The notes under the pieces were generated by a model that saw only the letters and a program-made list of their open reading frames with translations, did not search any database and had not been told where the DNA came from. The translations under genes and the position numbers were made by a program. Of a stretch of 59,122 nucleotides of DNA, positions 1-59,122 are shown piece after piece (the first letter of the stretch is position 1; each line of letters begins with the position of its first letter). The DNA is taken from positions 1 through 59,122 of the forward strand of contig JAGCXA010000033.1 of NCBI GenBank assembly GCA_017961575.1, in the 5' to 3' direction. This DNA is from Clostridia bacterium. GTDB taxonomy: Bacteria; Bacillota; Clostridia; Oscillospirales; CAG-272.

Positions 1-1
1 G

Positions 2-175
2 ACCCTCCCCTGGGAGACCGACGACGGCTTCCGCACCAACGTCATCTTCCCCGGCGGTATGATCGCCGAGGACGACGGCTCGGTCAAGATCTACTACGGC
101 GCCTCCGACACCGTCGAGTGCCTCGCCACGACCACCGTCGAAGCCCTCGTCGCCCTCTGCACCGAGAAGCCGTAA
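2..175 (+). CDS. C-terminal fragment of a GH130-family glycoside phosphorylase/hydrolase
   Basis: Only the last 57 codons are present; the gene enters from the left edge. The visible residues include a WE pair, a TNVIFPGG-like stretch, then IYYGASDTV and CLATTT. This is the closing blade typical of GH130 enzymes (mannosyl-glucose or mannooligosaccharide phosphorylases), where NVVFPCG and YYGAADT are conserved. GH130 enzymes are cytoplasmic five-bladed propellers that phosphorolyse beta-mannosides. The substrate cannot be read from the fragment. A strong intrinsic terminator follows 27 bases after the stop, so it ends a transcription unit. Confidence 0.75.
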   Translation, partial: TLPWETDDGFRTNVIFPGGMIAEDDGSVKIYYGASDTVECLATTTVEALVALCTEKP

Positions 176-201
176 CCCGCCGCCCCTCAATAAAAACGCA
201 C

Positions 202-241
202 CCCCGCGGGCAGATTGCCCGCGGGGAGTGGTTTTTGTTTT
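202..241 (+). terminator. Intrinsic terminator after the GH130 gene
   Basis: An 11-bp perfect stem (202-212 with 216-226) closes on a 3-base loop and is followed by a T-rich tract (232-240). It separates the GC-rich GH130 gene from the AT-rich gene downstream. Confidence 0.85.
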
Positions 242-289
242 GCGTCATTCGTGTTCCAGCATCGGTTTTTGGATATTTCCCAAGTTTTA

Positions 290-318
290 TTGACAAAATA
301 GGTTGAATGTGATAGAAT
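290..318 (+). promoter_or_regulatory. Sigma-A promoter of the AT-rich orphan gene
   Basis: TTGACA at 290-295 and TAGAAT at 313-318 are separated by 17 bases. The predicted transcript start is about 50 bases before the start codon at 374, so the orphan gene has its own promoter. Confidence 0.8.
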
Positions 319-373
319 ATTTGCATAAATTGTCAAATCAATGCTCTGATTATCGCAAATATGGAGGTTCCCA

Positions 374-1009
374 ATGTATTTGGTACGTTCTTATGATGAA
401 ATTGAGAAATTAGAAAGTAATATTGAAAACCAAGAGTTGGTCATCTTTCTTTTCGTGCGCCCAGGTCACCCGCTTTTTGATTTGATTATTTCTGATTTTG
501 AGTATCTCCATTTCAATACCGGAAGATACTGCTCTATTTATGCCATAGGTTATTCATCGTCGGTTGATCCAGATTGGCAAAAAGAAAGAGGGATATACAG
601 AGCAGGCCGCGGGTTTTTTATTGCCAGAGATTTTCAAAAATTCAATGAGAGTCTTGAAGAACGCATAAATTGGGAGTATTCCGGAGAAACGGAAGTTTTG
701 ATTCTGCAAAACAATCCCGGACAACCCAATTCTTTAGATTTTCAGAATTACGTGGCAATCTCTATCGACGAGGGGATTAGAAGAGGATACATAGACTCTT
801 TCCCGAGTTTCATGGAAGCCCTGATTCGCAGTGCAAGAACGGAAGTATATGCCAAACAGGCAATTCAAAAAGTCGCAAAAAGCAGAAATAAAATCAGGGA
901 TTTGATTGCTGATGCAATTAACGATTGCAAACGTATTCCCAAACCGATTAGATCCATTTTGAAAAACAGGTTGTTTTATCGTACCGCCGTCTCATCTAAC
1001 CGACGCTGA
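374..1009 (+). CDS. AT-rich orphan protein of unknown function (211 aa)
   Basis: I do not recognise this protein with certainty. It begins after AATATGGAGG, a good ribosome binding site at about 6 bases spacing. The first ~110 residues look like a compact alpha/beta fold: strand-like VIFLFVRPGHP, then YCSIYAIGY, then RGFFIARDF. The C-terminal ~60 residues are basic and helical (KQAIQKVAKSRNKIRD). No signal peptide or membrane segment is seen. Base composition is far more AT-rich than every neighbour except the abiF gene at 31033. It has its own promoter and lies between a terminator and a degraded tRNA 3' end. These features suggest horizontal acquisition. Similar small AT-rich singletons are common in defence or mobile contexts, but no such function is shown here. 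Confidence 0.8.
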   Translation: MYLVRSYDEIEKLESNIENQELVIFLFVRPGHPLFDLIISDFEYLHFNTGRYCSIYAIGYSSSVDPDWQKERGIYRAGRGFFIARDFQKFNESLEERINWEYSGETEVLILQNNPGQPNSLDFQNYVAISIDEGIRRGYIDSFPSFMEALIRSARTEVYAKQAIQKVAKSRNKIRDLIADAINDCKRIPKPIRSILKNRLFYRTAVSSNRR

Positions 1010-1028
1010 TCATTTTTCATAGTTTTAA

Positions 1029-1073
1029 GTGGGAACAAGAGGGCTCGACGCGCGCCCGTGGCGCGCTACCTCT
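1029..1073 (-). repeat. Duplicated 3' end of tRNA-Val, interrupted by a 19-base hairpin
   Basis: Bases 1029-1048 are identical to 1224-1243, the 3' acceptor and T-arm of the intact tRNA-Val, in the same orientation. The match continues at 1068-1073 (the next six tRNA bases) after a 19-base insert (1049-1067) that is a perfect palindrome, GCGCGCC-cgt-GGCGCGC. The insert falls inside what would be the T-loop. It looks like an old attachment site or a decayed tRNA copy that then received a hairpin. Confidence 0.6.
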
Positions 1074-1127
1074 CAATTCCCGCCCGGCTTTGTGAAAGGG
1101 AGAACGGATCGGACGGCGGGAATTGCG

Positions 1128-1172
1128 GTATTTGCGCAGGGACTGCGCAAATACGAGAGGTTCGAGGTCTCG
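1128..1172. repeat. Hairpin pair between tRNA-Val and its partial copy
   Basis: A perfect 12-bp inverted repeat (1128-1139 with 1143-1154, 3-base loop) is followed at once by a smaller CGAGA/TCTCG inverted repeat (1154-1172). No coding potential is seen from 1074 to 1183. Confidence 0.6.
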
Positions 1173-1183
1173 CAGATCACGCC

Positions 1184-1222
1184 AAAGAGGCACCCCCCGC
1201 ACAAGGCGGGGGGTGCCTCTTT
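1184..1222 (-). terminator. Terminator-like 17-bp inverted repeat downstream of tRNA-Val
   Basis: Perfect 17-bp arms (1184-1200 and 1206-1222) surround a 5-base loop. The arm ends in TTT on both strands, so it can act in either direction. It starts at the CCA end of the minus-strand tRNA and most simply terminates it. Confidence 0.7.
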
Positions 1223-1297
1223 GGTGGGAACAAGAGGGCTCGAACCTCTGACCCTCTGCTTGTAAGGCAGATGCTCTCCCAACTGAGCTATGCTCCC
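1222..1297 (-). tRNA. tRNA-Val (anticodon UAC)
   Basis: The 76-base cloverleaf reads on the minus strand. Acceptor GGGAGCA (1291-1297) pairs with the 3' UGUUCCC. The D-arm contains AGCTCAGTTGGGAGAGC. The anticodon stem is TCTGC/GCAGA with loop CTTACAA, giving anticodon UAC. The T-arm is AGAGG-TTCGAGC-CCTCT. The CCA end is encoded (1222-1224). Confidence 0.96.
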
Positions 1298-1435
1298 GTT
1301 TGCCCGCGTCTTTCGCGGGCGAGGGATATTATATCATCCCCGCCCGCGATTTGTCAAGCGCTTTTTTGAAAATGCGTTTGCGGCGCGAAGAGGCGGATCC
1401 GAAGAGAAAAAAGTGAAAAAAAGCGTTCCAAGACC

Positions 1436-1464
1436 TTGTAAAAATCTTTCCTATGTTGTATAAT
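1436..1464 (+). promoter_or_regulatory. Sigma-A promoter of the glyA operon
   Basis: TTGTAA (1436-1441) and a consensus TATAAT (1459-1464) are spaced 17 bases apart, about 45 bases before the glyA start. No riboswitch fold is seen in the short leader. Confidence 0.8.
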
Positions 1465-1508
1465 AACTTGGAATATGCCAAACGGAAGCGAAAAGAGAGG
1501 TAACCCCC

Positions 1509-2762
1509 ATGATTTCACAAATGCTGCAACGCCTGAACGAGTGTGATCCCGAGATCGGCGCCGCCGTCGCGGCGGAGTTCGATCGGCAGAGAAACGGGAT
1601 CGAGTTGATCGCGTCGGAGAACTTCGTCTCCGAGCCGGTCCTGCTTGCCGCGGGAACGATCCTGACCAACAAATACGCGGAGGGCTACCCCGCGCACCGG
1701 TACTACGGCGGTTGCGAGAAGGTCGACGTCGTGGAGAACCTTGCCATTGAGCGCGCCAAGAAACTTTTCGGCGCCGCTTTCGCGAACGTCCAGCCGCACA
1801 GCGGCTCGCAGGCGAACACCGCCGTCTACGTCGCGCTGCTCGAACACGGCGACAACGTCCTCGGGATGTCGCTCTCGGACGGCGGACACCTGACGCACGG
1901 CAGCCCGGTCAACCTGTCGGGCAAATACTACAACTTCATTCCCTACGGCGTCGACTCGACGACCCACCGGATCGACTACGACCGGGTCGAGGCGCTGGCG
2001 AAGGAATATCGCCCGAAACTGATCGTGGCGGGCGCGTCGGCGTATCCGCGGGTCATCGACTTCGAGCGGCTTGCCGGGATCGCGCACGGCGTGGGCGCCT
2101 ACCTGATGGTCGATATGGCGCACATCGCGGGGCTGGTCGCCGCGGAACTTCATCCCTCTCCCATGCCCTACGCCGACGTCGTGACGACCACGACCCACAA
2201 GACCCTGCGCGGTCCGCGCGGGGGTCTGATCCTCACCAACAACGAAGAGATCGCGAAGAAGATCAACAAGGCGATCTTCCCCGGGATCCAGGGCGGTCCG
2301 CTCCTTCACATCATCGCGGCGAAAGCCGTCTGCTTCGGCGAGGCGCTGAAACCCGCCTTCGTCTCCTATCAGAAGCAGATCGTCGCGAACGCGAAGACCC
2401 TCGCCGAACAGTTCTTGAAAGAGGGCTTCCAACTGGTCTCCGGCGGTACCGACAACCACCTGATGCTCCTCGATCTGCGTCCCTTCGGGATCACGGGTCG
2501 GGAACTTGAAGTCCGGCTGGACGAGGTGCATATCACCGTCAACAAGAACGCCATCCCGAACGACCCCGAAAAGCCCACCGTCACCAGCGGCATCCGGGTC
2601 GGCACTCCCGCCGTCACGACGCGCGGGATGAAGGAAGACGAGATGAAGAAGATCGGGCATCTGATCGCCCTGACCGCCGCCGATTTCGGAAAGAACGCCG
2701 AAGAGGTCCGCGCGCAGGTCGCCGATCTGTGCCGGCGTTTCCCTCTCTATGCAGAACTTTGA
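1509..2762 (+). CDS. glyA: Serine hydroxymethyltransferase
   Basis: A PLP enzyme that interconverts serine and glycine while loading one-carbon units onto tetrahydrofolate. Its 417 residues are the normal bacterial length. The fold-type I signature [14 protein letters not shown] is complete, with Schiff-base lysine at residue 231. The substrate and folate motifs near residues 55-75 ([13 protein letters not shown]) and the [11 protein letters not shown] stretch near 96-106 are intact. The start follows GAGAGG. The last 14 bases overlap pncC, so the two are translationally coupled at the head of a four-gene operon. Confidence 0.98.
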
Positions 2763-3237
2763 CGCCGCGGCGCTCGTCTCGCTGCTCATCAAACAGAACC
2801 TGACCGTCTCGACGGCGGAATCCTGCACCGGCGGACTCGTCGCCGCGTCGATCGTCGACGTGCCCGGCGCGAGCGCCGTCTTTCCGGGCGGCGCCGTCAC
2901 CTACGGGTCGTCGGTCAAGACCGCGCTGCTCGGCGTGCCGGAAGAGGTGATCCGTGAACGCGGAGTCGTCAGCCGCGACGTCGCCGCCGCGATGGCGGAG
3001 GGCGCGCGCCGACGGTTCGGAACCGATCTTGCCGTTTCGGTCACCGGGGTCGCCGGTCCCGACGGCGGAACCCCCGAAGCGCCCGTCGGACGGGTCTATA
3101 TCGGGGTCGCCATCGACGGGAAGACCGTGGTCTTCCGCGAGGATCTTCCGGGCGACCGGGAAAGCGTCAGACGCGCCGCCGCCGAGAAGGCGATCCGCTA
3201 CCTTTGCGCCTGTCTGACCGACATTACGAACGAATGA
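2749..3237 (+). CDS. pncC: NMN amidohydrolase, stand-alone CinA C-terminal domain
   Basis: Deamidates nicotinamide mononucleotide to nicotinate mononucleotide in pyridine nucleotide salvage. The 162 residues correspond to the CinA C-terminal domain only; there is no N-terminal COG1058 domain. Diagnostic motifs are [10 protein letters not shown] (residues 21-30) and [11 protein letters not shown] (about 97-107). It overlaps glyA by 14 bases in another frame. A short GC hairpin (3240-3258) without a T-run lies before pfkA and may be an mRNA-processing or stability element. Confidence 0.93.
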
Positions 3238-3277
3238 ATCGGCTCCCGTCGGGAGCCGGAAGAGGAAGGGTACAGCC

Positions 3278-4342
3278 ATGGAAAAATTCAGAAGAATCGG
3301 CGTACTGACGTCGGGGGGCGACGCCCCTGGAATGAACGCGGCGATCCGCGCGGTCACCCGTACCGCCATCGCGCACGGCGTTGAGGTCATGGGGATTTAC
3401 CGCGGATACAGCGGACTGATCGACGGGGACATCAAGCAGCTCGGCATCCGCGACGTCTCGAACTGCATCAACCACGGCGGCACGATGCTCTATTCGGACC
3501 GCTGCCCCGAGTTCAAGACCGAAAAGGGGATGGCGAAAGCCGTCGAAACCTGCCGCAAACTTGAAATCGACGGGATCGTCGCCATCGGCGGCGACGGAAC
3601 CTTCCGCGGCGCGACCGACCTGACCAACCACGGGATCCCGACCGTCGGACTGCCCGGAACGATCGACAACGACATCACCTCCACCGACATTTCCATCGGC
3701 TTCGACACCGCGATGAACACGGTGATCGAGATGGTCGACCGTCTCCGCGATACCTGTGAATCCCACGCGCGCTGCAACGTCGTCGAGGTTATGGGCCGCG
3801 ACGCGGGCGACATCGCCCTGCGTTCCGGGATCGCGTCGGGCGCGACCGCGGTCGCCATCCCCGAGGTCCCCTTCGACGCCGACGGCACGATCAAAAAGAT
3901 CAAACGCTCGAAAAAACTCGGCAAACGGAACTTCATCATCGTCGTTTCCGAGGGGTGCGGGCACGAGTTCGGTCCGAGTTTCACCGAACGGATCGAACGC
4001 GAGACCGGGGTTGAGTCGCGCTTCGCGCGGCTGGCGCACGTCGTCCGCGGCGGTACGCCCACCCTCGAAGACCGCCTTCTCTCCTCGCAGATGGGCGTCT
4101 ACGCCGTCGAGCAGCTTCTTGAAGGAAAATCGAACATCGTCATCTGCGCGCGCGACGGAAAGATCGTCTCGACCGAGATCCGCTACGCCCTCGCACTCGA
4201 CCGGATGTATAAGAACAAACTGAAACCGGGCGATCTCGATCCCTTCACCGAGGAACAGATCGCCGAAATGCGCGCCTTCTGCGACAGAAAGCGGCGGGAT
4301 CTGCTTTCCCTGTACGAGAAGGTCGACCTTCTCGGACTGTAA
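3278..4342 (+). CDS. pfkA: ATP-dependent 6-phosphofructokinase
   Basis: Phosphorylates fructose 6-phosphate in glycolysis. GGDAPGMN lies at residues 13-20, GGDGT at 104-108 and PGTIDND at 126-132; the first Asp of the last motif is the catalytic base. Gly at the GGDGT position and GTIDND rather than KTIDND point to ATP rather than pyrophosphate as donor. At 354 residues it is about 30 longer than the classic PfkA because of a C-terminal extension. The start follows GGAAGGG. Its stop overlaps the next start by one base. Confidence 0.96.
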   Translation: MEKFRRIGVLTSGGDAPGMNAAIRAVTRTAIAHGVEVMGIYRGYSGLIDGDIKQLGIRDVSNCINHGGTMLYSDRCPEFKTEKGMAKAVETCRKLEIDGIVAIGGDGTFRGATDLTNHGIPTVGLPGTIDNDITSTDISIGFDTAMNTVIEMVDRLRDTCESHARCNVVEVMGRDAGDIALRSGIASGATAVAIPEVPFDADGTIKKIKRSKKLGKRNFIIVVSEGCGHEFGPSFTERIERETGVESRFARLAHVVRGGTPTLEDRLLSSQMGVYAVEQLLEGKSNIVICARDGKIVSTEIRYALALDRMYKNKLKPGDLDPFTEEQIAEMRAFCDRKRRDLLSLYEKVDLLGL

Positions 4343-4704
4343 TGGAAACCGAGCGTCCGACCCCGGATCTTCCCGCGGAAGCGGAAGAAAAGGACGTCCC
4401 GAGCAGAGCGGAAAAGGCGTTCTCGATCTTCTCCGCCGTCTTCTTCGGGCTTGCCGTCCTCGTCCTGCTCGTGATGATCTACGTCAACACGGCGAAAAAT
4501 CTGACCGTTTCGCCCTATCTTTCCCCCGTCCTGTACCTGCTCTTCGGGGGCGGGCTGGGGTTCGGTATGCTCTTCCGGAGCATCCGCCGAAAGAAGGAAA
4601 ACGTCAGTTTGATCAATTACTATTTCAAGGTCGCCTTCTCGGTTCTGATCCTGCTTTCCACGCTGCTCAGTTTTCTCATCAGTCTCCTCGATATACTCGG
4701 CTGA
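4342..4704 (+). CDS. Small integral membrane protein of unknown function (120 aa)
   Basis: I do not recognise the family. The first ~30 residues are charged and cytosolic in appearance. Three hydrophobic segments follow at roughly residues 32-52, 60-78 and 93-118, with a basic RRKK loop after the second. It overlaps the pfkA stop codon by one base (TAATG), so it is translated with pfkA and closes this operon before a strong terminator. Confidence 0.75.
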   Translation: METERPTPDLPAEAEEKDVPSRAEKAFSIFSAVFFGLAVLVLLVMIYVNTAKNLTVSPYLSPVLYLLFGGGLGFGMLFRSIRRKKENVSLINYYFKVAFSVLILLSTLLSFLISLLDILG

Positions 4705-4707
4705 CGA

Positions 4708-4744
4708 AAAGCGCCGCTCCCGTTTGAGCGGCGCTTTCATTTTA
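4708..4744 (+). terminator. Intrinsic terminator of the glyA-pfkA operon
   Basis: A 12-bp stem (4708-4719 with 4726-4737) with a 6-base loop and a following T-rich run. Confidence 0.88.
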
Positions 4745-4750
4745 TACAAG

Positions 4751-4779
4751 AAGCGTCCCGGTTCAAAACCGGGACGCTT
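4751..4779 (-). terminator. Terminator facing abrB
   Basis: A perfect 13-bp stem (4751-4763 with 4767-4779). It lies between the convergent operon end and abrB, and the pairing can work on both strands. Confidence 0.65.
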
Positions 4780-4844
4780 TCCTTTCGTCGTGTAAAACCG
4801 CGAATAAAACCCGCGGGACGGGCATAGGTTGTACCGTCCGGCGG

Positions 4845-5096
4845 TCAGTCCTTGTTTTCGGCGATCTCACGCAGGCAGGACGCGCAGACCGAACGTCCGC
4901 GGAACGTCGACAAATCCCCGCCGTTCTTCCCGCAGAAGACGCAGACCGTACCCGATTTCCGGATCACGATCGTGTCGTTCTCCGCCGAGATGTCGACGGG
5001 ATCTCCCTCCGCAAGATAAAGCATCTTCCGCATCTCTTTCGGAATGACGATCCGTCCGAGCGCGTCGATCTTCCTGACGATACCGATAGATTTCAT
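4845..5096 (-). CDS. AbrB-family transition-state regulator with zinc-finger-like C-terminus
   Basis: An AbrB/SpoVT swapped-hairpin DNA-binding domain occupies residues 1-50 (KSIGIVRKIDALGRIVIPKEMR is the family signature). A CxxC...CxxC tail (CVFCG and CASC) is likely a metal site, as in many clostridial AbrB paralogues. I place the start at 5096, not the upstream ATG at 5102, because GGAGG lies 8 bases before 5096 but only 2 before 5102. It is divergent from spoIIIAA with overlapping promoters, which fits a regulator of the switch to sporulation. Confidence 0.9.
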   Translation of the reverse strand: MKSIGIVRKIDALGRIVIPKEMRKMLYLAEGDPVDISAENDTIVIRKSGTVCVFCGKNGGDLSTFRGRSVCASCLREIAENKD

Positions 5097-5161
5097 AGTC
5101 ATATCCTCCCTGTCCTGACTGTTCTTGATCCCGGATGCTCCGGGTGGCAGTCACCTTGACT

Positions 5162-5190
5162 ATCGTATCATATTTTGTCGAAAAAGTCAA
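5162..5190 (-). promoter_or_regulatory. Sigma-A promoter of abrB
   Basis: On the minus strand, TTGACT (5185-5190) and TACGAT (5162-5167) have a 17-base spacer. The predicted start is about 60 bases before the abrB start codon. Confidence 0.72.
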
Positions 5191-5195
5191 TAGAA
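5168..5195 (+). promoter_or_regulatory. spoIIIAA: Possible sigma-E promoter of the spoIIIA operon
   Basis: TCATATT (5168-5174) fits the -35 core of the Bacillus sigma-E consensus, and CAATAGAA 13 bases later is a weak -10. spoIIIA is a sigma-E operon in Bacillus, so a mother-cell promoter is expected here. It lies on top of the abrB promoter on the other strand. Confidence 0.35.
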
Positions 5196-5242
5196 AAGAG
5201 AATTATGTCGAAAAAAGGCGAGAACGGAAAGGAGCGTGCAAT

Positions 5243-6187
5243 ATGTCCTCTGCGGGGAATCAAACGGCGCTCGCGCCGCCCCTCTTACGCGCGCTTCCGG
5301 AGCGTCTTCTGCGCGGGATCGAGGCGGTGAAGGGGAGTTCGGACGGCTTTGACGACGCGCTCCGCGAGATCCGGCTGCACGCCGGGCGGTTTTCGTATCT
5401 CGTCGTCGGAGGACGGACGGCGGCGCTCCCCGTCGCGCTCTCGCGGGAAGAGTTGACCGGATTCGTCCGTACGCTCTGCGACGGGTCGCCCTACGCCTAT
5501 TCCGACTGTCTCTCCGAGGGCTACCTTCCCCTCCCCGGCGGATCCCGGGCGGGGGTGTCCGGGGCGTTTGTGACCGAGGGAGGAAGGATCGTCGGGATCC
5601 GCGAGATCGGTTCGGTCGTGATCCGCGTGGCGCGCGCCGTTCCGGGCGCGGGGGCGCTCGCCGAACGGGTCTTCCGCCGGATGGGATGCCGCCGGGGGCT
5701 TCTGATCTTCTCGCCGCCCGGCTGCGGAAAAACGACGGTCCTCCGCGACCTTGCCGTCCGCCTGTCCACGGGTTCCCGTCCGCTCCGGACGGCGATCGTC
5801 GACTGCCGGGGAGAACTCTCGGGCGACTGGTACGGGCAGGGCGCGTGCGTTGATCTGCTCTCGGGGTGCGGAAAGGGCGAGGGGATCGCGATCGCGACCC
5901 GCACCCTCTCCCCCGACGTGATCCTCGCGGACGAGATCGGCGGCGACGGGGACGTCGACGCCATCCGCTCGGTCGAATCGGGCGGCGTCCCGATCGTCGC
6001 CACCGTCCACGGAAGTTCGCTTGCGCGTCTTGCGTCGTTTTCCCCCGTCGCGCCGCTGATCCGCGCCGGTGTTTTCGGCGGCTTCGTCGGGATCGAACGG
6101 ACCCCGGACGGCGGTTTCTCGCAGTACGAAGCGACCGAAAGCGGCTCCTTCCCGCCCGTCCCGTTTCCGGCGGCGGAAGTCGGTTAG
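5243..6187 (+). CDS. spoIIIAA: Stage III sporulation protein AA (ATPase of the feeding-tube complex)
   Basis: A cytosolic, mother-cell secretion-type ATPase that powers the SpoIIIA-SpoIIQ channel. SPPGCGKT is the Walker A (about residues 157-164), followed by VILADEIGG as the Walker B-like segment and IVATVHG. I start at 5243, where AAAGGAG sits at proper spacing; an in-frame ATG at 5135 lies within the promoter region and has no such site. The resulting 314 residues match the family. It is first of eight tightly packed genes. Confidence 0.96.
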   Translation: MSSAGNQTALAPPLLRALPERLLRGIEAVKGSSDGFDDALREIRLHAGRFSYLVVGGRTAALPVALSREELTGFVRTLCDGSPYAYSDCLSEGYLPLPGGSRAGVSGAFVTEGGRIVGIREIGSVVIRVARAVPGAGALAERVFRRMGCRRGLLIFSPPGCGKTTVLRDLAVRLSTGSRPLRTAIVDCRGELSGDWYGQGACVDLLSGCGKGEGIAIATRTLSPDVILADEIGGDGDVDAIRSVESGGVPIVATVHGSSLARLASFSPVAPLIRAGVFGGFVGIERTPDGGFSQYEATESGSFPPVPFPAAEVG

Positions 6188-6190
6188 GCG

Positions 6191-6670
6191 ATGCGCTGGT
6201 TTCTTCTGTTTTCATACCTTGCCTGCCTGTTTTTCCTTCCGTTCCGGATCCGGCGGCGCGAATCTCTCGGCATCCGACAGACGGAGGAGTTCCTTTCGCT
6301 TCTGACCCGGATCCGACGCGAGATCGCCTGTTTTTCGCGCCCTTTGCCCGACGTCGTGCGCTCTGCCGATCTACCCGCGCTTCGCGCGGCGGGATTCTTC
6401 GTCGATCCCGGCGAAACCGACCTTCTCGCCGCTTTTTCCCGCGCCGAGCCGTCGCTTCTGCTCCCGGCGGACGCCGCCGATCTGCTCGCCTCCTTCTTTT
6501 CGGGCGCGGGCGCGTCGATGAAATCGGAGGTGATCGGAGCTTGCGATCACGCGATCGGACGACTCGACGAACTGCTCGCGCGCGAAAAAAACGAAGGGAT
6601 CAAACGGGTCCGGCTTCATTCGACCCTGATTCTTACGGGCGGGTTGATGTTTCTTCTGCTCGTCATCTGA
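6191..6670 (+). CDS. spoIIIAB: Stage III sporulation protein AB
   Basis: A 159-residue protein with an N-terminal hydrophobic segment (residues 3-18), a helical middle and a C-terminal membrane segment (TLILTGGLMFLLLVI). This is the topology of SpoIIIAB, which resembles type II secretion F-proteins and is needed for engulfed-forespore gene expression. It starts 3 bases after the spoIIIAA stop. Position and topology carry the call more than individual residues. Confidence 0.9.
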   Translation: MRWFLLFSYLACLFFLPFRIRRRESLGIRQTEEFLSLLTRIRREIACFSRPLPDVVRSADLPALRAAGFFVDPGETDLLAAFSRAEPSLLLPADAADLLASFFSGAGASMKSEVIGACDHAIGRLDELLAREKNEGIKRVRLHSTLILTGGLMFLLLVI

Positions 6671-6688
6671 AACAAGGAGGAAAAAGGA

Positions 6689-6883
6689 TTGGACGTTTCC
6701 CTGATTCTCAGAATCGCCGGGGTCGGGATCCTCGTCTCGGTCGCCTGCCAGATCCTCGGAAAAGCGGGGCGTGAGGAGCAGTCGACCCTGCTCTCGATCG
6801 CCGGGATCGTGATCGTCTGTCTGCTCCTCGTGCGCGAGATCGGCGAACTCTTCCGCGCGGTGCGGGAGGTGTTCGGCATCTGA
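6689..6883 (+). CDS. spoIIIAC: Stage III sporulation protein AC
   Basis: A 64-residue protein with two membrane segments, including IAGVGILVSVACQIL and IAGIVIVCLLLV. It has the KAGREEQ loop characteristic of SpoIIIAC. It starts at TTG (6689) after AAGGAGG; no ATG fits the family start. It shares one base with spoIIIAD. SpoIIIAC is a membrane component of the mother cell-forespore channel. Confidence 0.94.
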   Translation: MDVSLILRIAGVGILVSVACQILGKAGREEQSTLLSIAGIVIVCLLLVREIGELFRAVREVFGI

Positions 6884-7266
6884 TGCTGAAACTGGTCGGG
6901 ATCGCGTGCGTGACCGCTCTTTCGGGTATGATCCTGCGGGGTCAGAACGGAAAGATCGCGCCGCTCCTGTCGCTTTCGGGCGTCGTGGTTCTCCTTTCGT
7001 TCTTCTTTCGCAGGATCGGGGGGGCGGTTGCCGTTTTTTGCGATTTAACGGAGAATTCCGCCCTCTCTCCTTACCTTGAAACGCTCCTGAAAGTGCTCTC
7101 CTGCGGGTATCTGACCGAGATCGGGAGCGGGATCTGCCGCGAACTTGGGGAGAGTGGCGCGGCGACGGCTCTGGAAAGCGCGGGGCGGGCGGAGATCCTG
7201 CTTCTGTGTCTTCCCGACTTCGTCACGCTGACAAAACTTGCCCTCTCGCTTGCGGGCGGGGGATGA
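6883..7266 (+). CDS. spoIIIAD: Stage III sporulation protein AD
   Basis: A 127-residue protein with three to four hydrophobic segments. It is homologous in layout to SpoIIIAC at its N-terminus (IACVTALSGMILRGQNGKIAPLLSLSG). ATG overlaps the spoIIIAC stop. The length fits the family. It is a membrane partner in the SpoIIIA complex. Confidence 0.92.
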   Translation: MLKLVGIACVTALSGMILRGQNGKIAPLLSLSGVVVLLSFFFRRIGGAVAVFCDLTENSALSPYLETLLKVLSCGYLTEIGSGICRELGESGAATALESAGRAEILLLCLPDFVTLTKLALSLAGGG

Positions 7267-7288
7267 ATCAACCGAAAGGAGGCGCGCC

Positions 7289-8422
7289 GTGAAGCGGTAC
7301 CTGCCCTTTTTCCTTGCGCTTCTCCTGTTCGCCGTCCTTTCGCTCCCCGCGTCCGCCGCGGAACCTTCCCCGAACGGCGAAAACGAAACCGGGGCGGATC
7401 CCGACCCGTGGAGCGATTTCCTTGCGGGGCTTCCCGACGGCGTGCGCGACAGGTTGCCCGAATCCGGCGACGCCGGAACGCTCTCCGAACTCGTCGGGGT
7501 CAAGTCGCTCTTCGCGCTTCTCTACGAGGGCGTCTCCGACGGGTGGCGGTTCGTTCTGCCGGGTTTCCTCTCGCTTCTCTCTCTCGTCCTTCTCTCGGCG
7601 TGTTACGAACTCTTCGCCCGGGGCGGAACGGGCGGGCGCACCCCCGTTTCGGCGGCGCTCTCCGTCGTCGTCTCGCTCGCTGTTTTCCGGGTCGCGGAGG
7701 GAACGGTCAGCGGCGTCGTCGACGCCCTCTCCTCCCTTTCGCGCGTGATGACCGGTTTTTTGCCCGTGATGGTTTCGCTTTCGCTCTCGGGCGGCGGAGT
7801 CGCGTCCGCCGCCGCCGCGGGCACGGGAATCGCCGCGATCCTCTCGCTCGTCGCGCTCTTTTTCTGCCGCGTTCTGCCGACGGTTTCCGGCTGCTGTTTC
7901 GGGCTCTCGCTCGTCGGGACTCTGGGGGGCGACGATCTGAAACTCGACGGGATCTCGTCCAACCTGCGGGGCGTTTTCCTCTTCTCGGCGGGGATCCTCT
8001 CGACGATCCTCACGGGTTCGCTCGCTCTGCAAACCGGGCTGTCGGCTGCAAGCGACGGCGTCGCCCTGAAAACGGCGAAAACCGTCCTCTCCGGGATGAT
8101 CCCGATCGTCGGCGGAACCGTCTCCGGGACGCTCTCGACGGTGTCGGGCTCGCTCTCTCTCCTGCGCCGCTCGGTCGGGGTCGGAGCGGTCTACGCCCTG
8201 CTTCTGCTCGTTCTGCCGACCCTGATCCGGCTGCTTCTCTTCCGCTTCTCCTATTCGCTCTCGGCGGCGGTCGCGCGGATCTTCTCGCTCTCGTCCACCG
8301 AACGCCTGCTCGGCGAGTTCCGCGCCGTATCCGACCTTCTCCTCGCGTCGCTTTCGATGGGGGCGGCGGTCTTCTTCATCTCGGTCGGCGTCCTCGTCCG
8401 ATGCGCCCCCGCCGCCGGATGA
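7289..8422 (+). CDS. spoIIIAE: Stage III sporulation protein AE
   Basis: A polytopic membrane protein of about 377 residues with a signal-like N-terminus (YLPFFLALLLFAVLSLPASAAE). A short extracytoplasmic part follows, then at least seven hydrophobic segments. I use GTG at 7289, preceded by AAAGGAGG; the longer in-frame reading from 7238 overlaps spoIIIAD and has no binding site. SpoIIIAE is the large permease-like subunit of the feeding-tube apparatus. Its stop overlaps the start of spoIIIAF. Confidence 0.95.
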   Translation: MKRYLPFFLALLLFAVLSLPASAAEPSPNGENETGADPDPWSDFLAGLPDGVRDRLPESGDAGTLSELVGVKSLFALLYEGVSDGWRFVLPGFLSLLSLVLLSACYELFARGGTGGRTPVSAALSVVVSLAVFRVAEGTVSGVVDALSSLSRVMTGFLPVMVSLSLSGGGVASAAAAGTGIAAILSLVALFFCRVLPTVSGCCFGLSLVGTLGGDDLKLDGISSNLRGVFLFSAGILSTILTGSLALQTGLSAASDGVALKTAKTVLSGMIPIVGGTVSGTLSTVSGSLSLLRRSVGVGAVYALLLLVLPTLIRLLLFRFSYSLSAAVARIFSLSSTERLLGEFRAVSDLLLASLSMGAAVFFISVGVLVRCAPAAG

Positions 8423-8865
8423 AGATCCTGCCGTCCATCATACTCGTCGCGGCGGCGGCAAACGCGGGAACGGCGCTCGCCCCGCGCGGGAAAACCCGGC
8501 GCGCCGTCCTCTTCGCCGTTTCTCTTTCGACCCTGCTCGCGCTTCTGCTCCCGATCCTGTCGGCGCTCGGCGACCTTCCCGACGTCCCGGAACCGATTCT
8601 TTCGGGGGATACGATCGGCGCGGCGGGCGATCCGGCGCGCCGGGTCACGGAGGCGGCGGAGGACGCGCTCCTCCGCGAGATCAGCCGTCGGTTCGGGGTC
8701 GCGCCGACCGGCGTCGCGATCGCGCTTCCGACGGGCGGAAACGATCCGGGCTCCGTCCGGGTCACCCTCGCCGACGGCGACGCGGGACTTGCCGGCAAGA
8801 TCGGCGCGTGGCTTTCGGTCGAGTGCGCCGCCGGAACGAGAATCGAGGTGGAGAACAGCGAATGA
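8419..8865 (+). CDS. spoIIIAF: Stage III sporulation protein AF
   Basis: A 148-residue protein with two N-terminal membrane segments and an extracytoplasmic domain ending in VRVTLADG and CAAGTRIEVE. That domain has the ring-building-motif alpha/beta layout known for SpoIIIAF. ATG 8419 overlaps the spoIIIAE stop; ATG 8401 is an in-frame alternative adding six basic residues. Its stop overlaps spoIIIAG. Confidence 0.92.
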   Translation: MKILPSIILVAAAANAGTALAPRGKTRRAVLFAVSLSTLLALLLPILSALGDLPDVPEPILSGDTIGAAGDPARRVTEAAEDALLREISRRFGVAPTGVAIALPTGGNDPGSVRVTLADGDAGLAGKIGAWLSVECAAGTRIEVENSE

Positions 8866-9311
8866 AGGAAACCGAGGAAACCAACGCGCGCAAAGGAAAA
8901 AAGCGCGGCTTTGCCGAGCGGTTCGGCGGGATCCCGGTCCTCTTGCTCGCTCTGGCGGGGATCCTGCTTCTCCTCTTCGGCGGAGGGCTCACCGATCTTT
9001 TTGAAAAGCAAGGCGCCGCGAAGGAGGATCCCGCCGCCTACCGCCTTTCGCTCGAACGCGAACTCGCCTCGCTCTGCGCCGAGGTGAAGGGCGTGGGACG
9101 GGTCACCGTGATGATCACGCTGGCGGAAGGCGAACGAACGGCGTACAGCGGATCGAAGGTCGCGTCGGTCACGCCCCCCGCCGTACTCGGAGCGGCGATC
9201 GTCTGCGACGGCGGCGGGGACGCCGCGACGCGGGCGGAACTCGTCCGGCTCGTCTCGGCTCTTCTCGGGATCGGTTCCAACCGCGTCACCGTCTCGGAAC
9301 GCCGTCGGTAG
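8862..9311 (+). CDS. spoIIIAG: Stage III sporulation protein AG
   Basis: A bitopic protein with a basic cytoplasmic N-terminus, one membrane segment (VLLLALAGILLLLFGGG) and an intermembrane-space domain. The domain has EVKGVGRVTVMITLAEGE and AAIVCDGGGDAATRAELVRLVSALLGI. The latter is the ring-building motif that forms the SpoIIIAG ring. At 149 residues it is shorter than the Bacillus protein (229); much of the beta-cage insert appears reduced. It overlaps spoIIIAF by four bases. Confidence 0.95.
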   Translation: MKETEETNARKGKKRGFAERFGGIPVLLLALAGILLLLFGGGLTDLFEKQGAAKEDPAAYRLSLERELASLCAEVKGVGRVTVMITLAEGERTAYSGSKVASVTPPAVLGAAIVCDGGGDAATRAELVRLVSALLGIGSNRVTVSERRR

Positions 9312-9371
9312 CGCATACGGGGCGAAACCCCCGCATAGAATGAAACAAAAAACTCGATGGGAGGCATCATT

Positions 9372-9923
9372 ATGGCAAAACTCAGCGGTATCAAACGGTT
9401 CTTCGGCAAAGTCGGACGACGGAACTGGATCATTCTCTCGGCGGTCCTGCTCATCGGCGCGGCGGTCTATCTGAACTATCTGTGGTTTTACGACCCCGCC
9501 GACGCGATCGGATACGGCGACAACAACGCGGTCGACGCCGGAACGGAGGTAAACGGCGGCGCGAACGCCGGAGACGCCGACTACTTCACGGCGGCGCAGC
9601 TCTCCCGGAAACAGACGAGGGACGAGGCGATCGAAGTTCTGCAAACCGTGGCGCGGAACACGGAGGAGGACAGCGCCGAGCACGTCTCCGCCCTCTCCGG
9701 CATCTCCGACATCGCCGTCAATATGGAACGCGAGGCGAATATCGAGAGTCTCGTCGAGGCGAAGGGCTTTTCGCCCTGCGTGGCGGTCGTGAACGGCGAC
9801 CGTGCGAGCGTCGTCGTTTCTCACGACGCGGAACTCACCGGCGCCGACAACGCCCGGATCTGCACCATCGTCTACGAACAGACCGGGATCCTGCCGCAAA
9901 ACGTGACGATCATCCGAAAATAA
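9372..9923 (+). CDS. spoIIIAH: Stage III sporulation protein AH
   Basis: A bitopic protein; its extracytoplasmic YscJ/FliF-like domain pairs with forespore SpoIIQ across the septum. A membrane segment (NWIILSAVLLIGAAVYLNYL) follows a short basic N-terminus. The C-terminal domain carries CVAVVNGDRASVVVSHDAEL and ARICTIVYEQTGI. The start at 9372 has GGGAGG 7 bases upstream; the ATG at 9357 lies in that site. A small hairpin is in the 60-base gap after spoIIIAG. It completes the set AA-AH. Confidence 0.95.
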   Translation: MAKLSGIKRFFGKVGRRNWIILSAVLLIGAAVYLNYLWFYDPADAIGYGDNNAVDAGTEVNGGANAGDADYFTAAQLSRKQTRDEAIEVLQTVARNTEEDSAEHVSALSGISDIAVNMEREANIESLVEAKGFSPCVAVVNGDRASVVVSHDAELTGADNARICTIVYEQTGILPQNVTIIRK

Positions 9924-9946
9924 AGCGGTTTTTCACCCCCGAACGA

Positions 9947-9975
9947 TTGACAGACGGCTTCCCTTCTGCTATAAT
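9947..9975 (+). promoter_or_regulatory. asd: Consensus sigma-A promoter of asd
   Basis: TTGACA (9947-9952) and TATAAT (9970-9975) with a 17-base spacer are a perfect consensus pair. It suggests strong constitutive expression from about 9982, with a short 38-base leader. Confidence 0.92.
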
Positions 9976-10019
9976 ACGATATTGTATTTACTTCGTTATC
10001 CGCGATGGGAGGATTCGTT

Positions 10020-11105
10020 ATGCAGAAACTGAAAGCCGGTATCGTCGGCGCGACGGGAATGGTCGGACAGCGGTTCGTGACCCTGCTCCGCGAGCATCCC
10101 TATTTTGAGTTGACCGCGCTCGTCGCCAGCCCCCGTTCGGCGGGCAAAACCTACCGTGAAGCCGTCGGCGAACGCTGGAAGATGAAGACCCCGATGCCCG
10201 AGGACGTCGCCGAAATGACCGTCCTCTCGTCGGAGGATATCGAAACGATCGGCTCGCTCGTCGATTTCGTGTTCTGCGCGGTCGATATGAAGAAAGAGGA
10301 GATCAAGGCGCTCGAAGAGCGTTACGCCCGCGCCGAGATCCCCGTCGTCTCGAACAACTCGGCGAACCGCTGGACGCCCGACGTCCCGATGGTGATCCCC
10401 GAGATCAACGACGCGCACCTTTCCGTCATCGAAGCGCAGAGAAAGCGGCTCGGCACCAAGCGGGGATTTATCGCCGTCAAGCCGAACTGCTCGATCCAGA
10501 GTTACGTTCCCGCCCTGACCCCGCTTCTCCCCTACGGGATCAAGCGCGTCGTCGCCACCACCTATCAGGCGATCAGCGGCGCGGGCAAGACCTTCCGCGA
10601 ATGGCCCGAAATGATCGACAACGTGATCCCCTACATCGGCGGCGAGGAAGAGAAGAGCGAGCAGGAACCGCTCCGCGTCTGGGGCAGAGTCGAGGACGGC
10701 AAGATCGTCAAAGCCGACGCCCCCCTGATCACGACCCAATGCATCCGGGTCCCGGTCACCGACGGGCACACCGCCGCCGTCTTCGTCGACTTCGAGAAAA
10801 AGCCGTCAAAGGACGAGATCCTCGCGGCGTGGCGCGACTTCAAGGGCAAGCCGCAGACGCTCGGACTTCCCTCCGCCCCCGCGCAGTTCATCACCTACTT
10901 TGAGGAGGACAACCGCCCGCAGGCGGCGCTCGACCGCGACCTGTACGGCGGGATGGGCGTCTCGGTCGGACGGCTCCGCGAAGATACGCTCTTCGACTAC
11001 AAGTTCGTCGGGCTCTCGCACAACACCCTGCGCGGCGCCGCAGGCGGCGCGGTCCTGATCGCCGAACTGCTCTACCGTGAAGGTTTCTTAACTGCGAAAC
11101 AATGA
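10020..11105 (+). CDS. asd: Aspartate-semialdehyde dehydrogenase (archaeal/fungal-type)
   Basis: Reduces aspartyl phosphate to the semialdehyde, the branch point to lysine/diaminopimelate, threonine and methionine. The N-terminal GATGMVGQRFV is the NADP-binding turn, and KPNCSIQ carries the catalytic cysteine near residue 153. QAISGAGKTF follows. At 361 residues with PNCS rather than GNCT, it is of the type seen in archaea, fungi and some bacteria. The start at 10020 has GGGAGG 7 bases upstream; the ATG at 10005 lies upstream of that site. It is monocistronic. Confidence 0.95.
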   Translation: MQKLKAGIVGATGMVGQRFVTLLREHPYFELTALVASPRSAGKTYREAVGERWKMKTPMPEDVAEMTVLSSEDIETIGSLVDFVFCAVDMKKEEIKALEERYARAEIPVVSNNSANRWTPDVPMVIPEINDAHLSVIEAQRKRLGTKRGFIAVKPNCSIQSYVPALTPLLPYGIKRVVATTYQAISGAGKTFREWPEMIDNVIPYIGGEEEKSEQEPLRVWGRVEDGKIVKADAPLITTQCIRVPVTDGHTAAVFVDFEKKPSKDEILAAWRDFKGKPQTLGLPSAPAQFITYFEEDNRPQAALDRDLYGGMGVSVGRLREDTLFDYKFVGLSHNTLRGAAGGAVLIAELLYREGFLTAKQ

Positions 11106-11111
11106 CTTGAC

Positions 11112-11147
11112 CCCGGCAGGCGAAAAACCGCTTGCCGGGACTTTTTT
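11112..11147 (+). terminator. Intrinsic terminator of asd
   Basis: An 11-bp stem (11112-11122 with 11129-11139, one G-U pair) is followed by TTTTTT at 11142-11147. Confidence 0.9.
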
Positions 11148-11265
11148 GCGAAAATACGGTTTCTTTTGTATATATTCACGCAAAACGAGGGCGTATTCAA
11201 AAATTCTTTGTACTTTTTTACGAAACCCTCTTCCCTTTTCCCCGCTTTTATGGTATCATATAAGT

Positions 11266-11295
11266 GAACCGGGAAACCGGTTGTTCTCCCGGTTC
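11266..11295 (+). promoter_or_regulatory. hpf: Leader hairpin and probable promoter of hpf
   Basis: A 9-bp inverted repeat (GAACCGGGA 11266-11274, TCCCGGTTC 11287-11295) ends 26 bases before the hpf start. Just upstream, TGGTATCAT (11251-11259) is an extended -10 with only a poor -35. The hairpin would be at the very 5' end of the mRNA and may protect it or regulate it. Confidence 0.4.
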
Positions 11296-11320
11296 AAAAA
11301 TCGAAAGGATGGAACAAGGG

Positions 11321-11845
11321 ATGAAAATCGTTTGCAGCGGAAGACAAATGAGCGTACGCGACGATCTCCGGGAACTGGCGCAAAAGAAACTGTCGGCTCT
11401 GAACAAGTACTTTTCCGACGACGTGACGGCGAACGTGACCTTCAAGGTCCGTCGCGACACCGAGATCATCGAGGTCACGATCGGGATGGGGAATACGCTC
11501 TTCCGCTCCGAAGAGGGCGCGGACACGTTCCGCACCGCCCTCGATAAAGCCGTCGATACCCTCGAAAGACAGATCAGAAGGAACAAGACCCGGTTGCAGA
11601 AACGGATCCGCGAGGGGGCGTTCGCCGAACCGAGTTTCCCCGAGGGACCCGACTATGAGGAGGAACCCGAATTCGAGATCCGCACCAAGACCTATCCGAT
11701 CCGCCCGATGTCGGTCGAGGAAGCGATCCTGCAAATGAACCTGCTCGAACATCAGTTCTTCGTCTTCGTCGACGACGTGGATCAGGAAACGCGGGTCGTC
11801 TACCGAAGAAAGGACGGAGGATACGGACTGATTATCCCCGAATAA
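11321..11845 (+). CDS. hpf: Long-form ribosome hibernation promoting factor
   Basis: Binds the 30S decoding region and dimerises 70S ribosomes into 100S particles in stationary phase. The N-terminal HPF/RaiA domain spans residues 1-100 (VRDDLRELAQKKLSALNKYF, then VEVTIGMGN-like strands). The C-terminal dimerisation domain follows a linker (PIRPMSVEEAILQMNLLEHQFFVF...VVYRRKDGGYGLIIP). The ~174-residue length is the long form. An in-frame ATG at 11309 has no room for a binding site. Confidence 0.96.
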   Translation: MKIVCSGRQMSVRDDLRELAQKKLSALNKYFSDDVTANVTFKVRRDTEIIEVTIGMGNTLFRSEEGADTFRTALDKAVDTLERQIRRNKTRLQKRIREGAFAEPSFPEGPDYEEEPEFEIRTKTYPIRPMSVEEAILQMNLLEHQFFVFVDDVDQETRVVYRRKDGGYGLIIPE

Positions 11846-11861
11846 CCCCAAAACAAAGCAG

Positions 11862-11894
11862 CGCCGCCGCGGTCAGACCGCGGCGGCGTTTTTT
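11862..11894 (+). terminator. Intrinsic terminator of hpf
   Basis: A perfect 13-bp GC-rich stem (11862-11874 with 11876-11888) is followed by six T. The 1-base loop implies the top pairs open. It is also the first strong stop for antisense read-through from asnS. Confidence 0.9.
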
Positions 11895-11944
11895 GCGAAG
11901 CGGGACTGTGACCGGGCGTTTTTCGAGTGAACCGGTCATAGTAT

Positions 11945-12092
11945 CCGCGCGCCGGTTTTCCGGCGCGCGGCACTTCACTTTTGCCGAAGGCAAAAACATC
12001 ACGATCGCCGGCGCTCCGTTTCGGAGTACCGGCGATCACTTCACTTTGCGCTCCTGCGCAAAACTTCACTTCGTTCGCGCCCGCGCGGACGA
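11945..12092. repeat. Hairpin array A (ACTTCACT-type spacers)
   Basis: Five short palindromes follow one another between convergent hpf and asnS. They are CCGCGCGCCGG-tttt (11945-11970), TTTGCC-gaa (11980-11994), a 13-bp interrupted stem (12004-12036), TTGCGC-tcct (12046-12061) and an imperfect one at 12070-12092. The gaps are 9-base words: CACTTCACT, AACATCACG, CACTTCACT and AACTTCACT. Stem sequences are unrelated to each other while the spacers are conserved. No T-runs follow the stems, so these are not simple terminators. Confidence 0.75.
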
Positions 12093-13493
<1,401 letters not shown>

Positions 13494-13532
13494 ACTTCCG
13501 TTCCTTTCGGACTTTTCCCTGATTTACAGGTT

Positions 13533-13561
13533 ATTATAGCACACCCGCGACGGGATTTCCA
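13533..13561 (-). promoter_or_regulatory. asnS: Probable sigma-A promoter of asnS
   Basis: On the minus strand TATAAT (13533-13538) has a moderate TGGAAA 17 bases upstream (13556-13561). The leader is about 30 bases, so no T-box fits. Confidence 0.55.
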
Positions 13562-13623
13562 CCCCCCGACACCCCTTTTTTTACTTTTTCTCTCCTTATT
13601 TTCAACTTTTTCCAAAAAATCAC

Positions 13624-13652
13624 TTGACGGGTGACAAATAATATGCTATAAT
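13624..13652 (+). promoter_or_regulatory. Sigma-A promoter of the 107-aa protein gene
   Basis: TTGACG (13624-13629) and TATAAT (13647-13652) are spaced 17 bases apart, 40 bases before the start codon. Confidence 0.85.
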
Positions 13653-13692
13653 AGTCACGCAACAGGTTACTTTTAGGAGGAAAAACCGCAAA

Positions 13693-14016
13693 ATGAACGA
13701 ATCGCAAAGAAGGATCCCTCCGGGGATCGAACATCTGATCTCGGCGATCTGCGAGGACTATCCCAGGAGGAAGCACGAGATCGAGTGCGGCGAGCGCGAC
13801 CCCGCGACCCTCGCCGAATACCGTCGGCTGAACGACCTGGTCGACGACGCGCTGGAAGAGAGCTGCGAGCCGGCGATCCGCGAGGAAATGCGCCGTGATC
13901 TCGCGCTCCGTCGCGGGGCGCACTACACCCAGATCTGGCAGTTCGCGGAGGGGTCGTACAAGATCCGGAAGCGGATGTGCAAACTCGCCATCGCGCGCCG
14001 GCTCCGCCTGCTCTGA
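13693..14016 (+). CDS. Hypothetical cytosolic helical protein (107 aa)
   Basis: I do not recognise the family. It is charged and almost all helical in appearance, with no membrane segment and two cysteines in the N-terminal half (SAICEDYP, HEIECGERD). It starts 5 bases after AGGAGGAAAAACC and is driven by a near-consensus promoter, so it is a real gene. It is alone; the next gene is convergent and starts its stop one base away. The C-terminus is basic (KIRKRMCKLAIARRLRLL), which could contact nucleic acid. Confidence 0.7.
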   Translation: MNESQRRIPPGIEHLISAICEDYPRRKHEIECGERDPATLAEYRRLNDLVDDALEESCEPAIREEMRRDLALRRGAHYTQIWQFAEGSYKIRKRMCKLAIARRLRLL

Positions 14017-14017
14017 G

Positions 14018-14491
14018 TCAGGTCGCGGGGATCACGCCGCGAACGAAGCCGAAGGGATCGGCGGACGAGACGTCGGCGGCGACGATCCGACCCCGGTAGA
14101 CGATCAGGTTGGCGTAGACCGTTCCCGTGTAGTCGGGGTAGTTCGTAACCTCGTAGGTATAGCGGGTCACCTTCTTCTTCCGATAGCGCGAGAGGTCGAG
14201 CCCCTGCGTTTTCTGGATCTCGTTATAGCCCTGCATCACCCGGTCGAAATTCTCGGGCAGGGTGAAGGTCGCCTCGTCGACGACCTCGCGTTTCACGCTC
14301 CACCCCTGTTTTTCGAGGAAGTCGATCCGTCCGGCGTCGGTGTCCGCCCCGGTAAAGGAGACCGCCGTTCCCGACGCCGCGGCGACGAGGCGACCGTCCG
14401 ATAAGATCAGCGTGCCGAAAAGAAGGACGGCGCAGAGCACCGCCACCCCGACGAACCGAAGGGTAGACGCGCGAACCGAACAGATGAACAT
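14018..14491 (-). CDS. DUF4830-domain membrane-anchored protein
   Basis: One N-terminal membrane segment (FVGVAVLCAVLLFGTLILSDG) tethers an extracytoplasmic domain. The domain carries FLEKQGWSVKREVVDEATFTLPE, YNEIQKTQGLDLSRY, VTRYTYEVTNYPDY and NLIVYRGRIVAADV in order. This is the DUF4830 pattern found in clostridia; its function is unknown. I start at ATG 14491, which has AGGGGGTG 6 bases upstream; the in-frame GTG at 14500 lies inside that site. Confidence 0.82.
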   Translation of the reverse strand: MFICSVRASTLRFVGVAVLCAVLLFGTLILSDGRLVAAASGTAVSFTGADTDAGRIDFLEKQGWSVKREVVDEATFTLPENFDRVMQGYNEIQKTQGLDLSRYRKKKVTRYTYEVTNYPDYTGTVYANLIVYRGRIVAADVSSADPFGFVRGVIPAT

Positions 14492-14584
14492 GGAAAACAC
14501 CCCCTGTCAAGATGGTACAATCTATGACAGGGGGCGCCGGATTATGCCCGATCCGAGGGGCGCGCCGTCAACCGGCAGGTATGT

Positions 14585-14680
14585 TCAGCGGTTGTTGCAG
14601 CAGCAGCAGATGACCACGGCGGCGAGGATCCAGATCCAGGCGTTATCGTCGTCGAGGATGCGGCAAAGACAGTTGCCCAT
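14585..14680 (-). CDS. 31-residue Cys-rich membrane micropeptide
   Basis: Begins MGNCLCRILDDDN, then a hydrophobic span WIWILAAVVI, then four consecutive cysteines and CNNR-like end residues. A purine-rich AAGGAAGGG site lies 8-14 bases upstream. It resembles the tiny CCC-ending or YjcZ-like peptides of spore formers, but I cannot assign a family. It lies alone between hprK and the DUF4830 gene, same strand. The stop is TGA at 14585-14587. Confidence 0.65.
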   Translation of the reverse strand: MGNCLCRILDDDNAWIWILAAVVICCCCNNR

Positions 14681-14760
14681 TTACGTTCGTCCCTTCCTTT
14701 TCTTTTTGCGGGGATTCTCCCTGCATTAACAGAATATGCGAAGGGACGGGAGCGGGTGAC

Positions 14761-15708
14761 TCAGTTGCCGATCCCCATCTGCTCCATCAGCCGCTTGTTG
14801 AACTCCTCGGCGGTATTGTAACCGAGTTTCTTCTGACGGTTGTTCATCGCGGCGATCTCGATGATGATGGCGAGGTTGCGCCCGGGATGGACCGGGATCA
14901 CGATGGAGGGGACGCGGATGCCGAGGATGTCGGTATATTGGTCTTCCAGTCCGAGCCGGTCGTACATCTTGCCCTGCTCCCAGGGTTCGAGGTTGATGAT
15001 GAGGTCGATCTTCTCGGTCTCCTTGACCGCGCCCATACCGAAGAGGCGGCAGACGTCGACGATCCCGATCCCGCGCAGCTCGATGTAGTGGCGGATGATC
15101 TCGGGCGAACGCCCGACCAGCGCCTTGGCGGATACGCGGCGGATGTCGACGGCGTCGTCGGCGATCAGCCGATGCCCGCGCTTCACGAGTTCGATCGCCG
15201 TCTCGGATTTACCGATCCCGCTGTCCCCGAGAAGCAGGATCCCTTCGCCGTAGACCTCGACCAGCACGCCGTGCCGGGTCAGCCGCGGAGCGAGTTCGGT
15301 CGAGAGCAGAGCGATCAGCGCCGCCATCAGAGGAGAGGTCAGATCGGAGCTTCGGAGAATCGGAACGCTGTACTTTTCGGCGAACCGACGGGCGTCCTCC
15401 CCGATCGAGAGCGACGAGGTGTAGATCACGCCGACGGGACGCGAGGCGTAGAACGCTTCCAGCCGTTTGGCGCGCTCCTCCGGAGAGAGGGTCGCCAGAT
15501 ACAGATGCTCCACCTTCCCGATGATCTGCAACCGCGACGCCTCGTAGTGGTCGTAAAACCCGGCGAATTGAAGTCCCGGACGGTTGATGCCCGCGTTCGA
15601 GATCATAATGTTCTCGGGCAGATCGGGCAGATAGACCGTCTCAAACGCGCGGTCGTTGATGATCTTCGAGAGCGGGACCGAGTAGGTCGTCTCTTCCTTT
15701 TTTGCCAT
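14761..15708 (-). CDS. hprK: HPr kinase/phosphorylase
   Basis: Phosphorylates and dephosphorylates Ser46 of HPr and so controls carbon catabolite repression in Bacillota. The N-terminal domain is followed by the Walker A GDSGIGKS at residues 161-168, with LIADDAVD at about 181-188 and the HPrK signature IELRGIGIVDV. The length of 315 residues is typical. It has its own promoter. HPr itself (ptsH) is not in the window. Confidence 0.97.
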   Translation of the reverse strand: MAKKEETTYSVPLSKIINDRAFETVYLPDLPENIMISNAGINRPGLQFAGFYDHYEASRLQIIGKVEHLYLATLSPEERAKRLEAFYASRPVGVIYTSSLSIGEDARRFAEKYSVPILRSSDLTSPLMAALIALLSTELAPRLTRHGVLVEVYGEGILLLGDSGIGKSETAIELVKRGHRLIADDAVDIRRVSAKALVGRSPEIIRHYIELRGIGIVDVCRLFGMGAVKETEKIDLIINLEPWEQGKMYDRLGLEDQYTDILGIRVPSIVIPVHPGRNLAIIIEIAAMNNRQKKLGYNTAEEFNKRLMEQMGIGN

Positions 15709-15752
15709 AGCACTCTTCCCTTTCTTTTTCCGGGATGGTCTTTTCCTTTTCT

Positions 15753-15781
15753 ATTGTAGCACAGACGGGATGGGATTGCAA
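15753..15781 (-). promoter_or_regulatory. hprK: Sigma-A promoter of hprK
   Basis: TTGCAA (15776-15781) and TACAAT (15753-15758) on the minus strand with a 17-base spacer, 45 bases before the start codon. Hairpin array B ends about 30 bases upstream of the -35. Confidence 0.75.
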
Positions 15782-15810
15782 GGGATTTTTCAGAGCGGAA
15801 AAACAACCGT

Positions 15811-15980
15811 AAGTTATGATTTTGCCTGCGGCAAAAGTGATGAGTTCGGCTGCCGCCGAACGTTATGATATGATCGCCGGTTACTTTCAACGTGCCGTCG
15901 GGCACTCATCACGTCGCGCAGCGACTCATAACTCTTAACTCGCCGCAGGCGATCATAACGGATCCGGCGGCGCCGGATCC
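15811..15980. repeat. Hairpin array B (TCATAACT-type spacers)
   Basis: Six palindromes: TTTTGCC-tgc (15820-15836), GTTCGGC-tgcc (15844-15861), GTGCC-gtcg (15892-15905), GTCGC-gca (15913-15925), CGCC-gca (15941-15951) and GGATCCGGC-ggc (15960-15980). Spacers in the left half read GTTATGA and in the right half TCATAAC, its complement. The whole array is therefore itself an inverted repeat around 15862-15891. It is homologous to array C at 19022. Confidence 0.78.
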
Positions 15981-15997
15981 GTCCCGCCGTTCTTCGT

Positions 15998-16963
15998 TTA
16001 TTCTTGGATCCGGATCTTCACGTCCCCGGTGTGCGTCGTCGCCTTGAACGCGCCGCCCGCCGGATCGTGCTCCGGCACTTTCACGTCTCCGGTGCGCGAC
16101 GAAACGGTGTAGAGTTTCCCGGTGCGGATCGTTCCCTCCACGTCGCCGGTATCGGTCTTGATCTCGTAGTTCGCCGCGTCGCAGCGGTCGAACTCGACGT
16201 CTCCCGTGTCGGTTTCGATCTTCGCGTCGCCCGTTCCGACGACACGCTTTAAGATCACGTCCCCGGTGTTGGTTTCGACCGTCAGAGCCGCGCACGAAAC
16301 GTCGGTCATCTTCACCTTTCCGGTGTCGCTCTCGACCGACAGATCGCCGCACGAAACGCCGTTCACCTTGATGTCTCCGGTGTCGGTCTCGATCCCGACG
16401 GCGCCGGGGGTCGAAGACGAGAAGACCACGTCCCCGGTGTCGGTCTCAATATTGACGGTCGCGGGAGAGCCGCCCGCAAGCGCCACGTCGCCGGTGTCGG
16501 TCTTGATCTTCACCGTGCCGAACGTGACCGTCTCGGGGACGTTCACGTCGCCGGTGTCGGTTTCCAGGTTCAAAGCGGCGTACTCCCCCGCGGGAAGATA
16601 GATCTTGATCTTCGGGGTCTTGGAAATGATCGTGATCCGATCGTACCACTTCCGCTGATCGGTCCCGTTGACCGTCAGGCGCCCGCTTTCAAGCGCGACG
16701 GTATGCGGCTGTTTTTCGTCCTCGTAACATTCGACCCGGGCTTCCCCGTCCTCGGCGACGAAAAACGTCACGTCGGCGGTCTGGACGTTGATCCCGACCT
16801 GCTCGACGGTTTCGGTGATCGGATAGGTCTTGGTCTCCATTTTCCCCGTGCCGATCCGTCCGGCGTCAAATCCGGTGACGGCGAACGCGACGAGCGTCAG
16901 TACCGCCCCCGCGATCACCAAAGCCAGCGCGATCCCGATGATGATTTTAAGCGACTTTGTCAT
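15998..16963 (-). CDS. DUF4097 beta-solenoid membrane-anchored protein
   Basis: An N-terminal membrane segment (IIIGIALALVIAGAVLTLVAFAV) anchors an extracytoplasmic domain. The domain is built from about ten repeats of the form (I/L)ETDTGDV, one per ~20 residues, which is the right-handed beta-helix pattern of DUF4097. The repeats are also visible at DNA level. It overlaps the DUF1700 gene by 17 bases and has an AAGGAGA site. The padR-DUF1700-DUF4097 order is a recurring envelope-stress-type operon in Bacillota; the ligand is unknown. Confidence 0.9.
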   Translation of the reverse strand: MTKSLKIIIGIALALVIAGAVLTLVAFAVTGFDAGRIGTGKMETKTYPITETVEQVGINVQTADVTFFVAEDGEARVECYEDEKQPHTVALESGRLTVNGTDQRKWYDRITIISKTPKIKIYLPAGEYAALNLETDTGDVNVPETVTFGTVKIKTDTGDVALAGGSPATVNIETDTGDVVFSSSTPGAVGIETDTGDIKVNGVSCGDLSVESDTGKVKMTDVSCAALTVETNTGDVILKRVVGTGDAKIETDTGDVEFDRCDAANYEIKTDTGDVEGTIRTGKLYTVSSRTGDVKVPEHDPAGGAFKATTHTGDVKIRIQE

Positions 16964-17546
16964 TGTTGTTCTCCTTCCGTTTCAACCAACCGAAAAGTTT
17001 GCGCAGGATCCACGCGATCCCGCGACCGAGCGCCTTCGTCACGGCGACCGCCCCGAAAAAGAGCAGGATCGCAAACCCGCCCGATACGAGCGCCACGCCG
17101 AGCGTGAGGAGCGCCGTCGTCAACTGCCCCGTGAAGAGCAGGACGAAGAAAGAGCCGACCCCGCCGACAGCCGCCGCCGCCAGCGACAGTTCGATCGCCC
17201 AGAGCGCGACGAAAAGCGAGAAGATCACCGACGCGACGGTGATGAAAACCGAGAGCAGGATCGGGAGCCAGACCGGAAACCCGAGCACGAGAAGAAGGAT
17301 CAGCCCGACCTTTCCGCCGTTTCCGCTCTTCGGGGGCGCCGACGCGACCGAGGGTCGGTCGGCAAGTATCTGCGCGACGATCCCGTCGACCGTCCCGACG
17401 CCCGCGACGGCTTCCTCCTCCGGGATCCCCTCTTCGATGCGGTCGTCGATCATCTCGCGGTAGAAGTTCACCCGCTCCTCGCGTTCCCCCCGCGGCAGGC
17501 GCGACAGCCCCCGCGAGAGCGCGGTGAGAAATTCTTTTTTCTTCAT
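16947..17546 (-). CDS. DUF1700 (HAAS-domain) membrane protein
   Basis: The N-terminal HAAS signaling domain (LTALSRGLSRLPRGEREERVNFYREMIDDRIEEG-like region, residues 5-40) is followed by four or five hydrophobic segments and a basic tail. Start 17546 has GGGAGG 9 bases upstream. ATGA overlap with padR makes them co-translated. HAAS proteins act between PadR-type regulators and membrane effectors; the exact role is not established. Confidence 0.88.
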   Translation of the reverse strand: MKKKEFLTALSRGLSRLPRGEREERVNFYREMIDDRIEEGIPEEEAVAGVGTVDGIVAQILADRPSVASAPPKSGNGGKVGLILLLVLGFPVWLPILLSVFITVASVIFSLFVALWAIELSLAAAAVGGVGSFFVLLFTGQLTTALLTLGVALVSGGFAILLFFGAVAVTKALGRGIAWILRKLFGWLKRKENNNDKVA

Positions 17547-17860
17547 TTTCCGTTTTCCTCCCTGATGACGAAACGGTACACCGTCATCATCTCTTTCCAT
17601 TCCTCCCGGAACTCGGCGAGCCGCGCCCGTCCCCTCTCGGTGATCCGGTAATACTTGCGGAGCCGTCCGTCGTGTTCCGCCGTCCGCACCGTCAGCATCC
17701 CCGCCGTTTCCAGGCGTTTCAGGATGGTATAGAGGGTCGATTCCGACATTTCAAGATACGGCTTCATCTCCTTGATGATCCGATAGCCGTAGGACTCGCC
17801 GTCCTGGATCGCGGCAAGCACGCACACGTCGAGCAGCCCGCGTTTCAGTTGAATATCCAT
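17543..17860 (-). CDS. PadR-family transcriptional regulator
   Basis: A 105-residue winged helix: LLDVCVLAAIQDGESYGYRIIKEM begins the domain, then STLYTILKRLETAGMLTV is the recognition helix and wing, then RLRKYYRITERGRARL. The length is that of the short PadR-s2 class lacking the long C-terminal helix bundle. It is first gene of its operon. An inverted repeat over its own -10 suggests autorepression. Confidence 0.95.
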   Translation of the reverse strand: MDIQLKRGLLDVCVLAAIQDGESYGYRIIKEMKPYLEMSESTLYTILKRLETAGMLTVRTAEHDGRLRKYYRITERGRARLAEFREEWKEMMTVYRFVIREENGK

Positions 17861-17871
17861 TCCATACCTCC

Positions 17872-17898
17872 CTTCGTGGAATACATCATATCACGAAG
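17872..17898. promoter_or_regulatory. Candidate PadR operator
   Basis: CTTCGTG (17872-17878) and CACGAAG (17892-17898) form a perfect 7-bp inverted repeat with 13 bases between. It covers the -10 and start of transcription of the padR operon. The position fits autoregulation; the sequence differs from the ATGT-N8-ACAT form common in this family. Confidence 0.5.
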
Positions 17899-17913
17899 TA
17901 TTGCGTTTGTCAA
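17885..17913 (-). promoter_or_regulatory. Sigma-A promoter of the padR operon
   Basis: TTGACA (17908-17913) and TATGAT (17885-17890) on the minus strand, 17-base spacer. Confidence 0.85.
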
Positions 17914-17966
17914 GAGGAAACCGAAAAAAAACGAAAAAAACGGCGGACGCTCGTTTTCCCCACGGG

Positions 17967-17994
17967 TTGATTGCTTTTTCCCTGTTTTTATGAT
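17967..17994 (+). promoter_or_regulatory. Sigma-A promoter of the hydrolase gene
   Basis: TTGATT (17967-17972) and TATGAT (17989-17994), 16-base spacer, about 40 bases before the start codon. Confidence 0.65.
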
Positions 17995-18035
17995 ATACTG
18001 ATGAAAACGAAAACTGGCGCCGGAGGATCGAAAAT

Positions 18036-18965
18036 ATGGGCTTCATCGCAAACAAATACCGCAAGCAGCTGCTCTGCCGCTACGACAAGGACGGGTACAC
18101 GCCCTACCTTTCGGCGTCGGATTTTCCGGGACTGACCGTTGACGCGGGGTCGTTCGTCAACTCCGCCGGGGTCGAGGTCGCGTTCTTCCGCTACCGCTAC
18201 GGGGACTACGATCCCGAAAAACTCGTCGTCTTCTGCCACGGTCTCGGCGCCGGACACACGGCGTATCTTGCCGAGATCGAATACCTCTGCCACAACGGTT
18301 TGCAGGTGCTGACCCTCGACTACACCGGGTGCGACAAGTCGGGGGGCGACGGGATGCTCTCGGTCAACCGTCCGAGCCGGGACGTCCTCGAACTGCTCGA
18401 CTTTATGAAGCCGACCGAAGAGGTGAGCGTCGTCGGACATTCGCTCGGCGGCTATACCGCGCTGAACGTGATCCGGATGTGCGATCCGATCAAACGCGCG
18501 GTGATCCTCTCGGGCTTCCTTCAATCGAGGAAGATGCTCGGGCAGTTCATCAAGAGCCGCTTGGTCAACGCGATCGTCGACCGCGCCGAAAGGAAGTGCG
18601 ACCCCGAGATCGCGCGCGCCGACAACGCCGCGTATCTGAAAAGCACGACCGACCGCCTGCTCTTCATCGCCTCAACGGACGATCCGACGGTTCCCTACTC
18701 GATCGGCGCCGGGCTGGCGCAGACGCTCGGCAACGACAACCTCTCGTTTCTGACCGTCGAGAACAAAAAACACAACCCGAACTACACCCCCGAGGCCCTC
18801 GCCTTTATGCAGGAGTCGTTCGGGACCTTCAACCGGCTCGTCGCCGAGGGCAAACTCCAAACCCTCGAAGAAAAGCGGGCGTTCTTTTCCGACAGACCCG
18901 CGTCGAAAATGACGGTGCAGGACGACGCCGTGATGGGCGAGGTCGTGCGGTTCATAAAAGGGTAA
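18036..18965 (+). CDS. Alpha/beta hydrolase
   Basis: A soluble 309-residue hydrolase. LVVFCHGLGAGH is the oxyanion strand, GHSLGGYT the nucleophile elbow (Ser near residue 136), FIASTDDPTVP the acid region and KKHNPNYT the probable catalytic His. No signal peptide. The substrate cannot be told; the family includes esterases and acyl-CoA hydrolases. Start has GGAGG 10 bases upstream. Monocistronic. Confidence 0.88.
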   Translation: MGFIANKYRKQLLCRYDKDGYTPYLSASDFPGLTVDAGSFVNSAGVEVAFFRYRYGDYDPEKLVVFCHGLGAGHTAYLAEIEYLCHNGLQVLTLDYTGCDKSGGDGMLSVNRPSRDVLELLDFMKPTEEVSVVGHSLGGYTALNVIRMCDPIKRAVILSGFLQSRKMLGQFIKSRLVNAIVDRAERKCDPEIARADNAAYLKSTTDRLLFIASTDDPTVPYSIGAGLAQTLGNDNLSFLTVENKKHNPNYTPEALAFMQESFGTFNRLVAEGKLQTLEEKRAFFSDRPASKMTVQDDAVMGEVVRFIKG

Positions 18966-18977
18966 AAAGAAAAAAAA

Positions 18978-19015
18978 CCGGGTGGCTCGCCGAAAGACGA
19001 GCCACCCGGCTTTTT
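18978..19015 (+). terminator. Intrinsic terminator of the hydrolase gene
   Basis: A 12-bp stem (18978-18989 with 18998-19009) with an 8-base loop, T-run after and A-run before, so it may also stop guaA read-through. Confidence 0.9.
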
Positions 19016-19021
19016 AGTTTA

Positions 19022-19192
19022 GAGTTATGATTTCGCCTCCGGCGAAAGTTATGGGTTCGGCTTGCGCCGAACGTTATGATATGATCGCCGGTTACTTCCA
19101 ACGTGCCGTCAGGCACTCATAACTGCGCGAAGCGCACCATAACTCATAACTCGCCGGAGGCGATCATAACTGCAAAACGCGTTGCGTTTTGC
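19022..19192. repeat. Hairpin array C (TCATAACT-type spacers)
   Basis: Six palindromes: TTTCGCC-tcc (19031-19047), GTTCGGC-ttgc (19055-19072), GTGCC-gtca (19103-19116), GCGC-gaa (19125-19135), CGCC-gga (19152-19162) and GCAAAACGC-gtt (19172-19192). Spacers are GTTATGA-type on the left and TCATAACT-type on the right. The 30-base centre (19073-19102) differs from that of array B at a single position. The last palindrome abuts the guaA stop codon. Confidence 0.8.
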
Positions 19193-20173
19193 TTATTCCC
19201 ACTCGATCGTAGCGACCGGCTTCGGCGAAAGATCGTACAGCACGCGGTTCACGCCCTTGACTTCGGCGAGGATCCGGTCGACGATGTGTTTCAGGAGCGG
19301 GTAGGGGATTTCCTCGATGGTGGCGCTGGTCGCGTCGACCGAGTTGACCGCACGGATGATGACCGGCCATGCCCAGGTGCGCTTGTTGTCCTTGATCCCG
19401 GTGGAGCGGTAGTCGGGAACGGTGGTGAAGTACTGCCACACCTTGCCGGCGAGCCCGTTCTTCTCGAACTCCTCGCGGAGGATGGCGTCGGATTCGCGCA
19501 CCGCTTCGAGGCGGTCGCGGGTGATGGCGCCGGTGCAGCGCACGCCGAGTCCGGGACCCGGGAAGGGCTGACGGTTGACCATCCCGTCGGGAAGCCCCAG
19601 TTCCTTGCCCACGCAGCGCACTTCGTCCTTGTAGAGGAACTTGACGGGTTCGACGAGCTCGAATTGCAGATCGGCGGGAAGTCCGCCGACGTTGTGATGC
19701 GCCTTCACGCCGTCGCTTTCGAGGATGTCGGGGTAGATGGTTCCCTGTCCGAGATACTTGATCCCCTCCTGCTTTCTCGCCTCTTCCTCGAAGACGCGGA
19801 TGAACTCGGCGCCGATGATCTTGCGCTTCTGTTCGGGATCGCTGACGCCCGCCAGTTTATCGAGGAAGCGGTCGACGGCGTCGACGTAGACGAGGTTGGC
19901 GTTGAGCTGATCGCGGAAAACGCGGACCACCTGCTCGGGTTCGCCCTTACGGAGCAGACCGTGGTTGACGTGCACGCAGACGAGGTTCCGTCCGATCGCG
20001 CGGATCAGGAGCGCGGCGCAAACCGAGGAATCGACCCCGCCGGACAGGGCGAGCAGACACTTCCCGTCCCCGATCTGTTCTTTGAGTGCGGCGACCTGTT
20101 CGTCGATAAACGCCTTGGCGAGTTCGGGGGTGTTGATGCGTTTCATGGTTGCGGGACGGACGTTGTTCTGCAT
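19193..20173 (-). CDS. guaA: GMP synthase ATP-pyrophosphatase subunit (no glutaminase domain)
   Basis: Amidates XMP to GMP. The ~326 residues contain the N-type ATP pyrophosphatase domain (LSGGVDSS at residues 43-50, HVNHGLLRKGE) and the C-terminal dimerisation domain (RQPFPGPGLGVR, ending KPVATIEWE). The class I glutamine amidotransferase domain normally fused at the N-terminus is absent. The start at 20173 has GGAGG 8 bases upstream; the longer in-frame reading (to 20347) is not glutaminase-like. This matches archaeal GuaAb; a separate GuaAa or free ammonia would be needed. Confidence 0.94.
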   Translation of the reverse strand: MQNNVRPATMKRINTPELAKAFIDEQVAALKEQIGDGKCLLALSGGVDSSVCAALLIRAIGRNLVCVHVNHGLLRKGEPEQVVRVFRDQLNANLVYVDAVDRFLDKLAGVSDPEQKRKIIGAEFIRVFEEEARKQEGIKYLGQGTIYPDILESDGVKAHHNVGGLPADLQFELVEPVKFLYKDEVRCVGKELGLPDGMVNRQPFPGPGLGVRCTGAITRDRLEAVRESDAILREEFEKNGLAGKVWQYFTTVPDYRSTGIKDNKRTWAWPVIIRAVNSVDATSATIEEIPYPLLKHIVDRILAEVKGVNRVLYDLSPKPVATIEWE

Positions 20174-20208
20174 GGGCTGTTCCTCCAATATTATTGATCT
20201 CGGGACCG

Positions 20209-20243
20209 AAAAAAGGCGGGGCGGAACCAAGCCGGGTTCCGCC
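20209..20243 (-). promoter_or_regulatory. guaA: Attenuator-like terminator in the guaA leader
   Basis: Between promoter and start codon, a 9-bp stem (20235-20243 with 20220-20228) can extend through a bulge to a T6 tract (complement of 20209-20214). It would end transcription before guaA. Upstream leader is only about 35 bases, too short for a purine aptamer. A CCGGG word upstream could pair with the CCCGG in the stem as an antiterminator. Confidence 0.55.
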
Positions 20244-20284
20244 GCATATCCTTGTTTCGGGAGCCCCGGAAAAAAGATGGGATT

Positions 20285-20313
20285 ATTATACATCATCCGA
20301 CGGGAAAATGCAA
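20285..20313 (-). promoter_or_regulatory. guaA: Sigma-A promoter of guaA
   Basis: TTGCAT (20308-20313) and TATAAT (20285-20290) on the minus strand, 17-base spacer; leader about 105 bases. Confidence 0.82.
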
Positions 20314-20363
20314 GAGGTTGGGCGAAGATTTTACTTTTTTTTGACAAGGGGGAAAAACCGAAA

Positions 20364-20927
20364 ATGCTCGTGATCCGACCCTATCGCCGCGAACGCGCGG
20401 TGCAGTACGCCGAACGCTGGGCGACGATGCGGAATCCGATCTTCTACGACTTCACCGAGGTCGGCGGAAACTGCACCAACTTCGTCAGCCAGGCGCTCTA
20501 CGCCGGCTCGTGCGTGATGAACTACACGCCGGTTTTCGGTTGGTACTACGTCACCCCGAACGAGCGCACCGCGTCCTGGACCGGCGTCGATTATCTTTAC
20601 CGTTTTCTCACCGGGAACCGGGGGCTCGGTCCCTTCGGGGAGGAGGTCGCGGAAGATCGGCTCGAACCCGGCGACGTCGTGCAGATCGGGCGCGACGGAG
20701 AGGGATTTTTTCACTCGATGCTGTCGGTCGGGCGGGACGAAGACGAAACGCCCTTGGTCGCGGCGCAGTCGCTCGACGTGTACGGCAAGCGGCTCGACGA
20801 TTACGACTACGATTTCGTGCGCTTCATCCATATCCTCGGCGTACGCGCGATGGGAGAGGGCGGGGACGGATGCTTCGAAAACGTCTACGAAGGGATCTCG
20901 ATCCAACCGACCGACGATCCTACATAG
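20364..20927 (+). CDS. Amidase_6-type putative amidase
   Basis: A 187-residue protein with the Amidase_6 pattern: AVQYAERWATMRNPIFYDF, then GGNCTNFVSQALYAG with the catalytic cysteine near residue 37, then W-rich strands and a later HSM histidine. Related clostridial proteins act on peptidoglycan or small amides; no signal peptide is seen here, so it may be cytosolic. The start at 20364 is preceded by AAGGGGG. Its 3' end overlaps the convergent ABC-F gene by 8 bases. Confidence 0.88.
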   Translation: MLVIRPYRRERAVQYAERWATMRNPIFYDFTEVGGNCTNFVSQALYAGSCVMNYTPVFGWYYVTPNERTASWTGVDYLYRFLTGNRGLGPFGEEVAEDRLEPGDVVQIGRDGEGFFHSMLSVGRDEDETPLVAAQSLDVYGKRLDDYDYDFVRFIHILGVRAMGEGGDGCFENVYEGISIQPTDDPT

Positions 20928-22836
20928 TCAGCTCGTAAAGACCGAGCAGTTCTTCTTCGAGTTCCGCCTTCCGGTTTTCGATCTCGCCCGCCCGCACGTA
21001 GTCGCGCGACGCGGTGGTATAGAGTTCGTTTTCGAGCGCGGCGAGTTCGCTTTCGATCTCGGGGATGCGCTTTTCCGCCCTCTCGCGGCGCTTGGCTTCG
21101 GCGCGCGCCTCGGCGGCGGCGCGGCGATTCGCTTCAAACAGTTCCTTCTGCCGGCTGACGGGGGCGGGGGGCGGCGCCTCGGTCTTCCCTTCCCGCGCCT
21201 CGTCGCGCAGGCGGAGATATGCGGCGTAGGCGGACGGGGCGTCCGCGACCGGGTATTCGACGATCCCGCCGTCCGACGCGCCGTCGAGTTCAATGATCCG
21301 CGTCGCGACGCGGTCGATGAAATAGCGGTCGTGCGACACGGCGACGACGGTGCCGTCAAACGCCGCGACCGCCGCTTCGAGCGCCTCGCGCGAGCCGATG
21401 TCAAGATGGTTGGTCGGTTCGTCGAGGATCAGAAGACTCACCGGTTTCAGCATCAGTTTGGCGAGCGTCAGACGGGCGCGTTCACCGCCCGAGAGCGATC
21501 CCACCGACTTGAACACGTCCTCCCCCGAAAAGAGGAAGAGCGCGAGGGTCGAGCGGATCTCGCCGTCGGTTTTCCCGGGATAGGCGGCGCGCAGTTCGTC
21601 GAAGACGGTGTTCCCGTCCGAAAGGTCACGGTTCTCCTGATCGTAATAGCCGTAGGTGATCCGTTCGCCGAACGCGATCCTGCCGCCCTTGGGGACGAGC
21701 CCGCCGCGGATCAGTTTCAGCAGGGTGGATTTGCCGCATCCGTTGTCGCCGAGGAGCAATACCCGTTCCCCGCGCCTGACCGAGAAGGTGACGTGCGAGA
21801 GCAGAGGCGTCCCGGTATAGGAGAAGGACAGATCCTTCACCGACAAAACGTCGTTCGCGATCCCGCCGTCGGACGAAAACGACATCGAAACGTTCCGTCC
21901 CGCCTTCGGGACGCGCTCGACCTTTTCCATCCGTTCGAGTTGCTTTTCCTTGGCGCGGATGGTGACGAAGTTATGTTCCTGACCGCACCGCCTCTGAAAG
22001 TCGATGTTCGCCCGGATGCGCGCGATCTCCTTCTGCTGCTCTTTGTAGCGGTGTTCCTGCGACTCGGCGTCCCTCTCCCGCTGTTCCTTCGCCTCGGTAT
22101 AGCCGCCGCGGTAGAGCGTCGCGCGCCGCCGCTCGACGAGCAGGGTCCGGTTCGTGACCCGATCGAGGAAGTAACGGTCGTGGGAGATCACGAGGACGGT
22201 TTTCCGGTAAGAGGACAAAAACTCTTCCAGCCACGTCAGGGCGGAAATATCGAGGTGGTTGGTCGGCTCGTCGAGCATCAGGACGTCGGGCTCCTGCGCG
22301 AGCAGGCGCGCCAAAGCGATCCTGGTGTGCTGTCCGCCCGAGAGCGTCGCGACGCTCGCCCCGATCTGCTCCTCGGTAAAGCCGAGCCGGAGCAGGGTGC
22401 TCCGACAGCGGGCGCGGTATTCCAGCCCGCCCTCCGCGGCGTACCGGCGGTGTAGCGCGTCGAGTTTCGCCCCGGCGGAGACCGCCTCGGACGGGGACAG
22501 CCCGCCGATCTCTTTTTCGATACGGGCGATCTCGGCTTCGAGTTCCAGAAGATGCGGGAATCCCGCGATCATATAGTCGAGGACCGACGTCTCTCCGAGC
22601 GCGGAGAGATCGACGTTCTGTTCAAGCAGTCCGATCGTTTTGCCGCGCAGGAGCGTGACGCTCCCGGCGTCGGGGGCGTACCGCCCGACAAGCAAACGGA
22701 AAAGGGAGGTCTTTCCGGCGCCGTTGACGCCGATGACCCCCACCCGTTCGCCTTCGTTTATCCCGAAGGTCACGTTCTCCAATATCGGCGTCGCGCCGAA
22801 GGAGAGACACAGCCCCGAGACGCTGAGTACCGTCAT
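20920..22836 (-). CDS. ABC-F family ATPase (translation factor type)
   Basis: Two ABC domains in one soluble 638-residue chain with no membrane segment. Walker A copies are GVNGAGKTS and GDNGCGKST; signatures LSGGQHTRIALA and LSGGERARLTLA; both followed by LDEPTNHLD. A linker and a C-terminal helical hairpin (KELFEANRRAAAEARAEA, then ELEEELLGLYEL) are as in Uup/YdiF-type factors that act in the ribosomal E-site. No sign of an antibiotic-resistance subtype can be claimed. ATG overlaps the rluD stop (ATGA). Confidence 0.95.
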   Translation of the reverse strand: MTVLSVSGLCLSFGATPILENVTFGINEGERVGVIGVNGAGKTSLFRLLVGRYAPDAGSVTLLRGKTIGLLEQNVDLSALGETSVLDYMIAGFPHLLELEAEIARIEKEIGGLSPSEAVSAGAKLDALHRRYAAEGGLEYRARCRSTLLRLGFTEEQIGASVATLSGGQHTRIALARLLAQEPDVLMLDEPTNHLDISALTWLEEFLSSYRKTVLVISHDRYFLDRVTNRTLLVERRRATLYRGGYTEAKEQRERDAESQEHRYKEQQKEIARIRANIDFQRRCGQEHNFVTIRAKEKQLERMEKVERVPKAGRNVSMSFSSDGGIANDVLSVKDLSFSYTGTPLLSHVTFSVRRGERVLLLGDNGCGKSTLLKLIRGGLVPKGGRIAFGERITYGYYDQENRDLSDGNTVFDELRAAYPGKTDGEIRSTLALFLFSGEDVFKSVGSLSGGERARLTLAKLMLKPVSLLILDEPTNHLDIGSREALEAAVAAFDGTVVAVSHDRYFIDRVATRIIELDGASDGGIVEYPVADAPSAYAAYLRLRDEAREGKTEAPPPAPVSRQKELFEANRRAAAEARAEAKRRERAEKRIPEIESELAALENELYTTASRDYVRAGEIENRKAELEEELLGLYELTM

Positions 22837-23807
22837 ACGTTCCCTCCGTCGCCGTACTGTCCCCGCTCCCGGCGCAAAAGATCGAGCAGCGCCGTGAAAT
22901 CCGGCGGAAGAGGACGGGAAAAGGTCATCTCCTCCCCGGTCGCGGGATGCACGAAGGTCAGGCGCGCGGCGAAGAGACACTGCCCGTCGAACAGGTTTGC
23001 GTGCCGCTTCTCAAACGCGGTCTTTCCCCCGCCGTACACCGTATCGCCGAGCAGCGGATGCCCCGTCGCCGAAAGATGCACGCGGATCTGATGCGTCCGC
23101 CCGGTTTCGAGCCGCAGGATCAGATAGGTCACGTCGCCGAAACGCTCGGCGACGGTATAATGCGTGACGGCGGGGCGCGACGTATGCCCGTCGCGGATCA
23201 CCGCCATTTTCTTGCGGTCGGAGGGGTTCCGCCCGATCGGCAGGTCGATCGTCCCGGAATCCGACGAAAAGCCGCCCTGCACCAGCGCGTGGTACTCGCG
23301 CGTGATGTGATGCCCTTCGAGTTCGGCGGAAAGGCGGCGGTGCGTTTCGTCGTTTTTCGCCACGACGAGAAGCCCGCTCGTCTGCTTGTCGATCCGATGG
23401 ACGATCCCGGGGCGGAGCGCCCCGTTGATCCCCGACAGTTGCCCGCTGCAATGATGGAGCAGCGCGTTGACGAGCGTCCCCGACGGGTTGCCCGGCGCGG
23501 GATGCACCACCATCCCCGACGGCTTGTTGACGACCAGCAGATCCCCGTCCTCGTACACGACGTCGAGCGGAATATCCTCCGGCTGCGCGTCGATCGGTTC
23601 GGGATCGGGGAGCGCGTATTCGACGAGATCCCCCGGGGTCATCCGGAGTTTCTTGTCGGCGGGCTTCCCGTTGACCGAAACCTCGCCGCGCTCGATCAGT
23701 TTCGCCGCGGCGGAACGCGAAAGAGCGGGAGACTCGTCCCCGTCCTCCCGCGAAAGATATACGTCGAGCCGCAATCCGGCTTCTTCCTCCCCGACCCGGC
23801 GGATCAT
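22833..23807 (-). CDS. rluD: Large-subunit rRNA pseudouridine synthase, RluD type
   Basis: Residues 1-75 form an S4 RNA-binding domain. The catalytic domain has HRIDKQTSGLLVVAKND with the active Asp, plus GRNPSDRKKM and ETGRTHQIRVH. Its 324 residues match RluD/YlyB. In Bacillus the equivalent gene also follows lspA. It overlaps lspA by four bases. Confidence 0.94.
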   Translation of the reverse strand: MIRRVGEEEAGLRLDVYLSREDGDESPALSRSAAAKLIERGEVSVNGKPADKKLRMTPGDLVEYALPDPEPIDAQPEDIPLDVVYEDGDLLVVNKPSGMVVHPAPGNPSGTLVNALLHHCSGQLSGINGALRPGIVHRIDKQTSGLLVVAKNDETHRRLSAELEGHHITREYHALVQGGFSSDSGTIDLPIGRNPSDRKKMAVIRDGHTSRPAVTHYTVAERFGDVTYLILRLETGRTHQIRVHLSATGHPLLGDTVYGGGKTAFEKRHANLFDGQCLFAARLTFVHPATGEEMTFSRPLPPDFTALLDLLRRERGQYGDGGNV

Positions 23808-24328
23808 TCCTTCGTCTCCCGGTCGGGGGTTTCCCCGTTTTGTTCGTTCCGCGCCTTCCGTTCCCGCACGGTGTCGGCGATCAGCCAGATCACGAGCAAC
23901 GCCGCGCCGACGACGACGAAGCAGTCGGCGAGGTTGAAGACCGGGAACTCGAAGAGATAAAACTCGATGAAATCGACGACGTACCCGCGGAAGGTGCGGT
24001 CGATCATATTCCCGACCCCGCCCGAAAGGATCAGCGAGAGCGAGAGGAAGAGCGAGAGCGGCGGATCGCGCCGGATCAGATAGATCACGATCACGACGAT
24101 GGCGAGGGCGGAAAAGAGCATGAACACCCAGCGGTGGTTTTCAAGCATTCCCCACGCCGCGCCGCGGTTCTCCACGTAGGAAAAACGGAGAACCCCCCGA
24201 ACGAACGGGACCGGGTCCTCCCCTTGCAAACGCGAGACGGCGAGCAGTTTCGTGAGGTAATCGGCGAGCACGCCGAGGACGACCGCGCCGAGCGAAAGCA
24301 GACGCTTGAACCATTTATTATTCTTCAT
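23804..24328 (-). CDS. lspA: Lipoprotein signal peptidase (signal peptidase II)
   Basis: Cleaves prolipoproteins before the lipidated cysteine. Four membrane segments and both aspartate motifs are present: NMIDRTFRGYVVDFI and VFNLADCFVV. The conserved NRGAAWG is also present. C-terminus is charged and longer than usual (RKARNEQNGETPDRETKE). Start has AAGGAGA upstream. 174 residues. Confidence 0.96.
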   Translation of the reverse strand: MKNNKWFKRLLSLGAVVLGVLADYLTKLLAVSRLQGEDPVPFVRGVLRFSYVENRGAAWGMLENHRWVFMLFSALAIVVIVIYLIRRDPPLSLFLSLSLILSGGVGNMIDRTFRGYVVDFIEFYLFEFPVFNLADCFVVVGAALLVIWLIADTVRERKARNEQNGETPDRETKE

Positions 24329-24349
24329 CCGGCGCGAAATCTCCTTTCG

Positions 24350-24625
24350 TCAGGTTACGACGGGCAATAACCCGCCGAGGATCGCGAGCGCGACGTAGGT
24401 AACGAGGAACGGAATGTCGAAGGGGATGCGTTCGAGCGACTCGAACCGCGAGAGCATCGCCCGGAAGGGCAGGATCACCGGCTCGGTCACGGCGATGCAG
24501 AAGGTGAGCAGAACGCTCTCCTGATCGACGAAAAACGACAGGATCGCCCGCAAAAGCATACAGATCTCAATGATCCCGAGCGCGGCGAGCACCGTCCGGG
24601 AGATCAGCAAAGCAAAGACGTGCAT
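24350..24625 (-). CDS. YggT family membrane protein
   Basis: A 91-residue protein with two hydrophobic segments around the family core LRAILSFF and PVILPFRAMLSRF. YggT proteins sit next to sepF in many Gram-positive division clusters, as here, and are thought to help envelope assembly. Start lies one base from the sepF stop. Confidence 0.9.
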   Translation of the reverse strand: MHVFALLISRTVLAALGIIEICMLLRAILSFFVDQESVLLTFCIAVTEPVILPFRAMLSRFESLERIPFDIPFLVTYVALAILGGLLPVVT

Positions 24626-24626
24626 A

Positions 24627-25052
24627 TCAGGTAAAGTCGGGATCCTCCGGCGCCGCTTCCTCGCCGGTTTCGGACACGTCCACCGACTTGGGAGAAACGA
24701 TGTAGGTCGAGGCGGCGACCCGACGGATGTTCCCGTCGATGCAGTAGGCGACCCCGGACACGAAGTCCATCACCCGACGGCTGACCTCTCGGTCGGTCCT
24801 TTCGAGATTGAGAAACACCGTCCGCCCGGAGAGCAGATGGTCGGCGATCTCCGACACGTCCCCGAAGGCGAGCGGATAGATCACTTTGAGTTCCATATTG
24901 TTCCCGCCGAGATTGAGGGTCGTGCCCGGCGTTTTCTCGGGAATGTCGCCGACCGAGGAGCCGGACGGCTGCACGGGGGTGACGGCGGGCGCGTCGTAAT
25001 ACCCCGCGTATCCGTCGTTACCGTCGTTTTTCGCTTTTTTGAAAAAACTCAT
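24627..25052 (-). CDS. sepF: Cell division protein SepF
   Basis: Membrane-binding FtsZ partner. N-terminal amphipathic helix MSFFKKAK, a variable Pro/Ser linker and the SepF domain from about residue 50 (LKVIYPLAFGDVSEIADHL, VFLNLERTD, RVMDFVSGVAYCIDGNIRRVAASTYIVSP). The length of 141 is typical. ftsZ is not in the window. Confidence 0.95.
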   Translation of the reverse strand: MSFFKKAKNDGNDGYAGYYDAPAVTPVQPSGSSVGDIPEKTPGTTLNLGGNNMELKVIYPLAFGDVSEIADHLLSGRTVFLNLERTDREVSRRVMDFVSGVAYCIDGNIRRVAASTYIVSPKSVDVSETGEEAAPEDPDFT

Positions 25053-25096
25053 GGCTTGTCCTTTCTTCCCCTCATCGGGTCCCGCCGGAAGGCGGA

Positions 25097-25831
25097 TCAG
25101 TCGTTTTCGTGCCGGAAGAGCGCCCGCCCCACGCGAACCATCGTGGCGCCCTCGTAAACGGCGGGCAGATAACTGTCGCTCATCCCCATCGAGAGGACGG
25201 GAGAATCGGTCTCAAAGAGCCCGCGCGCGGCGATCTCCTCTAAGAGTTTGCGCGTGGCGGCAAAATAGGGACGGTAGGCGTCGGGGTCACGCAAGACCGG
25301 GCCCATCGTCATCAGCCCGACGAGCCGCACGCCGGGCGTCGTCCGGGCAAATTCCGCGAGCGCCGGCGCCGCTTCGGGCATCGCCCCGCCCTTGTCCGGC
25401 TCGCGTCCGCTGTTGATCTCGATCAGAATATCCTGCCGCACGCCCCGCGCTTCGGCGATCCTGCCGATCTCGCGGATCAGTTTTTCGCTGTCCGCCGACT
25501 GGATCAGGGCGACCTTGCCCGTCACGTACTTGACCTTGTTGACCTGCAACGAGCCGATCAGGTGCCATTCGGGCGCGGGAAGCCCCGCAGCGGCGAGCAG
25601 TTCTTCGCGCTCGCGCCACGCCTGCACCCGGTTCTCCGCAGCCGCGTACGGAAAGATCCGCGTCAGGGCAAGGAACTCCTCGGGCGTCGCGCTCTTGGTC
25701 ACGGGGATCAGGCGCGGGGTCGGTACGCCCGCCGTCCTCGCGGCGGCGGACAGTTCGCCGAGGACGCGCTCGACGTTTTCGGCGATATAGGCAAACGGGT
25801 CCCTCTCCGGGGAAATGATACGGTCAGACAT
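25097..25831 (-). CDS. PLP homeostasis protein (YggS/YlmE)
   Basis: Fold-type III PLP-binding protein of 244 residues that buffers pyridoxal phosphate. LIPVTKSATPEE carries the PLP lysine; ENRVQAW, WHLIGSLQVNKVKYV, GLMTMGP and LSMGMSDSYLPAVYEGATMVRVGRALF are all present. First gene of the yggS-sepF-yggT-lspA-rluD-ABC-F operon, the same order as ylmE-ylmF-ylmG in Bacillus. Confidence 0.95.
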   Translation of the reverse strand: MSDRIISPERDPFAYIAENVERVLGELSAAARTAGVPTPRLIPVTKSATPEEFLALTRIFPYAAAENRVQAWREREELLAAAGLPAPEWHLIGSLQVNKVKYVTGKVALIQSADSEKLIREIGRIAEARGVRQDILIEINSGREPDKGGAMPEAAPALAEFARTTPGVRLVGLMTMGPVLRDPDAYRPYFAATRKLLEEIAARGLFETDSPVLSMGMSDSYLPAVYEGATMVRVGRALFRHEND

Positions 25832-25883
25832 CGGTTTCCTTCTTCCGTTCTCGGTTGGCGGATATAAACGGTTCTTTTACATC

Positions 25884-25912
25884 ATTATAGCAAAGGTCGG
25901 TTTTGATTGCAA
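25884..25912 (-). promoter_or_regulatory. Sigma-A promoter of the yggS-sepF-lspA operon
   Basis: TTGCAA (25907-25912) and TATAAT (25884-25889) on the minus strand, 17-base spacer. Confidence 0.82.
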
Positions 25913-25994
25913 GTTTTTTTCAAAAAAAGGAGCAGAAGCGTCCGCCATCCTTCGCCGTTTTTCCCGTCGGTTACGATTGTTCACAACTTTTTGC

Positions 25995-26023
25995 TTGACA
26001 TTTGACACGCCGTCCTCTATACT
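25995..26023 (+). promoter_or_regulatory. Sigma-A promoter of the FKBP lipoprotein gene
   Basis: TTGACA (25995-26000) and TATACT (26018-26023), 17-base spacer, with a ~70-base leader. Confidence 0.85.
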
Positions 26024-26100
26024 TATACTGTCTTTACCTTTATCCGACGCACCCCGGCGGTCGACGCGCGCGGGGAATCCGAAAAGAAAAGGAACGAAAA

Positions 26101-28089
26101 ATGAAACCGATGAAACGACTGCTCTCCGCCCTCTCCCTTCTGCTTGCCGTCGCCATCCTCTTCTCTTTTTCCGCTTGCAAGAAGAAGAATAAGAACGCGG
26201 CTGAAACGACCGGCGAAGCCCCGGTGGACTTCGACCTCGTATCGACGGCGGATCCGATCTTCGACTACTACCGCGCCGACCTCTCCGACTACCTGACCAT
26301 CACCCGCGACAACTACCTCAACCTGCGGGTTTCACTCGACGTCACCGACGAAGACGTCGAGAAATACGTCAACGACCACCTGCTCCCCTCCTACCGCACC
26401 CCGGTCATGGCGACCGACCGCGCGGTGGCGGACAAGGATACGGTCTACATCTACTACACCGGCTACACCGACGACTTCCCGTTCGACAACGGGAGCAACC
26501 AAAACGCCGATAAGCCCTATACCTTCGTCGTCGGATCGGGCGACTTCTTCTGCGCCGACGTTGAGAACCAACTGGTCGGCAAGATCCCCGCGGACACGTC
26601 GACGGAGAATCCCTTGACGACCGAGGACGTCGTTTTCCCCGCTCGTCACTTCGTTCCGCTCGCCAAGGCGATCGAGTACGAAGGTCTCGGGATCGCGGGT
26701 CTGACGGCGCACTTTGAGATCGCGATCGCCGGGATCGTCGACGGAGACGACCTCGTGACCGACCGCGCGATCGCTCAGGGCGACACCGTCGCGCTCTACT
26801 ACGCCTCCTCGATCGGCGGAGCCCGCTTCGTCGAGGGGAGCAACTCCGACGACGACGAGCCCGCGCGGTTCGTTATCGGCTCGGGCGATTTCTTCTTCGC
26901 CGATCTGGAAAACCAATTGATCGGCAAGATCCCGTCCGAGACCTCGAAGGAACATCCCCTGACCATCGACGACGTCGTCTTCCCCGAGGACACCGTCGTT
27001 CCGAGCTTTGAAACCAAGGACTACACCGACGAAAAACTGGTCGGCAAGACCGTCCGCTTCAAGATCACGATCGCCGGGATCGTCGACGGAGACGACCTCG
27101 TGACCGACCGCGCGATCGCCCCCGGCGACGCCGTCTCGGTCTACTACACCGGGTACGCCGACAACTACGCCTTCTCGGGCGGAAGCAACGTCGGCGACGA
27201 GGAGCCCTACGAACTCGGGATCGGGTCGGGAGCGTTCATTCCCGGCTTTGAAGAAGCGCTGATCGGCGTCCGTCCCGACGAGACCTCGGACGAGGCGCCC
27301 CACACGATCAACGTGACCTTCCCCACCGACGGCAGATACGAGGGCAATCCCCTCGCGGGCAAACCGGCGCGCTTCGACGTCGTGATCAAGGGGATCTTCG
27401 ACAACGCCTGGAATATTCCCGAACTGACGCCGGAATTCGTCACCGAAAAACTCCAATTCGAGACCGAGGAAGCCGACGTCGTCGCTGCGCTCCGCCTCGA
27501 CGTGAAGAACTGGATGCGCGAGAACAAGGTCGGCAACCTCGATTCGCACAAACTCATCCGCACGATGGAGGAACTCTTCAAGGTCCTGGAATTCAAGGAC
27601 GCCTATCCCGAAGGGGAGCAGGAGCGGTACGAGGAACTGATGTTTGAAGACGTCATCTCCTATTATCAGTACTACAATTATATGTACTATATGTATTACG
27701 GCTACGTCTGCTTCGAGGATCAGGACGAGGCGGGACGGTCCTATTACGGGCTCCGCTTCGACGCCGACTGGGAGGCGTACCAGCACACCGAATCTTTCCG
27801 GATCGTCCGGCAGACGATGGTGCTGAATATGATCGCCCGACTCGAGGGGCTTACCGTCACCGAGGAGGACGTGAAGGCGTGGGTCCGCGAACAGATGCAA
27901 TCGCAGCAGGAACAGGCGGATCAGACGGCGGCGCAGTCGGGGGAGGAAGCCGATAAGGTCACCCCGGCGGATATCCTCGCCGGGATCTCCGTGGAGGAGA
28001 TCTACACGCAGCTGGCGTCCAAGAAAGCGCAGGAATTCATCCTGAACTCGATCACCTTCGATTACGGAGAACTTCCGATCACCGACTGA
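26101..28089 (+). CDS. Lipoprotein with three tandem FKBP/trigger-factor-like domains
   Basis: A signal sequence ends in FSFSAC with lipid-acceptor Cys26. Three FKBP-like units follow at about residues 107-212, 222-328 and 337-432. The third has the best motif set (DAVSVYYTGYADN, GSGAFIPGFEEALIG); the first two lack the canonical FIPGFE and read DFFCADVENQLVG and DFFFADLENQLIG, so prolyl isomerase activity there is doubtful. The C-terminal ~230 residues are helical and trigger-factor-like with a Tyr-rich run near 520-540. The likely role is folding of exported proteins at the membrane. It precedes argH by 17 bases. Confidence 0.85.
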   Translation: MKPMKRLLSALSLLLAVAILFSFSACKKKNKNAAETTGEAPVDFDLVSTADPIFDYYRADLSDYLTITRDNYLNLRVSLDVTDEDVEKYVNDHLLPSYRTPVMATDRAVADKDTVYIYYTGYTDDFPFDNGSNQNADKPYTFVVGSGDFFCADVENQLVGKIPADTSTENPLTTEDVVFPARHFVPLAKAIEYEGLGIAGLTAHFEIAIAGIVDGDDLVTDRAIAQGDTVALYYASSIGGARFVEGSNSDDDEPARFVIGSGDFFFADLENQLIGKIPSETSKEHPLTIDDVVFPEDTVVPSFETKDYTDEKLVGKTVRFKITIAGIVDGDDLVTDRAIAPGDAVSVYYTGYADNYAFSGGSNVGDEEPYELGIGSGAFIPGFEEALIGVRPDETSDEAPHTINVTFPTDGRYEGNPLAGKPARFDVVIKGIFDNAWNIPELTPEFVTEKLQFETEEADVVAALRLDVKNWMRENKVGNLDSHKLIRTMEELFKVLEFKDAYPEGEQERYEELMFEDVISYYQYYNYMYYMYYGYVCFEDQDEAGRSYYGLRFDADWEAYQHTESFRIVRQTMVLNMIARLEGLTVTEEDVKAWVREQMQSQQEQADQTAAQSGEEADKVTPADILAGISVEEIYTQLASKKAQEFILNSITFDYGELPITD

Positions 28090-28106
28090 ACGAAAGAGAG
28101 ATTACC

Positions 28107-29483
28107 ATGACCGACAAAATGTGGGCGGGCAGGTTCCAAGGGGAACTGGACGCCGTCGCCGACGAATTCAATTCTTCGCTCGCGGTCGATTCGCGCATGT
28201 ACGAAGCCGATATCCGCGGCTCGATGGCGCACGCCGCCATGCTCGGACAGCAGGGGATCATCGCGCGTGAGGACGCGGCTGCCCTGATCGACGGGCTCGG
28301 CGGGATCCTCTCCGACATAAAAGAAGGGAAACTCGATTTCTCTGCGGGCGGCGAGGACGTGCATATGTTCGTCGAGGCGGAACTGACCAAGCGGCTCGGC
28401 GAGGTCGGGCGGCGGCTCCACACGGCGCGGAGCCGGAACGATCAGGTCGCCCTCGACGTGCGTCTCCACATGCGCGACGCGGGGATGGAGATCCTCGAAA
28501 AACTGAAAGCCCTGCTCGGCACGCTCGCGGATCTCGCCGAGGAACACGCCGACACCGTGATGCCCGGCTACACCCACCTGCAAAGGGCGCAGCCGATCAC
28601 CTACGGACACTACCTGATGGCGTACGCCATGATGTTCCAGCGCGACATGGAGCGGTTCATCGACGCCCTGACCCGGATGAACGTCTCGCCGCTCGGTTCC
28701 TGCGCGCTCGCCGGGACCACCTACCCGACCGACCGGGGGGCGGTTGCCAAAAAACTCGGAATGAACGGCGTGACCGCCAACAGTCTGGACGGCGTGTCCG
28801 ACCGTGACTTCGCGATCGAGCTCGCCTCCTGCGTCGCCATCGCGATGATGCACCTCTCGCGCTTCTCGGAGGAGGTCGTCCTCTTCTCGTCGTGGGAATT
28901 CAAGTTCCTCGAACTCGACGACGCGTACAGCACGGGGTCGTCCATTATGCCGCAGAAGAAGAATCCCGATATGGCGGAACTGATCCGCGGCAAGACCGGG
29001 CGCGCCTACGGCGACCTCATCGCCCTGCTCACGATCATGAAGGGGCTTCCCTTGGCGTACAACAAGGATATGCAGGAGGACAAAGAGGCGATCTTCGACA
29101 GCGTCGACACCCTCTTGAAGTGCCTGACCGTCTTCCCGCCGATGCTGAAAACGGCGAAGGTGCGGAAGGACAATATGCGCGCCGCCGCCGCGAAGGGCTT
29201 TATCAACGCGACCGACTGCGCCGATTACCTGACTGCGAAGGGACTTCCCTTCCGCACGGCGTACAAGATCACGGGACAGATCGTCGCGCGCTGTATTTCC
29301 GACGGCTGCGAACTCGACACGCTCCCGCTCGCCGTCTACCGCGAATACTCCGACCTCTTCGACGAGGGGATCTATCAAGCAATCGACCTCGACCGCTGCG
29401 TGACCCGCCGGACGAGCGAGGGCGGAACCTCGCCGGAGTCGGTGAAAAAACAGGTTGAATTAATTCGCAAATTTATTGGTTGA
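28107..29483 (+). CDS. argH: Argininosuccinate lyase
   Basis: Splits argininosuccinate to arginine and fumarate. 458 residues; the fumarase-superfamily signature GSSIMPQKKNPD is intact, with TARSRNDQVALD and PGYTHLQRAQP upstream. Start has GAAAGAGAG at 6 bases. argG is not adjacent; argH seems to be cotranscribed with the FKBP lipoprotein gene. Confidence 0.98.
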   Translation: MTDKMWAGRFQGELDAVADEFNSSLAVDSRMYEADIRGSMAHAAMLGQQGIIAREDAAALIDGLGGILSDIKEGKLDFSAGGEDVHMFVEAELTKRLGEVGRRLHTARSRNDQVALDVRLHMRDAGMEILEKLKALLGTLADLAEEHADTVMPGYTHLQRAQPITYGHYLMAYAMMFQRDMERFIDALTRMNVSPLGSCALAGTTYPTDRGAVAKKLGMNGVTANSLDGVSDRDFAIELASCVAIAMMHLSRFSEEVVLFSSWEFKFLELDDAYSTGSSIMPQKKNPDMAELIRGKTGRAYGDLIALLTIMKGLPLAYNKDMQEDKEAIFDSVDTLLKCLTVFPPMLKTAKVRKDNMRAAAAKGFINATDCADYLTAKGLPFRTAYKITGQIVARCISDGCELDTLPLAVYREYSDLFDEGIYQAIDLDRCVTRRTSEGGTSPESVKKQVELIRKFIG

Positions 29484-29495
29484 CGCACCCCGAAT

Positions 29496-29529
29496 AAAAA
29501 AGAGCCGGGCATCCGCCCGGCTCTTTTTT
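29496..29529 (+). terminator. Intrinsic terminator of argH
   Basis: AGAGCCGGGC (29501-29510) pairs with GCCCGGCTCT (29515-29524); flanking A6 and T6 extend the stem and give the T-run. Confidence 0.93.
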
Positions 29530-29615
29530 GCGTTTCACCGAAACCGTCACTACAAAAAATCAACCTGCGGTTTACCCGAACTGTCCGAACGGTACCTGTA
29601 CAAAGCGCCGGGACG

Positions 29616-29624
29616 TGATATAAT
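29616..29624 (+). promoter_or_regulatory. Extended -10 promoter of the XRE regulator
   Basis: TGATATAAT (29616-29624) is a full extended -10; the -35 position holds only CTGTAC. Start codon is 53 bases on. Confidence 0.6.
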
Positions 29625-29676
29625 GAAATCGGAAGCGGGCGCCGGTTTCCATTCAAATCAACAGGAGGAAAGGATC

Positions 29677-30759
29677 ATGAAAATCACGATCGGAGCCAAT
29701 ATCAAACGGCTGCGCAGGGAAAAAGGGATCACGCAGGAACAGTTGGCGGAGGCGATGAACGTCTCCTGCGCCGCGGTCAGCAAGTGGGAAAGGGGCGAAA
29801 CCTTCCCCGACGTCACGCTGCTCCAACCGCTCGCCTTCTATTTCGACGTCTCGCTCGATTCTCTGATGGGCTACGACAAAGAGAAGATCGACGAGGAGAT
29901 CGGGCGCGTACACGCGGAATACCGGAGACTGATGCGGGAGGATTGGCGCGAAGCGCCGCGGTTTATGAAAAAAGCGTACCGGGACTATCCGAACGATTAT
30001 CGGATCATGCTCGACTATATGTACGCACATGTCCCCGACGCGGAACCCGATCCCGACGCCGCGCGCGCCCACATCGGCGAGTTTATGCCGCTCTGCGATA
30101 GGATCATTTCGGAATGTACCGACGTTCATCTCTGCCTCATGGCGTGGAAAATGAAGGCGATCCTTCTCCACGCGGACGGAAAGACCGACGACGCGCTGAA
30201 AATCCACGCAGAAGAGTTCGGGGACTGGTATCTGTCGACCGGGCAGATGAACGAACAACTCTTCCGAAAAGACCGCCCGGAATTCCTCTACTGGGCGAAG
30301 CGCAATATGTACGAGCTGATCGATTACGCCGCCGACAAATACGTCAAATCGGTTTTCTTTGATACGGCGATCCCGTATGAAGAAATGGTCAGGCGCGCCG
30401 AAACCTGCGGCGACGAACTTTATCGGCTCGGATGCGAAAGAAACGAGGGGTATTTCATCTTGCAGGCAAAGGTGATCTTCGGCAGACTGACAAACGACCT
30501 GATCGCCCGGGAATGGCGCGGGGGAACCGACGAAGACATTATCAGAACGACCGACAAATACCTCGCCGCCGTCGCCAAATTGGCGGAGTGCGCGAAAACC
30601 GACGCGCCGCTCTGCGACGCCGCCGCCAAGCGCTCCGGCGCCGACGGTCTGCTCGCCGATGCAATCAACGGCAGATTGTCGTGGACCTACCCGCACAACG
30701 CGGAGTTGGTCAAAAACAACGCCGCGTACAGAGCCGTCTTGGAAAAGTATCGGAAATAA
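29677..30759 (+). CDS. XRE-family transcriptional regulator with helical C-terminal domain
   Basis: HTH of the Xre type at residues 3-60 (IGANIKRLRREKGITQEQLAEAMNVSCAAVSKWERGETFPDV), then ~290 residues of helical, TPR-like sequence with many aromatic residues. This layout is common in clostridia for ligand- or peptide-responsive regulators with unknown targets. Start 29677 follows CAGGAGGAAAGG. It is monocistronic and sits just upstream of the abiF locus on the same strand, but a terminator and a new promoter separate them. Confidence 0.88.
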   Translation: MKITIGANIKRLRREKGITQEQLAEAMNVSCAAVSKWERGETFPDVTLLQPLAFYFDVSLDSLMGYDKEKIDEEIGRVHAEYRRLMREDWREAPRFMKKAYRDYPNDYRIMLDYMYAHVPDAEPDPDAARAHIGEFMPLCDRIISECTDVHLCLMAWKMKAILLHADGKTDDALKIHAEEFGDWYLSTGQMNEQLFRKDRPEFLYWAKRNMYELIDYAADKYVKSVFFDTAIPYEEMVRRAETCGDELYRLGCERNEGYFILQAKVIFGRLTNDLIAREWRGGTDEDIIRTTDKYLAAVAKLAECAKTDAPLCDAAAKRSGADGLLADAINGRLSWTYPHNAELVKNNAAYRAVLEKYRK

Positions 30760-30770
30760 CACGTCAACGC

Positions 30771-30806
30771 AAAGGAAACGCCGCCCGCGGGCGGCGTTTC
30801 CTTTTT
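30771..30806 (+). terminator. Intrinsic terminator of the XRE regulator
   Basis: A 16-bp inverted repeat (30771-30786 with 30789-30804) followed by T's. Confidence 0.9.
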
Positions 30807-30910
30807 ATTGACTGCATTATATTATGTCTGCTATATCTGCGTTTTTTGTTTGAATAGAATCGCTAATTACTGCATATACTACTCCTGAACACATTTCTAT
30901 AAAAAAGGGG

Positions 30911-30939
30911 TTGACAAACCGTTTTTTATCGTGTATAAT
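30911..30939 (+). promoter_or_regulatory. Consensus sigma-A promoter of the abiF RNA and gene
   Basis: TTGACA (30911-30916) and TATAAT (30934-30939), 17-base spacer, an exact consensus. It drives the short RNA and, through the leaky terminator, the HEPN gene. Confidence 0.93.
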
Positions 30940-30945
30940 GTGTTC

Positions 30946-31012
30946 AGTGATCGAGTTACAGAAACCCGCGAGGCCTGTGACCGGGGGAGTTCCTGCGGGA
31001 ACTCCTCTTTTT
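30946..31012 (+). ncRNA. abiF-type small RNA upstream of the Abi_2 gene
   Basis: Starting about 7 bases after the -10, the ~67-base RNA has a 7-bp stem GTTACAG (30955-30961) with CTGTGAC (30975-30981) and loop AAACCCGCGAGGC. An 8-bp terminator stem (30986-30993 with 30998-31005) follows, with a TCTTTTTCTTTT run. Loop bases CCCGC (30965-30969) can pair with GCGGG (30995-30999) as a pseudoknot or alternative fold. Size, fold and position directly before an Abi_2 gene agree with the published abiF RNA motif. I infer the match from memory of that motif, not from a search. Confidence 0.65.
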
Positions 31013-31032
31013 CTTTTGTAGGAGCAAGAAAA

Positions 31033-31977
31033 ATGTCAAATCCGTCAAAAACTTTTCTAACTTTCGATGAACAGATCGATTATTTGCAGCAAAAAAAGAA
31101 TTTAGTTATCACCGATCCTGTTCAAGCCAAAACTATTCTCGAACAAATCGGTTATTCCAGTTTGATCGGAGGATATAAAGCTCCTTTTAAGAATAGCACG
31201 ACAAAAAAATACAGGGATGGGACGACCTTTGAGCAGATTGTTCTGCTCTACAAATTTGACGAAGAACTCAGAGAACTCTTTTTGAAATATATACTGCGGA
31301 TTGAACGCCAAATTCGCTCCCTGCTGTCTTATTATTTTTCAGACAAATATGGAGAACAGCAATGTAATTATTTGAATCCTAGCAATTATACAAATAATAC
31401 TCGATCTACAAATGATGTTGCAAAACTGATTTCAACTCTTAATGACCTTGCGAACAAAAACAAGGATTATCCGTTTATTGTACATCAACGAACGGCATAC
31501 GGTAACGTTCCTCTATGGATTCTTGTGAACTATACCACGTTTGGAACTCTATCCAAACTTTACTCGTTGCTTACGCAGGATATACAGGTCAAAATTTCTA
31601 AGCATTTTTTCAAAGTAAATGAAAAACAACTTGAACAGTTTCTATCGGTTATCACAAAATTCAGAAATGTATGTGCACATAACGAACGCCTCTTTTTATT
31701 TAAAGCCCGCAACGATATCCCTGATATGACGTTGCATCAAAAATTAGGAATCCCAAAAACGGGAACACAGTATAGTCAAGGCAAAAAAGATTTGTTTTCA
31801 ATTGTAATCGCTTTCAGGTATCTATTGCCTGACCAAGATTTCAAAATCTTTAAAACTGCCCTCATTCGAGTTTTAAACAATTATGTTAAATCCACTTATG
31901 CAATGAGTGAAAACGATTTATACAATTATATGGGTTTCCCGCTCAATTGGAATAAGGTTTCGACTTTTAAAAAATAG
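31033..31977 (+). CDS. Abi_2 (AbiD/AbiF) family HEPN protein, abortive-infection type
   Basis: A 314-residue member of the Abi_2 family. Features include FDEQIDYLQQKKN at the N-terminus, IGYSSLIGGYKAPF near 39-52, ILRIERQIRSLLSYYF, and the HEPN ribonuclease motif R-N-x-x-x-H at residues 211-216 (RNVCAH). Such proteins are toxins that cleave RNA in phage defence. Strongly AT-rich against the GC-rich neighbours, so acquired. The start at 31033 follows TAGGAG; an upstream in-frame ATG (30931) lies in the promoter. The in-leader terminator suggests expression mostly as RNA with read-through to the toxin. Confidence 0.93.
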   Translation: MSNPSKTFLTFDEQIDYLQQKKNLVITDPVQAKTILEQIGYSSLIGGYKAPFKNSTTKKYRDGTTFEQIVLLYKFDEELRELFLKYILRIERQIRSLLSYYFSDKYGEQQCNYLNPSNYTNNTRSTNDVAKLISTLNDLANKNKDYPFIVHQRTAYGNVPLWILVNYTTFGTLSKLYSLLTQDIQVKISKHFFKVNEKQLEQFLSVITKFRNVCAHNERLFLFKARNDIPDMTLHQKLGIPKTGTQYSQGKKDLFSIVIAFRYLLPDQDFKIFKTALIRVLNNYVKSTYAMSENDLYNYMGFPLNWNKVSTFKK

Positions 31978-31996
31978 TACATTTTAGTGCCAAACA

Positions 31997-32025
31997 AAAA
32001 AGCCGGGCAAAACGCCCGGCTTTTT
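31997..32025 (+). terminator. Intrinsic terminator of the abiF gene
   Basis: AGCCGGGC (32001-32008) with GCCCGGCT (32014-32021), A-run before and T5 after; GC-rich stem unlike the gene it ends. Confidence 0.88.
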
Positions 32026-32095
32026 ATTGTTTTTCAAAGACAAAGTGAACACTAAACAAATCCGTTCTGACACGATCGGGTGCACTTGTTGATCG

Positions 32096-32719
32096 TCAAT
32101 GAAGCCGGCTTTGGAACGCCACCGCTTTCCCGAGGATCTGGATCCGGTCGAGTTCAGCCCCGATATAGACCAGCGGTTCGTACCGGGGGTTTTCGGGCGT
32201 GAGGATGAGTTTCTGCTTTTCGGGGTAGTAGTAGACCCGTTTCAGGGTCGCTTCCCCCTCGACCACGACCGCGGCGATCTCGCCGTTGTCGACCGACTCC
32301 TGCTTCTTCACGAGCACGAGGTCGCCGTCGTTGATCCGTGCGCCGATCATACTGTCCCCGCAGGCGCGCAGGCAGAAGTCGACGTCGAGTTTTTCGTCGA
32401 CGGCGAGATAGGTTCCGTATTCCTCCTCGGCGTAGATCGGCGTGCCGCAGGCGATCCTGCCGAGCATCGGCACCCGCCGCACCCGGATCGGAAAGAGTTT
32501 GCCTTCCGCGTCAGGAGTGTCCTCCCAACCGACCAGCGCCGCCGGGGTCGTACCGAGCGCCGTCGCCAGCCGCTCGATCTTCTCCTGCGGAACGTTTGCG
32601 ATCTGTCCGCTCTCGTAGCGTTGAATCGTCTGTTTGCTCGTCCCCAGTTCCGCCGCCACCTCTTCCAGCGTCATTTTCAGCGCCTTGCGCCGCGCTTTGA
32701 TATTCTGTCCCAGTCCCAT
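32096..32719 (-). CDS. XRE-HTH/S24 peptidase repressor (LexA-like)
   Basis: N-terminal Xre HTH (residues 4-60, IKARRKALKMTLEEVAAELGTSKQTIQRYESG), then a S24 self-cleavage domain. RIACGTPI holds a Cys-Gly scissile bond, GDSM the nucleophile serine near residue 124, and GEATLKRVY the general-base lysine. The architecture is that of phage CI-like and HdiR-type repressors that respond to RecA filaments. No phage genes flank it, so it may be a domesticated or stand-alone stress regulator. It is monocistronic and has its own promoter. Confidence 0.92.
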   Translation of the reverse strand: MGLGQNIKARRKALKMTLEEVAAELGTSKQTIQRYESGQIANVPQEKIERLATALGTTPAALVGWEDTPDAEGKLFPIRVRRVPMLGRIACGTPIYAEEEYGTYLAVDEKLDVDFCLRACGDSMIGARINDGDLVLVKKQESVDNGEIAAVVVEGEATLKRVYYYPEKQKLILTPENPRYEPLVYIGAELDRIQILGKAVAFQSRLH

Positions 32720-32750
32720 TCCGTCGCCCCCTTTTGATTCGTTTCAACCC

Positions 32751-32779
32751 ATTCTACCACAAAAGCACGCGATATGCAA
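32751..32779 (-). promoter_or_regulatory. Sigma-A promoter of the S24 repressor
   Basis: TTGCAT (32774-32779) and TAGAAT (32751-32756) on the minus strand with 17 bases between. Start codon is about 32 bases downstream. Confidence 0.78.
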
Positions 32780-32925
32780 CCCCTTTTGTGAAAAAAGTCA
32801 CACGATAAGAGACTTTTTGCAAAAAGAAAACCCGCCGGGCAGATCGCACGGCGGGAAAGCGAGGATCGACCCGCTTCGTCCGGGCGTCCGGCGGGGACGC
32901 CCGGCGGGTCGGACGGGAAAACGGT

Positions 32926-34194
32926 TCAGAGCAGTTTTTCGAGCGCCGCGAGCCGGACCGCGACGGTCAGAATCGAAGCGGCTTCTCTGAGATTGTCGAC
33001 CGTGCAGCAGGTCGGGGCGAGCCGGAGGTTGCGGTCGCGCGGATCGAGCCCGTAGGGGAAGGTCGCGCCCGCCGAGGTCAGGGTGACGCCCGCCTCTTTT
33101 GCGAGTTCATGAACGCGCTTGGCGCAGCCGTCGGAGACGTTGAGACTGACGAAGTACCCGCCCTTCGGATGGGTCCATTCGGCGATCCCGAGTCCGTCGA
33201 GATCTTCCGACAGCCGCTCTTCGAGAACACGGAACTTTTCGGACAGGAGGGCTTTGTGGCGCGCCATCTGCCGCTTCACGCCCGCGGGGTCCCGGAGAAA
33301 GATCAGGTGCCGGACCTGATTCAGTTTGTCGTAACCGATCGTCTCGACCGCCATCACTTTCTTCGCCGCGTCGATATTGGCGGGGCTCGCCGCCATCATC
33401 GAAACGCCCGCGCCGGGGAAGGTGATCTTCGAGGTGGAGGAGAAGCAGATAAAGCGGTTCTCGGTGCCGGCCTCGCGCGCGAGGTCAAAGATATTCGGTA
33501 GTTCGTCGCCCTCGTCGCAAAGATCGTGGACGGCGTAGGCGTTGTCCCACATCACGGTGAAGTCGGGCGCCCCGGTCTTCATATTCGTGAGACGACGGCA
33601 GGTCGCGTCCGAGTAGGTGATCCCGGTGGGGTTTGCGTACTTCGGCACGCACCACATCCCCTTGACGGTCGGATCAAGCGCGAGTTTTTCGACCTGATCC
33701 ATATCGGGCCCCTCGGGCGTCATATCGACCGGGATCAACTCGAATCCCATCTTCTCGGTGATGGCGAAGTGCCGGTCGTAGCCCGGCGCCGGGCAGAGCC
33801 ATTTACGGTCCGCGACGGTCGACCAGGGGGCGGGCGAATCGGCAAGCCCGAAGATCATTCCGCGCGCGATCGTCCCGTACATCAAGGCAAGACTCGAGTT
33901 GCCGCCGACGATGACCTGCTCCGCCGGGATACCGAGCAATTCTCCCCAGAAGCGGCGCATCGAGGGAAGTCCCCACGGGCAGCCGTAGTTCCGGCAATCG
34001 AACCCGTCGACGACGTACTCGCTCTCCGCGAGCGGACGGTTCAGAAGTTCGGTCGAGAGGTCGAGTTGATCCGCGGCGGGTTTTCCGCGCGACAGATCGA
34101 GTTTCAGCCCCTCGGTTTTATACATTTCAAGCAGCAGCCGAAGACTGTCCCGCTCCTCGAGCAGTTCGGCGCGCTTCATTTCGCTGTATCGCAT
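32926..34194 (-). CDS. Aspartate aminotransferase-like PLP enzyme (subgroup Ic type)
   Basis: A fold-type I aminotransferase of 422 residues. KLDLSRGKPAADQLDLS and NYGCPWGLPSMRRFWGELLG are N-terminal hallmarks; VPKYANPTGITY and DNAYAVHDL bind PLP; SSTSKITFPGAGVSMM carries the Schiff-base lysine; NLRLAPT holds the carboxylate-binding Arg. This is the pattern of subgroup Ic aspartate aminotransferases found in many Bacillota. Exact substrate not proven. Start 34194 has GGGAGA 5 bases upstream. Confidence 0.9.
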   Translation of the reverse strand: MRYSEMKRAELLEERDSLRLLLEMYKTEGLKLDLSRGKPAADQLDLSTELLNRPLAESEYVVDGFDCRNYGCPWGLPSMRRFWGELLGIPAEQVIVGGNSSLALMYGTIARGMIFGLADSPAPWSTVADRKWLCPAPGYDRHFAITEKMGFELIPVDMTPEGPDMDQVEKLALDPTVKGMWCVPKYANPTGITYSDATCRRLTNMKTGAPDFTVMWDNAYAVHDLCDEGDELPNIFDLAREAGTENRFICFSSTSKITFPGAGVSMMAASPANIDAAKKVMAVETIGYDKLNQVRHLIFLRDPAGVKRQMARHKALLSEKFRVLEERLSEDLDGLGIAEWTHPKGGYFVSLNVSDGCAKRVHELAKEAGVTLTSAGATFPYGLDPRDRNLRLAPTCCTVDNLREAASILTVAVRLAALEKLL

Positions 34195-34260
34195 GGCGTT
34201 CTCCCGGAATTTGCATAATTTGTTCCGCAATCTTGCAGAATCGGCGTTCAGACTTTCTTT

Positions 34261-34289
34261 ATTATACTGCTTTTTGCAATTTTTTGCAA
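34261..34289 (-). promoter_or_regulatory. Sigma-A promoter of the aminotransferase with TTTTTGCAA repeats
   Basis: TTGCAA (34284-34289) and TATAAT (34261-34266) on the minus strand, 17-base spacer. The word TTTTTGCAA occurs three times at 34271, 34281 and 34293 on the plus strand, once per ~10-12 bases over the -35 region. Confidence 0.78.
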
Positions 34290-34411
34290 CCGTTTTTGCA
34301 AAGAATCGTCCCGATCTTCTCCGTTTTCTCCGTTTTGCGAAAAAAAGGCGGCTTTTGTCGCCGTCTTTCGGTCATTCCGCCATATTTTTAAGAAAAAAAG
34401 CCGCGGAGGGC

Positions 34412-34440
34412 TTGCTTTTTGCCGCCCGCCGTGCTATCAT
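34412..34440 (+). promoter_or_regulatory. lexA: Sigma-A promoter of lexA
   Basis: TTGCTT (34412-34417) and TATCAT (34435-34440), 17-base spacer. Confidence 0.72.
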
Positions 34441-34444
34441 TATA

Positions 34445-34460
34445 GTGAAAATTACTTCAC
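34445..34460 (+). promoter_or_regulatory. lexA: Candidate LexA operator
   Basis: GTGAA-N6-TTCAC is a perfect 5-bp inverted repeat placed at the start of lexA transcription, where an autorepressor would bind. It differs from the Bacillus GAAC-N4-GTTC box. Confidence 0.45.
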
Positions 34461-34475
34461 GATAAGGGGGGCGCG

Positions 34476-35093
34476 ATGCGTTATCTTTCCGAGAAGACGA
34501 TGAACGACCTGATCGCTTTCGTCGACCGCTACCACGAAAAGAACGGCTACACGCCGACGATCGCCGAGATCGCCGACGCCCTCTCGCTTGCCGTCGGGAC
34601 GGTGCACAAATACCTGCACCGGATGGCGGAGAGCGGACGGATCGCCCTCTCCGGGCGGCACATCGTGACCCCCGCCATCGCCGAAAGGCAGAGACGGACG
34701 GGCGCGCGCGCGGCTCCGATCGCGGGGGAGATCGCCTGCGGCGCGCCGATCCTGGTCGACGAAACGCAGAACGAAACGCTCCCCTTCCCCGCGGGCTTTT
34801 CCGACGGGGGCGAATACTTCTGGCTCCGGGCGCGCGGGCGCTCGATGGTGAACGTCGGGGTCGACGACGGGGACTACGTGCTGATCCGGCGGCAGCCGAC
34901 AGCCGACCCGGGGCAAACCGTCGCCGCCCTGATCGGGGACGAAGCCACCCTGAAAATATTTCTGCCCGATCCCAAACGCAGAAAAATCGTTCTGCGCGCC
35001 GCAAACGACGACAAAACGGCGTACCCCGACCTGATCTTCGACGCGATCCTCATCCGCGGCGTCGCCGTCCGCGTCTTGAAGTCCCTTGCCTGA
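34476..35093 (+). CDS. lexA: LexA repressor (SOS regulator)
   Basis: N-terminal LexA winged helix (residues 5-65, LIAFVDRYHEKNGYTPTIAEIADAL, TVHKYLHRMAESGRI), then S24 peptidase domain. The scissile bond is Cys-Gly in IACGAPI, an uncommon but known variant of Ala-Gly. The catalytic Ser lies in GRSMVNVG near residue 126 and Lys in DEATLKIF. 205 residues as usual. RecA, its co-protease, is in the window at 42102. Start follows AAGGGGGG. Confidence 0.93.
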   Translation: MRYLSEKTMNDLIAFVDRYHEKNGYTPTIAEIADALSLAVGTVHKYLHRMAESGRIALSGRHIVTPAIAERQRRTGARAAPIAGEIACGAPILVDETQNETLPFPAGFSDGGEYFWLRARGRSMVNVGVDDGDYVLIRRQPTADPGQTVAALIGDEATLKIFLPDPKRRKIVLRAANDDKTAYPDLIFDAILIRGVAVRVLKSLA

Positions 35094-35107
35094 CCGTCAA
35101 AAAACGT

Positions 35108-35145
35108 CCCCTCCGCACCTTTCGCGGAGGGGGTTTCTCTTTCGT
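35108..35145 (+). terminator. Intrinsic terminator of lexA
   Basis: CCCCTCCGC (35108-35116) with GCGGAGGGG (35124-35132), then TTTCTCTTTCG. Confidence 0.82.
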
Positions 35146-35163
35146 TTTCAGCCGAACGCTGTT

Positions 35164-35661
35164 TTACGGTTGGGTGACTTGATTGGCGGGCGTTTCGGTC
35201 TTTACCGCCGCGTCGAACACTCCCGCGAGGTAGGCGAACAGATCGAAATCGTCCCGGACGGTATATCGTTTCCCGTTGTGGGTGATCTTGCCGTCGTGAA
35301 ACACCGAAATGGAGGTGAAGTCGACGGGAACGTCCGCGTAGTAAAACAGCAGCTCGTACCGCGGCGGGGTCGACGGCTTCTTGTCCCCGATCCTGAGCCA
35401 TTTTTTCGGGACCGTTTTTAATTTGAGCGACGACATCGTCGCCAAGACCTCAGCGATCACGTCCGGGTCGATGGTCTCGCGTTCCTCGACCACTTCCCCG
35501 TTATCCCCGTAGGTCCGTTCGCGGATCACGATCCGGGCAGTAGCGGCAAGATCCTTTTCCTTGATCCTTGCGGGGCAGCCGTTTGCGGTCAAGAGGATCG
35601 CCGCGATCAGTGCCGCCAGTAAAACGAGGATAAGAACGGTCAGAATTCTCCGCTTTTTCAT
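35164..35661 (-). CDS. Hypothetical membrane-anchored or lipoprotein (165 aa)
   Basis: I do not recognise the family. KKRR then LTVLILVLLAALIAAILLTANGC forms a signal-type segment; the ANGC end at residue 29 could be a lipobox, though Asn at -2 is unusual. The exported part has beta-rich sequence (TARIVIRERTYGD, YELLFYYADVPVDFTSISVFHDGKIT). No partner is in operon with it. Confidence 0.7.
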   Translation of the reverse strand: MKKRRILTVLILVLLAALIAAILLTANGCPARIKEKDLAATARIVIRERTYGDNGEVVEERETIDPDVIAEVLATMSSLKLKTVPKKWLRIGDKKPSTPPRYELLFYYADVPVDFTSISVFHDGKITHNGKRYTVRDDFDLFAYLAGVFDAAVKTETPANQVTQP

Positions 35662-35732
35662 AAAGGTATCCTCCGCAGTTCTGTTCGTCGGTTTTTTCGG
35701 AAAGTAGAAAGAACGGCGTTTTTTTGTTTTTG

Positions 35733-36374
35733 TCAGGGGACGATGCAGTCGAAGCGCACGGCGCTCCCCGAAAGCGAGTAGGACGGCTTCACCCCGGCAA
35801 GGTACGGCCCCTTCGCGGGGCGCTTCACGACGATCCGCTTCGGGCGGGCGGCGAACGCCGCGTCGAGGAGTTCCCGCTCGTTTTCGCAGGGGCGTTCGAG
35901 CAGGTGGAGCAACTGAAACTTCTTTTTGACCAGCGCCGATTTCGTCCGTTCGGGGAACATCGGGTCGAGCAGAACGACGTCGGGGCGCGGGTCGAGCAGG
36001 GGCAGAGCGGGAACGCTGTCCCCCCGGATCAGGGTCATGCGGGCGGCGATCTCGGCCGTTTCGGGGTCGCGCTTCGCCCGTTCGATGGCGTCAGAAAGCA
36101 GGTCGGCGATCACGGGATCGTGTTCAAAAAGCAGAACGCGGCATCCCGCCGCCGCCAGCAGAAACGAATCCTCGCCGAGCCCCGCCGTCGCGTCGGCGAC
36201 GAACGGTTCGTCGACGCCCTTGATCTTCACGGCGCGCACCAGAAGTTCCCGCGAAAGGTTCCCGCGGCGGATCCGCGGCAGAAGGCGTGCAAAGTCGCCC
36301 CGCACGGAATTCTTCCCGTCCGAGAGCGCAAGACCCCCGTCGGTCGTAACGAGTTTCGCCGTGCCGTCCGTCAT
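35733..36374 (-). CDS. rsmJ: 16S rRNA m2G1516-type methyltransferase RsmJ
   Basis: SAM-dependent methyltransferase of 213 residues. FVADATAGLGEDSFLLAAAG is the SAM-binding loop, LFEHDPVI the acidic ribose contact, and LLDPMFPERTKSA the RsmJ-specific DPMFP motif. KRPAKGPYLAG near the C-terminus is also typical. Monocistronic; divergent from the ferritin-like gene. Confidence 0.93.
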   Translation of the reverse strand: MTDGTAKLVTTDGGLALSDGKNSVRGDFARLLPRIRRGNLSRELLVRAVKIKGVDEPFVADATAGLGEDSFLLAAAGCRVLLFEHDPVIADLLSDAIERAKRDPETAEIAARMTLIRGDSVPALPLLDPRPDVVLLDPMFPERTKSALVKKKFQLLHLLERPCENERELLDAAFAARPKRIVVKRPAKGPYLAGVKPSYSLSGSAVRFDCIVP

Positions 36375-36445
36375 CGCCCGTCCCCTTCCCTTTTCTTTTC
36401 ATTATAGATTATACCACCGATCGCGCCGCATTGCAAGCCGCCCCT

Positions 36446-36475
36446 GTATAAAGCCCGCCGCGGGCGGGCATACTG
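36446..36475 (+). promoter_or_regulatory. Putative sigma-G/sigma-F forespore promoter
   Basis: GTATA (36446-36450), 18 bases, then CATACTG (36469-36475) fit the Bacillus sigma-G consensus GHATR-N18-CATxHTA at all but the last base. No sigma-A promoter of similar quality is seen before this gene. The spacer itself is a perfect GCCCGCC-gcg-GGCGGGC hairpin. Confidence 0.55.
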
Positions 36476-36500
36476 CGAAAAAACACAAGGAGGCAAACAA

Positions 36501-36935
36501 ATGATCGAAAACGATACCGTCCGCTTGCTGCGCGAGTGCGACGCGGGGATCCGGATGGGGTTGGACTCCATCAACGAGGTGATCGACCGGGTGAAGGGGG
36601 ACGCGCTCCGCGAAACGCTGTCCCGCTGCCGGGAGGAACACGAATCGCTCGCAAACGAAGTACGCGGTCTGCTCGACGAGTACCACGACGGGGGGAAAAA
36701 GCCGAATCCGGTGGCTAAATCCATGTCGTGGATCAAAACGAACGTCGAGATGACCTTCGACCGCTCGGACGAAACGATCGCAAGTCTGATGACCGACGGG
36801 TGCAATATGGGGGTCAAGTCGCTCTCGCGCTATCTCAATCAGTACGCGGCGGCGGACGAGAGATCGAAGGCGCTCTGCCGCCGCCTGATCGACGCGGAAT
36901 CGAACGCGGCGATCTCGATGCGGGGAGAACTCTGA
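36501..36935 (+). CDS. Ferritin-like/DUF2383-type four-helix protein
   Basis: 144 residues, all helical, matching the PA2169/DUF2383 pattern: helix 1 LLRECDAGIRMGLDSINEVIDRVK, helix 2 with EHESLANEVRGLLDEY, helix 3 SWIKTNVEM...ETIASLMTDGCNMGVKSLSRYLNQY, and a last helix with DAESN. Function is not established; some relatives are sporulation-linked. The upstream site suggests forespore expression. Start follows ACAAGGAGG. Confidence 0.85.
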   Translation: MIENDTVRLLRECDAGIRMGLDSINEVIDRVKGDALRETLSRCREEHESLANEVRGLLDEYHDGGKKPNPVAKSMSWIKTNVEMTFDRSDETIASLMTDGCNMGVKSLSRYLNQYAAADERSKALCRRLIDAESNAAISMRGEL

Positions 36936-36956
36936 ACACGCAGAGTCAAAAGACGG

Positions 36957-36987
36957 GCGGAGCGGGCAAAAACTGCCCGCTCCGCCT
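36957..36987 (+). terminator. Hairpin terminator after the ferritin-like gene
   Basis: Perfect 13-bp stem (36957-36969 with 36975-36987) and 5-base loop. T-run is poor on the plus strand; it lies between convergent genes. Confidence 0.6.
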
Positions 36988-37009
36988 TGCCCGGTTCTTC
37001 GGCTTTTGA

Positions 37010-37231
37010 TTATTCGTCTTTTCTTGTGACCTCGGCGGGCTCTTCCCCGTCCGGGATCTCGTCGTCCTCGGATTCGTCCCCCTCGGACGCCTCCGCGTTT
37101 TCGTCCTCCGCCGTCGTCTGCGCGTTCGGGTCCTCCTTCACGGGACTCTTGCGGAACAGAACGTAGAGGATGACCGCCACCCCGACGACGAGCAGCACCA
37201 CGCTGCCGACGATCTGCAAAACTTCCGGCAT
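37010..37231 (-). CDS. Small single-span membrane protein with acidic tail (73 aa)
   Basis: No family recognised. Residues 4-26 (VLQIVGSVVLLVVGVAVILYVLF) form one membrane segment, then RKS, then a long Glu/Asp-rich cytosolic or external tail. The start at 37231 has AAGGAGA 4-10 bases upstream; longer readings cross the promoter. It has a clear promoter, so it is real. Confidence 0.7.
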   Translation of the reverse strand: MPEVLQIVGSVVLLVVGVAVILYVLFRKSPVKEDPNAQTTAEDENAEASEGDESEDDEIPDGEEPAEVTRKDE

Positions 37232-37288
37232 ATCTTCTCCTTTCCGGGCGTCGCCGCCCGACGGCGCAAGCCGCATTCGTTCGGGAAA

Positions 37289-37317
37289 AGTATACCATAC
37301 CGCAAGCAAAAAATCAA
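37289..37317 (-). promoter_or_regulatory. Sigma-A promoter of the acidic membrane peptide
   Basis: TTGATT (37312-37317) and TATACT (37289-37294) on the minus strand, 17-base spacer. Confidence 0.78.
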
Positions 37318-37421
37318 GACGGCGGGCGTAAATCGTCGGATTTTCGGGGGCGCTCCCCCGCCCGCGCGCCGCCGGTTCGCCGCATTTTCCCCCCCGCGAC
37401 AATATTTTTTTGAAAAAACCC

Positions 37422-37450
37422 TTGCAATTCTTTTCCGACTGTGTTATAAT
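37422..37450 (+). promoter_or_regulatory. rpmB: Sigma-A promoter of rpmB
   Basis: TTGCAA (37422-37427) and TATAAT (37445-37450), 17-base spacer; 80-base leader to rpmB. Confidence 0.83.
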
Positions 37451-37532
37451 AGGCAACGCCGATTTATAGGTTTTTGAAAAAATGATCAGATAGATTCGTC
37501 CGATCGGTCGCGTTTTATGGAGGTGAACAATT

Positions 37533-37718
37533 ATGGCTCAGTGCGAATTTTGCGATAAGAAGATCGCGTTCGGGAACAGCGTTTCCCACTCGCATCGCAA
37601 AACCAACAGAACCTGGAAGGCAAACATCCGTAAGGTTCGGGCTATCGTCAACGGAACCCACAAGACCGTTTACGTTTGCTCCCGCTGCCTTCGTTCCGGC
37701 AAAGTCACCCGTGCGTGA
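37533..37718 (+). CDS. rpmB: Ribosomal protein L28
   Basis: 61 residues. Zinc-binding C+ form: CEFC at residues 4-7 and CSRC at about 50-53. NSVSHSHRKTNRTWKANI is the family core. Start follows TGGAGGTG. Monocistronic with its own terminator, as often seen in Clostridia. Confidence 0.98.
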   Translation: MAQCEFCDKKIAFGNSVSHSHRKTNRTWKANIRKVRAIVNGTHKTVYVCSRCLRSGKVTRA

Positions 37719-37733
37719 TTTTCCGTTGGTCGT

Positions 37734-37769
37734 ATAAGGGACTCTGCCGAGGAAGGCGGAGTCCCTTAT
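37734..37769 (+). terminator. Intrinsic terminator of rpmB
   Basis: ATAAGGGACTC-t-GCC (37734-37748) pairs with GGC-g-GAGTCCCTTAT ending at 37769; it may also serve the convergent ytvI gene, whose stop lies in it. Confidence 0.8.
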
Positions 37770-38851
37770 TCTGTCTTTGCCCCCGCGTCCCCCTCGACGC
37801 CGGGCGCGCGTGAGAGTACGACCGACAGGAACAGCCCCGCGATCATACCCGGAACCCCCGCGAGCCGAAGCCCGGCGTAGACCGAAAAGAAAACGAGCAG
37901 GGGATGGATCCCGAGCCCGCGCCCGACGAGTTTCGGCGTCAGGATCTGCCGGACGGAAAAGATCGAAAACGAGAGGAAGAGAACGCACGCCCCGAACGCC
38001 CCTCTCCCCGAAACGATCGAGACGATCCCCCACGGGACGAGGATCCCGCCCGCCCCGAGTACAGGCAAAAGGTCGAAGAGAGAAATCAGAAGCGAGAGCA
38101 GCAGCGCGTAGGGGACGCCGAGGAGGGACAGTCCGACAAGCAGGATCAGAAACGTGAGGCAAAAAAGGATCCCGTAGGCGTAAAAGACGGTCCCCGCGTA
38201 GCGGGTGAGCCCCCGTCCGATTTTCTCCGCCCTCCTCTGCCACGCGGGGGAGAGCAGTCGCCCCCTGACGCGCGCGAGCCCGTCGGGATCGGCGGAAAAC
38301 CACACCGCGGCGACGACCGAAACGAGAAGCGCGAAGAGAAACGATGGGATCCGGGAGAGCACGCCGCCGACGAAACGCGAAAAAGACGAAAAGAGCGACG
38401 AAAAGCCGTCGCGCACCATCCCCGCGAGATCCTCCTCCGAGAGAAGCGGGCTCCCCGCCCCGCCGGGCAGATGCGACAGGATGAACGACGAAGCCGATTC
38501 GAGCGCCCCGGCGATCTTCGACGGGAGAACGGGATCCGAGAGCGCGGAGGACAGGATCTCGCCGCACTCGACGATCACTTGCCGCAAAAGGAAAAAGGTC
38601 CCGAATCCGATGGAGAAGAAGAACAAAAGCGTGAGAAAGACCGACAGTACGGGCGCCGGGATCCGCGTTTTCCGCGAAAGGAAACGCGCGGGACGGTGCG
38701 TCAGACGCGCCGAAAGCCACGCGAACGCGAACGGAAGCAGGACCGAAAGGATCCTCGCGGCGAAGAACCGCAGGAAGAGAAGTCCGATCAGCGCCGCAAG
38801 CGCGAAAAGAAACGGGCGCCCGTATTTTTCGACGATACCGTCCACCGACAC
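37766..38851 (-). CDS. ytvI: YtvI-type sporulation membrane protein (AI-2E transporter family)
   Basis: Seven or eight membrane segments over 361 residues in the AI-2E/PerM layout: three N-terminal spans, an extracytoplasmic region (HLPGGAGSPLLSEEDLAGMV), then spans with FDLLPVLGAGGILVPWG and GRGLGIHPLLVFFSVYAGLRLAG. Clostridial homologues are annotated as sporulation integral membrane protein YtvI. GTG at 38851 is only 3 bases after the AGGGGAGGG site, so GTG 38845 is an equally good start. Confidence 0.88.
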   Translation of the reverse strand: MSVDGIVEKYGRPFLFALAALIGLLFLRFFAARILSVLLPFAFAWLSARLTHRPARFLSRKTRIPAPVLSVFLTLLFFFSIGFGTFFLLRQVIVECGEILSSALSDPVLPSKIAGALESASSFILSHLPGGAGSPLLSEEDLAGMVRDGFSSLFSSFSRFVGGVLSRIPSFLFALLVSVVAAVWFSADPDGLARVRGRLLSPAWQRRAEKIGRGLTRYAGTVFYAYGILFCLTFLILLVGLSLLGVPYALLLSLLISLFDLLPVLGAGGILVPWGIVSIVSGRGAFGACVLFLSFSIFSVRQILTPKLVGRGLGIHPLLVFFSVYAGLRLAGVPGMIAGLFLSVVLSRAPGVEGDAGAKTE

Positions 38852-38946
38852 GATCCCTCCCCTCGTTTTTACTATCAGTATATCCCGCCGCCGTCCGCCG
38901 TATGAAGAACGGGCGCGGCGAACAAAGAAAGAGAAGGAAGAAAACC

Positions 38947-39420
38947 ATGGTCACCATCACGATGGAGAACGGAAAACAGATCAAAATCGAACTCAAACCC
39001 GAGTACGCGCCGAAGACCGTCGCCAACTTTGAAAAACTGGTGAAAGAGGGCTTCTACGACGGGCTGACCTTTCACCGGATCATCCCCGGCTTTATGATCC
39101 AGGGCGGCGACCCGCAGGGGAACGGAATGGGCGGATCGAAGGAGAAGATCGTCGGTGAGTTCCGGCAGAACGGCTTTCCGCAGAACACCCTGAAACACAC
39201 CCGCGGCGTGATCTCGATGGCGCGCGCCTACGACCCGAACTCGGCGTCGAGCCAGTTCTTCATTATGCACGCCGACGCGCCGCATCTCGACGGCGCCTAC
39301 GCCGCATTCGGGCAGGTCGTCGAGGGGATGGACGTCGTCGACGAGATCGCCGCGACCCCGACCGGATTCCGCGACGAACCGCGCGTCCGCGTCGGGATCA
39401 AGTCGGTCACGCTTGACTGA
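38947..39420 (+). CDS. ppiB: Cyclophilin-type peptidyl-prolyl isomerase
   Basis: 157-residue single-domain cyclophilin without signal peptide. KTVANFEKLVKEGFYDGLTFHRIIPGFMIQGGDP contains the catalytic Arg; QFFIMH and AFGQVVEGMDVVD complete the site. The start at 38947 has AAGGAAG upstream. mutY follows in the same transcript at one base. Confidence 0.96.
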   Translation: MVTITMENGKQIKIELKPEYAPKTVANFEKLVKEGFYDGLTFHRIIPGFMIQGGDPQGNGMGGSKEKIVGEFRQNGFPQNTLKHTRGVISMARAYDPNSASSQFFIMHADAPHLDGAYAAFGQVVEGMDVVDEIAATPTGFRDEPRVRVGIKSVTLD

Positions 39421-39421
39421 T

Positions 39422-40537
39422 ATGGCACGAAAAAGCCGCCGGAATAACGAAGAAAATCACGACCGCCCCCCGTTTGATCCCGCCTTTGCGGATCTATCCC
39501 GTCTTGTCGTTTCTTGGTACCGTGAGAACCGCCGCCGCCTTCCGTGGCGGGAGGAGGTCAGCCCCTATCGGACGCTGGTCTCGGAGATCATGCTGCAACA
39601 GACGCGGGTCGAGGCGGTCAAGCCCTTCTTCGATCGGTTCCTTTCCGCCTTCCCCGACGTACGGTCGCTTGCCGACGCCGACGACGAACGGCTGATGAAA
39701 CTGTGGGAGGGGCTGGGTTATTACAGCCGGGCGCGGAACCTTAAAAAGTGCGCCCGCGAGGTCGTCGACCGCTTCGGCGGCTCGATCCCCTCGTCGATCC
39801 CCGACCTGCTCTCGCTGCCCGGCATCGGCGCGTACACGGCGGGCGCCGTCGCCGCCTTCGCCTACGGGAAACCGGTCGCCGCCGTCGACGGCAACGTCCT
39901 GCGGGTAACGGCGCGGATCACGGCGGAGCCGGGGGACGTCCTGTCTCCCGCCGTCCGGGGAAAGCTGACCGCCTTCACGTCGTCCCTCGTCCCGGAGGAC
40001 GCCCCCGGCGACTTCGGGCAGGGGCTGATCGAACTCGGGGCGCTGATCTGCCTCCCCAACCGTCCGCCGAAGTGCGACGTCTGCCCCGTCCGCTCCCTCT
40101 GTCGGGCGCGCGCCGCGGGGTGCGAGGGGACGCTTCCCGTCCGTGGAAAGAAGCCCGAACGGAAACTCGACCGGCGCACCGTTCTCCTGATCCGTTCGGG
40201 GACGCGCACGCTGCTGCACAAGCGGCAGGCGCGTGGACTGCTTGCCGGGCTCTGGGAATTCCCGAACTACGCCGGGGGGTTTACCGAAAAAGAAGCGCTC
40301 GACGCGGTGCGCGCGCTCGGTTTCGATCCGATCCGTCTGCGTCCGCTTGAACCCGCCAGGCATCTGTTCACCCATATCGAATGGCAGATGACGGGTTATC
40401 TCGTGCTGGTCGCCGAGCCCGACTCCCCGCCCCCAGACGGCTTCGTGATGCCCGAAACCGACGATCTTTTGTCGCGCTACGCGATCCCGTCGGCGTTCTC
40501 CGCCTTCGTGCGCGCGCTGACCGCTCCGCTTCCCTGA
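39422..40537 (+). CDS. mutY: A/G-specific adenine glycosylase
   Basis: Removes adenine opposite 8-oxoguanine. HhH-GPD core with EIMLQQTRV (catalytic Glu), LPGIGAYTAGAV and VDGNVLRV (catalytic Asp), then an iron-sulfur loop with four Cys. The first two Cys are separated by seven residues (CLPNRPPKC), one more than in E. coli. The C-terminal NUDIX-like recognition domain starts near residue 235. A TTG start at 39413 overlapping ppiB is possible. Confidence 0.95.
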   Translation: MARKSRRNNEENHDRPPFDPAFADLSRLVVSWYRENRRRLPWREEVSPYRTLVSEIMLQQTRVEAVKPFFDRFLSAFPDVRSLADADDERLMKLWEGLGYYSRARNLKKCAREVVDRFGGSIPSSIPDLLSLPGIGAYTAGAVAAFAYGKPVAAVDGNVLRVTARITAEPGDVLSPAVRGKLTAFTSSLVPEDAPGDFGQGLIELGALICLPNRPPKCDVCPVRSLCRARAAGCEGTLPVRGKKPERKLDRRTVLLIRSGTRTLLHKRQARGLLAGLWEFPNYAGGFTEKEALDAVRALGFDPIRLRPLEPARHLFTHIEWQMTGYLVLVAEPDSPPPDGFVMPETDDLLSRYAIPSAFSAFVRALTAPLP

Positions 40538-40558
40538 TTTTTCAAAAGGAGATACGAA

Positions 40559-41389
40559 ATGAAAAGACCTCTGTTTATGCGCTTCCCCGGGGGACGCGAC
40601 CGCGCCCTCACCCTCTCCTACGACGACGGCGTAAACCCCGACGCCCGCCTGATCTCGATCCTGAAAGCGCACGGTATGAAGGCGACCTTCAATATCAACT
40701 CCGACCTCTTCTCGCCCGACGACCCGTCGCTTCCCCGGAACGGCACGCGCTTTTCGGCGTCCGAGGCGGTCAAGGTCTACGAGGGGATGGAGGTCGCGGT
40801 GCACGGCGCGATCCACCCCTTCTGGAATCAGATGCCCCTCGCTTCTGCGACCTACGATATTATCCGCGACCGCGCCAACCTCGAAAAGATCTTTCACCGC
40901 ACGATCCGCGGTTCCGCCGCGCCCTACGGCGTGACGGGCGAAAAATGTATCGAAGCCTTGAAAGCCGCCGGCATCGTCTACTGCCGCACGACGGTCTCGA
41001 CCGAGAAATTCTCGATGCCCGAAAACTGGCTGGCGCTCCCCGCGACCTGCCACCACGGCAACCCGCGCCTGATGGAACTGGCGAAGAACTTTCTCGGTTT
41101 GCAGAACCCCCGTCACCCGCAGCTGTTCTACCTCTGGGGACACAGCTACGAATTCGACGACAACGACAACTGGGGTGTGATCGAGGCGTTCTGCGACCTC
41201 GTCGGAGGACACGACGATCTGATCTGGTACGCGACGAACGGCGAGATCTACGACTATACCGAGGCGTACAACCGGCTGGTCTGGAGCGTCGAGATGGATC
41301 GCGTGACCAATCCGACCTTCACCGAACTCTGGTTCCTCTTCGGCAAAACGGTCTACCGTATCATGCCGGGCGAAACCATCGTTTTCTGA
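40559..41389 (+). CDS. Polysaccharide deacetylase family protein
   Basis: NodB-fold, 276 residues, no signal peptide. LTLSYDDGVNPD (motif 1, metal Asp), VAVHGAIHPF (H-x3-H metal ligands), RGSAAPYGV (motif 3) and LWGHSYEF (motif 5 His). Cytosolic forms may act on small acylated sugars rather than cell wall; the substrate is not known. Start follows AAAGGAG. Confidence 0.88.
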   Translation: MKRPLFMRFPGGRDRALTLSYDDGVNPDARLISILKAHGMKATFNINSDLFSPDDPSLPRNGTRFSASEAVKVYEGMEVAVHGAIHPFWNQMPLASATYDIIRDRANLEKIFHRTIRGSAAPYGVTGEKCIEALKAAGIVYCRTTVSTEKFSMPENWLALPATCHHGNPRLMELAKNFLGLQNPRHPQLFYLWGHSYEFDDNDNWGVIEAFCDLVGGHDDLIWYATNGEIYDYTEAYNRLVWSVEMDRVTNPTFTELWFLFGKTVYRIMPGETIVF

Positions 41390-41402
41390 CCCGACGAAAA
41401 AA

Positions 41403-41475
41403 GCGCGCCGTCGGGCGCGCCGTCGTCGAGAATGAACGAACCCCCTTTGCGGCGTGCGCCGCAAAGGGGGTTTTT
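41403..41475 (+). terminator. Two hairpins between the deacetylase and recX
   Basis: A GC-only stem GCGCGCC-gtcg-GGCGCGC (41403-41420) precedes a 15-bp stem (41439-41453 with 41458-41472) with a T5 end. The second is a terminator that can serve both convergent operons. Confidence 0.85.
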
Positions 41476-41490
41476 CGATGCAACCCGGGG

Positions 41491-42099
41491 TCATTCCCCG
41501 TTTCCGAACCCGTAACGCCAGAGGGTCGCGCGGATCTTGTCGTCCTCCATCCCGCGCGCCTTGCAGCGCTTGACGAGCGTTCGCTTCACCTCGGTGAAAT
41601 CGATCTCGCCCCCGTCGACGGCTTCGCGGACGGCGGTTTCGGCGTCGGTACGGGAGTACCCCTTCGCCGTCAGGGCGGATACGATCTTGCGCCCGCCCCA
41701 GAGATTCCTGCGGGCGTAGCCGACGGCAAGCCGCCGCGCCTGTTCGCCCTCGCGGATATAGCCGAGCGAGACCATCCGTTCGACCGCCTCGCCGGCGACC
41801 TCGCGCGAGATCCCCTTCCGGGCAAGTTTGTCGCGGAGGGTGCGGGCGTTGTTGTCCCCGTATTCGAGGATGCGGAGCGCGTGCCGACAGGCGGCAAGAT
41901 ACTCCGACTCGTGCGCCAACTCCGACGTCGCCGCGTCCGAGAGCGCGTCCCCCGCGCCGGGCGACCCGATCCGCTCGTAGAGCGAAGGCGGGACCGAAAG
42001 GACGGTCTCGCCCCCGGCGTCAAGCGCGACGGTGACGAGGAGCGCGTCCTTTCCCGCCCGTTTTACCGAGCGAACGATCCCCGATCCGAGTTCCTTCAC
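41491..42099 (-). CDS. recX: RecA regulatory protein RecX
   Basis: 202 residues of three-helix repeats: YLAACRHALRILEYGDNNARTLRDKL, GISREVAGEAVERMVSLGYI and ARRNLWGGRKIVSALTAKGYS. RecX modulates RecA filament dynamics. GTG start 2 bases after the recA stop; the recA-recX order is conserved in many bacteria. Confidence 0.93.
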   Translation of the reverse strand: MKELGSGIVRSVKRAGKDALLVTVALDAGGETVLSVPPSLYERIGSPGAGDALSDAATSELAHESEYLAACRHALRILEYGDNNARTLRDKLARKGISREVAGEAVERMVSLGYIREGEQARRLAVGYARRNLWGGRKIVSALTAKGYSRTDAETAVREAVDGGEIDFTEVKRTLVKRCKARGMEDDKIRATLWRYGFGNGE

Positions 42100-42101
42100 G
42101 G

Positions 42102-43205
42102 TCAGACGTTCTCGTCCGCCACTTCGAAGTCGCGGAGGTCGAACTCCTCTTCGCCCGCGTCAAACTCCTCTTCGGGGTCGGCTTTCGCGGCGGCGGCGCG
42201 CACGGCGTCCTGCACCCGTTTCAGAACTTCGGGCTCGCTTTCAAGGTAGATCCGGGCGTTGTCTTTGCCCTGCCCGATCCGCTGTCCTTCAAACGAAAAC
42301 CACGATCCGCTCTTCTCGATGATGCCGTACCCGACGGCGAGGTCCAGCGCCTCGCTCCCCTTCGAGATCCCTTTCCCGTAGAGGATGTCGAACTCGGCGA
42401 TCCGGAACGGGGGGGCGACCTTGTTCTTCACGACCTTGCACTTCACGCGGTTGCCGTAGACCTCGGCGCCGTTTTTCAGCGACTCGGTCTTACGGATGTC
42501 GATCCGCACCGAGGCGTAGTATTTCAGCGCCTTACCGCCGGTCGTGACCTCGGGATTCCCGTACATCACGCCGACCTTCTCGCGGAGCTGGTTGATGAAG
42601 ATGACGATACAGTTGGATTTCGCGATCGCGCCGGACAGTTTGCGCATCGCCTGGCTCATCAGACGCGCCTGCACGCCGACGTGCGACGCGCCCATCTCCC
42701 CGTCGATCTCCTGCTTGGGTACCAGCGCCGCGACCGAGTCGACGACGATGATGTCGATGGCGCCTGAGTTGACCAGCGCCTCGGCGATCTCAAGCGCCTG
42801 CTCGCCGCAGTCGGGCTGAGAGATCAGGAGATTGTTGGTATCGACGCCGAGATGCTTGGCGTAGACGGGATCGAGCGCGTGTTCGGCGTCGATGAACGCC
42901 GCTTCGCCGCCCGCCTTCTGCACCTCCGCCACGACGTGGAGCGCAACGGTCGTTTTACCCGAAGATTCGGGCCCGTAGATCTCGGTGATCCGTCCCTTCG
43001 GGATACCGCCGACGCCGAGCGCGAGATCGAGCGACAAACTGCCCGTCGAGACCGCCTCGACGTTCATATTGGCGACCTCGCCGAGCCGCATGATGGAACC
43101 CTTGCCGCAGTCGCGTTCGATCCGGGAAATGACGGTTTCGAGCGCCGCTTTTTTGTCGCCCGTCGCCACCGGTTCGTTTTTCGCTGTCGTTTTCTTTGCT
43201 GCCAT
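42102..43205 (-). CDS. recA: Recombinase A
   Basis: Strand-exchange ATPase and LexA co-protease. 367 residues. GPESSGKTT (Walker A), [12 protein letters not shown] (Walker B) and [19 protein letters not shown] (loop 2) are intact. The C-terminus ends in an acidic tail ([19 protein letters not shown]). The start at 43205 has AAGGAGA 8 bases upstream. No good sigma-A promoter or LexA-type box is obvious in the 70 bases after galK, so it may be read through from galK or use a weak promoter. Confidence 0.98.
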
Positions 43206-43274
43206 TGTGTTCGTCTCCTTGTTTTTTGTTTTACGCCTACATTGTACCGCAGGCAAGGTGCAATAAAACGGACT

Positions 43275-44552
43275 TTAAAGCGCGATCTCCACGGCGCCGC
43301 GCGGACGGATCGAAAGCCGCATCGCGCTGCCGCGTCCAAAGACCGAATCGAGGACCTCGACGTATCCCGCCGTAAGTTCGCGGCGCACGAACGCCTGAAT
43401 CGTTCCGGCGAACCCGCCGCCGTGAACGCGGAAGGCGCAGCCCTTCCCTGAAAGCAGCCCGTCACTCACGGCAAGCGCGAGCGAAAGCCCCTGCTCGCCG
43501 ACGTTCTGATTGGTATAGACGTTTTGCAGATACATGAAACTCGAACGGCCGGACTCGTTCACCCCGTCGAGGAAGGCGGGAAAATCGCCCGCCCGGAGCG
43601 CCGCCGCCTGAGACGCGACCCGCGCGTTCTCACGGACGAAGTGCAGGGCGCGGAGCAGAGCGCGATCTCCGACGGTGCGCCGGAGGACCGGGGCGTTCGC
43701 AAGAAGATCGCCCTCGCCGACTCCGCGCAGGGTCCCGCGACCGAAGTAGGCGGCGACCGCCTTCATCTCCCGCGGGATCGAGGCGTAATCCTCGTTCAGG
43801 TCGGCGTGGTTGCCTCCGGTATTGACGATGATCAGATCGTACCCGGCGTCGGAGAGCGAAAAGGGGATCGGCTCGATCACGGGCGACGTCGGGTCGGCGA
43901 AGTCGATGAAGACGAATCCGCCGACGGCGCACGCCGTCTGATCCATCAGTCCGCTCGGCTTCCCGAACCAGACGTTCTCTGAATACTGCGCGATCCGCGC
44001 GATCTCGGCGTTATCGGTCTTGCCCTCTCCGTAGAGGTGGTTCAGGATATTCCCCACCATCACCTCAAACGCAGCAGAAGACGAGATGCCCGACCCTTTC
44101 AGCACTTCGGTCACGGTGTAGGCGACGAACCCCCCGACGGGAAGCCCTCTCTTGCGGAACCCGTCGACCATCCCCGCGATCAGCGCGCCGCTCGTGAAGT
44201 CGGGCTGCGACGCGGGGTCGCTCGTCTCCGGGAGCAGGATCCGATCTTCGGGATACCCCTCGCTTTGCAGGCGGATCGTCCCGTCGTCGGTCTTCGCCGC
44301 GACGGCGATGATGTCGCGGTCGATCGCCCCGGCAAGCACGCATCCGTGGTTGTGATCGGTGTGGTTGCCCGAGATCTCGCTCCGTCCCGGAACCGAGAAG
44401 AGGCGAACGTCGTCGCGCTCCCCGAACAGTTCGGTAAAGCGTTTGATCGCCTTGATATACCGCTCGGTCTCCGAGGGAATATCGCGGTACAGATCGGCGT
44501 GCTTTTCAAGCGCGCCGCTTTCCAGTTTTTTGATGAGTTCCTGTGCGTTCAT
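43275..44552 (-). CDS. galK: Galactokinase (GHMP kinase)
   Basis: 425 residues. GRSEISGNHTDHNHGCVLAGAID is the GalK signature, LKGSGISSSAAFEV the GHMP phosphate-binding loop, and GCAFRVHGGGFAGTIQAF the third motif. The other Leloir genes are not nearby. It follows miaA by 23 bases and seems part of the long minus-strand transcript. Confidence 0.93.
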   Translation of the reverse strand: MNAQELIKKLESGALEKHADLYRDIPSETERYIKAIKRFTELFGERDDVRLFSVPGRSEISGNHTDHNHGCVLAGAIDRDIIAVAAKTDDGTIRLQSEGYPEDRILLPETSDPASQPDFTSGALIAGMVDGFRKRGLPVGGFVAYTVTEVLKGSGISSSAAFEVMVGNILNHLYGEGKTDNAEIARIAQYSENVWFGKPSGLMDQTACAVGGFVFIDFADPTSPVIEPIPFSLSDAGYDLIIVNTGGNHADLNEDYASIPREMKAVAAYFGRGTLRGVGEGDLLANAPVLRRTVGDRALLRALHFVRENARVASQAAALRAGDFPAFLDGVNESGRSSFMYLQNVYTNQNVGEQGLSLALAVSDGLLSGKGCAFRVHGGGFAGTIQAFVRRELTAGYVEVLDSVFGRGSAMRLSIRPRGAVEIAL

Positions 44553-44575
44553 GCGGTGTATTGTCCTCCGACGAA

Positions 44576-45529
44576 TTAAAAATCATAATTGCGTTTTTTG
44601 AGCCACGCCGAGACGGTTTCTTCGGCGCGGGCGTAAAGTTCCGGGTCTCCCCCGTCGAGCCAGACGGTTCCGGGCTGCGCCCTGAACCAGGTCAGTTGCC
44701 GTTTGGCGTAGCGTCTTGTCGCGATCTTGATCTCCTCCGCGACCGCCTCCGGGGTCGTCTCTCCCGCGAAGCAGGGGAGAAACTGGCGATACCCGATCGC
44801 CTGTCCCGCGGTGGCGCCGGGGGCGAGGTATCCGCGCTCCCAAAGCGTTTTCGCTTCCCGATAAAGTCCCGCCTTCATCATCTCGTCGACCCGACGGTCG
44901 ATCCTTGCGTACAGATCCTTCCGATCGGGAAAATCAAGTCCGAGAACGAGACAGTCGAAGAAAGGAACGCGCTCCCGGCTTTTGCTGTCGAATTCGCTTT
45001 TCGGCTTTCCCGTCAGCCGGTAGATTTCCAACGCGCGCACCACGCGGCGCAGATTGTTTTCGTGGGTGGCGGCGGCGGACGCGGGGTCGAGCGCAAGGAG
45101 TTCCTCGTACAGTTCCCGCCGTCCCGCGTTGGTCTTTCCGCGCGCGAGCAGTTCCGCGCGCAGTGCGGGGTCCGAGGGCGGCGCGGCGTCGTGCCGCCCG
45201 GTCAGGGCGGCGGAGAGGTAAAGCCCCGTCCCGCCGCAGAAGATCGGCAGACGGCGGCGCGCCAGAATATCGTTTGCGACCCTCGCCGCTTCCTCGCCGT
45301 AGTCGGCGGCGCTGTACGGTTCGTTCGGGTCGCGAACGTCGATCATATGGTGCGGGATCCGTTTTCGTTCCGCAGCGCTCGGCTTGGCGGTGCCGACGTC
45401 CATTCCGCGGTAGATCTGCATCGAGTCGCACGAAACGATCTCGCCGCAAAAACGCTCGGCAAGCAGGAGGGCAAGCGCGCTCTTCCCCGACGCGGTCGGT
45501 CCCACGACGGCAAGCGCGGGTCGATTCAC
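44576..45529 (-). CDS. miaA: tRNA dimethylallyltransferase
   Basis: Adds the isopentenyl group to A37 of tRNAs reading U-starting codons. VVGPTASGKSALA is the P-loop (residues 8-20), then IVSCDSMQIYRGMDVGTAKP and PHHMIDVRDPNEPYSAADY, with IFCGGTGLYLSA. GTG start 45529 overlaps the hydrolase stop; the frame open upstream is not miaA-like. 317 residues, normal. Confidence 0.96.
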   Translation of the reverse strand: MNRPALAVVGPTASGKSALALLLAERFCGEIVSCDSMQIYRGMDVGTAKPSAAERKRIPHHMIDVRDPNEPYSAADYGEEAARVANDILARRRLPIFCGGTGLYLSAALTGRHDAAPPSDPALRAELLARGKTNAGRRELYEELLALDPASAAATHENNLRRVVRALEIYRLTGKPKSEFDSKSRERVPFFDCLVLGLDFPDRKDLYARIDRRVDEMMKAGLYREAKTLWERGYLAPGATAGQAIGYRQFLPCFAGETTPEAVAEEIKIATRRYAKRQLTWFRAQPGTVWLDGGDPELYARAEETVSAWLKKRNYDF

Positions 45530-46458
45530 GGGATCAGCCCCTCTGCCCAGGCAAGCAGATCGCGGTAGAATTCGTCGCACCCGATTTCGTTGTGCAGTTC
45601 GTGCCGGAATCCGGGATAGAGCCGGAAGGTCAGTTTTTCGAGCCCGGCGTCCTCCATCCTCTTCGCGACTTTTTTCACTCCCTTTCCCCATCCGCCGACG
45701 GGATCCATATCCCCCGACGCGAGAAAGATCGGCAGGTCTTTCGGCAGTTTCTTCGCCCAGCTCTTTTTGTTGATCTCCCCGAGCATCGCGAAGAGTTCGC
45801 GGAATCCTCCGGCGGAGAACTTGAAATTGCTGGCGGGATCGTCCTTGAAGCGGTCGAGTTCCGCCGTATCCCGGGTGATCCACGCCTTTTCGGGCACCCC
45901 CTTCTCGTAGCGGGAGTTGTAGGCGCCGAAAGCGAGTTTCGTGAGGACCTTGCCGGGGTGATTCGCCCCGAGCAGACCCGAGGAGAGCGCCGCGAGCGCT
46001 TTCGCTGCCGGGAGCATCGGGTTCGGGCCGGCGGTGCCGAGGATCACCAGCCCGTCGAGTTCGTCGCCCCAACGGACGGCGTAGAGGCGCGCGAGAAACG
46101 ATCCCATACTGTGCCCGAGGAAGATCAGGGGCAGGTCGGGATTTTCCTTCCGCGCAAGTTCGGTCACGAAGCGAAGGTCGCGCAGAACGAACTCCCGCGC
46201 GCCCTTGGCGCCGAAGTACCCGTATTCATCCGGGGAGGCGGTCCTGCCGTGACCCAGATGGTCGTTGGCGTAAACCGAGATCCCCGCGGCGTTCATCCGC
46301 GCGATCAGTTCGGTGTAATGTCCGATATGCTCGATCATCCCGTGCGAGATCTGCACGACTGCGCGCGGATTCTCGACGGGGAAACGGTATCCCGCCACGG
46401 TGTGGATCCCGTCGGAGGACGGGAAACGGAACAGGTTCGCTTCGGTGATCTCGATCAT
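45526..46458 (-). CDS. Serine hydrolase of the monoacylglycerol lipase type
   Basis: 310 residues, alpha/beta-hydrolase (serine aminopeptidase S33 group). ISHGMIEHIGHY is the oxyanion region, FLGHSMGSFLARLY the nucleophile elbow, LASGDMDPVGGWGKGV the acid and YPGFRHELHNE the His. Likely lysophospholipase or monoacylglycerol lipase; not proven. Four-base overlap with miaA. Confidence 0.9.
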   Translation of the reverse strand: MIEITEANLFRFPSSDGIHTVAGYRFPVENPRAVVQISHGMIEHIGHYTELIARMNAAGISVYANDHLGHGRTASPDEYGYFGAKGAREFVLRDLRFVTELARKENPDLPLIFLGHSMGSFLARLYAVRWGDELDGLVILGTAGPNPMLPAAKALAALSSGLLGANHPGKVLTKLAFGAYNSRYEKGVPEKAWITRDTAELDRFKDDPASNFKFSAGGFRELFAMLGEINKKSWAKKLPKDLPIFLASGDMDPVGGWGKGVKKVAKRMEDAGLEKLTFRLYPGFRHELHNEIGCDEFYRDLLAWAEGLIP

Positions 46459-46504
46459 TTCGTTCGTTTCCTTTCTTTTTGATGGAAGAGGACGGACGGT
46501 TTTA

Positions 46505-47455
46505 TCAGAGCGCGGGGTTCGACGCGATGAAATTCTCGGTTTCCTCCCGCGTCGGGATCGAGCGGGACGCCCCGCATTTGGTAACGGTCAGCGCGCCGAC
46601 GGCGCAGGCGAATCGGATCGCGCCGATCAGGTTGCCGGTCTCGCAGTAACGGACGGCAAGGGCGGCTGTAAACGCGTCGCCCGCCGCGGTGGTATCGACC
46701 GCCGCGACGCGGTAGGCGGGGATCAGATTGCAGAGCTGCCCGTCGAAGTAAAAGGCGCCGCGGCTCCCGAGTTTCAGGACGTAATACTTCGCCTTGATCA
46801 TCCGGGAGAGGGCAAGGCAGGCGCGCATGCAGGATTCGACGTTCGTCGGCGCGATGCCGGTGAAGATCTCGGTCTCGATCTCGTTCGGGGAGAAAATCTC
46901 GACCGTCGGGAACTCGGATAGCGGAATCGCGCGGCTGGCGGGCGCGGCGTCGAGGATCACGGGGATCCCTCGTGCCGACGCCATCTTGGCGCATTCAAGC
47001 GTCACCTCGTAGGGCGTCTCGAATTGCAGGCAGACGGCGTCGGGCTTCGACGCGATCGCCTCCTGCGCGTCGGCGGGGACCAGCGTCTGGTTCGCGCCGG
47101 GATAGACGACGATCCGGTTATTTCCGTTCGCCTCGACGAGAATCGACGCCATCCCGGTGTTGGTGGTCTTGTCCACCCGCACGTAGGAAATGTCGACCCC
47201 CGCCTCGACGTATGTATCGTAGAGGCACTTTCCGTTCGCGTCGGCGCCGAGCCGGGCGCAGAACTGGGAGATCGCCCCCATCTTCGCCGCCGCGACGGCG
47301 CAGTTGGCGCCCTTACCGCCGGGGATGTAGGAGAGTCCTCCCTCCCGGTCGACGATCGTCTCGCCCGCCGCCGGGACCCGCTTCATCCGGAGCACCATAT
47401 CCATATTGGCGCTCCCGATCGTCAGGATGCGGACGCGCTTTGCTTCGTCTGCCAT
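46505..47455 (-). CDS. rbsK: Ribokinase
   Basis: PfkB-family sugar kinase. GSANMDMVLRMKRVPAAGETI, GGKGANCAVAAAKMG near residues 40-54, and DTTAAGDAFTAAL with the catalytic Asp near 255. The 316-residue length fits RbsK. No ribose transporter is beside it, so the physiological substrate (ribose or nucleoside-derived sugar) is open. The start at 47455 has GAGGTG 6 bases upstream. Confidence 0.9.
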   Translation of the reverse strand: MADEAKRVRILTIGSANMDMVLRMKRVPAAGETIVDREGGLSYIPGGKGANCAVAAAKMGAISQFCARLGADANGKCLYDTYVEAGVDISYVRVDKTTNTGMASILVEANGNNRIVVYPGANQTLVPADAQEAIASKPDAVCLQFETPYEVTLECAKMASARGIPVILDAAPASRAIPLSEFPTVEIFSPNEIETEIFTGIAPTNVESCMRACLALSRMIKAKYYVLKLGSRGAFYFDGQLCNLIPAYRVAAVDTTAAGDAFTAALAVRYCETGNLIGAIRFACAVGALTVTKCGASRSIPTREETENFIASNPAL

Positions 47456-47482
47456 CTCGTTCACCTCTTTCGTCAAGTGGGA

Positions 47483-50400
47483 TCAGTCGTCCCGTCTCGG
47501 GCCGAATCCGAACAGGCGTTCTTCCTCGTCCTTCTCGCGGGCGATCCGCGCGGCTTCCAGGGCTTCCTGCCGCCGCCGTTCGGCGTCGTCGTCGGACGGC
47601 GCCTCCTCGGGCGCGTCCTCTTCATCGGGTTCGTCCCCGGATCCTTCTTCGTTTTCTTCCGCAGTTTCTTCTTCGCCGTTATCCGGCTCGTCGGTCGCGT
47701 TCTCGGGGCGGAAGGCGTACGCCGCGCCGCCCTGCTCGGCGATCAGTTCGGAGAGCATATCGGCGTGATCGGTCGCCTGATCCGGGAGATCAAAGGGAGC
47801 GAACAGGTCGCCCTCGCCCGCGTTCTCCCCGCCGGGGATCTCCCCGGTTTCTTCCTCGGTTTCTTCCTCGGTTTCCGCGAGCGCGTTCTCGTCGATCACT
47901 TCGGGCGCGTCTTCGTCGATCGCCCTGGATTCGTCTTCAAGTTCTTCTTCGGGTTCTTCCTCGGATTCTTCCTCGGGTTCTTCGTCGGTTTCACCGTCGG
48001 AGGCGGGCAGGTCGAAGGGGGCGAACAGATCGTCCGCCGCGGCGGGTTCGGGGGTCTCTTCCTCCGCCTCTTCGGATTCTTCCTCTTCTTCCGGTTCCTC
48101 TTCCTCTTCGGGCTCGTCCTCGACGATCACTTCGGGTTCGTCTTCCGGTTCTTTTTCGGGTTCTTCCTCCGACTCCTCGGAAGCGGAAAGATCAAAGGGC
48201 GCAAAGAGTTCCCCGGGTTCGCCCGCGACCTCTTCCCGCTCTTCTTCGGCTTCTTCCGCGTCCTCGGATTCCTCCGCCGTTTCGGGCGGTTCTTCTTCGG
48301 TTTCGTCCGCGTACCCTTCGTCCGGTCCGACGGATTCCTCCGCCTCGGTCAATCCGGCGGATTCCTCTTCGGCTGCCGGCGCTTCCGCCGTTTCATCCTG
48401 CGGCACGGATTCGGCGGCGGGATCCTCCCCGAACAGGAGTTCTTCCTTCTCGCGCGCGATCCGTTCCTCTTCCGCGCGGCGAGCGTCTTCGGCTATCCTG
48501 TGTTCCTCCGCCGTTTCGGGATAATCGATCCCGGGGAGCAAAACCGCGGGCGTCGGCTGCGGCGCCGTCGCCGCTTCTCTGGCGAGGCGGGCTTCCTCCG
48601 CCACCCGGCGGCGACGCTCCTCCTCGGCTTCACGCCGGGCGCGCTCCTCCTCGATCTGGGCGAGCGCCTGATCGGCGCGGAGTTTTTCGATCTTGATGTG
48701 GTGGTACTTCCGATCCACCTCGCGCGCGATGGTCGACTCGCGGCTCCGGCAGGTGAAGATCAAGCTCTGCACCCCGTCCTCGGCAAGTTCGCGCAGGGCG
48801 CGCATCGTGCAGGTGGCGCGGAAGTTGTCCTGATGCGCGAAACTCTCGTCGAAGCAGAGCGGCGGCTTCTCGTCTTTATAGAGCAGGTCGATGTAGGCAA
48901 GGCGCAGGGCGATGTAGGCAAGGTCGCGCGTACCGCCCGACAGATACTCGGCGGAGTAGCGGTCGCCCTCCTCGCGGGCAAAGTCGAGGAACAGATCCTG
49001 ATTGACCCCGAGTTGACCGTACTTGCCGTCGGTCATCGCCGCCATCAGTCGCCCGGCGTAGGACGAGAGGCGCGGCGTGATCTCGCGCCGAAGGTTCCCC
49101 TCGGCGCCCGAAACGGCGGTGTACGCCAGATCCAGCGCGTGTTTCAGTTCGCTTGCGGCGCGGATCCGATTCCGAAGGATCTCGATCTTTTCGCGGATCT
49201 CGACGGGGTTGGACGCCCCCTGCCGGAGCCCGGCGATCTCGTCTTCGAGATCGAGCCGATGTTTTTCCAGTTTTTCTTTCTGTTCGTTCCGCTGAGCAAT
49301 CCCGGCGAGAAGGTCCTCGAACGACATATCGCAGAGCGCGTTTTGCAGTTCGGGGGAAAGCGAGCGGCGCAGATGCTCCTCGTTTTCGCCCGACAGCTTC
49401 CCGCGCAGGGCGTTCAGTTCCGCGGCGAGATTCTTCTCGTGTTCGGCAAACTCGTTTTCCTTGGCGAGGATCGCGTCGATCTCCTCGATCATCTTGTCGA
49501 TCGTACCGCCGATCCCCGATTCGGGAAGAGTGCGCCCCCAGCGGGCGACGGTCGCGGAGAGCGAGGAATAGGTCGCGAGGTAGGTCTTCTTCGTGCGGTC
49601 AACGACGTCCTCGGCGTGGCGGAGCGCCGCTTCGCGCTCGATGATCGCCGCGCGGCGTTCGGGGTTTCCGGCAAGGAACGCGGCAAACGACGCCGCCGTT
49701 TTGAACCCGTACTCGGACGCGAGCGAACGCGCGTACTTGAAGCGTCCCCGGTAGAGCAGGGCGAGCACGCCCCCGCCGATCAGCGCGACGCCCGCAAGGA
49801 CGAGATAGAGCGCCGTCGCGGGTTTCCACGCGAGCAAAGCCCCGAGGATCGGCAGAAAGACCGCGAGCCCGAAGGCGAGGATCATCAGCAGGAAGGTTTG
49901 CAACCCGCTTCTGCGCGCCTCGCGCACCTCGCGGGATACGACGGCGTCGCCGCCGTGACGGTCGATCCGATGGAGCAGTTTTTCCTCTTCGCGCTCGTCT
50001 TCGATCTTCTCTTTCAGTTGTTTCCATTCCTCCGCCGCCGAACGGTAGGTGCGGTAAGCGTCCGCCGTCACGCGGAGGTTGATGGTCAGTTCGGTGCGGT
50101 AGGAATTGTCGGGCAGAAAGCCGTTCCCGGTATGTTTCATCCGGAACTCCGCCTCTTCGGCGGCGAGGATGCGCTCCTCCTGCTCGAGCGTGTGCAGTTT
50201 GTCGAAACTGTTGAGCAGGGCGATGGCGCGGAAACTGCCCTTCAATTTTTCGAGTTTGGCGATCTCGGCTTCGAGTTTTTCGCGCTCCTTCTGGTTTTTC
50301 ACCAGTTCGCTTTCGCGGTCGAGCAGGGTCTCGGTGATCTCGACCGAGCGCTGCTCCTCGGCGAGCAGTTCCTCCGCGCGCGCGAGCAGGGTGCGCGATC

Positions 50401-50968
50401 CGACGCCGTGTTCCTCGGTCTCGGCGACCCGCCGGGCGTTGATGGCGGCGGCGGCTTTATCGACCGAAAGCTGTTCGTTCCCCGAGAAGAGCAGGTTCGA
50501 GATGGTCTCGCGCATCTTCTCCTCGCCGACGTGCGTATCGTCCATCTGACTGATGTAGGCGGAGCTGGAAAAGACGTCGGACGGAACGCCGAGAAAATAC
50601 TCCCCGGCGTCCTTCTCGGTCACGAGACTGCCCTCTTCGAGATTGACGACGCGGGTGCGGTCGCGGAAGACCTCGTGCCCGTTCTCCTGAATGATCGCGG
50701 AATAGCGGTCGATGCGGTAGCGTTTTCCCTTGACGAGAACCGTCATTTCGCCCTCGGCGGTGCCGGTCTCCCAACTCGTCCGCTTGCGCCTCTCTTCAAG
50801 CCCCGCGGGATCGGGCGTGAAGCCGTAGAGCATGAACCGGACGAAGGCGGCAAGGGTACTCTTGCCCGATTCGTTCGATCCCTCTATGACGTTGAGTTTG
50901 TCGCCGAACTTGACCTCGAAATAGTCAAGCAAACCGAAATGTTTGACCTTAACTTCCAGTATCAGCAC
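47483..50968 (-). CDS. YhaN/SbcC-like AAA ATPase with membrane hairpin and acidic repeat tail
   Basis: 1161 residues. N-terminal Walker A GSNESGKSTL at 30-39. Coiled-coil arms follow, with two adjacent hydrophobic segments near 358-410 (LMILAFGLAVFLPILGALL and LYLVLAGVALIGGGVLALL). The C-terminal ATPase half holds signature YLSGGTRDLAYIALRLA and Walker B PLCFDES. The layout is that of YhaN, a DNA-repair/SMC-like ATPase. After about residue 756 comes a ~400-residue Glu-rich low-complexity tail with three FAPFDL copies (near 924, 983 and 1057). The usual YhaO nuclease partner is missing; a DUF6062 gene overlaps its start. Confidence 0.88.
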   Translation of the reverse strand: MLILEVKVKHFGLLDYFEVKFGDKLNVIEGSNESGKSTLAAFVRFMLYGFTPDPAGLEERRKRTSWETGTAEGEMTVLVKGKRYRIDRYSAIIQENGHEVFRDRTRVVNLEEGSLVTEKDAGEYFLGVPSDVFSSSAYISQMDDTHVGEEKMRETISNLLFSGNEQLSVDKAAAAINARRVAETEEHGVGSRTLLARAEELLAEEQRSVEITETLLDRESELVKNQKEREKLEAEIAKLEKLKGSFRAIALLNSFDKLHTLEQEERILAAEEAEFRMKHTGNGFLPDNSYRTELTINLRVTADAYRTYRSAAEEWKQLKEKIEDEREEEKLLHRIDRHGGDAVVSREVREARRSGLQTFLLMILAFGLAVFLPILGALLAWKPATALYLVLAGVALIGGGVLALLYRGRFKYARSLASEYGFKTAASFAAFLAGNPERRAAIIEREAALRHAEDVVDRTKKTYLATYSSLSATVARWGRTLPESGIGGTIDKMIEEIDAILAKENEFAEHEKNLAAELNALRGKLSGENEEHLRRSLSPELQNALCDMSFEDLLAGIAQRNEQKEKLEKHRLDLEDEIAGLRQGASNPVEIREKIEILRNRIRAASELKHALDLAYTAVSGAEGNLRREITPRLSSYAGRLMAAMTDGKYGQLGVNQDLFLDFAREEGDRYSAEYLSGGTRDLAYIALRLAYIDLLYKDEKPPLCFDESFAHQDNFRATCTMRALRELAEDGVQSLIFTCRSRESTIAREVDRKYHHIKIEKLRADQALAQIEEERARREAEEERRRRVAEEARLAREAATAPQPTPAVLLPGIDYPETAEEHRIAEDARRAEEERIAREKEELLFGEDPAAESVPQDETAEAPAAEEESAGLTEAEESVGPDEGYADETEEEPPETAEESEDAEEAEEEREEVAGEPGELFAPFDLSASEESEEEPEKEPEDEPEVIVEDEPEEEEEPEEEEESEEAEEETPEPAAADDLFAPFDLPASDGETDEEPEEESEEEPEEELEDESRAIDEDAPEVIDENALAETEEETEEETGEIPGGENAGEGDLFAPFDLPDQATDHADMLSELIAEQGGAAYAFRPENATDEPDNGEEETAEENEEGSGDEPDEEDAPEEAPSDDDAERRRQEALEAARIAREKDEEERLFGFGPRRDD

Positions 50969-51678
50969 GGTTTGACCTCTCTTCCCTCCAACCCGGATAA
51001 TCCTTTGACGGCTCGTTCGACCGAGGACTTCTGCTCCTCGGTCAGGGGTTCTTCTGCGCGGTAGTCGAACGAGCGGCAGAACGCCGACACGTCGTTTTCA
51101 AGCGACGCGAACCACCTCTCCTCGACCTCCCCGATCTCGCGGTTGAACTCGGCGCGCACCTTTTTCGGAAGCCGATCGCGCGCGACGGCGAGCAGCCGCC
51201 GATAGTGCGGCAGGCAGAAATGCGGCTGAGAGCGGAACTTCTCGCGGAACGCCGCGTCCTCCTCGTAGAGGAGAACCACCGTTTCGATCATCCGCGAAAG
51301 ACTGAAATCGATCCGCGAGCAGACGTAGCAATCTCGTTCGAGTTCCGCGAGCCGCGCGACCGTCTTCTCCCGCCCGCCGAGGGCGGCGAGCCCGCGCGGA
51401 AAGAGCGCGGGGGCAAGTTCGGCGAGGTGGCTTTCCAGCATCAGGGCAAGCCCCAAGCGGTTCTTGCGTTTCAGCATCGCCGTAAAATGCGTCGGGCAGA
51501 ATCCCTCGCGGTTGGTGCGGACGCGGACGTCGGGCTCCATCATCGACGCGCCGAGGATCAGGGACAGTTCGTCCTCCTCGAGTTTGCGATAAAGCGTACA
51601 GAGAGGGCAGCCGACGTCATGATGATCCCGCGAGTCGTCGAACGCCTCGTTTACCGGGATGGTATAGATCCGTTCCAT
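50962..51678 (-). CDS. DUF6062-type protein with four Cys/His pairs
   Basis: 238 residues. CPLC (about 24-27), CPTH (61-64), CYVC (118-121) and CLPH (153-156) alternate as two C-x2-C...C-x2-H sets, suggestive of two metal sites. Clostridial proteins of this pattern are labelled DUF6062; function unknown. It is first gene of the long minus-strand operon and overlaps the YhaN-like ATPase by 7 bases, so the two are probably partners. Confidence 0.82.
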   Translation of the reverse strand: MERIYTIPVNEAFDDSRDHHDVGCPLCTLYRKLEEDELSLILGASMMEPDVRVRTNREGFCPTHFTAMLKRKNRLGLALMLESHLAELAPALFPRGLAALGGREKTVARLAELERDCYVCSRIDFSLSRMIETVVLLYEEDAAFREKFRSQPHFCLPHYRRLLAVARDRLPKKVRAEFNREIGEVEERWFASLENDVSAFCRSFDYRAEEPLTEEQKSSVERAVKGLSGLEGREVKPC

Positions 51679-51750
51679 CGTCGCCCTCCTTTGTTTTCTT
51701 CGCGCACCCGCCCGCGGGCGTACAGTACGCGCATTCTATTTCATAATACA

Positions 51751-51779
51751 ATTATACAATATAAAAACAAGAAATGCAA
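51751..51779 (-). promoter_or_regulatory. Sigma-A promoter of the DUF6062-ATPase-rbsK-miaA-galK cluster
   Basis: TTGCAT (51774-51779) and TATAAT (51751-51756) on the minus strand, 17-base spacer. The flanking 60 bases are strikingly AT-rich. Confidence 0.83.
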
Positions 51780-51817
51780 GGGGATTTTTGCTCCCCTTGC
51801 ACACTTTTTTCACGGCG

Positions 51818-53365
51818 TTATCCGATGAGAAGCCGGACGCATCCGTCAAGCGAGGTCGGCGAGTCCGGCGTCGCCCCGACCCCCTCCGGCAGACCGTTTT
51901 GCCGCGCGATCGTTTCGGGCGGAACGCCGTACTTTTCGGCGACGTCCCAGAGGGTCTCGCCCCCCGAGGGATAGACCGCGACGATCTCCCCCGGCGCGCG
52001 CGCGGGGCGTTCGCCTTCCCCGCGCCCGACGTCGGACACGAGCGTCACCTCACGTTCGTCCGAGAGCCGGACGGTGATCGCCGCCTCAACCGACGCGAGC
52101 AGACGCGAGGGATCGAGCCGCACCGAGACCGAGAGCGGCGTCGCCGTCGCGTCGACCCTCTCCGCCCCCCGACATTCGGCGGGGATCGGCAGAACGACCG
52201 AGTACGGGAACCGGAAGTTTACGGCGGAATAGACGGTCCCGCCTTCGGCGTCGCCCGAGGGCGAGCCGACCGTCGCCGACACCCGGCACTCGCCCGAGAC
52301 CGTCGCGCCGCCGTCCCCGACCGAGGCGTCCGCGACCGAGAGCGTCGCCGACTCGCCGAGCACCGTCATCGCGTCCTCGCAGTTGCACTCGCTCCGCCCC
52401 GCGTCGCCTTCGAGCGTAAAGACCCCGCCGCCCGAGAAGCAGACGTCGGTCACGGGGATCTTCTCGGTACGGACGGCAAGCGGCTCCTTGACCGAAAAGA
52501 GATCGACAAGACCGCGTTCGTTCTTTTGACAAACCGCCTCGGCGAACAGATCGAGCGTCAGATCAAGGGCGATCTCGCCCTCGGACGGCGCGGCGTCAAG
52601 CGACGTCACGCACGCCCACGCCGAAGCGTACCCGCCCGTCATCGGTTCTCCCTCCCACGGGATCAGATCGGAAAACGGGATCCGCCGCCGGACGGTAGAC
52701 GGAACGCCGTCCCCCCGGTCGAGTTTCAGCACGATCGCCGCCTCCCCGCGCACCTCCACACCGGAGGGCGTCGGCTGTGCGTCGCGGACGCAAGCCGTCG
52801 CCTCGGCGGAAAGTACCTTCGTCTCTCCGTCTGTCCGGATCGCGTCGCCGAGCCGGACGTCGCGGAGCGAAAGGGTTTCGACGCGGTGAAGCGGAATCTC
52901 GTGAATCAGCGGAACCGCGTCGGGGTCGGCGCAGAGCGTCGGTGACGCGGGAGAACTCTCCTTCTCCTCGTAACACCGGGCGACGGCGGAAAGGGGCGTC
53001 CGGATCGAAATCCGCCGCGGTCCCGTCAGTCGGCAGATCGGCGAATCGACCGCAACGGGAAGCGGGACGGGATCGCACCCGTCGGGACAGGGGAACGAGA
53101 AAAGATAATCTCCCGGAAGCGACAGAACCGAAACGCCCCTGTCCGCGTTCCCGCAGAGGACGGTATGGACGACCGTCCCGGCGAACTCCGCCTTGCCCCC
53201 GGAAACGTACTTCCCGCTCGGGCGCGCCGTCGCCGAAACCGAATAGATCCGTCGGATCTCGGGTTGGTAATCGGGCAGGGTCGCGTCGATCACGCACTCC
53301 CCGCGCACGGCGTCGGGCGCGACGTCTTTCACCCCGTGAAAGCCCTGATAGATCTCCTTCTTCAT
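51818..53365 (-). CDS. SipL/SpoVID-like DUF3794 protein with C-terminal LysM
   Basis: 515 residues with DUF3794 repeats: VRGECVIDATLPDYQPEIRRIYSV at the N-terminus, and similar strand-rich units around 170-230, 290-340 and 370-430. A LysM domain closes the protein (VYPSGGETLWDVAEKYGVPPETIARQNGL). In clostridia such proteins (SipL) link the SpoIVA basement layer to the spore coat. I start at ATG 53365 with AAGGAG 7 bases upstream; an in-frame TTG at 53371 is an alternative. Confidence 0.88.
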   Translation of the reverse strand: MKKEIYQGFHGVKDVAPDAVRGECVIDATLPDYQPEIRRIYSVSATARPSGKYVSGGKAEFAGTVVHTVLCGNADRGVSVLSLPGDYLFSFPCPDGCDPVPLPVAVDSPICRLTGPRRISIRTPLSAVARCYEEKESSPASPTLCADPDAVPLIHEIPLHRVETLSLRDVRLGDAIRTDGETKVLSAEATACVRDAQPTPSGVEVRGEAAIVLKLDRGDGVPSTVRRRIPFSDLIPWEGEPMTGGYASAWACVTSLDAAPSEGEIALDLTLDLFAEAVCQKNERGLVDLFSVKEPLAVRTEKIPVTDVCFSGGGVFTLEGDAGRSECNCEDAMTVLGESATLSVADASVGDGGATVSGECRVSATVGSPSGDAEGGTVYSAVNFRFPYSVVLPIPAECRGAERVDATATPLSVSVRLDPSRLLASVEAAITVRLSDEREVTLVSDVGRGEGERPARAPGEIVAVYPSGGETLWDVAEKYGVPPETIARQNGLPEGVGATPDSPTSLDGCVRLLIG

Positions 53366-53391
53366 CTGCAAACTCCTTCGGTGTTTTGGTA

Positions 53392-53400
53392 TATTCTATG
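53392..53400 (-). promoter_or_regulatory. Sigma-E/K-like -10 element before the SipL-like gene
   Basis: CATAGAATA on the minus strand fits the mother-cell CATAnnnTA -10. A matching -35 is not convincing. Mother-cell expression is expected for a coat-assembly gene. Confidence 0.3.
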
Positions 53401-53433
53401 CACCGCCCCCCGGTTTTAGAACGAAGTTTCGAA

Positions 53434-53526
53434 GCGCGTTTCCGCGCCCCGAAGCGAAGTTGCCGCATACGCGGCAGGCGAAGTGTTTGCCGAAAGCGGC
53501 AAACGTGAAGTTTTGCCTCCGGCAAA
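53434..53526. repeat. Hairpin array D (ACTTCAC-type spacers, minus sense)
   Basis: Four palindromes: GCGCG-tttc (53434-53447), TGCCGC-atac (53461-53476), TTTGCCG-aaag (53486-53503) and TTTGCC-tcc (53512-53526). Spacers CGAAGCGAAGT, GGCGAAGTG and CGTGAAGT are the complement of the ACTTCAC word of array A. It lies between rplL and the SipL-like gene, both on the minus strand. Confidence 0.7.
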
Positions 53527-53540
53527 GGGAAGGAACGGAA

Positions 53541-53580
53541 AGATAAAAAGAAAAGACAGGGCTCTTGTGTACCCTGTCTT
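53541..53580 (-). terminator. Intrinsic terminator of rplJL
   Basis: AAGACAGGG (53553-53561) with CCCTGTCTT (53572-53580), 10-base loop; T-rich tract on the minus strand from 53552 down to 53541. Confidence 0.88.
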
Positions 53581-53600
53581 TCTTTTTTCCGTTCGGAAAA

Positions 53601-53981
53601 TTACTTGATCTCGACGGTCGCGCCGGCGGCTTTGAGTTCCTCGGCGATCTTGTCGGCTTCCTCTTTGGAAACGCCCTCTTTGATCGCTTTGGGAGCGCCC
53701 TCGACGAGGTCCTTCGCCTCTTTCAGGCCGAGACCGGTGATGCCGCGAACGGCTTTGATGACGTCGAGCTTCTTCTCGCCGAAGTTGGCAAGGATGACGT
53801 CGAATTCGGTCTTCTCCTCGGCAGCGGCGGCAGCCGGAGCAGCGCCGGCGGCGCCGGCAACGGCGACGGGAGCGGCGGAAACGCCGAACTCCTCTTCGAG
53901 CGCCTTCACGAGGTCGGCGAGTTCAAGAATGGTGAGACCCTTCACAAGGTCAAGGATCTGGGTGGTCTTTTCGGTAGCCAT
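53601..53981 (-). CDS. rplL: Ribosomal protein L7/L12
   Basis: 126 residues: N-terminal dimer domain ([26 protein letters not shown]), Ala-rich hinge near 38-55, and C-terminal factor-binding domain ([34 protein letters not shown]). Follows rplJ by 52 bases. rpoB does not follow; a terminator and array D do. Confidence 0.98.
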
Positions 53982-54033
53982 TGATAGATTCCTCCGTTTT
54001 CTTTCTTTTTCAGATGTGGTTTTGTCGAGCAGA

Positions 54034-54558
54034 TCAGGCCTCTGCCGGGGCTTCGGCGGGAGCGCCGCCGTCTTTGTCGATCTTCGCCTGAAGAACGCGC
54101 GCGAACGAGTAGAGCGGAGCCATCATGGATCCGAGCATCTTCGCGATCAGCGTCTCCTTCGACGGGATGCTTGCCAGGGTGCCGACCCCTGCCGCATCAA
54201 GCAGTCCGCCGTCGACGAAACCCGCTTTGATTTCAAAGGTTTCGATCTTGTCGGCATACTCCTTGATGATTTTTGCGGGCGCAACCGGATCTTTCTCGGA
54301 GAGCGCGATCGCGGTCATTCCCACCAGATACTGCTTCAGATCGCCGTATCCGACTTCCTCACAGGCGCGGCCGGTGAGCGAATTCTTCATGACGCAGTAT
54401 TCCACGCCTGCGGCGCGGAGAGCGGCACGGAGCTTCGTGTCATCCTCAACCGTGATCCCCTCGTACTTGACGAGAACCCCTGCGGCGCTGCCGCGGATCT
54501 TCTCGGCAAGATTCCGGACGATCTCCTGCTTGGATTCCAGAATCTTCTGACTGGGCAT
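54034..54558 (-). CDS. rplJ: Ribosomal protein L10
   Basis: 174 residues. Stalk base protein binding 23S rRNA and L7/L12 dimers. [35 protein letters not shown] is the RNA-binding region; the C-terminal helix after FARVLQAKI binds L12. ATG 54558 is 6 bases after GGAGGTG; an in-frame GTG at 54567 lies in that site. Autoregulated through the leader upstream. Confidence 0.97.
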
Positions 54559-54601
54559 TGAGTTCACCTCCGTTTGGATTATTCGCTAAGAGGGAAGAAA
54601 A

Positions 54602-54728
54602 GAAAAAATCCTTTCCCCACAAGACGGGAAAGGACGAATGCACGATAAACGCAAAGGTTTCAGCGTCGATTCTTCTCTCCTCGGCAGGGTGGCTTTCGCT
54701 TTTACTGTAACCTGCTGTCTTAGGAACG
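54602..54728 (-). ncRNA. Ribosomal protein L10 leader
   Basis: On the minus strand the leader reads AAGACAGCAGGTTACAG and later CCCTGCCGAGGAGAG, the two conserved strands of the L10-leader fold. A TCCTTTCCC/GGGAAAGGA stem (54626-54634 with 54609-54617) with a T6 run follows, acting as attenuator. It fits the Bacillota L10 leader by which L10-L12 represses its own transcript. Confidence 0.82.
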
Positions 54729-54734
54729 GGCACT

Positions 54735-54763
54735 ATTATAGCGTACCGCGCCGGGTTTGTCAA
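54735..54763 (-). promoter_or_regulatory. rplJ: Consensus sigma-A promoter of rplJL
   Basis: TTGACA (54758-54763) and TATAAT (54735-54740) on the minus strand, 17-base spacer. Confidence 0.93.
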
Positions 54764-54833
54764 GTGTTTTTTAATATATATTGAAAAAATTTGCGTCGGA
54801 CGAGCAAAAGCGGGGCGCGGTACGCTGTGACGT

Positions 54834-54930
54834 GTTGCGCGTTGCGCAACGTGATGCAGCCCCAAGGGGCTAATGATGTGGGCGCGGCGCGCCCAATGAT
54901 GTGCCTCGCGGGAACCCTCGGTCCCTGCGG
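54834..54930. repeat. Hairpin array E (AATGATGT-type spacers)
   Basis: GTTGCGC-gtt (54834-54850), AGCCCC-aa (54858-54871), GGGCGC-ggc (54880-54894) and a longer bulged stem GCC-t-CGC-GGG with CCC-t-GCG-GGC (54903-54932). Spacers GTGATGC, TAATGATGT and AATGATGT are alike. This is part of an 814-base non-coding stretch (54568-55381) that otherwise holds the rplJ leader, array F and a split direct repeat. Confidence 0.65.
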
Positions 54931-55016
54931 GCGTGAAGCGACAAAGGAAAACCGTTGTGATTTGGCGTAATCCGCGGTACGTACAAGAAAAGCTCGGAAA
55001 ACCATTGCAGAAACGA

Positions 55017-55254
55017 CTATAGAACCGCAAAACGGCGAGAGGTTCGGGCGCGGACGCGCCCCGTCGATATACGGCGCGTTCGCGCCGTTCGATATAATTG
55101 CCGCGCCGTTCGGTGCGGCAATTTCGATATATTTCGCGTTCCGCGAAATTCGATATGTCGCGCGAGCGGTAGGGGACGGCGTCACGACGTCCCGCTTTCG
55201 GAGAGCAAAGCGAAAGGGCAAAGTCGCGGCTATAGAACCGCAAAACGCCGAGAG
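55017..55254 (+). repeat. 25-base direct repeat, 213 bases apart, enclosing array F
   Basis: Bases 55017-55041 and 55230-55254 begin CTATAGAACCGCAAAACG and agree at 24 of 25 positions. They enclose array F. The second copy forms the left arm of a hairpin (55241-55252 with 55264-55275). Confidence 0.7.
55046..55148. repeat. Hairpin array F (TTCGATAT-type spacers)
   Basis: GGGCGCG-ga (55046-55061), ACGGCGC-gttc (55071-55088), an 11-bp stem ATTGCCGC plus three pairs with loop gttc (55097-55122), and TTTCGCG-ttc (55132-55148). They are separated by GTCGATAT, TCGATATA, TTCGATATA and followed by TTCGATAT. Loops are nearly all GTTC or TTC. Confidence 0.75.
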
Positions 55255-55275
55255 TCGAAAGGGCTCGGCGTTTTG
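55241..55275. terminator. Hairpin at the end of the array F region
   Basis: CAAAACGCCGAG (55241-55252) with CTCGGCGTTTTG (55264-55275). It may terminate transcripts in either direction; no T-run beyond the stem. Confidence 0.5.
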
Positions 55276-55381
55276 CTCTTCAATAAGTTTTTTATTGAAG
55301 TTCTTTGCCCCGCTTTCCTTACCGCGCCCGCCCGTGGGTTGCGGGCGACGCCACCAAGAAAGTGGGCGTTCTTCCCCGTCT

Positions 55382-55957
55382 CTATTTCTTCTCCACAATG
55401 TAAAAATACGGCGAGGTCGGGGAATTGATGATCTTGAAGCACGAGCAGCAGATCAGGCGGCGGTCGAGCGTGGCGAAATACGCGGCGAGCATCTCGCCTT
55501 CGAGCCGTCCCTCCTCGTGACCCGGGTAGACGGCGACGAGCAGGATCCCGTCGTGATCGAGCAATTCCACCGCGCCTTGTACCGCCTCCATCGTCGTTTC
55601 CCGCATCGTGGTTACCTGCTTCTTCCCGCTTCCCGGCAGGTAGCCGAGGTTGAACATCACGGCTTTCGGCGCCTCCTTCACGAACTCGCGGATCCGGTGA
55701 TGCGAGGCGTGGATCAGCGTATAGTTTTCCGGGCGTCCGAGCGAGACCAGATGCGCGCGGGTCGATTCAAGCGCCGCCTCCTGAATATCGAAGGCGTAGA
55801 CCCGCCCCCCGGGACCGACCGCCTCCGAGAGAAACGCGGTGTCGTTTCCGTTCCCCATCGTGCAGTCGACGGCGACGTCCCCCGGACGAAGGTGCGCGAG
55901 GATGAACCGCTTTTGCAGTTCGAGCAGGTCGACCATATTGTTTAACCCTTTTGCCAT
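55382..55957 (-). CDS. mnmM: tRNA wobble-uridine methyltransferase MnmM (YtqB family)
   Basis: SAM methyltransferase of 191 residues. VAVDCTMGNGNDTAFLSEAVG is the SAM loop, YAFDIQEAAL the acidic strand, and MFNLGYLPGSGKK the NLGYLPG motif that marks YtqB/MnmM, which completes mnm5s2U34 in Bacillus. YPGHEEG is also conserved. Start 55957 overlaps the rqcH end by 16 bases; ATG 55936 is an alternative. Confidence 0.9.
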   Translation of the reverse strand: MAKGLNNMVDLLELQKRFILAHLRPGDVAVDCTMGNGNDTAFLSEAVGPGGRVYAFDIQEAALESTRAHLVSLGRPENYTLIHASHHRIREFVKEAPKAVMFNLGYLPGSGKKQVTTMRETTMEAVQGAVELLDHDGILLVAVYPGHEEGRLEGEMLAAYFATLDRRLICCSCFKIINSPTSPYFYIVEKK

Positions 55958-57699
55958 TCCCCGATCCTTTCCGGCTGAACGAACGCCGTATAATTGGTTT
56001 TATAGATCACAAACCCCGGCTTCGCGCCCGCCGGTTTCTTCACGTTCGAGACGCGGGTATAATCCACCGGGACGGTCGCCCCGCCGGCGGCGCTCGCTTT
56101 CGAGTAGCCCGCCGCGAGCGACGCCGCGAAGGTGTAGTCCTCGGCGGACGGCTCCGCGCCGTCGCAGAGCAGGATCACGTGCGACCCCGGCACCCCCTTC
56201 GCGTGGAACCAAAGATCGTTCCGCGCGGCGACCCTAAAGGTCAGCCGATCGTTTTGCAGATTGTTCCGCCCGACAAGCACCCGGTACCCGCCCGGCGTCA
56301 CCGCCTCGGTCGGCTTCGACGGCTTGCTCGTCTTCGGCGGAGCGTAGTTCTTCATCCGGGAAGCGTAGCCCGCGCGATAGAGTTCGTCGCGGATGTCGGA
56401 AAGATCCTGCTCGGTCTCGGCGCGGTCGAGAAAACTCTCGACCGACTCGAGGTATTCGATCTCGGCGCGACAGCGCGCGATCTGCTCCGAAAGGACCGCC
56501 TTCGCCGTCTTCGCCTTGCGATAGTGCTTGTAGAACCGCTCGGCGTTGTCGGCGGGCGAGAGCCGCGGATCGAGTTCGACCGTCACCTCGGACGGCGGGT
56601 CGGCGGTATAGTCGATCAGAGAGACCACGCGATCCCCGCGCCGCAGACGGTAAAGGTTCGCGATGATCAGATCCCCCGTCCGGCGGTACTCCTCGCCCTT
56701 CGCCGTGTCGGCAAGTTCCTCGGTCTGCGCGTCGAGTTTTCGCGTCAGGCGCGCCCGCGCCGCCGAAAGCAGGCGAAACAGATCTTGCGCCCGCTGCCGG
56801 GTGCGTTCCACGCGGTCGCGTTCGGCGAAAAAGGCGTCGAAGAGCCCCGCGAAATCGGGGTACGCGGTATTCGTGTATCCCGCGCCGCGATAGGTCTCGG
56901 GCGCGTAGGCGAAGTCGACCGGCGCCCCGTCGGGGGACGAGACGAGGGTCGGCGTCACCCGCCCCGCGTCGAGGTCGGCAAACCAGCGCGAGAAGACCGC
57001 CCACACCGCCTCGGCGGTCGTGTTCGAGAGGGTCGCGTCGGCGCCGCCCGCGCGGTACGCGATCTCCTGCGCCACCTGCCGCGACGTCCCGAGATAGGTT
57101 GAGACGATGAACTTGTCCACCGCCGATTCGGGGGGGTATTCGGCGTACCTTGCGAAAAACCCCTCCTTCGTCTCGTCAAGCGGCGACGCCTTGTCCTGCG
57201 GCGGCGGGAGTTCGTACTTCATTCCGGGCAGCACCTGCCGCAGACGGCTGGTCGTAAAATCGACCGGGCGAAGCACCGCCGTGATCTTCCCCTCTCCGTC
57301 GAGGAGCATCAGGTTGCTGTACTTCCCCATCACCTCGGCGACGAGCGTCTTTTCCGTGGCGTAGCCCATCTCGTCGTATCCCGCGAAAACGAATCGAGCG
57401 GCGCGCTCGAACCCGATCTGCTCGCTTCTGATCAGACGCGCCCCCGCAAGATGCTTGCGGAGCAGCATACAGAACATCGGCGCCACAGTCGGATTCTCGC
57501 GCGAAAGATCGGAAAGGCAAACGCGCGGAGAGGAAGTCCCGGCGTTGACGACCAGCCGCCTGATCGCCTTCCCCATCCGGAGCGTCAGCGTCACTTCGTC
57601 GCGCGCCGGCTGATAGATTTTTTCCAGTTTCGCGCCCTCGCCCGTCTCCCGGTTGATCTCGTGGAGCGCCGCGCGGAGCATCCCGGCGTCGTACGCCAT
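55942..57699 (-). CDS. rqcH: RqcH/NFACT ribosome quality-control protein
   Basis: 585 residues. NFACT-N domain (AYDAGMLRAALHEINRE at the start; AEVMGKYSNLMLLDG), HhH and coiled-coil middle (residues 270-440), and C-terminal NFACT-R domain with LWFHAKGVPGSHVIL and a final TNYTAFVQPERIGEW-like end. Recruits tRNA-Ala to obstructed 50S subunits for C-terminal Ala tailing. Downstream of the GNAT gene on the same strand. Confidence 0.94.
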   Translation of the reverse strand: MAYDAGMLRAALHEINRETGEGAKLEKIYQPARDEVTLTLRMGKAIRRLVVNAGTSSPRVCLSDLSRENPTVAPMFCMLLRKHLAGARLIRSEQIGFERAARFVFAGYDEMGYATEKTLVAEVMGKYSNLMLLDGEGKITAVLRPVDFTTSRLRQVLPGMKYELPPPQDKASPLDETKEGFFARYAEYPPESAVDKFIVSTYLGTSRQVAQEIAYRAGGADATLSNTTAEAVWAVFSRWFADLDAGRVTPTLVSSPDGAPVDFAYAPETYRGAGYTNTAYPDFAGLFDAFFAERDRVERTRQRAQDLFRLLSAARARLTRKLDAQTEELADTAKGEEYRRTGDLIIANLYRLRRGDRVVSLIDYTADPPSEVTVELDPRLSPADNAERFYKHYRKAKTAKAVLSEQIARCRAEIEYLESVESFLDRAETEQDLSDIRDELYRAGYASRMKNYAPPKTSKPSKPTEAVTPGGYRVLVGRNNLQNDRLTFRVAARNDLWFHAKGVPGSHVILLCDGAEPSAEDYTFAASLAAGYSKASAAGGATVPVDYTRVSNVKKPAGAKPGFVIYKTNYTAFVQPERIGEWQKG

Positions 57700-57768
57700 A
57701 CGGTTTCCCTCCTTTCCGCCTTATTCTGCCTTTTTCTTTCGGTTCAAAATCTGTTGAAGCGGGGCGTT

Positions 57769-58464
57769 TCAGCGCCCCTTTTTCCGCATAACGAACGAGC
57801 ACGCCTCCCCGATCTGCCGATAGCCCGCCGCCCGCGCGACCTTCGCCGACGCGACGTTGGAGTACGTGCAGCGGTATTCGGGGACCAGCCCCGCCGAAAG
57901 GATCGCCCCGGTCAGCCCCGCAAGCGCGGACGCGGCGTAGCCGCGCCGACGCGCTTCGGGGATCGTCTCGACCCCGATTTCAAGCGTCCCGCCGGGTTCC
58001 CGCTCGTCGGGCGAGGCGTGGGTCACGGCGACCGACACGACCCTGCCCCCTTCGATCTGTCCGAAGCAGAGCCGCCCGTCCGCGACCGTTTCGGCGAGGT
58101 CAAACGTGGTGCGGTTGTTCTTCTCGTCCTCCGCCGTCAGGGGTCTGCCGCCGGGCAGCGGCGCACGCAACGGCGCATCCGCGGGGAAGCGGAAGATCCG
58201 GCAATGCCGGGTCGCGTAACGGGTACGCAGATACCCCCACGCCTCGCCCTCCGGCGCGATCTCGTTCCACAGCCACGCGATCGCCCCGTCCGAGAAGGGA
58301 CGGTCGGAAAAGAGTTTCAGAAACCGCTTCCCCACCGCGCGGAGCCGGGGGATCACCGAGAGGGTCAGCCCCGTTTCGGGAACGTTCACGATCTCGACGG
58401 GGATCAGAATATCCCAATCGTTTGAGAAGACGAATTCCTCGCCTTCCCGGTCAATTTTCAGCAC
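57769..58464 (-). CDS. GNAT-family N-acetyltransferase
   Basis: 231 residues. The acetyl-CoA loop is in TIPEARRRGYAASALAGLTGAI (about residues 170-190) and the C-terminal SNVASAKVARAAGYRQIGE is the usual GNAT end. The N-terminal half differs from simple GNATs (EEFVFSNDWDILIP...). Substrate unknown. GTG start overlaps the HAD gene by 14 bases. Confidence 0.85.
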   Translation of the reverse strand: MLKIDREGEEFVFSNDWDILIPVEIVNVPETGLTLSVIPRLRAVGKRFLKLFSDRPFSDGAIAWLWNEIAPEGEAWGYLRTRYATRHCRIFRFPADAPLRAPLPGGRPLTAEDEKNNRTTFDLAETVADGRLCFGQIEGGRVVSVAVTHASPDEREPGGTLEIGVETIPEARRRGYAASALAGLTGAILSAGLVPEYRCTYSNVASAKVARAAGYRQIGEACSFVMRKKGR

Positions 58465-59122
58465 CGAACAGCACCTCCTTCACGGCGAAGAGGTCGGGCA
58501 GAACGCGGCAATCGATCCGGTCGAGATCGTCGTCCGAGGTATGTCCTCCCCGGACGAGCAGGCAGTCGAACCCGGCTGCCTCGGCGCACGCGAGGTCGTG
58601 CTCGGTATCCCCGATCAAAAGGCACCGCCCCGGTTTGCGCTCCTCCGCCCAGCGGCGGGCGAGCCCGGTCTTGTCGGGCGCGTAAATATCGCCCCGCCCG
58701 ATCACCTCGTCGAAGTAGCCGAGGATGCCGAGATCGGCAAGCTGTTCTTTCAGCATTGCGGATTCGGTCGCCGACAGGATCACTTGCGGCACCCCCGCCC
58801 GTTTCACGGCGGCAAGCGTCTCGACGGCGCCCGGACGGAGCGGAACGTCGCGCTCGCGGGCGCGGTACTCGGCGATCCACTCGTGCGCCAGCGCCTCGTA
58901 GGGTTCGCGTGAAAAATCGAAGCCGAGTCGGCGGTAATAATCAATGATCGGAAAGCCGAAAAGCTCGAAGTACCGTTTTCGGTCGGGGATCAGGGGGAGG
59001 TTCCGTCGGGCAAGCATCTCGTTTGCCGAAAGAATGCCGAGATCCACGTCGTCGAGCAGCGTCCCGTTGAAGTCCCAGACCAGCGTCTCGTAACGCGCGA
59101 GAAGTCCCGTACCGATCCCCCC
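58451..59122 (-). CDS. HAD-superfamily phosphatase (5' part beyond the window)
   Basis: The reading frame is open to the right edge. VWDFNGTLLDD (about 59060-59090) is HAD motif I with the nucleophile Asp, VILSAT motif II, the Lys in APDKTGL motif III, and LLIGDTEHDLACAEAAGFDCLLV motif IV. It is phosphoglycolate phosphatase-like. It overlaps the GNAT gene; the start codon is not in the window or lies within its last 75 bases. Confidence 0.88.
   Translation of the reverse strand, partial: GGIGTGLLARYETLVWDFNGTLLDDVDLGILSANEMLARRNLPLIPDRKRYFELFGFPIIDYYRRLGFDFSREPYEALAHEWIAEYRARERDVPLRPGAVETLAAVKRAGVPQVILSATESAMLKEQLADLGILGYFDEVIGRGDIYAPDKTGLARRWAEERKPGRCLLIGDTEHDLACAEAAGFDCLLVRGGHTSDDDLDRIDCRVLPDLFAVKEVLFGAEN

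Follow-up and report, generated by a model that had tools for sequence, protein, structure and literature searches.

Hairpin arrays spaced by a heptamer word in a Clostridia genome: probable gene-less copies of S23-linked mobile elements

Introduction

Arrays B and C are two palindromic hairpin arrays in a 59,122-nucleotide stretch of DNA from a Clostridia bacterium of the order Oscillospirales (contig JAGCXA010000033.1, positions 1 to 59,122; hereafter the window). They are probably solo, that is gene-less, copies of a family of mobile elements linked to S23 genes, in which the spacer word may be read by the S23 protein. That the arrays are mobile elements is itself highly likely. The dispersal of the elements, their presence or absence at orthologous sites, the arrays standing before S23 genes, and the coupling between word and S23 protein are established. 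A complete element would consist of a palindromic hairpin array spaced by a 7-base word and followed by an S23 gene (PF05635 / TIGR02436), each family having its own word, and the solo copies would have been moved in trans by an S23 protein of the same word that is either still there or has since been lost. S23 is known from the intervening sequences (IVSs) of rRNA genes. In the arrays, S23 has an apparent substrate, a 7-base word legible in the DNA beside each gene, which opens the binding specificity of S23 to direct testing. The arrays also tie together several repeat families that lack an explanation and provide a case of covarying stems in which an RNA function need not be the cause.

Architecture of the two arrays

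Both arrays have one architecture, in which hairpins are separated by a 7-base word that reads GTTATGA in the left half and TCATAAC in the right half. Array B, on the + strand like all features below, has the left-arm word GTTATGA (15813..15819) and hairpin A, TTTTGCC tgc GGCAAAA, which has a TNC loop (15820..15836). Hairpin B, GTTCGGC tgcc GCCGAAC (15844..15861), leads into the conserved core GTTATGATATGATCGCC and a linker with CAAC at its end (15862..15891). These are followed by hairpin C, GTGCC gtcg GGCAC (15892..15905), hairpin D, GTCGC gca GCGAC, with a GNA loop (15913..15925), the double spacer TCATAAC TCTTAAC (15926..15939), hairpin E, TCGCC gca GGCGA (15940..15952), the last word TCATAAC (15953..15959), and the outer hairpin GGATCCGGC ggc GCCGGATCC (15960..15980). 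The core contains TCGCC, the same sequence as the 5' arm of hairpin E, and is an alternative pairing partner for the 3' arm of that hairpin. The outer hairpin lies close to the 3' end of a minus-strand gene (15998-16963) with weak similarity to the LiaG family.

In array C, AGTTTAGA precedes the word GTTATGA (19024..19030), as it does in many relatives. Hairpin A, TTTCGCC tcc GGCGAAA (19031..19047), hairpin B, GTTCGGC ttgc GCCGAAC (19055..19072), the conserved core and linker (19073..19102), hairpin C, GTGCC gtca GGCAC (19103..19116), and hairpin D, TGCGC gaa GCGCA, with a C-GAA-G loop (19124..19136), keep the same order. They are followed by TCATAAC, hairpin E, TCGCC gga GGCGA, and TCATAAC again (together 19144..19170) and by the outer hairpin GCAAAACGC gtt GCGTTTTGC (19172..19192), which abuts the stop codon of the minus-strand gene guaA (19193-20347). 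An initial annotation, made from the letters of the window, had described this architecture correctly. The 30-base core was recounted and has one mismatch between B and C (15862-15891 and 19073-19102). Also present are the paired stem changes (TTTTGCC..GGCAAAA versus TTTCGCC..GGCGAAA, and GTCGC..GCGAC versus TGCGC..GCGCA), a spacer that flips from GTTATGA to TCATAAC, and outer loops that match each other (tgc/gca in B, tcc/gga in C). No S23 gene stands beside either array, and the Rfam matches in the window are a tRNA and an L10 leader, nothing else.

Stem covariation, core, and loops

The covariation of the stems that the initial annotation had proposed was confirmed with RNAalifold on 19 aligned elements, which gave 32 pairs, 15 of them with at least one two-sided change. 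Among 127 unique elements, many of them from related MAGs, hairpin slots B, C, and D were detected in 110, 119, and 113 and carry 21, 23, and 17 different inner stems, respectively. With arms taken at fixed offsets, a good fit in slot D only (99/127 elements), 13 of the 23 distinct slot D pairs are perfectly complementary, compared to a mean of 1.3 with shuffled partners; the corresponding values are 11/61 for slot B and 8/49 for slot C, compared to 0.7 each. In 99 of the 127 elements (TTGCC in 69, TCGCC in 30), the core word matches the two arms of the final hairpin; six elements differ, and 22 could not be parsed. The core is conserved across the 19 aligned elements, which come from several families of the order. 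The arrays were originally thought to be kept for their folding rather than their sequence, but the sequence counts as well: the 7-base word varies little within one element and follows the S23 protein.

Loops of the type GNA/GNNA, which form very stable DNA mini-hairpins according to PMC4686876, occur in 198 of 232 right-half hairpins compared to 136 of 1641 control hairpins, the copies being related and the stem limits being 4 and 5 bp. In the left half, 46 of 110 loops are neither TNC nor TNNC. The halves of an array are reverse complements in their words and mostly also in their loop types, and thus both strands look alike.

Covariation and word uniformity could instead be mutational, with template switching keeping the stems perfect and slippage or recombination homogenizing the words. 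Perfect stems closed by very stable DNA loops lend themselves well to template switching, and an inverted copy (at least 10 nt) of guaA's own end is found at 7/23 array-bearing guaA ends compared to 1/31 array-free ends (p 0.008), a test that overstates independence because the 23 array-bearing ends are related. This explanation, which we consider unlikely, leaves unaccounted for the coupling of word and S23, the position of arrays before S23 genes, and the conservation of the core.

Copies and insertion sites

The genome that carries the window has five full elements, namely array B and four full copies or near-copies that include array C, which were found by blastn with array B as query at E values from 1.6e-48 to 5.9e-32. 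Among 59 genomes, this genome counted, array C as a blastn query gave matches in 24 and the covariance model gave matches in 31, so that the resemblance of the arrays exceeds chance and the further copies expected by the initial annotation do exist. The 127 unique full elements were parsed in related loci; many elements and loci come from related MAGs, and their counts are not counts of independent events. The description as a mobile or amplified structured element has therefore stood with respect to dispersal, structure, covarying stems, and constant spacers, but its suggested link to REPINs and RAYTs was not borne out. A REPIN-like element mobilized by a RAYT (IS200/IS605-type Y1) transposase would resemble the arrays in its two inverted hairpin units next to a constant word and in its intergenic, dispersed occurrence. 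However, a profile search found no Y1_Tnp (PF01797) in the own genome, its presence across the 59 genomes shows no association with the elements (9/31 element-bearing versus 10/28 element-free genomes, Fisher p 0.78), the 7-nt word differs between families, and the gene adjoining the arrays is S23. A RAYT/Y1 transposase was consequently rejected as the partner, and this origin is very improbable. A search for a transposase inside the amplified repeats of one genome (G026) found no long frame common to the upstream regions of the loci with the key sequence (six of eight). A phage or viral origin was also rejected, the exact core pattern having no match in the viral contigs searched.

At least one copy has been inserted. 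The gap between guaA and pyrG, both confirmed in the own genome, is 219 nt with an element there and 22 nt in a close relative (G021), whose flanks match at 139/152 and 382/400 positions, and it is about 9, 12, and 32 nt in G003, G050, and G038, three of twelve further loci in which guaA adjoins a pyrG-like start; the four genomes with a short gap polarize the direction of the event. At a second site (C67), G021 has no element, and at a third (C43) it has an array with a different word, ATATCAT, a word that also accompanies an S23 gene in G021. Element sites are thus not the same in close relatives. G021 lacks array C at its guaA end as well, but this is not a clean empty-site comparison because the adjoining sequence further out also differs. 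As to the features of MITEs, the arms of the elements are inverted, and no target duplication was seen by eye at the guaA-pyrG and C67 sites.

The elements are found at particular places. The right neighbor has its 3' end toward the element in 80/102 cases by a simple reading-frame rule, a strong outer hairpin stands at many gene ends, and the 3' end of a tRNA lies 190-326 bp before S23 in 25/79 loci (26 tRNAs, 2.6 expected). Such places after gene and tRNA 3' ends, together with the strong outer hairpin, would also suit a role of the arrays as transcription terminators or as BIME-like intergenic repeats that bind protein, S23 being a passenger. That reading is improbable, since it does not explain why the word changes along with S23 or why heptamers flank S23 in unrelated phyla and settings, the interior of rRNA included.

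The S23 gene and the heptamer word

An S23 (PF05635) match follows the array in 18 of the 127 elements. In 16 of them it begins 44-99 nt from the core, and in two tandem cases the distances are 221 and 248 nt. The count of 18 is a minimum, since some S23 matches are incomplete and the sequence of some contigs stops short. No S23 match was seen in the available flank of the other 109. Four S23 loci of the order have the same word as arrays B and C (L235, L249, L286, and L287). More generally, S23 genes of the order are mostly preceded by arrays of a locus-specific 7-base word, which sit in the gene's leader. A 7-mer recurring at least eight times upstream was found for 68/85 S23 genes and 78/393 control genes (p 3.6e-26), a score that marks an excess and is not diagnostic for single loci because controls also reach it; the 90 loci considered are part of a longer list, and five with less than 150 bp upstream were left out. 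Downstream of S23 in the order, the excess is weak (p 0.025). The distance between words correlates with that between S23 proteins (Mantel r 0.445, with 0 of 2000 permutations as high, after 26/86 loci with a stop or with no 7-mer in at least four exact copies were left out), a coupling that may come in part from common descent of neighboring DNA.

The own genome (94% complete) has two S23 genes, with the words ATATAAC and ATATCGA, the latter broken by a stop. No S23 gene with the word TCATAAC was found in it, and arrays B and C may therefore be immobile now. The TCATAAC-type elements are weakly associated with S23 of any word (28/47 S23-positive versus 3/12 S23-negative genomes, p 0.051).

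One half of a sister array built on the word ATATAAC matches the Gut-1 family (Rfam RF01706), which is classified as an sRNA. At the gathering cut-off Gut-1 is found in the sister arrays of L028, L239, L259, and L265, in three of which (L239, L259, and L265) it matches the S23 leader, and in L237 a further match lies 0.57 kb past the S23 gene. In contrast, arrays B and C (TCATAAC) have no match at the gathering score, and L001/L002 have none at E 1. Gut-1 arrays occur in 42/47 S23-positive and 4/12 S23-negative genomes (p 0.0002); two genomes in which S23 went undetected (G001 and G017, 63-66% complete) have 22 Gut-1 matches each. The available text of PMC2864571 gives Gut-1 as a gut noncoding RNA and draws no link to S23. 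The initial annotation, made with no look-ups, knew of no named family, but two relatives have names, Gut-1 and the S23 of rRNA intervening sequences.

These matches raise the alternative that the arrays act as RNA, as a structured leader or a small RNA that regulates S23 or its neighbors and is bound by S23 as RNA. The leader position of the arrays before S23, the 3'-UTR position implied by the 80/102 neighbors, and the excision of IVS RNA from rRNA by RNase III (PMC4990558) agree with it. It is nevertheless doubtful, given the 109 elements without an S23 match, the reverse complementary halves, and sites that vary between close relatives. Among stable RNA tetraloops GNYA is not as common as GNRA, whereas the two are similarly common in the arrays (15 and 12).

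In the mobile-element reading, S23 would bind the words, putatively in DNA or RNA, and would present the element, as single-stranded DNA (or RNA) with its hairpins folded, to host replication or repair, which would insert it at gene ends that form hairpins. This mode of movement is put forward tentatively, as one that may well be wrong. The element includes no enzyme for cutting or joining DNA, and S23 is a small four-helix-bundle protein in which we know of no nuclease motif. Its family includes a relative, the accessory protein Avd of diversity-generating retroelements, and S23 might act with a reverse transcriptase in trans. Weaker PF05635 matches near a reverse transcriptase in G015:C18 and G035:C44, as expected for Avd, and insertions in rRNA and RNase P RNA genes, which would suit an RNA intermediate, are in line with such retro-mobility. 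Unlike Avd, however, the S23 genes here are not associated with a reverse transcriptase (p 0.72), RVT_1 being undetected in 37/47 S23-bearing genomes, many of them incomplete. A reverse transcriptase is thus unsupported as the partner, and retro-mobility has little probability.

S23 elements in other phyla and related repeats

It is possible, at somewhat less than even chances, that S23 proteins read the words for a bacterial class of mobile elements that has no known nuclease, with each lineage using a 7-base word of its own, writing arrays of it, and inserting at structured gene ends. If so, the arrays would be written either as plain tandem heptamers or as hairpin-spaced arrays, and one class would cover rRNA intervening sequences, RNase P RNA insertions, the cyanobacterial and Beggiatoaceae heptamer repeats, the Gut-1 'RNA', and arrays B and C. 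Element families that each have their own word may point to a type of mobile element that is widespread but little understood.

According to PMC4990558, tandem heptamers (GACAGAT) precede S23p in the Coxiella IVS, and it is still unclear where rRNA intervening sequences and their S23 protein come from and what they do. The 23S rRNA IVSs with an S23 ORF are alike in protein family, inverted repeats, and heptamers before the ORF. The elements described here differ in that they lie outside rRNA, are many-copy and mostly gene-less, have hairpins between the heptamers, and carry the two array halves together on the same side of the gene. Because of their intergenic position, in a window where no rRNA was detected, arrays B and C are classed as relatives of IVSs rather than as IVSs. 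Heptamer repeats of cyanobacteria include the STRR repeats. Intergenic 7-base direct repeats (TAACTGA) of unknown mechanism occur in Beggiatoaceae, Cyanobacteria, and Bacteroidetes (PMC4679880) and resemble the words here, but that paper does not link them to S23; "S23" and "helix bundle" occur 0 times in its main text.

Outside the order, heptamers commonly flank S23, although some loci have no clear repeat. Inverted heptamer repeats across S23 (score of at least 15) were found in 17/21 plasmid loci, mostly of other phyla, 14/25 loci of the phylum, and 12/86 loci of the order, in which both array halves are usually upstream of S23. Period 7 reaches 21.8 of 28 matches upstream and 21.7 downstream at the plasmid loci (n=21) and 18.9 and 19.8 at the phylum loci (n=25), compared to 11.6-13.4 for other periods; in the order it is mildly raised (14.4 and 14.0 of 28 versus 11.5-13.3). 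These counts leave out the phage-labelled L352, four of 25 plasmid records (H2, H4, H21, and H22), three phylum loci below the PF05635 cut-off (L389-L391), phylum matches without a locus, and four of the 90 order loci with short flanks. Five of the 25 phylum loci are IVSs within 23S rRNA, one S23 locus lies in RNase P RNA, and the insertions in both settings bear the same kind of heptamers. The heptamers that flank S23 on cyanobacterial plasmids include CCCCAAT and TAATTCG. S23 also occurs in two phage records, one of which is an UNVERIFIED faecal scaffold without annotation.

Architecture and copy number of the hairpin arrays

Arrays B (15811-15980) and C (19022-19192) lie where the initial annotation had placed them, and the features claimed there for the pair, including a shared core with a single mismatch, a common order of palindromes, paired stem changes and inverted spacer words, are all borne out in the sequence. 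In window orientation, both arrays consist of the 7-base word GTTATGA, hairpin A, a word, hairpin B, GTTATGATATGATCGCC, a linker, hairpin C, a word, hairpin D, two words, hairpin E, TCATAAC, and an outer hairpin. Among 127 related elements, 64 of 110 left-hairpin loops are TNC or TNNC. In the right half, 198 of 232 loops are of the GNA or GNNA type (136 of 1641 in control hairpins), and 221 of the 232 have a C-G closing pair. The two halves are thus reverse-complementary in their words and mostly in their loop types, but not in their stems. In the core, TCGCC repeats the sequence of hairpin E's 5' arm. The core agrees with the two arms of the last hairpin as TTGCC/GGCAA in 69 of the 127 elements and as TCGCC/GGCGA in 30, with 22 unparsed and 6 discordant; in four of these six, the core, unlike the local 5' arm, still fits the 3' arm. 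Two reduced copies (L027, L031), inspected by eye, retain only the core paired with the 3' arm of the last hairpin.

A third, different array at 11915-12062 carries the words CACTTCAC/ACATCAC and the hairpins TTTTGCC gaa GGCAAAA and TTTGCGC..GCGCAAA behind a strong GC-rich hairpin, and it looks like another word family. The window also contains a ribosomal protein L10 leader (Rfam RF00557) at 54594-54742 on the minus strand.

The source genome contains five full elements. Counting it, element matches were found in 31 of 59 genomes with the covariance model and in 24 of 59 with blastn. A pattern scan of named genomes returned at least 116 stretches; the 80 matches listed are from MAGs whose titles name Clostridia (chiefly from ruminant gut), Oscillospiraceae or Ruminococcus, and from two contigs of one uncultured bacterium. 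Viral contigs scanned with the same exact pattern gave no match. One relative, G026, has 27 covariance-model matches, and in the 19 distinct amplified copies viewed, the right half is common to all, with the same outer hairpin next in 17. These amplified right halves (L068-L085, L087) are interspersed with other repeats, among them GAGGGACTTTTTTGCAAAAAAGTCCCTC, in a mosaic that resembles bacterial interspersed mosaic elements.

The S23 gene and its coupling to the word

A gene or gene part encoding the PF05635 (S23) protein, known from rRNA intervening sequences (IVS), adjoins 18 of the 127 elements, starting just past the left end and pointing away. PF05635 was matched in 47 of the 59 genomes, at most seven times in any one of them. 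Of the 90 S23 loci scored, 51 were inspected by eye. The genes are mostly preceded by arrays of 7-base words, either plain or hairpin-spaced, and the words differ by S23 group (ATATAAC, ATATCAC, ATATCGC, ACTTCAC, ATTTCAT, CAATTCA, and others). Within 300 bp upstream, the best 7-mer recurs at least eight times for 68 of 85 S23 genes, compared with 78 of 393 controls. Where the S23 proteins share more than 75% identity, their words have a mean similarity of 5.9 of 7, and where they share less than 50%, one of 3.3; across 60 loci the Mantel correlation between word and protein is 0.445, a value reached in none of 2000 permutations. Because part of this relationship is common descent of neighbouring DNA, the rise of word similarity with protein similarity shows coupling rather than binding.

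The source genome has an S23 gene of its own (L406, G000:C43:13998-14225), which carries an ATATCGA-type array, contains an in-frame stop, and lies about 1.9 kb away from one of the genome's five TCATAAC elements. Another S23 gene, with a GTTATAT/GTGATAT array, occurs in the GenBank record MT835815.1, which is titled "Bacteriophage sp." and flagged UNVERIFIED and is likely a bacterial scaffold or prophage. A further S23 locus, L297, contains two tandem c-di-GMP-I riboswitches at positions 386-576.

S23 and heptamers beyond the order

Plasmid-borne S23 was matched in Cyanobacteriota, Bacteroidota, Spirochaetota, Chloroflexota, and one Clostridia species (25 records, 21 of them analysed). In a sample of the source genome's own phylum (presumably Bacillota), 29 of 149 genomes had matches, from which 25 loci were scored. 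Inverted tandem heptamers enclose many of these genes, and the repeat period of 7 stands out against every period from 4 to 12. Inverted repeats across S23 scoring at least 15 were found in 17 of 21 plasmid loci versus 23 of 404 with shuffled partners, and in 14 of 25 phylum loci versus 14 of 482; a minority (e.g., L370, L386, L387) have no clear repeat. Rfam checks of six loci chosen by eye placed five within 23S rRNA and the sixth within RNase P RNA; judged by its sequence, L382 resembles a further RNase P RNA insertion. In the Coxiella IVS, the S23 ORF is preceded by tandem GACAGAT heptamers (PMC4990558). We conclude that the arrays form one group with IVS and with S23 genes flanked by heptamers, and the hairpin arrays are filed under the S23/IVS kind as a new form of it. 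Apart from the Coxiella paper, nothing directly relevant was found that joins S23 or its four-helix bundle to heptamers or IVS, which is weak evidence as most subscription journals and all bioRxiv preprints fell outside the scope; the main text of a paper on TAACTGA heptamer repeats (PMC4679880) makes no mention of S23.

In plasmid loci L345, L348, L350, L351, L354, L359, L361, and L364, S23 lies inside or beside restriction, helicase-methylase, DUF1156/Swt1, or cas1-cas2 groups: between type I restriction genes in L348, between DUF1156 and Swt1-HEPN genes in L354 and L364, and between cas2 and cas1 in L359 and L361. Such defence-type gene groups may be an insertion hot spot, or S23 may be a functional component of defence loci.

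Insertion sites and proposed mechanism

By a simple reading-frame rule, which assigned no right neighbour to 25 of the 127 elements, the right neighbour points its 3' end at the element in 80 of 102 cases. Of 79 loci, 25 have a same-strand tRNA whose end lies 190-326 bp ahead of S23. At guaA, 7 of 23 array-bearing ends have 10 nt or more of the gene end copied in inverted orientation, versus 1 of 31 array-free ends.

In the source genome, the second guaA and pyrG (gene families confirmed) are separated by 219 nt that include the element, versus 22 nt in the relative G021, whose flanks are identical at 139 of 152 and 382 of 400 positions. Among 12 further guaA ends, a pyrG-like start follows in three, at gaps of about 9 (G003), 12 (G050), and 32 nt (G038), while seven have a different adjoining sequence and two no identifiable end. 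Given these short gaps, the element was therefore most likely gained in the line of the source genome. At the site on contig C67, G021 has no element; at the C43 site, an ATATCAT array occupies the same intergenic place in G021, and one of this relative's S23 genes (L291) bears this word as well.

To our knowledge, the pyrimidine variants of GNNA loops are not typical of RNA. DNA mini-hairpins with GNA and GNNA loops are very stable (PMC4686876). Both points favour single-stranded DNA as the putative moving or templating form, which would be kept by the hairpins and by S23 sitting on the words, and template switching at hairpin-forming gene ends would leave inverted copies behind. A linked RAYT-type (Y1) transposase, which the initial annotation proposed looking for, found no support as a partner, nor did an RT.

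Relationship to Gut-1

One sister array (L028) scores 56.8 bits against the Rfam Gut-1 model (RF01706; cut-off 50), and Gut-1 also matches the leaders of three S23 genes (L239, L259, L265); at L237, the match lies about 0.57 kb beyond the S23 gene and not in its leader. Gut-1 matches are present in 46 of 59 genomes, above the cut-off in 38 of these, with up to 49 in one genome. They co-occur with S23, being found in 42 of 47 S23-positive versus 4 of 12 S23-negative genomes (p 0.0002).
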